Shown here one piece after another: positions 1-16,719 of a DNA stretch of 16,719 nucleotides. Source of the DNA: Rhodobacterales bacterium 34-62-10 (GTDB lineage: Bacteria > Pseudomonadota > Alphaproteobacteria > Rhodobacterales > Rhodobacteraceae); assembly GCA_002282555.1 (NCBI GenBank), contig NCJR01000010.1, forward strand, positions 1 through 16,719. Reading direction: 5' to 3'. The notes under the pieces are model-generated. The model saw nothing but the letters and a program-made list of their open reading frames with translations, made no database searches and was not told the origin of the DNA. Both the position numbers and the translations under genes were made by a program. Numbering within the stretch: the stretch's first letter is position 1; every line of letters begins with the position of its first letter.

Positions 1-620
1 TCGGCCATTTCGATCTCCCAGACCAGACCATGCGGCACATGCACGCCCCACCCACCGGCATCGATCATCGGCACCACATCCGAGCGCATGGAATTGCCCA
101 CCATCATCGACCGCGCAGCCCCGTCACCATGGCGCGCAAAGATCGCCTCATAGACAGGTTGCGTCTTGGCTGACACAATTTCCACCCCGTCAAACAGATC
201 GCCAAGCCCGGATTGCGCCAGCTTGCGCTCTTGATCCAGCAGATCGCCCTTGGTGATGAGCAAGACCCTGTGGCTGGCTGCGACCGCCTCGACCGCTTCA
301 CGGGCATGGGGCAAAAGCTCGATCGGGTGGCGCAGCATGTCTTGCCCGGCGACGATCAACTCGGCGATGACGCTGGCGGGCACGCGTTCCTCGGTCACTT
401 CGATCGCCGTTTCGATCATCGACAGGACGAATCCCTTGATGCCGAACCCATAATGGCCAAGGTTGCGCCGCTCTGCCTCAAGCAGCCGCGCCATCAGGTG
501 ATCAGGCGCGGCATGGTCGCGCAAAAGATCGGCAAAACGGTCTTGCGTCAGGCGGAAGAACCGCTCGTTCTGCCAAAGCGTATCATCCGCATCGAAGCCG
601 ATTGTGGTCAGATTCTGCAT
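1..620 (-). CDS. HAD-family hydrolase (phosphatase), 3' end cut by window edge
   Basis: The gene runs off the left edge, leaving 206 codons from ATG at 620 with no stop. The protein opens MQNLTTIGFDADDTLW, the HAD motif I DxDxT with nucleophile D10 and acid/base D12. Motif II is the Thr of LLITKGD (T123). Motif III is the Lys of SAKTQP (K152). Motif IV is GNSMRSD (D181). This is the full active-site set of a Mg2+-dependent, aspartyl-phosphate HAD phosphatase, with a helical cap between motifs I and II (subclass I). Only a short C-terminal tail should be missing. The substrate cannot be read from sequence; small phosphorylated metabolites are usual for the family. An in-frame GTG at 623 is an alternative start, but the ATG places motif I at the usual distance. 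It is transcribed divergently from clpS. Confidence 0.88.
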   Translation of the reverse strand, partial: MQNLTTIGFDADDTLWQNERFFRLTQDRFADLLRDHAAPDHLMARLLEAERRNLGHYGFGIKGFVLSMIETAIEVTEERVPASVIAELIVAGQDMLRHPIELLPHAREAVEAVAASHRVLLITKGDLLDQERKLAQSGLGDLFDGVEIVSAKTQPVYEAIFARHGDGAARSMMVGNSMRSDVVPMIDAGGWGVHVPHGLVWEIEMA

Positions 621-670
621 CACTTCAGCGCCGATCCCGGCACACCCTCTTTTCTAAATGGTCATCAAGG

Positions 671-679
671 TTATATAAA
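671..679. promoter_or_regulatory. AT-rich TATATAA box between HAD gene and clpS (weak promoter candidate)
   Basis: TTATATAAA stands out in an otherwise GC-rich 107-bp divergent gap and can be read as a -10 element on either strand. No convincing -35 hexamer sits at 16-18 bp on either side (the best plus-strand one is TTTCTA), so direction is undecided. Confidence 0.3.
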
Positions 680-727
680 CAGATCAGAGCAAAACCCAGC
701 AAGCATGCCAAACTGAAGTAGCGCCAG

Positions 728-1066
728 ATGAACAAGCGGCCCATCCACATGTCTGACAAGAAAGACGCCGACGGCGATGCCTCGGTCGTGGTGCAGACAC
801 GGCCCAAGACCAAGCGGCCGCCGCTGTACAAGGTGTTGTTGCTGAATGACGATTACACCCCGATGGAATTCGTGGTGCATGTGCTGGAGCGGTTCTTCGG
901 CATGTCCCACGCACAAGCCTTCGAGATCATGCTGACGGTGCATAAAAAGGGGCTGGCCGTGGTCGGCGTATTCAGCCACGAGATTGCAGAGACAAAGGTG
1001 ACACAGGTGATGGATTTCGCCAGGCGTCATCAGCACCCGCTGCAATGCACGATGGAAAAAGAATAA
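728..1066 (+). CDS. clpS: ATP-dependent Clp protease adaptor ClpS
   Basis: This small cytoplasmic adaptor binds proteins with N-terminal Leu, Phe, Tyr or Trp and delivers them to ClpAP (the bacterial N-end rule). At 112 residues it has the usual length. A disordered charged N-terminal tail (about residues 1-30), which in the family inserts into ClpA, is followed by the core from [21 protein letters not shown]40, D41 and D42 (the NDD motif) and H72 (in TVHKKG) match the N-degron alpha-amino contacts, and M46 matches the hydrophobic-pocket gatekeeper. The C-terminal [12 protein letters not shown] is typical of alphaproteobacterial ClpS. The start is uncertain: ATG at 728 or at 749 (MSDKKD), neither with a strong ribosome binding site. 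clpA is not in the window. The methyltransferase gene follows after 4 nt, so the two are probably cotranscribed. Confidence 0.96.
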
Positions 1067-1070
1067 TCCC

Positions 1071-2078
1071 ATGTTGAACGAACGCCTGTCGCTGGCCCTG
1101 TCGGGTGGCGACCTGATCTTGCCGGGCAACGGCCGCATTGCCGTATTTGCGCTTCGGGCGGGGACAGATCTGTCGATGCTGCCGCAGGACCGCGTCCAGA
1201 TCATCACCGCGTTCAAACCGGATCACGATGCCTTTGGCGCGGCAGGGTATGACTGCGCGCTTGTAGCCGAGGGGACCTATGCCGCCGCAGTGGTCTGCCT
1301 GCCCCGCGCCAAGGCGCAGGGCCGCGCGCTGCTGGCACAGGCCTGTGTTGCGGTCGGGCAGGGCGGGTTGATCATCGTTGACGGGCAGAAAACCGATGGT
1401 GTCGAATCCATGCTGCGTGATCTGCGGGGGCAGGGGGTGCACCCGTCGGTGCTGTCCAAGGCGCATGGCAAGATTGTGTGGTTCGCCGCCCAGCCGATGC
1501 CGTCCGATTGGCAAGCGCGCGGTCCCCAGCCTGTGGAAGGTGGTTTTGTCACCGCCGAGGGTGTCTTTTCTGCTGATGGAATCGACCCTGCCTCGCGCCT
1601 GCTGGCCGATAGCCTACCGGACAAACTGGGCGCGACCCTTGTGGATCTGGGCGCTGGCTGGGGCTATCTGGCCGCGCGGATCCTTGCGCGCGACAGCGTG
1701 CGCAGCCTTGATCTGGTCGAGGCGGATCATGCCGCGCTGGATTGTGCGCGGCTGAACGTGACGGATCCGCGCGCGCGGTTTCATTGGGCCGATGCCACGA
1801 TATGGCGACCTGCAAGCCCGGTGGACGGAGTGGTCATGAACCCGCCCTTCCACAGTGGCCGCGCCGCAGAACCGGATCTGGGGCGCGCCTTCATCGCCGC
1901 TGCCGCAGCCATGTTGACGGGGCAGGGGCGCCTCTGGATGGTGGCGAACCGGCACCTGCCCTATGAGGCCACACTGACGCAACACTTTGCCGAAGTGACA
2001 GAACTGACCGGCAACAACCGGTTCAAGATCCTGCTGGCCGCGCGCCCATTGACATCGAAATCTCGCTCGCGGCGCTGA
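1071..2078 (+). CDS. RsmC/RlmG-type class I SAM-dependent methyltransferase (probable 16S rRNA guanine-N2)
   Basis: A 335-residue protein with the two-domain layout of RsmC: a degenerate N-terminal methyltransferase-like half and a catalytic C-terminal half. The SAM-binding motif I is VDLGAGWGYLAARIL at about residues 190-204. The following acidic loop (LDLVEADHAAL) should hold the ribose hydroxyls. The N257-P258-P259-F260 motif in VVMNPPFHSGR is the signature of amino-group methylation of guanine N2, adenine N6 or glutamine. Family knowledge points to m2G formation in 16S rRNA (G1207 in E. coli) on the 30S subunit, but the exact target cannot be assigned here. Length matches E. coli RsmC (about 340). 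It starts 4 nt after clpS with only a weak purine stretch upstream, which fits translational coupling. Confidence 0.85.
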   Translation: MLNERLSLALSGGDLILPGNGRIAVFALRAGTDLSMLPQDRVQIITAFKPDHDAFGAAGYDCALVAEGTYAAAVVCLPRAKAQGRALLAQACVAVGQGGLIIVDGQKTDGVESMLRDLRGQGVHPSVLSKAHGKIVWFAAQPMPSDWQARGPQPVEGGFVTAEGVFSADGIDPASRLLADSLPDKLGATLVDLGAGWGYLAARILARDSVRSLDLVEADHAALDCARLNVTDPRARFHWADATIWRPASPVDGVVMNPPFHSGRAAEPDLGRAFIAAAAAMLTGQGRLWMVANRHLPYEATLTQHFAEVTELTGNNRFKILLAARPLTSKSRSRR

Positions 2079-2114
2079 AATCGGCTAGCTTCCCCGGAAC
2101 AACGGAGATTACCC

Positions 2115-2918
2115 ATGTCCTTTTCCATCACCGGCAAGACCGCCATTGTCACCGGAGGCGCCTATGGCATCGGCCATGCCATCGGGCGGCATTTTCTGGA
2201 CAAGGGCGCGAATGTCGTCTTTGCCGATCTGGACGAAGATCGTCTGCGCAAGGAGTTCGGGCCCAACGAGGATGGCAAGAGTCACCGTTATTTCGCTGGC
2301 GACCTGCGCGAGCGGTTGACGATTGCCAATCTTTTGTCGGCTACGATCGACGCGTTTGACCGCGTCGATATCCTGATCAACGGCGCAAGACAGATCGTCA
2401 CGACAGACGCGTTGGACCCTGAAGACAGCTCTGTCGACACGCTGATCGAGCAAAACCTGCTCACCTCGTTGCGATTGTCACAGATGGTGGCGCGACGTAT
2501 GATCAAACAGTCCGAGGATATGGAAGAGGAGGAGCCTGCGGGCACCATCGTCAACATCTCCTGCCTTGCGGCACAGCGCACCCATCCGGATCTGATGGGG
2601 TATTCCATTTCGACAGCCGCGCTGGATCAGATGACGCGCTCACTGGCCTTGGCTTTGGCACCGCATCGTATCCGCGTGAACGCGGTCGCATTCGGGTCGG
2701 TAATGTCGGCCAGTTTGAAAGCGGCGATCAAGGAGAATCCGGATTACCGCGATCAGATCATCGCGCGCACCCCGCTGGGCCGCATCGCGCCGCCCTCGGA
2801 ACTGGCGGAAGCCGTGCAATATCTGGCCTCCGACTGCTCCAGCTTCATGACAGGCCAGATCATGACCGTCGATGGCGGGCGCGGTTTGCTGGACCCGGTG
2901 ATCGCACCGGCGCATTGA
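2115..2918 (+). CDS. Short-chain dehydrogenase/reductase homologue with degenerate active site
   Basis: A 267-residue protein of normal classical-SDR length. The Rossmann loop is intact (TGGAYGIGHAIG, residues 13-24), and D38 at the end of beta-2 predicts NAD(H) over NADP(H). The C-terminal dimer/substrate segment (SSFMTGQIMTVDGGRG) is canonical. The catalytic tetrad is not. N114 (EQNLLTSL) and Y163 remain, but the YxxxK lysine is Thr167 (Y-S-I-S-T) and the Ser thirteen residues before Tyr is Cys150. The usual NNAG motif reads NGAR (89-92). The protein may therefore bind NAD without classical dehydrogenase chemistry, or use a variant mechanism. GGAGA lies 6 nt upstream of the ATG. It sits between the methyltransferase gene and hemF, but no tetrapyrrole role can be inferred from its residues. 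Confidence 0.85.
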   Translation: MSFSITGKTAIVTGGAYGIGHAIGRHFLDKGANVVFADLDEDRLRKEFGPNEDGKSHRYFAGDLRERLTIANLLSATIDAFDRVDILINGARQIVTTDALDPEDSSVDTLIEQNLLTSLRLSQMVARRMIKQSEDMEEEEPAGTIVNISCLAAQRTHPDLMGYSISTAALDQMTRSLALALAPHRIRVNAVAFGSVMSASLKAAIKENPDYRDQIIARTPLGRIAPPSELAEAVQYLASDCSSFMTGQIMTVDGGRGLLDPVIAPAH

Positions 2919-2932
2919 TCCGGCGCATTGAT
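2907..2932 (+). repeat. 13-bp perfect tandem duplication across the SDR stop codon
   Basis: CCGGCGCATTGAT occurs twice back to back (2907-2919 and 2920-2932), followed by CCGGC, the start of a third unit. The first copy carries the last codons and TGA of the SDR gene. Because 13 is not a multiple of 3, the second copy lies downstream of the stop and does not extend the protein. It looks like a recent slippage duplication. Confidence 0.9.
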
Positions 2933-2944
2933 CCGGCTGAACAG

Positions 2945-3003
2945 AAGGGGGCGCTGCCCCCGTCCTGCGGACTCCCCCGGGATATTGCAGGCAAGAAGAA
3001 GCA
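2945..3003 (+). repeat. Rhodobacteraceae-type intergenic repeat, copy A, with GC hairpin
   Basis: This element downstream of the SDR gene has two parts. The first is a perfect 6-bp hairpin, GGGGGC-GCT-GCCCCC (2947-2961), with no T-tract. The second is CCCGGGATATTGCAGGCAAG (2976-2995) running into AAGAAGC. The core GGGATATT-N4-GCAAGAAGAA recurs inverted downstream of hemC (6161-6197). From memory, closely similar post-gene elements are widely dispersed in Rhodobacteraceae genomes. It may act as a transcript 3' end or a processing/stability element. Confidence 0.6.
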
Positions 3004-3088
3004 GGAATCCGGGCAAAGCGCGTCTGGCGCTGCGCTTTTCGGACTGCTAGGTTTTCGCACAAAGCAATCATCGACACAGGACGCCTTG

Positions 3089-3997
3089 ATGACCCAGACC
3101 ACAGACCTCGCCCCGGCCATGCAGACCGAGAAAGAGACCGCCGCCGCTTGGTTCCGCCAATTGCGCGACGATATTGTGGCCGCGTTCGAGGCGCTGGAGG
3201 ATACCCAGACCGACGGTCCCACAGCCGGCCTGCCAACTGGTCGGTTCGAGGTGACGCAGACCAAGCGATCGTCCGAGGATGGATCGGATGCGGGCGGCGG
3301 GCTGATGAGCGTGATGCGCGGCGGTCGTGTGTTCGAGAAGGTGGGCGTCAATATCTCAACCGTCTATGGCACGCTGGGCGCGCGGGCGCAAAAGGCGATG
3401 GCGGCGCGTGGTGTGCCGGGGATGGCGGATGATCCACGGTTCTGGGCCTCAGGCATCAGCCTTGTGGCGCATATGCAAAACCCGCATTGCCCGGCGGTGC
3501 ACATGAACACCCGGATGTTCTGGACCCCCGGCGCATGGTGGTTCGGCGGCGGGTCCGACCTCAATCCCTGCATCGAATATGCCGAGGACACGACCCATTT
3601 CCACGCGGTGCAGAAGGCCCATCTTGATCCGCATGGCAAGGGGCATTACCCGCGCCTCAAGGCATGGGCGGATGAGTATTTCTTCGTGCCGCATCGTGGC
3701 CGCGCGCGCGGCGTGGGTGGCATTTTTCTGGACGATCACAACACCGGCGACTGGGCGCAGGATTTCACCCTGATTCAGGACATCGGACGCGCCTTCTTGC
3801 CCGCCTATCTGCCGCTGGTCGAACAGCGCCGCGTGCAGCCCTGGACCGAGGCGGACAAGGATGTGCAACTGGTGCATCGCGGGCTTTATGCGGAATACAA
3901 CCTTGTTTATGACCGTGGCACCAAGTTCGGGCTGGAGACAGGCCATGACGCCAATGCCGTGCTGATGAGCCTTCCACCGCTGGCCAAGTGGGTCTGA
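3089..3997 (+). CDS. hemF: Oxygen-dependent coproporphyrinogen-III oxidase
   Basis: HemF uses O2 to decarboxylate two propionates of coproporphyrinogen III, giving protoporphyrinogen IX, the aerobic alternative to radical-SAM HemN. The 302-residue product has the family's usual length. Recognisable blocks are GGGLMSVMRGGRVFEKVGVN near the N-terminus, NPHCPAVHMNTRMF, WWFGGGSDLNPCIEY (W151-F152-G153...D157), PHRGRARGVGGIFLDD and LVYDRGTKFGLETG at the C-terminus. The reading frame is open back to 2915, but that extension covers the intergenic repeat and lacks family similarity. ATG at 3089 has AGGA 7 nt upstream and gives a normal N-terminus; an internal ATG at 3119 is less likely. It converges with hemE over a shared terminator. 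No TGT-N12-ACA motif is visible upstream, unlike hemE/hemC. Confidence 0.96.
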   Translation: MTQTTDLAPAMQTEKETAAAWFRQLRDDIVAAFEALEDTQTDGPTAGLPTGRFEVTQTKRSSEDGSDAGGGLMSVMRGGRVFEKVGVNISTVYGTLGARAQKAMAARGVPGMADDPRFWASGISLVAHMQNPHCPAVHMNTRMFWTPGAWWFGGGSDLNPCIEYAEDTTHFHAVQKAHLDPHGKGHYPRLKAWADEYFFVPHRGRARGVGGIFLDDHNTGDWAQDFTLIQDIGRAFLPAYLPLVEQRRVQPWTEADKDVQLVHRGLYAEYNLVYDRGTKFGLETGHDANAVLMSLPPLAKWV

Positions 3998-4038
3998 GGC
4001 GACCAGGATCGCTGGCTCACATCACGCGTGCAAGATTG

Positions 4039-4069
4039 CAAAAAGGGGACCGTCGCGGCCCCCTTTTTT
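4039..4069. terminator. Bidirectional rho-independent terminator between hemF and hemE
   Basis: An A-rich/GGGG left arm (AAAAAGGGG), an inner CCG-TCG-CGG stem with one bulged A, and a CCCC/TTTTTT right arm form a strong hairpin. It has a T-tract on the plus strand and, read from the other side, a T-tract on the minus strand as well. It lies 42 nt after the hemF stop and 11 nt after the hemE stop, so it can end both convergent transcripts. Confidence 0.88.
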
Positions 4070-4079
4070 CGTTTGCGCC

Positions 4080-5111
4080 TCAGGCCCCGCGCACGGTGTC
4101 GATCATCAATTGCACATTTGCCGGGTCTGCATCCGGCGTGATCCCATGACCGAGGTTGAAGATATGCGGCCCGTTTTTCAACGCCTGCACGATGCGCCGC
4201 GTCTCGTCGATCAGTGCCTGCCCGCCTGTCACCATATGCGACGACTTGAGGTTGCCCTGCACACAGCTGTCGGGCTGCACATGCTGCGCCACCCATTCGG
4301 CGGTCACGGAATCGTCCACCGCCACGCAATCCGCGCCGGTGGCGCGGGCAAAGCCGATGTATTTGTCGCCCGCTTCGCGCGGGAAGGCGATGATCGGGAT
4401 GCCGGGGTGACGCGCCTTCAGCGCCGCGATGATCTCTTTCGCGGGTTCCAGCGCATAGGCGTCGAAATCGGCCCCTTTCAGGGATCCGGCCCAACTGTCG
4501 AACAGCTTGACCACTTCGGCCCCGGCCTCGATCTGGGCGGACAGATATTCGATGGTCGCCGCCGTGATCCGCGCCAGAAGCGCCTCGAACACCGCGCGGT
4601 TCTCGGCTTTCAACGCGTGGGCGGGGCCCTGGTCCTTGGTCCCCTGTCCCGCGATCATATAGGTGGCGACGGTCCACGGCGCGCCGGCAAAGCCGATCAG
4701 CGTCGTCTCGCGCGGCAGTTCCCGGCTGAGGATTCGCACCGTCTCATAGACCGGGTTCAGCGTCTCATGGATGGCGTCCACGGGTTTGAGCGCGTCCACA
4801 CCGGCCTGCGTGGTGATCGTGGACAGGCGCGGGCCTTCGCCGGTGACGAACCACAGATCAGCCCCCAGCGCCTGCGGGATCAGCAGGATGTCCGCAAACA
4901 GGATCGCCGCATCGAACCCATAGCGGCGGATCGGTTGCAAGGTCACTTCGGCCGCCAACTCGCTGTTGTAGCAAAGCGACAGGAAATCCCCGGCCTTTTC
5001 CCGCGTGGCACGGTATTCGGGCAGATAACGCCCCGCCTGTCGCATCATCCAGATCGGTGGCGTCGGCAGCGTTTCCCCGGCGAGCGCGCGCAAAATCGTT
5101 TTATCGGTCAT
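4080..5111 (-). CDS. hemE: Uroporphyrinogen decarboxylase
   Basis: HemE removes the four acetate carboxyls of uroporphyrinogen III to give coproporphyrinogen III in the cytoplasm. It is the first step committed to heme and chlorophyll rather than siroheme/cobalamin. At 343 residues it is full length. Signature 1, [17 protein letters not shown], contains the substrate-binding arginines R24 and R28. [12 protein letters not shown] carries the key aspartate D74. Signature 2 is [16 protein letters not shown]. The C-terminal [11 protein letters not shown] carries the conserved His. The start is set by AAGGGA 6 nt before the ATG. It is divergent from hemC, and one TGT-N12-ACA motif ends 4 nt upstream of its start codon, so a PpsR/CrtJ-type repressor could block it directly. 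Confidence 0.97.
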
Positions 5112-5114
5112 ATC

Positions 5115-5132
5115 TGTTCCCTTCGGTTGACA
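5115..5132. promoter_or_regulatory. PpsR/CrtJ-type site 1 (TGT-N12-ACA) in the hemE-hemC control region
   Basis: TGTTCCCTTCGGTTGACA is an exact match to the TGT-N12-ACA consensus bound by the aerobic photosystem repressor PpsR/CrtJ. It lies just upstream of the hemE start codon, and its right end is a perfect TTGACA -35-like hexamer on the plus strand. Assignment to PpsR is inferred from motif and gene context only. Confidence 0.6.
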
Positions 5133-5157
5133 GTTTCGTCCCCTCTGGGCGGCAAGA

Positions 5158-5180
5158 TGTCAAGCATCTGGTGCTTGTCA
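5158..5180. promoter_or_regulatory. Inverted repeat CAAGCA-TCTGG-TGCTTG between hemE and hemC
   Basis: Perfect 6-bp arms (5161-5166 and 5172-5177) extend to 9-bp arms with one mismatch (TGTCAAGCA / TGCTTGTCA). The left end is TTGACA on the minus strand, a possible hemE -35. The right end begins PpsR-type site 2. It could be a separate operator or a by-product of overlapping promoter elements. Confidence 0.4.
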
Positions 5181-5193
5181 GGTCAGCTTTACA
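5176..5193. promoter_or_regulatory. PpsR/CrtJ-type site 2 (TGT-N12-ACA) upstream of hemC
   Basis: TGTCAGGTCAGCTTTACA is the second exact TGT-N12-ACA match and the best of the three, since the flanks TGTCA...TTTACA also resemble the usual extended consensus. It ends 17 nt before the preferred hemC ATG, where it would overlap promoter elements. Confidence 0.65.
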
Positions 5194-5204
5194 TGACTAA
5201 CAAC

Positions 5205-5222
5205 TGTCGCATGACACTGACA
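5205..5222. promoter_or_regulatory. PpsR/CrtJ-type site 3 (TGT-N12-ACA) over the hemC start codon
   Basis: TGTCGCATGACACTGACA is the third exact match and spans the hemC ATG at 5211. It is separated from site 2 by 11 bp (29 bp centre to centre). Paired sites bound cooperatively are typical of PpsR/CrtJ targets, although the spacing here is not the 8-bp gap I recall from bch promoters. Confidence 0.55.
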
Positions 5223-6155
5223 CGCCCCACCCCCGCCTCACCGCTGAAGATCGGCACCCGTGGTTCGCCCTTGGCTCTGGCTCAGGCGCATGAGACGCGC
5301 GCGCGTCTGATGGCCGCCTTCGATCTGCCCGAAGCAGCCTTCGCCATCGTGGTGATCAAGGTCACGGGCGACGCGATACAGGACCGCCCGCTGAAAGAGA
5401 TCGGCGGCAAGGGCCTGTTCACCCGCGAGATCGAAGAGGCGCTGCTGGATGGCACCATCGACATCGCGGTGCATTCGATGAAGGACATGCCGGTCCTGCA
5501 ACCGGGCGGGCTGCTGTTGGACACTTATCTGCCGCGCGAGGATGTGCGCGATGCTTTCGTCGCGCAGGACGTGGCCGCACTCAAGGACCTGCCCGCGGGC
5601 GCGCGGGTCGGCTCATCCTCTCTCCGCCGCCGGGCACAGCTTCTGAATGCTTTCCCGCATCTGGAGGTGGTGGAGTTCCGTGGCAACGTGCAGACCCGGC
5701 TCAAGAAACTGGCGGATGGTGTGGCCTCGGCCACCTTTCTGGCACAGGCCGGTCTGAACCGTCTTGGCATGGCGCATGTGGCGCGCGGGGCCATCTCGCC
5801 TGATGATATGCTGCCCGCCGTGGCGCAGGGCGCCATCGGGATCGAACGCCGCGCCAGTGACACCAATACCGCCGCCATGCTGGAGGCCATTCATCACACC
5901 GAAACCGGCCAGCGCCTTGCCGCCGAACGCGCCTTCCTTGCCACGCTGGACGGGTCCTGCGAAACGCCCATCGCCGGTCTTGCGGAATTGAGCGGCACCA
6001 CCCTGCGACTGCGCGGCGAGGTGTTGCGCCCTGACGGGTCCGAAAAGATCGCCGACGACCGCAGCGCGCCCATCGCGGACGCGCCCGAAATGGCCCGCGA
6101 CATGGCGCAAACCCTTCTGAAACAGGCAGGACCCGGTTTCTTCGACTGGCGCTGA
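5211..6155 (+). CDS. hemC: Hydroxymethylbilane synthase (porphobilinogen deaminase)
   Basis: HemC polymerises four porphobilinogen units into hydroxymethylbilane in the cytoplasm, two steps before HemE. The 314-residue product begins with LKIGTRGSPLALAQA, typical of the family. Catalytic Asp92 lies in HSMKDMP, VGSSSLRRRAQL supplies the arginines that hold substrate carboxylates, and C250 (LDGSCETPIAG) is the thioether anchor for the dipyrromethane cofactor. The frame is open far upstream, but that part is antisense to hemE. ATG at 5211 (MTLTRPTP) is preferred; ATG at 5193 would add six residues. The leader is very short whichever start is used. hemD is not adjacent. Divergence from hemE and three TGT-N12-ACA motifs suggest shared oxygen/light control. 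Confidence 0.96.
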   Translation: MTLTRPTPASPLKIGTRGSPLALAQAHETRARLMAAFDLPEAAFAIVVIKVTGDAIQDRPLKEIGGKGLFTREIEEALLDGTIDIAVHSMKDMPVLQPGGLLLDTYLPREDVRDAFVAQDVAALKDLPAGARVGSSSLRRRAQLLNAFPHLEVVEFRGNVQTRLKKLADGVASATFLAQAGLNRLGMAHVARGAISPDDMLPAVAQGAIGIERRASDTNTAAMLEAIHHTETGQRLAAERAFLATLDGSCETPIAGLAELSGTTLRLRGEVLRPDGSEKIADDRSAPIADAPEMARDMAQTLLKQAGPGFFDWR

Positions 6156-6160
6156 ACCGG

Positions 6161-6197
6161 CGTTTCTTCTTGCGGGAAATATCCCCGCCGGAGGCGC
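6161..6197 (-). repeat. Rhodobacteraceae-type intergenic repeat, copy B
   Basis: On the minus strand this reads GCCTCCGGCGGGGATATTTC followed by CCGCAAGAAGAAA, sharing GGGATATT-N4-GCAAGAAGAA with copy A at 2978-3000. It fills the 47-bp gap between the convergent hemC and FAD oxidoreductase genes. GCGGG-N7-CCCGC can fold into a short hairpin, so it may serve as transcript end for one or both genes. Confidence 0.6.
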
Positions 6198-6202
6198 ATC
6201 TG

Positions 6203-7606
6203 TCAGTCTGGCAACACCTTGCCGGGATTGAGGATGCCCCTGGGATCAAGCGCCCCCTTGATCGCCCGCATCGCCGCCAACGCCACCTTGTTCTTGCGCC
6301 GCGCCATCGAGGGCAGCTTTGACGTGCCGATCCCGTGTTCGGCGGAAAAACTGCCGCCCAGATCCAGAATCACATCCTCGACCGCTTCCATGATCGCATC
6401 ATGCACACTGGGATCCTGCGACACCGGCCAGACGGTGTAATGCACGTTTCCGTCGCCCAGATGCGACACAGTCATCTCTTTCGCGCCAGCATCCAGAACG
6501 GCCAGCCGGTCATGGATGCGCGACAGGAATACAGCGACCTTGTCCAGCGGCACGGCCACATCGTTGTTCACGATGGGCCGCCGGGTCAGGGCGATTTCCG
6601 CCGCCGCCTCGCGGCGCTGCCACATCTCGGCGCGCTGCGCCTGAGATTGGGCCACGACCGCATCAAGGATCAGACCCTCTTCAAACATGCCTTCCAGCAC
6701 CTCCTCCAGATGCACGGCCACCGGGACGCGCCCGTCCGGGCCCGGCATGCAGTCGCGGGGCGCGGTGGCGCCCACTTCGACAAGGATGTTGACGTCATGC
6801 AACTGCTCGAACGGCGGCTTGGCACCGGGAAACTTGGCCAGATGCCCTTCGACATAAGCGCGGGGCATGAACTCAAAAGCCTCGACCCCGCCGCCCGTCG
6901 CCTCCTGCAGCCGGTTCAGCAGCATCAGCGCTTGATCCAGCGCGGGGGCCGCCACCATTGCCGTCGCATAGGCGCGCGGCTTGGGGGCCAGCTTGAGCAC
7001 GGCGGCGGTGATGATCCCCAGCGTGCCCTCCGCCCCGATCATCAGGTGTTTCAGGTTATAGCCCGAGTTATCCTTGTGCAGCTCGCTCATCAGGTCCATC
7101 ACCTCGCCCGTGGGCAGAACCACCTCCAGCCCCAGACACAGATCGCGTGTGTTGCCATAGCGCAGCACGTTGGACCCGCCTGCATTGGTCGACAGGAAAC
7201 CGCCCACCATGGCCGATCCGCGCGCACCAAAGGTCAGCGGAAAGATCAGGTCATGGGCATCCGCCGCCTCGTGCAGGCTGGACAAGATCACGCCCGCCTC
7301 GACGATGGCGATCCGCGCATCTGCCCGCACGTCGCGGATGCGGTTCATGCGGTCCAGCGACAGCATGATCGCGCCCTCGGCGCGTGTGCCGCCCGCCAGC
7401 CCGGTATTGCCCGACACTGGCACCACGGCCGTGTCTGTGTCATTGGCCAGTCGCAGGATCGCCGCGACCTCGGCGGTTGATCCGGGGCGCACCACAGCCA
7501 ACGGTGTCCAGGTGTAAACACCTGTCCAGTCGCGCGACCAACGTGCCAGATCGCCGCCCTGCGCCACATTTGCCTTGCCAACGATCGCCTCAAGCCTGTC
7601 CAGCAT
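6203..7606 (-). CDS. FAD-binding 2-hydroxyacid oxidoreductase (GlcD / D-lactate / D-2-hydroxyglutarate dehydrogenase type)
   Basis: A 467-residue flavoprotein that should oxidise a D-2-hydroxyacid to the 2-oxoacid. The N-terminal half is the PCMH FAD domain: PLAVVRPGSTAEVAAIL, the pyrophosphate loop PVSGNTGLAGGT (63-74), then GGFLSTNAGGSNVLRYG and GAEGTLGIITAAVLKL. The C-terminal FAD-oxidase domain has SHLGDGNVHY with H382 and H389, and E423-H424 in SAEHGIG. In the D-2-hydroxyglutarate/D-lactate branch these His/Glu positions bind the metal that holds the hydroxyacid. The tail DPRGILNPGKVLP is canonical. The start is MLDRLEAIVG at 7606 with GAGGAGG nearby upstream; the frame stays open 23 codons further with no family similarity, and ATG at 7613 is out of frame. 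D-lactate, D-2-hydroxyglutarate and glycolate cannot be separated from sequence alone. Confidence 0.9.
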   Translation of the reverse strand: MLDRLEAIVGKANVAQGGDLARWSRDWTGVYTWTPLAVVRPGSTAEVAAILRLANDTDTAVVPVSGNTGLAGGTRAEGAIMLSLDRMNRIRDVRADARIAIVEAGVILSSLHEAADAHDLIFPLTFGARGSAMVGGFLSTNAGGSNVLRYGNTRDLCLGLEVVLPTGEVMDLMSELHKDNSGYNLKHLMIGAEGTLGIITAAVLKLAPKPRAYATAMVAAPALDQALMLLNRLQEATGGGVEAFEFMPRAYVEGHLAKFPGAKPPFEQLHDVNILVEVGATAPRDCMPGPDGRVPVAVHLEEVLEGMFEEGLILDAVVAQSQAQRAEMWQRREAAAEIALTRRPIVNNDVAVPLDKVAVFLSRIHDRLAVLDAGAKEMTVSHLGDGNVHYTVWPVSQDPSVHDAIMEAVEDVILDLGGSFSAEHGIGTSKLPSMARRKNKVALAAMRAIKGALDPRGILNPGKVLPD

Positions 7607-7799
7607 CCTGCATCTCCTCCTCGGTTCGGCGTGCTCTCGCCATCTGAAGCCGAAGCCTGTCCAATGGCAAGCCATGCCGAAGCCGCGTGCGACTGCGACA
7701 ACTTGCCGATGCCGTGCTTGTCACTGGACACTGGCGCGTCATCACCTATCTCCGGTCAGGCGGTGGGATACGCAAAGCCGCACAGCGCAGGAGCCTGAC

Positions 7800-8360
7800 A
7801 TGATGACATTCCTTCAGAAAGCCTATCCGGTCATTTTGCTGAGCATGCTGCTGGCGGTGGCCTCGCTGATCCTCAGCCAACCGGCACAGGCCCGGGATCC
7901 CTTCGTGTTCGACTCCATCGACGGCGGCACCCTTTCGCTTGATGATTGGAAGGGGCAGCCGGTTCTTGTCGTCAATACCGCATCGCGTTGCGGCTTTACC
8001 CGCCAATATGACGAGTTGCAGGCGCTTTATGACCGGTATCGCGATCAGGGATTGGTGGTGCTGGCTGTGCCCTCCAACGATTTCAGGCAAGAACTGGCCT
8101 CGAACGAGGATGTGGCCGAGTTCTGCGAAGTGAACTTCGGCCTTGATATCCCCATGACGACGATCACCCATGTGAAAGGCGACAAGGCGCATCCCTTCTT
8201 TGCATGGTTGGCGCAGGCCGAGGGTTTCACGCCGGGCTGGAACTTCAACAAGGTGCTGATCGCGCCGGATGGATCGGTCGCGGGCACCTTCGGGTCGCCG
8301 GTCAAGCCGCTGTCGGGCCAGATCACCAGCCGGATCGAGGCGATGCTGGCCAAAGGCTGA
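7800..8360 (+). CDS. Exported glutathione-peroxidase-family thiol peroxidase
   Basis: A 186-residue protein with an N-terminal signal peptide: a hydrophobic stretch at about residues 10-25 ending in QPAQA, with predicted cleavage before Arg32. Most bacterial GPx homologues are cytoplasmic, so this one probably acts in the periplasm. The peroxidatic Cys64 sits in NTASRCGFT, and W147-N148 in GWNFNK are conserved. The Gln of the usual GPx catalytic tetrad (NQF) is Asp94 (SNDF). C109 (EFCEVNF) aligns with the resolving Cys of thioredoxin-dependent GPx proteins, so reduction by a thioredoxin-like partner is more likely than by glutathione. ATG at 7800 has CAGGAG 6 nt upstream; the longer open frame lacks similarity. 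The deacetylase gene begins 7 nt after the stop. Confidence 0.9.
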   Translation: MMTFLQKAYPVILLSMLLAVASLILSQPAQARDPFVFDSIDGGTLSLDDWKGQPVLVVNTASRCGFTRQYDELQALYDRYRDQGLVVLAVPSNDFRQELASNEDVAEFCEVNFGLDIPMTTITHVKGDKAHPFFAWLAQAEGFTPGWNFNKVLIAPDGSVAGTFGSPVKPLSGQITSRIEAMLAKG

Positions 8361-8367
8361 CCGGGTC

Positions 8368-9498
8368 ATGGCCGACACCGCCCAACCTGTTTTCATCGGT
8401 TCGGAAATCTACCGTGGATCAAGCTATGGCGCGTGGCACCCGTTGCGGGTGCCGCGCGTGTCCACCGTGATGGATCTGTCCCGCGCTTTGGGGTGGCTGC
8501 CTGCGTCGCACTATATCACCAGTCCCCGCGCCAAGCTTTCTGCATTGTCGGTCTGGCATGACCCTGCCTATATCGCCGCCCTGCAACAGGCCGAGCTTGC
8601 CGGACAGGTCTCGGATGCGATCCGCGAGCGCCACAATATCGGCACCCATGCCAATCCGATCTTCGCCGAAGTGTTTCGCAGGCCCGCCACATCCGCCGGG
8701 GGCGCGCTGCTGGCCGGAGAGCTGTTGGCGCGCCCCGGCGTTGTCTATGCGCCCGCAGGCGGCACGCATCATGGGATGCCCGACCATGCCAACGGGTTTT
8801 GCTATTTCAATGACCCGGTGCTGGCGATTCTGTCGCTGCGCCGTCAGGGTCTGCGCCGCATCGCCTATGTCGATATCGACGCGCATCACTGTGACGGTGT
8901 GGATCATGCCTTTCGCGCCGATCCAGATGTGCTGCTTGTCTCGACCCATGAGGAAAACCGCTGGCCCCGCACTGGCGCATTGGAGGATGCGGGCGCGGGC
9001 AATGTGTTCAACCTGCCGCTACCCAAGGGTTTGAATGACAGCGATATGGCGCTGATCCTTGAGCGGTTGATCCTGCCGGTGGTCGATCAGTTCCGGCCCG
9101 ATGCGATTGTCCTGCAATGTGGCGCCGATGCCGTGGCCGAGGACCCGCAGTCACGCCTGACGCTGTCCAATAATGCCCTTTGGTCGGTCGTTGCCGCGCT
9201 GCAGGCGTTGACGGACCGGTTTCTGGTGCTGGGCGGTGGCGGCTATAACCCGTGGTCGGTGGGGCGCGCATGGACGGGCGTCTGGGCCACGTTGAACGGG
9301 CACGACATCCCCGATCGCCTGCCGCCCGCCGCCGAGGATGTTCTGCGCGCGCTGGTCTGGCATGGCAACCGACGGGGCCGCACCCCGCCTGAGCATTGGT
9401 TCACCACGCTGCGGGATGCCCCGCGGCATGGCACCGTCGATGACAGGGTCCGCGCGCGGGTTGACGTGCTGACTGCGCGTCTGGTGGCGATGGTCTAG
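8368..9498 (+). CDS. Class I HDAC / AcuC / acetylpolyamine amidohydrolase-type deacetylase
   Basis: A 376-residue Zn-dependent deacetylase of the arginase/deacetylase fold. The tandem catalytic histidines are H134-H135 (GGTHHGM). Zinc ligands are D171 and H173 in YVDIDAHHCDGV and D254 in LQCGADAVAEDP. The transition-state Tyr is Y293 in GGGGYNPW. With every catalytic residue present it should be active. Bacterial members deacetylate acetyl-lysine proteins such as acetyl-CoA synthetase (AcuC) or acetylated polyamines; I cannot choose between these. No acsA or acuB lies nearby. ATG at 8368 follows the peroxidase stop by 7 nt without a clear binding site, suggesting translational coupling; the frame further upstream overlaps the peroxidase. 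The last 4 nt overlap the end of the convergent TetR gene. Confidence 0.9.
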   Translation: MADTAQPVFIGSEIYRGSSYGAWHPLRVPRVSTVMDLSRALGWLPASHYITSPRAKLSALSVWHDPAYIAALQQAELAGQVSDAIRERHNIGTHANPIFAEVFRRPATSAGGALLAGELLARPGVVYAPAGGTHHGMPDHANGFCYFNDPVLAILSLRRQGLRRIAYVDIDAHHCDGVDHAFRADPDVLLVSTHEENRWPRTGALEDAGAGNVFNLPLPKGLNDSDMALILERLILPVVDQFRPDAIVLQCGADAVAEDPQSRLTLSNNALWSVVAALQALTDRFLVLGGGGYNPWSVGRAWTGVWATLNGHDIPDRLPPAAEDVLRALVWHGNRRGRTPPEHWFTTLRDAPRHGTVDDRVRARVDVLTARLVAMV

Positions 9499-10103
9499 GC
9501 TGGCTTGCCCTCATAGGCGGTGCGAAACACCGCCATGATCTGCCGTGCGACGGTGCGGCTGTCATGGCCTTTCGCGGTATCGAACCAGATCGGTGCCCAG
9601 TTCAGCGCCCCGAACAGATGCAGGCGCAGCAATGTGCGGTCCACACCCTGCGGCAAGGTCAGTGCGCTGAACAGATCGCGGAAGATCTGCTCATAACGTC
9701 GCCGCTCGGCACGAATCGCTGTGCTGATCCCCTCGCGCTCGCCCAAAAACTCAGGCGAGACGATCGCGACAAGGTTTCCTGTCTCGATCAGCCCTTCCAG
9801 ATGCGCTGTTGCAGCCGCTTCCAGCCGGTCCCATGCACTCAAGGCGGCCTTGTCCGCTGCATCCAGTGCCGCTCGCACCCGCGCTTCCATCAGGGTGACA
9901 ACCCGCTGGTGCAACGCAAGGAACAGCGATTCCTTGGAATCGAAATGATAGTAAAGCGAGCCGGGCAACATGCCCACGGCGCTGGCAATGTCGCGCATCG
10001 AGGTCCCGTCATAACCCTTGGCCGCCATGAGTTCGCCAGCGCGGTCCAGCAACTCCTCGCGGCGGTTGTTGGGTGTCTGGGATGTGGGCTGTGTCTCTGT
10101 CAT
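9495..10103 (-). CDS. TetR-family transcriptional regulator
   Basis: A 202-residue one-component repressor. The N-terminal TetR DNA-binding domain is clear: RREELLDRAGELMAAKGYDG, then the helix-turn-helix in TSMRDIASAVGMLPGSLYYHF (about residues 34-54), followed by DSKESLFLAL. The C-terminal half is helical. LFGALNWAPIWF followed by TVARQIMAVF resembles regulators of the KstR2/fatty-acid type that sense acyl-CoA esters; this resemblance is an inference. It is divergent from the MECR-like reductase with a shared 109-bp control region, and the minus-strand promoter contains an operator-like dyad, suggesting autoregulation. Plausible targets are the reductase and the P450/thiolase/ligase/hydratase operon nearby. 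Its 3' end overlaps the deacetylase gene by 4 nt. Confidence 0.93.
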   Translation of the reverse strand: MTETQPTSQTPNNRREELLDRAGELMAAKGYDGTSMRDIASAVGMLPGSLYYHFDSKESLFLALHQRVVTLMEARVRAALDAADKAALSAWDRLEAAATAHLEGLIETGNLVAIVSPEFLGEREGISTAIRAERRRYEQIFRDLFSALTLPQGVDRTLLRLHLFGALNWAPIWFDTAKGHDSRTVARQIMAVFRTAYEGKPA

Positions 10104-10158
10104 ATTGGGAACTTGTCTTGCACTGGAATAGGGGTTGCGGGATGCAGGCTTTCACGTC

Positions 10159-10187
10159 GATATAGCGGACAAACGAACGATTGTTAA
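10159..10187 (-). promoter_or_regulatory. sigma70-like promoter of the tetR gene with embedded operator-like dyad
   Basis: On the minus strand TTAACA (10187-10182, 5/6 match to TTGACA) is followed after exactly 17 bp by TATATC (10164-10159, 4/6 match to TATAAT). The start point would be near 10152, about 50 nt before the tetR ATG. The spacer contains AACGAACGATTGTT (10172-10185), an imperfect dyad with AAC...GTT ends, where TetR-family dimers commonly bind. GGACA (10167-10171) and TGTCC (10190-10194) form an outer, differently centred repeat. Confidence 0.6.
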
Positions 10188-10212
10188 CCTGTCCAGATGA
10201 AATAGGTGCAAC

Positions 10213-11205
10213 TTGACCGAGAACACGATCCGCGCTGTTGAAGCAACAGGAAACGGTCTGAATGACATAACCGTTGTCGCAAAACCTGCGCCGCCAGCGC
10301 CGGGACCGGGCGAGGTGACTGTGGATATGATGATCGTGACAATCAATCCGGCCGATCTTCTGATGTTGGAGGGTCGCTACGGTGTCCGTCCGCCAGCACC
10401 TTTCGTTCCCGGCAGTGAAGGGGTCGGCCGGATCAGTGCGGTCGGTCCCGGCGTGACGCTCAGGGTCGGTGATATCGTGATGCCGATGCCGGGCAACACA
10501 TGGATCGAACAGATCACCCTGTCTGCGCGTCACGTGGTGCCCTTGGCCGCCGATGTCGATCTGGAACAGGCGGCGATGCTCAAGGCCAATCCTGCCACGG
10601 CGTTGGTGATGCTTGAGGATATCATCCCGATGCAGCCGGGTGACTGGATCATCCTCAACGCGGCCAATTCCGCCGTGGGTCAGAACGTGGTCAAGGTCGG
10701 CCGCGCGCTGGGCCTGCGTATCGCCTGCGTGGTGCGGCGCGAAGGGGCGGCCAGAATCCTGCGCGATCTGGGGGCCGAGGTGGTGATCGTGGACGCTGGC
10801 ACGGGTGCGGCACCTGCCTTGCCGGATGGCGTCAAAGCGCGCCTGGCGCTGGATGCCATTGGTGGGGTGGCGACAGAACGTCTGGCCGCTGCCGTGGCGG
10901 ATGGCGGTACGGTGGTCAATTACGGGTTGCTGTCGGGTGAAAGCCCACGCCTGAGCGCGCATGATCTGGTGTTTCGTGGTCTGATCTTGCGCGGTTTCTG
11001 GCTGGCGCCGTGGTTTGCCACGGCTGGCCCCGCCCGGATCAAGCAGGTTTACAGCCAGCTTGTGACATGGCTGGGCGAAGGAAAGATCGGTGCCAAGGTC
11101 GACGCCCGTTACCCGATAGAGCAAACGCCGGAGGCTGTGGCCCATGCCGCGCGCGAAGGTCGCGATGGCAAGGTGTTGATCACGACGCGGTTTCTGAAAG
11201 GTTGA
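10213..11205 (+). CDS. Zinc-independent MDR-family oxidoreductase, MECR-like (2-enoyl thioester reductase / quinone oxidoreductase)
   Basis: A 330-residue medium-chain dehydrogenase/reductase with no zinc-ligand pattern. N-terminal GroES-like domain: NPADLLMLEGRYGVRP, where Y56 aligns with the catalytic Tyr of mitochondrial 2-enoyl thioester reductases (Etr1/MECR), then VPGSEGVGRISAVGPG. The nucleotide-binding domain begins at LNAANSAVGQNVVKVGRALG (N149-G156), the AxxxxG-type loop that usually binds NADPH. It probably reduces an enoyl-CoA/ACP or a quinone-like acceptor. The frame opens with TTG at 10213; AGGTG lies only 4 nt upstream, and the next in-frame ATG would cut into the GroES domain, so TTG is the best start. 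It is divergent from the TetR gene and converges with the enoyl-CoA hydratase gene, only 6 nt apart. Confidence 0.85.
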   Translation: MTENTIRAVEATGNGLNDITVVAKPAPPAPGPGEVTVDMMIVTINPADLLMLEGRYGVRPPAPFVPGSEGVGRISAVGPGVTLRVGDIVMPMPGNTWIEQITLSARHVVPLAADVDLEQAAMLKANPATALVMLEDIIPMQPGDWIILNAANSAVGQNVVKVGRALGLRIACVVRREGAARILRDLGAEVVIVDAGTGAAPALPDGVKARLALDAIGGVATERLAAAVADGGTVVNYGLLSGESPRLSAHDLVFRGLILRGFWLAPWFATAGPARIKQVYSQLVTWLGEGKIGAKVDARYPIEQTPEAVAHAAREGRDGKVLITTRFLKG

Positions 11206-11211
11206 ACCGCA

Positions 11212-12021
11212 TCACGGGTTGCGGATATCGCCGTCCGTGTTGTTCATCCGGGCCATCAGGGTGATCGCCTCCTCCTGCACCATCAGGTCACAGAACAGCG
11301 TCCGCTCCAGCGCCATGCGGTCAGGATCGGGTGCGGCCCCCCGGATCAGCCGCTTGATATGGGCCAGCGCCAGCGGTGGATGCACCGCCATGCGCCCTGC
11401 CATCCCCATGGCGTGATCCAGAACAGGCCCCGCGACGCAGGCATTGACCAGCCCCGCTGCGGCCGCCTCGTGCGGTGTGAATGTTCGCCCGGTCAGGCAA
11501 TATTCCAACGCGCGCGCCTGTCCCACCAGCAGCGAAAGGCGTTGCGTGCCGCCGGCCCCCGGCAGGATGCCCAGATTCACCTCGGGCAGACCGATCGGAT
11601 AATCGCCCGCCTGCGCCAGCCGGATATCGCAGGCCAGCGCCAGCTCGTATCCACCGCCCATGGCCGTGCCGTTGATCGCGGCGATATAGGGTTTCGCGCT
11701 GGTTTCGATCCGGCGCATGTTGCGGTGCAGCGCGGGTTCGGGAACGGGTCTGTCAGGCGTGAAGACCATCCCGCGCGCCGCCAGTTTGCGCGACCGCGCC
11801 TCAAGTACGCGGACATCATAATGGCGGATGAAAACACCCTCCTGCGCGCCTGTCAGGATCACGGCGCGGACTGTCTCATCCGCCTCGACCTGATCGAAGG
11901 CAGCGGTCAGTCCGGCCTCGGTCCCCTCGTCCATATAGCCTTCGGGCGGATTGGCGAAGCGGATCACGGCAATCGCGCCTTCAGTCGTGACAGTGACCGT
12001 GCCGGTATCGGGTCCGCTCAT
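11212..12021 (-). CDS. Enoyl-CoA hydratase/isomerase (crotonase family)
   Basis: A 269-residue crotonase, last gene of the P450-thiolase-ligase-hydratase operon. Both hydratase glutamates are present: E126 (GTAMGGGYELALACDI) and E147 (GLPEVNLGILPGAGGTQRL), which correspond to Glu144/Glu164 of rat mitochondrial hydratase. It should therefore hydrate a 2-enoyl-CoA to a 3-hydroxyacyl-CoA. The first oxyanion-hole segment is unusual: where most members have AGADI, it reads VFIRHYDV, suggesting a different substrate-binding edge, so another crotonase reaction is possible. ATG at 12021 overlaps the ligase stop (ATGA), implying coupled translation. No 3-hydroxyacyl-CoA dehydrogenase lies in the window to take the product further. 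Confidence 0.9.
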   Translation of the reverse strand: MSGPDTGTVTVTTEGAIAVIRFANPPEGYMDEGTEAGLTAAFDQVEADETVRAVILTGAQEGVFIRHYDVRVLEARSRKLAARGMVFTPDRPVPEPALHRNMRRIETSAKPYIAAINGTAMGGGYELALACDIRLAQAGDYPIGLPEVNLGILPGAGGTQRLSLLVGQARALEYCLTGRTFTPHEAAAAGLVNACVAGPVLDHAMGMAGRMAVHPPLALAHIKRLIRGAAPDPDRMALERTLFCDLMVQEEAITLMARMNNTDGDIRNP

Positions 12022-13640
12022 GCTTTTGCCTTTCGGATCAGCGCCTTGGCCTCACGCAGGTCGATGGCCACCGGATCGGCGCAGGGGTGCACGCCTTCGG
12101 GATAAAGGCGGTGTTTCTGCACCTTCTGCGTGCCGGTCACGGGCAGGCTGTCGCGGAACACGATCCAGCCCGGCAGCTTGTAATAGGCGATCCTGTCGCG
12201 CACAAAATCCATGATGGCTTCTGCCGTCGCGCAGTTTGGTGCATGGCCGGGGGCGGGGACGATGGCAGCAAAGACCTCTTCGTCGCGCATGGCGTCGGGC
12301 ACGGCGATCACGGCCACGGCACCCACGGCGGGACAGTCGATCAGCGCGTTCTCGACCTCGGCCGCCGAAATGTTCTCGCCCGACCGACGGATGATGTTCT
12401 TGGCCCGTTCGACGAACATCAGCATCCCGTCCTCGGTCTGCATCACCACATCGCCGGTATGGAACCAGTCGCCGCGCCACGCCTCCTCGGTGGCGGCCTC
12501 GTTCTTGAGGTAGCCCTTGAAGAACCCCTGCCGCGGATCGGGGCCGGGGGCGCGCACCACCAACTCGCCTGCCACGCCGCGCGGTACCTCGGCCCCCTGA
12601 TCGTCCACCACGCGCGCCAGCAGGTGATCGGCCAATGGCCGACCAAAGGCGCGGGTGTCGATCCGGCGCGGCGCATGGCAATCGGCAAGGAAGCGGCCCG
12701 TTTCGGTCATGCCCCAGACCTCGACCATGGGAAAGCCGAAGCGGTCCTCGAAGGCGCGGTGGATCGCGGGGTCCAACCCGGCGCCCAGACCATAGCGCAA
12801 ACCATGGTTGCGGTCCTGCGGGCCGGGCGGGGCTTTCATCAGCACAGGCGGGATGATTCCCAGATAATGGATCGCCGTGGCACGGGTCGCGGCCAGATCG
12901 TCCCACCATGTTTCAGCGTGGAAACGGTCGGGCACGATCAGGCACACCCCCTTGAGCAGCGCCATCGCGATGGTGTTGATCCCGGCATTGACATGGAAAT
13001 AGGGCAGCGGAATGAAGATCCGCTCGACCCCGTCACGCACGCTCAGCGCGCCGCCATGGGTCGCATAGACCCGCCCCACGGCAAAGGCATAATCATTGTC
13101 GATGATCGCCCCCTTGGGACGCGACGTGGTGCCCGAGGTGTAGATCAGCGCGATTTCCGTATTCAGCCCCGGTTGGACCTTCATCGCAGGGCGCGGTGCA
13201 GGCGGCGGTGTGAACCCGACCGGCGCGCTGTCATCATCCCAAAGCACCACCGGGATATCCGCCACGTCCGTGATCTTGTCCCGGTTCCAAGGCAGGCTGA
13301 CGGCGGCGTCGACCTCGGAATGATCCAGCAGATACTCCATTTCGTGCCGCAGGTAATAGGGATTGACCGGCACCTGCGACACACCCAACCGGTTGAGCGC
13401 CAGAAAATGCATGACATGGGCAGGGTGGTTGTCCAGCGCCAAGGCCACGCGGTGTCCGGGCCCCCAACCCGCCTTGGCCCAGGCTTCGGCCAGTGTGTCG
13501 ACCGCCCCAAGCATACCGGCAAAGCTGATCTCGGCCCCCATCGGCAGATACGGCCGACCTGCGCGGGGCGGCACAGCCAGAAATGGCCTGTCTCCATGGC
13601 GGGTGACGATCTGGCTTAGCGCAGCGTAAAGGGTCTGCAT
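12018..13640 (-). CDS. AMP-forming acyl-CoA synthetase (CaiC-like CoA ligase)
   Basis: A 540-residue adenylate-forming enzyme that activates a carboxylic acid to its acyl-CoA through an acyl-AMP. The P-loop A3 motif is YTSGTTSRPKG (167-177), A5 is GMTETG (G310-M311-T312-E313-T314), A7 is HTGD with the ribose-binding D397, A8 is RAKNIIRRSGENISAAEVE, and the catalytic Lys of the mobile C-terminal domain is K506 in GTQKVQKHR. All are intact. The overall pattern resembles crotonobetaine/carnitine-CoA ligases and other short or branched acid ligases, but substrate cannot be deduced. The start is the ATG overlapping the thiolase stop (TGATG); the longer frame runs into the thiolase gene. Its own stop overlaps the hydratase start. 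It is the likely entry enzyme of the operon's CoA pathway. Confidence 0.93.
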   Translation of the reverse strand: MQTLYAALSQIVTRHGDRPFLAVPPRAGRPYLPMGAEISFAGMLGAVDTLAEAWAKAGWGPGHRVALALDNHPAHVMHFLALNRLGVSQVPVNPYYLRHEMEYLLDHSEVDAAVSLPWNRDKITDVADIPVVLWDDDSAPVGFTPPPAPRPAMKVQPGLNTEIALIYTSGTTSRPKGAIIDNDYAFAVGRVYATHGGALSVRDGVERIFIPLPYFHVNAGINTIAMALLKGVCLIVPDRFHAETWWDDLAATRATAIHYLGIIPPVLMKAPPGPQDRNHGLRYGLGAGLDPAIHRAFEDRFGFPMVEVWGMTETGRFLADCHAPRRIDTRAFGRPLADHLLARVVDDQGAEVPRGVAGELVVRAPGPDPRQGFFKGYLKNEAATEEAWRGDWFHTGDVVMQTEDGMLMFVERAKNIIRRSGENISAAEVENALIDCPAVGAVAVIAVPDAMRDEEVFAAIVPAPGHAPNCATAEAIMDFVRDRIAYYKLPGWIVFRDSLPVTGTQKVQKHRLYPEGVHPCADPVAIDLREAKALIRKAKA

Positions 13641-14830
13641 CACACCCTCTCGATCAGCATGGCCATACCTTGCCCGGCGCCCAGACACATCGACAGGATC
13701 GCGCGCCGCCCGCCCGTGTCTTCAAGATGCTGCATCGCAGTCAGGCACATGCGCACGCCGGTCACGCCGGGCGGATGGCCAAGGCTGATGCCGCCACCAT
13801 AGAGGTTATGGATATCGCGAGGGATGCCCAATTGCGTCTCGGCATGGATATTGACGGCTGCGAAAGCCTCGTTGATCTCGACATAGTCGATATCAGCCAT
13901 CCGCAGTCCCCTCTTGTCCAGCAGGGCGCGGATCGCAGGGACCGGGCCATGACCCATGATGCGCGGCGGCACGCCGACGACGGTCCAGTCCACGATACGG
14001 GCGCGCGGGGCGATGCCCTTGGCTTCCAGCGCGGCGCGCTCGCCCACCAGAACAAAGGCCGCCGCATCGTTCACGGTCGATGCATTGCCCGCCGTCACCT
14101 TTCCGCCTGTGCGGAACGCCGGGCGCAGACGCGCCAGCTTGTCGGGCGTGGCATCGGCGCGGACACATTCATCGGTATCGAAAATACGTGTCGTCCCCTT
14201 GCCCGCGTCCGGGTCCGGCACGTCCACACCCATGATCTGCCGCGCCAGAAACCCCGAGGCTTGCGCCGCACGTGCACGGCTTTGGCTGAGGGCGCCCCAC
14301 GCGTCCATCGCCGCGCGGGTCAGGCCGTAATCCTCGGCCAGATTTTCCGCCGTCTCGCCCATGTATTCAAGGCTGAAGGGGCAGCGATAGGCCCAGTCAA
14401 GCATATCCTCCAGCGTGGCAGGGCCGCGCTTGACGCCGCCGCGCAGGGTGGTGACGGCATGGGGAACGCGGGAATAGCTTTCGGCACCGCCCGCGATGGC
14501 CAGCCGCGAATGGCCGCTATCCACCTGTTGCGTGGCCGACAGGATCGCCTGCAGACCCGAGGCGCAGGCCCGTACCACCGACAGGGCACCCGAGGATTCG
14601 GGCAAACCCGCCTTCAGCCCGACCACGCGCGCCCCGAACAGACTGTCGCGTCCCGATGGCACCGTCGAAGCCAACACGATATGGTCCAGATCATCCGGGC
14701 TGATGCCCGCACGCGCGATGCAACCCTTGGCCACCGTCGCGGCAAGGTCCGTCATTTCGATGGCGCTCAGGCTTCCGTCAAAGGCGCCAAGCGCGCTGCG
14801 GATGCCCCCTGCGATCACTGTATCTGCCAT
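13640..14830 (-). CDS. Thiolase (acetyl-CoA C-acyltransferase type)
   Basis: A 396-residue thiolase that cleaves a 3-oxoacyl-CoA with CoA, or condenses two acyl-CoAs in the reverse sense. The acylated nucleophile is C89 in VVRACASGLQA, NEAFA is present, the general-base H352 lies in GGGISLGHPPGVTG, and the second catalytic Cys is C382 in SMCLGAGQG. The GHPPG and CLGAG motifs differ slightly from the usual GHPLG and CxGGG, suggesting a non-housekeeping paralogue. It starts at ATG 14830 with GAGGGA upstream; the frame continues 21 codons beyond without family similarity. It is second in the operon, 49 nt after the P450 and overlapping the ligase start, and would perform the final chain-cleavage step of beta-oxidation of the activated acid. 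Confidence 0.93.
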   Translation of the reverse strand: MADTVIAGGIRSALGAFDGSLSAIEMTDLAATVAKGCIARAGISPDDLDHIVLASTVPSGRDSLFGARVVGLKAGLPESSGALSVVRACASGLQAILSATQQVDSGHSRLAIAGGAESYSRVPHAVTTLRGGVKRGPATLEDMLDWAYRCPFSLEYMGETAENLAEDYGLTRAAMDAWGALSQSRARAAQASGFLARQIMGVDVPDPDAGKGTTRIFDTDECVRADATPDKLARLRPAFRTGGKVTAGNASTVNDAAAFVLVGERAALEAKGIAPRARIVDWTVVGVPPRIMGHGPVPAIRALLDKRGLRMADIDYVEINEAFAAVNIHAETQLGIPRDIHNLYGGGISLGHPPGVTGVRMCLTAMQHLEDTGGRRAILSMCLGAGQGMAMLIERV

Positions 14831-14879
14831 GGTCTTTCCCTCAAAGGTGCGGCCGCCGGGCCCCTTGCGTGCTGTGGCG

Positions 14880-16109
14880 TCACTTGATTTCAACAGGCAT
14901 CACACGCGGCCCGCGCATGATGATGGTGGCGTGCCACTCGATGGGCTCTGCCGCAAGCCTCAGCGTGGGAAGCCGCTGCACCACGCGCGGAAAGGTCACC
15001 TCGCCCTCAAGCCGGGCCAGCGCAGCCCCCATGCAGAAATGCACCCCATAGCCAAAGGTCAGATGTCGATTCGGTTTGCGTTCGATATCGAAATGCTGGG
15101 CATCCTCGAACATCGACGGGTCCTGATTGGCGGTGTTGATCATCGCAAATACCCGTTCACCGGGGCGAAGCGTCTTGCCATGCAGCACATGTTCCTCGGC
15201 CACCATCCGGGCCATGGAACCCGAAGGCCCATCCAGCCGCAGACATTCCTCGACTGCGGATTTCGCCAGTTCCGGAGTGTCGGCCAGCAGGCGCGCGGCC
15301 TCGGGGTGCGCGATGAATTTGGACATCCCCCCCGCCAGCAGGTTGGCGGTGGTTTCATGCCCGCCGAACATGACCAGCATGCAGGCGGCGACCAGCTCAT
15401 CCTCGGTCATGGCGTCATCGGCCTCACGCGCAGCAATGAACGCCGAGATCAGATCGTCGCGCGGCGCGGCGCGGCGTTCGGCGATCAGCCCACGGAACAG
15501 CGTTGCCATCTCATGCGCGCCTTCGGCCGCACGTTCATACTTGTCGGGCGCATTGCGCGCGGACCCGATGAAAAGCTGCATCCGGTCCGAACAGGATTTG
15601 AGATAGAACATGTGTTCGCGCGGCACGCCCAAAAGGTCCATGATGACCATAGCAGGCAATTGCATCGCGAAATCATTGACGAAATCAAAGACCTGACCGC
15701 GTGGCAGGCGGTCTATCAGGATGTCGCAGATATCCTCGACCCCCGGACGCAGGACCTCGACCGCACGCATGGTGAAGGCGCGTCCCATCAGTTGCCGCAA
15801 TCGCGTGTGTTCCGGCGGATCGCGGAACACCAGCCACAAGGTCAGATACCGCATGAGTTCGGACAAAGCCGTTTTCTCGGCGGCAGGCAGGCTTTCATAG
15901 AAAGGGCGGATGCGATCGACCGACATATCGGCCGAGGTCAGCGCCGCCTTCACATCATCGTAACGTGTCAGCACCCACGCCTTCAGTTTGGGATTCCAAT
16001 GGGCGGGGTCTTGCGACTGCAGGCCCAGAAGCGCGGGGTAGGGGTTCCTGACCACATATGGATCCGTCGGGTCATAAGACGGCTGGGCCGCCTTCAAAGG
16101 ATTGGTCAC
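14880..16109 (-). CDS. Cytochrome P450 monooxygenase (soluble bacterial class I)
   Basis: A heme-thiolate monooxygenase of 409 residues from the preferred GTG at 16109, which has GGGAG 7 nt upstream; ATG at 16205 would give 441 residues with a non-P450 extension. The I-helix oxygen-activation motif is G249-G-H-E-T253 (GGHETT), ExxR is E288-R291 (EECLR), and the heme loop FGYGVHFCMG contains the axial Cys359. There is no membrane anchor, so it is cytosolic and needs a ferredoxin and ferredoxin reductase, neither of which is in the window. As first gene of the operon with thiolase, CoA ligase and enoyl-CoA hydratase, it probably hydroxylates or oxidises the same substrate to allow its breakdown. 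The CYP family cannot be assigned from sequence alone. Confidence 0.95.
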   Translation of the reverse strand: MTNPLKAAQPSYDPTDPYVVRNPYPALLGLQSQDPAHWNPKLKAWVLTRYDDVKAALTSADMSVDRIRPFYESLPAAEKTALSELMRYLTLWLVFRDPPEHTRLRQLMGRAFTMRAVEVLRPGVEDICDILIDRLPRGQVFDFVNDFAMQLPAMVIMDLLGVPREHMFYLKSCSDRMQLFIGSARNAPDKYERAAEGAHEMATLFRGLIAERRAAPRDDLISAFIAAREADDAMTEDELVAACMLVMFGGHETTANLLAGGMSKFIAHPEAARLLADTPELAKSAVEECLRLDGPSGSMARMVAEEHVLHGKTLRPGERVFAMINTANQDPSMFEDAQHFDIERKPNRHLTFGYGVHFCMGAALARLEGEVTFPRVVQRLPTLRLAAEPIEWHATIIMRGPRVMPVEIK

Positions 16110-16198
16110 AAGGTATCTCCCAGCTCTTATGGTCGCGCTTCGCCATCTGGTTGCGTTGATGGCGTCAAGCATCTCCTCTTTAGCAACGTAAACCTTAC

Positions 16199-16216
16199 CA
16201 AGCAATCGTTTGCTTG
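16199..16216. promoter_or_regulatory. Perfect 18-bp operator-like palindrome between P450 operon and TRAP gene
   Basis: CAAGCAATCGTTTGCTTG has perfect 7-bp arms around TCGT, a size typical of TetR/GntR-type dimers. On the plus strand it overlaps TTGACT (16214-16219), followed after 17 bp by CATTGT (16237-16242), a plausible promoter for the TRAP gene. On the minus strand TTGCTT (16205-16200) is followed after 17 bp by TAAAGA, a weak candidate for the P450 operon. One bound repressor could therefore silence both directions. Confidence 0.65.
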
Positions 16217-16242
16217 ACTATCGGATCGGCTTTTCGCATTGT
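16214..16242 (+). promoter_or_regulatory. Candidate promoter of the TRAP transporter gene
   Basis: TTGACT (5/6 match to TTGACA), 17-bp spacer, CATTGT (3/6 match to TATAAT). Its -35 is partly covered by the 18-bp palindrome at 16199-16216. It would give a leader of about 100 nt containing two further inverted repeats. The -10 is weak, so activator dependence is possible. Confidence 0.4.
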
Positions 16243-16281
16243 CAGCGCATGGCACGTCGGGGAGGACGGAAGGCCAGCCGG

Positions 16282-16299
16282 TCAAGGTGCAGACCTTGA
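16282..16299. promoter_or_regulatory. Second perfect 18-bp palindrome in the TRAP gene leader
   Basis: TCAAGGTGCAGACCTTGA has perfect 7-bp arms around GCAG, the same 7-4-7 layout as the upstream palindrome but a different sequence, 83 bp away centre to centre. It is followed by GGGCA-GATCG-TGCCC (16309-16323). If transcribed, both can fold as hairpins in the leader; otherwise the first may be an operator for a second regulator. Confidence 0.5.
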
Positions 16300-16350
16300 A
16301 AGGACAAAGGGCAGATCGTGCCCTGAACTTGTCATGTCGGGAGGAATAAC

Positions 16351-16719
16351 ATGACACTCAACCGCAGAAATTTCGTGATGGCGGCCGCAGCAGCACCGGC
16401 GGCGGTATTGGCTGCGCCGGCCATTGCCCAAGGCAATCGAACGCTCCAGATGGTGATGAGTTGGCCACACAACTTTCCGGGTCTGGCATCCATCGCCTAT
16501 AACTTCGCCAAATATGTGGGCGAACTGACCAACGGCGAATTGACTGTGGAAGTCGCAGCAGCAGGGGAATTGGTCGCAGCATTCGAGGTTTTCGATGCGG
16601 TGGGATCAGGTGCGGCGGATTGCTATCATTCCACACCCGTTTATCTTGCAGGCCAATGGCAGCCATCCGTCTTTTTTGCGCAGGTGCCGTTCGGCTTTAC
16701 CGCGACAGAACATCTGGCG
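16351..16719 (+). CDS. TRAP transporter substrate-binding protein (DctP/TakP type), 3' end cut by window edge
   Basis: The first 123 codons of a periplasmic binding protein, running off the right edge. The N-terminus is a twin-arginine signal: NRRNF, an Ala-rich hydrophobic core, and a probable cleavage site at APAIA-Q (about residue 26). The mature part has the DctP pattern: ASIAYNFAKYVGELTNGELTVEVAAAGELVAAFEVFDAVGSGAADCYHST. The AGELV...FEVFDAV and CYH features recall the TakP subgroup for 2-oxoacids and related carboxylates, which is an inference. It would hand an organic acid to DctQM-type membrane subunits, expected just beyond the window. The start is firm: GGGAGGA 5 nt before ATG. It is divergent from the P450 operon and shares its 241-bp control region, so it probably imports that operon's substrate. 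Confidence 0.9.
   Translation, partial: MTLNRRNFVMAAAAAPAAVLAAPAIAQGNRTLQMVMSWPHNFPGLASIAYNFAKYVGELTNGELTVEVAAAGELVAAFEVFDAVGSGAADCYHSTPVYLAGQWQPSVFFAQVPFGFTATEHLA

Follow-up and report, generated by a model that had tools for sequence, protein, structure and literature searches.

The region between hemE and hemC is very probably a divergent promoter pair that carries a predicted PpsR operator, in which one exact TGT-N12-ACA motif (motif 2) would block hemC and two others (motifs 1 and 3) are additions of the genus. Heme, siroheme and bacteriochlorophyll all depend on hemC and hemE, and hemC also serves other tetrapyrroles. With a photosystem repressor site on the hemC/hemE promoters, a general pathway may become coupled to phototrophy, and be released from it where phototrophy disappears. 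The window, by which we mean the whole stretch of 16,719 nucleotides analysed, comes from a genome that is 72% complete and whose nearest named hemE loci are those of Rhodobacteraceae.

Motifs and putative promoters between hemE and hemC

Rescanning of the window placed exact TGT-N12-ACA motifs at 5115-5132, 5176-5193 and 5205-5222, just where the sequence-only reading had put them. The features of the region are the following.

4080..5111, minus strand: hemE, uroporphyrinogen decarboxylase (TIGR01464, 414.9 bits)
5115..5132: motif 1, TGTTCCCTTCGGTTGACA, in the hemE leader over the probable hemE ribosome-binding site, a possible third operator; kept in 7/7 genus genomes
5135..5140, minus strand: GACGAA, possible hemE -10 box, a weak match placed by 17-base spacing only
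5158..5163, minus strand: TTGACA, putative hemE -35 box, back to back with the hemC -35 box, 11 bases between
5175..5180, plus strand: TTGTCA, putative hemC -35 box, conserved across named loci
5176..5193: motif 2, TGTCAGGTCAGCTTTACA, predicted to be the main PpsR operator; it overlaps the -35 box and spacer of hemC and corresponds in promoter position to the ChIP-seq site of R. sphaeroides hemE
5198..5203, plus strand: TAACAA, putative hemC -10 box, 7 bases before the ATG, proposed from conservation
5205..5222: motif 3, TGTCGCATGACACTGACA, spans the hemC start codon and may be a second operator; kept in 7/7 genus genomes
5211..6155, plus strand: hemC, hydroxymethylbilane synthase (TIGR00212, 331.7 bits)

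Motifs 1 and 2 are 43 bases apart, motifs 2 and 3 only 11. The hemC start codon falls within motif 3, as had been claimed, and the distance from motif 1 to hemE is 3 bases, not 4. The claim that hemF has no motif is right, as there is no exact match in or beside that gene. Rfam gave no match in the window. Judged by eye from the translations, a frame at 14880-16205 of the window resembles cytochrome P450 and adjoins thiolase-, acyl-CoA ligase- and enoyl-CoA hydratase-like frames (11212-14893).

That the three motifs are a chance cluster is highly improbable. A fourth exact motif was found at 4964-4981, within the hemE coding sequence, and a total of four is unremarkable for the window: the shuffle mean is 1.90 and at least four motifs appeared in 29 of 200 shuffles. 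As shuffles reach four readily, we discarded the total as evidence. It is the clustering that speaks against chance. The genome of the window contains 284 sites in 2,662,631 bases, and at this density 0.0115 sites are expected in 108 bases, with a probability of about 2.5e-7 for at least three at a given place. The chance figure of 0.03 given earlier was thus somewhat high, and the clustering beyond chance that it was meant to support holds. Furthermore, motif 2 has counterparts at this promoter position in 64 PpsR-positive genomes of other genera. This cross-genus comparison contradicts chance for motif 2, and motifs 1 and 3 may each, taken singly, be chance matches. Across the genome, the motif hardly outnumbers its backward control (284 vs. 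248), and therefore single sites mean little.

The promoter boxes were placed by conservation and not by a sigma-70 consensus scan, which reported no promoter in the region and lends them no support. hemC starts at the ATG at 5211-5213; an in-frame ATG at 5193 is absent from three of the seven genus genomes (G004, G001 and G005). TTG 34-37 bases before the hemC ATG, together with a 17-base spacer, was present in 60 of 70 loci (25/26 PpsR-positive and 35/44 PpsR-negative) when the best-scoring choice was taken for each locus, and TGTCAA was present somewhere in the region in 61 of 70. The hemC transcript predicted from these boxes would be nearly leaderless. The two -35 boxes form an inverted repeat (5158-5166/5172-5180), and motif 2, which starts one base inside the hemC -35 box, occupies 13 of the 17 spacer bases.

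Phototrophy genes and conservation in the genus

PpsR is encoded in the genome of the window (TIGR02040, 464 bits; cut-off, 275.4). The ppsR gene is located at C446 and surrounded by bchB, bchN, bchF and bchG, and bchJ is located on C67. Exact motifs are also found upstream of bchF (L106:3527 and 3670) and bchJ (L107:1180). NCBIfam gave no match for an open frame that lies upstream of ppsR (L106:3709-4593); from its position, we take it to be the ppaA/aerR gene. No Photo_RC gene was found in G000, G002, G003 or G004, the search of the own genome covering a 72%-complete assembly, and the siblings G001, G005 and G006 have two each. The sequence-only reading had predicted a phototroph, and ppsR and the five bch genes agree with this, although a puf reaction-centre gene was not found in the incomplete genome.

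All three motifs are exact in the seven genus genomes, and motif 2 varies internally among them yet stays an exact match. Motif 1, on the other hand, lies in a stretch that is conserved almost wholly over its length. The motif in the hemE coding sequence (4964-4981) is likewise kept in all seven, probably through the HemE protein, and this is a warning on how motif conservation is to be read. Because this coding-sequence motif is kept alike, we discarded conservation in the genus as proof for motifs 1 and 3. In L104 (G001), there is an 11-base insertion between motifs 1 and 2, approximately one helical turn, which resembles a duplication of neighbouring bases.

G002 (locus L100) has neither PpsR above the family cut-off nor Photo_RC, yet it retains all three motifs. 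Its locus has 88% DNA identity to that of the window, the HemC proteins are 97% identical, and over 3919 bases the G002 locus matches the MAG locus L001 at 100% identity. The absence of PpsR from G002 may be a recent loss, and retention of the motifs does not show another function.

It is possible, though we lean against it, that all three motifs are bound jointly, PpsR on motifs 1, 2 and 3 bridging both promoters and covering both translation starts. Exact conservation of the three motifs in the genus despite the internal variation of motif 2 is consistent with this. Motifs 2 and 3 are also the only TGTC-type tandem pair (gap of at most 30 bases) in the own, incomplete genome, and the pair recurs in the six siblings. 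Of the TGTC-type tandem pairs in three siblings, three of six in G001 and three of six in G006 are on the ppsR and puf contig, and four of five in G005 are on the puf contig. Against joint binding stand the equal conservation of the hemE coding-sequence motif, the conservation of the stretch around motif 1 over its whole length, and the gap between motifs 2 and 3, which is 11 bases (12 in G005), unlike the 8-9 bases of described close pairs. In addition, 64 of 66 hemC operators retrieved from the family (see below) are the only exact site between -130 and +60, one of the 66 stretches being cut short on the scanned side where its contig ends. We retain motif 2 as the main predicted operator.

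Predicted operators on hemC across the family

Among 80 named hemE loci, 78 genomes were searched (L045 and L058 were left out). PpsR was found in 26 of the 78, in one of them (L006) as a fragment under the cut-off. Photo_RC was found in two further genomes, L037 and L043, which were moved from the PpsR-negative genomes to the phototrophs, and in none of the 44 PpsR-negative genomes without a motif. With phototrophs defined by PpsR or Photo_RC, all 78 genomes were used, as 28 phototrophs and 50 others. A motif is present within 300 bases of hemE in 22 of the 28 phototrophs vs. 6 of the 50 others (p = 5e-9). The six non-phototrophic carriers are L001, which is a sibling, L007, L062 and L066, with the motif on the hemC -35 box, and L028 and L038, with the motif elsewhere; six of the 28 named phototrophs have no exact motif. 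When the table was confined to loci with a recognised divergent hemC, leaving out eight with an unrecognised hemC start, the motif was present in 20/26 PpsR-positive and 7/44 PpsR-negative loci (p = 5.5e-7). Two of 55 control patterns reached p < 0.05, namely GTT-N10-AAC (4/26 vs. 0/44, p = 0.016) and TGT-N14-ACA (10/26 vs. 2/44, p = 5e-4). The latter was rejected as a separate signal, since in 9 of 12 loci it arises from an N12 site with CA directly after it or TG directly before it; it is separate from an N12 site in L023, L038 and L051. Tree-based independent pairs, from a tree that omits L001 as the duplicate of L100, gave 3.7 in the same direction and 0.0 in the opposite direction, which is not significant (median p = 0.125).

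Could promoter conservation by itself produce motif 2? TTGTCA would then be simply the hemC -35 box, with the downstream ACA present by chance or through promoter constraint and PpsR playing no part. TTGTCA is indeed common in PpsR-negative genomes as well (20/44 vs. 20/26 PpsR-positive), ACG stands in place of ACA in eight of the 23 PpsR-negative loci with TGT, a single-base difference from the motif, and G002 retains the motifs without PpsR. The half-site TGT belongs to the -35 box too, and once TGT is given, the ACA half is present in only 12/22 vs. 4/23 loci (p = 0.013), which speaks against the operator reading. We nevertheless regard promoter conservation alone as quite unlikely. Operators on the hemC -35 box were found in 12 of 28 phototrophs vs. 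4 of 50 others, and those elsewhere in the region in 11 of 28 vs. 3 of 50 (L010 is counted in both classes). Since operators off the -35 box are also commoner in phototrophs, conservation of this box does not by itself explain the association. The differing places of the operators among phototrophs look like operator turnover within one control region. In five PpsR-negative loci (L030, L039, L046, L050 and L072), we observed TGTCA...GACG at the hemC -35 box, one base off an operator, as if decayed.

Also against promoter conservation by itself stands a composite pattern of the hemC-type -35 box, the ACA half-site, the -10 TA and the ATG, searched in 394 family genomes (393 genera). It matched 86 of the 394 and its backward control matched one. 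We retrieved 91 of 93 listed places and read the gene start: 66 are at hemC, 64 of them in PpsR-positive and two in PpsR-negative genomes, and 25 are elsewhere. When G000 and G006, whose hemC was already known, are added from the listing, the hemC operator is present in 66 of 165 PpsR-positive genomes vs. 2 of 229 PpsR-negative genomes (Fisher's exact test, 1e-26), the composite form being absent in 99 of the 165. Thus, as had been predicted, presence of the motif follows phototrophy in relatives, both in named and in family genomes. Among the 25 matches elsewhere, 22 have a start that, judged by eye, resembles crtI (phytoene desaturase); for all three that were tested, TIGR02734 was the best match, under the cut-off with partial sequences. 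As crtI is a CrtJ/PpsR target, the crtI-like matches serve as a useful positive control.

Binding data point in the same direction. The PpsR ChIP-seq site of R. sphaeroides hemE (RSP_0680) is a 20-mer with a low enrichment of 1.7 and an expression value of -2.23 (Table 2 of PMC4344238, accessible part), which agrees with the earlier statement that heme-pathway genes are known PpsR/CrtJ targets in Rhodobacter, hemC/hemE being such a target region. This 20-mer is found exactly over the hemC -35 box of G151, which we took for R. sphaeroides or a close relative, and is the positional equivalent of motif 2. Three more site 20-mers of R. sphaeroides (bchC, bchF and puc) had no match in the sequence searched, from which these promoters of G151 are absent. 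It had also been asked of the three motifs that they be conserved in phototrophic relatives; this is so for motif 2, which recurs family-wide, whereas no named locus outside the genus has motifs 1 and 3 at exactly these places. Nearby operators outside the genus are those of L010 and L035 on the hemE side and of L006 on the hemC side.

Proposed control and known systems

We propose that under oxidising conditions PpsR would bind motif 2 and cover the hemC -35 box and spacer, and RNA polymerase would be excluded. Because the hemE -35 box is only 11 bases off, back to back, the same bound PpsR could hinder hemE too. When PpsR is relieved, HemC and HemE, which both belong to the shared trunk of tetrapyrrole synthesis, would increase along with the products of the bacteriochlorophyll genes. 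Motifs 1 and 3, as genus-specific additions, may strengthen repression. The sequence-only reading had both genes blocked at or near initiation by sites at the start codons; we do not follow it here, as motif 2 would act on the hemC -35 region instead. We also think it unlikely that PpsR grips both divergent hem promoters via three operators, of which one covers a nearly leaderless start codon, and represses both transcription start and the first codon, with another regulator having taken over the operators in G002. Whether operators decay can be seen directly in PpsR-less lineages such as G002.

Moskvin et al. in 2005 reportedly named hemC and hemE as direct PpsR targets, and are said to have found that repression by PpsR takes two sites with permissive spacing. 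The window has three motifs, with gaps of 43 and 11 bases, and only one exact site was found in 64 of 66 relatives. Close pairs of PpsR/CrtJ sites have a gap of 8 or 9 bases, and sites 76 and 240 bases apart have been described as well (PMC4452267, accessible part). Our literature search, with most subscription papers outside its reach, yielded no family-wide comparison of the hemC operator, including in the accessible parts of PMC10949492, PMC5643017 and PMC6739100. As far as this search shows, the proposed placement on a nearly leaderless hemC promoter, the apparent spread over phototrophic genera, the likeness to crtI and the three-motif form of the genus would be new.

The arrangement resembles known ones. 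In R. capsulatus bchC, a CrtJ operator lies over the -35 box, as motif 2 does at hemC, and a second palindrome lies over the -10 box with 8 bases between, whereas motif 3 covers the start codon at a distance of 11 bases; hemC does not appear in the accessible main text of this ChIP study of R. capsulatus CrtJ (PMC5362033). The crtI promoters of the family genomes have the same composite of -35 box, operator, -10 box and nearby ATG as hemC, and crtI, unlike hemC, is a carotenoid gene; crtAI (PMC5362033) and crtI (PMC4452267) are CrtJ/PpsR targets according to the accessible parts of these papers. In R. sphaeroides, hemE (RSP_0680) and hemC (RSP_0679) form the same divergent pair as in the window, and the ChIP-seq 20-mer lies on the hemC -35 box of G151 likewise. 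PrrA ChIP has also been reported on this hemE/hemC region (PMC4263372, accessible part). The genus of the window has three exact motifs, whereas the operator of the G151 locus (L144) is the only exact motif there between -130 and +60. In R. sphaeroides, PpsR is already known to control hemC/hemE; what is described here is a known kind of control with a sharper promoter model.
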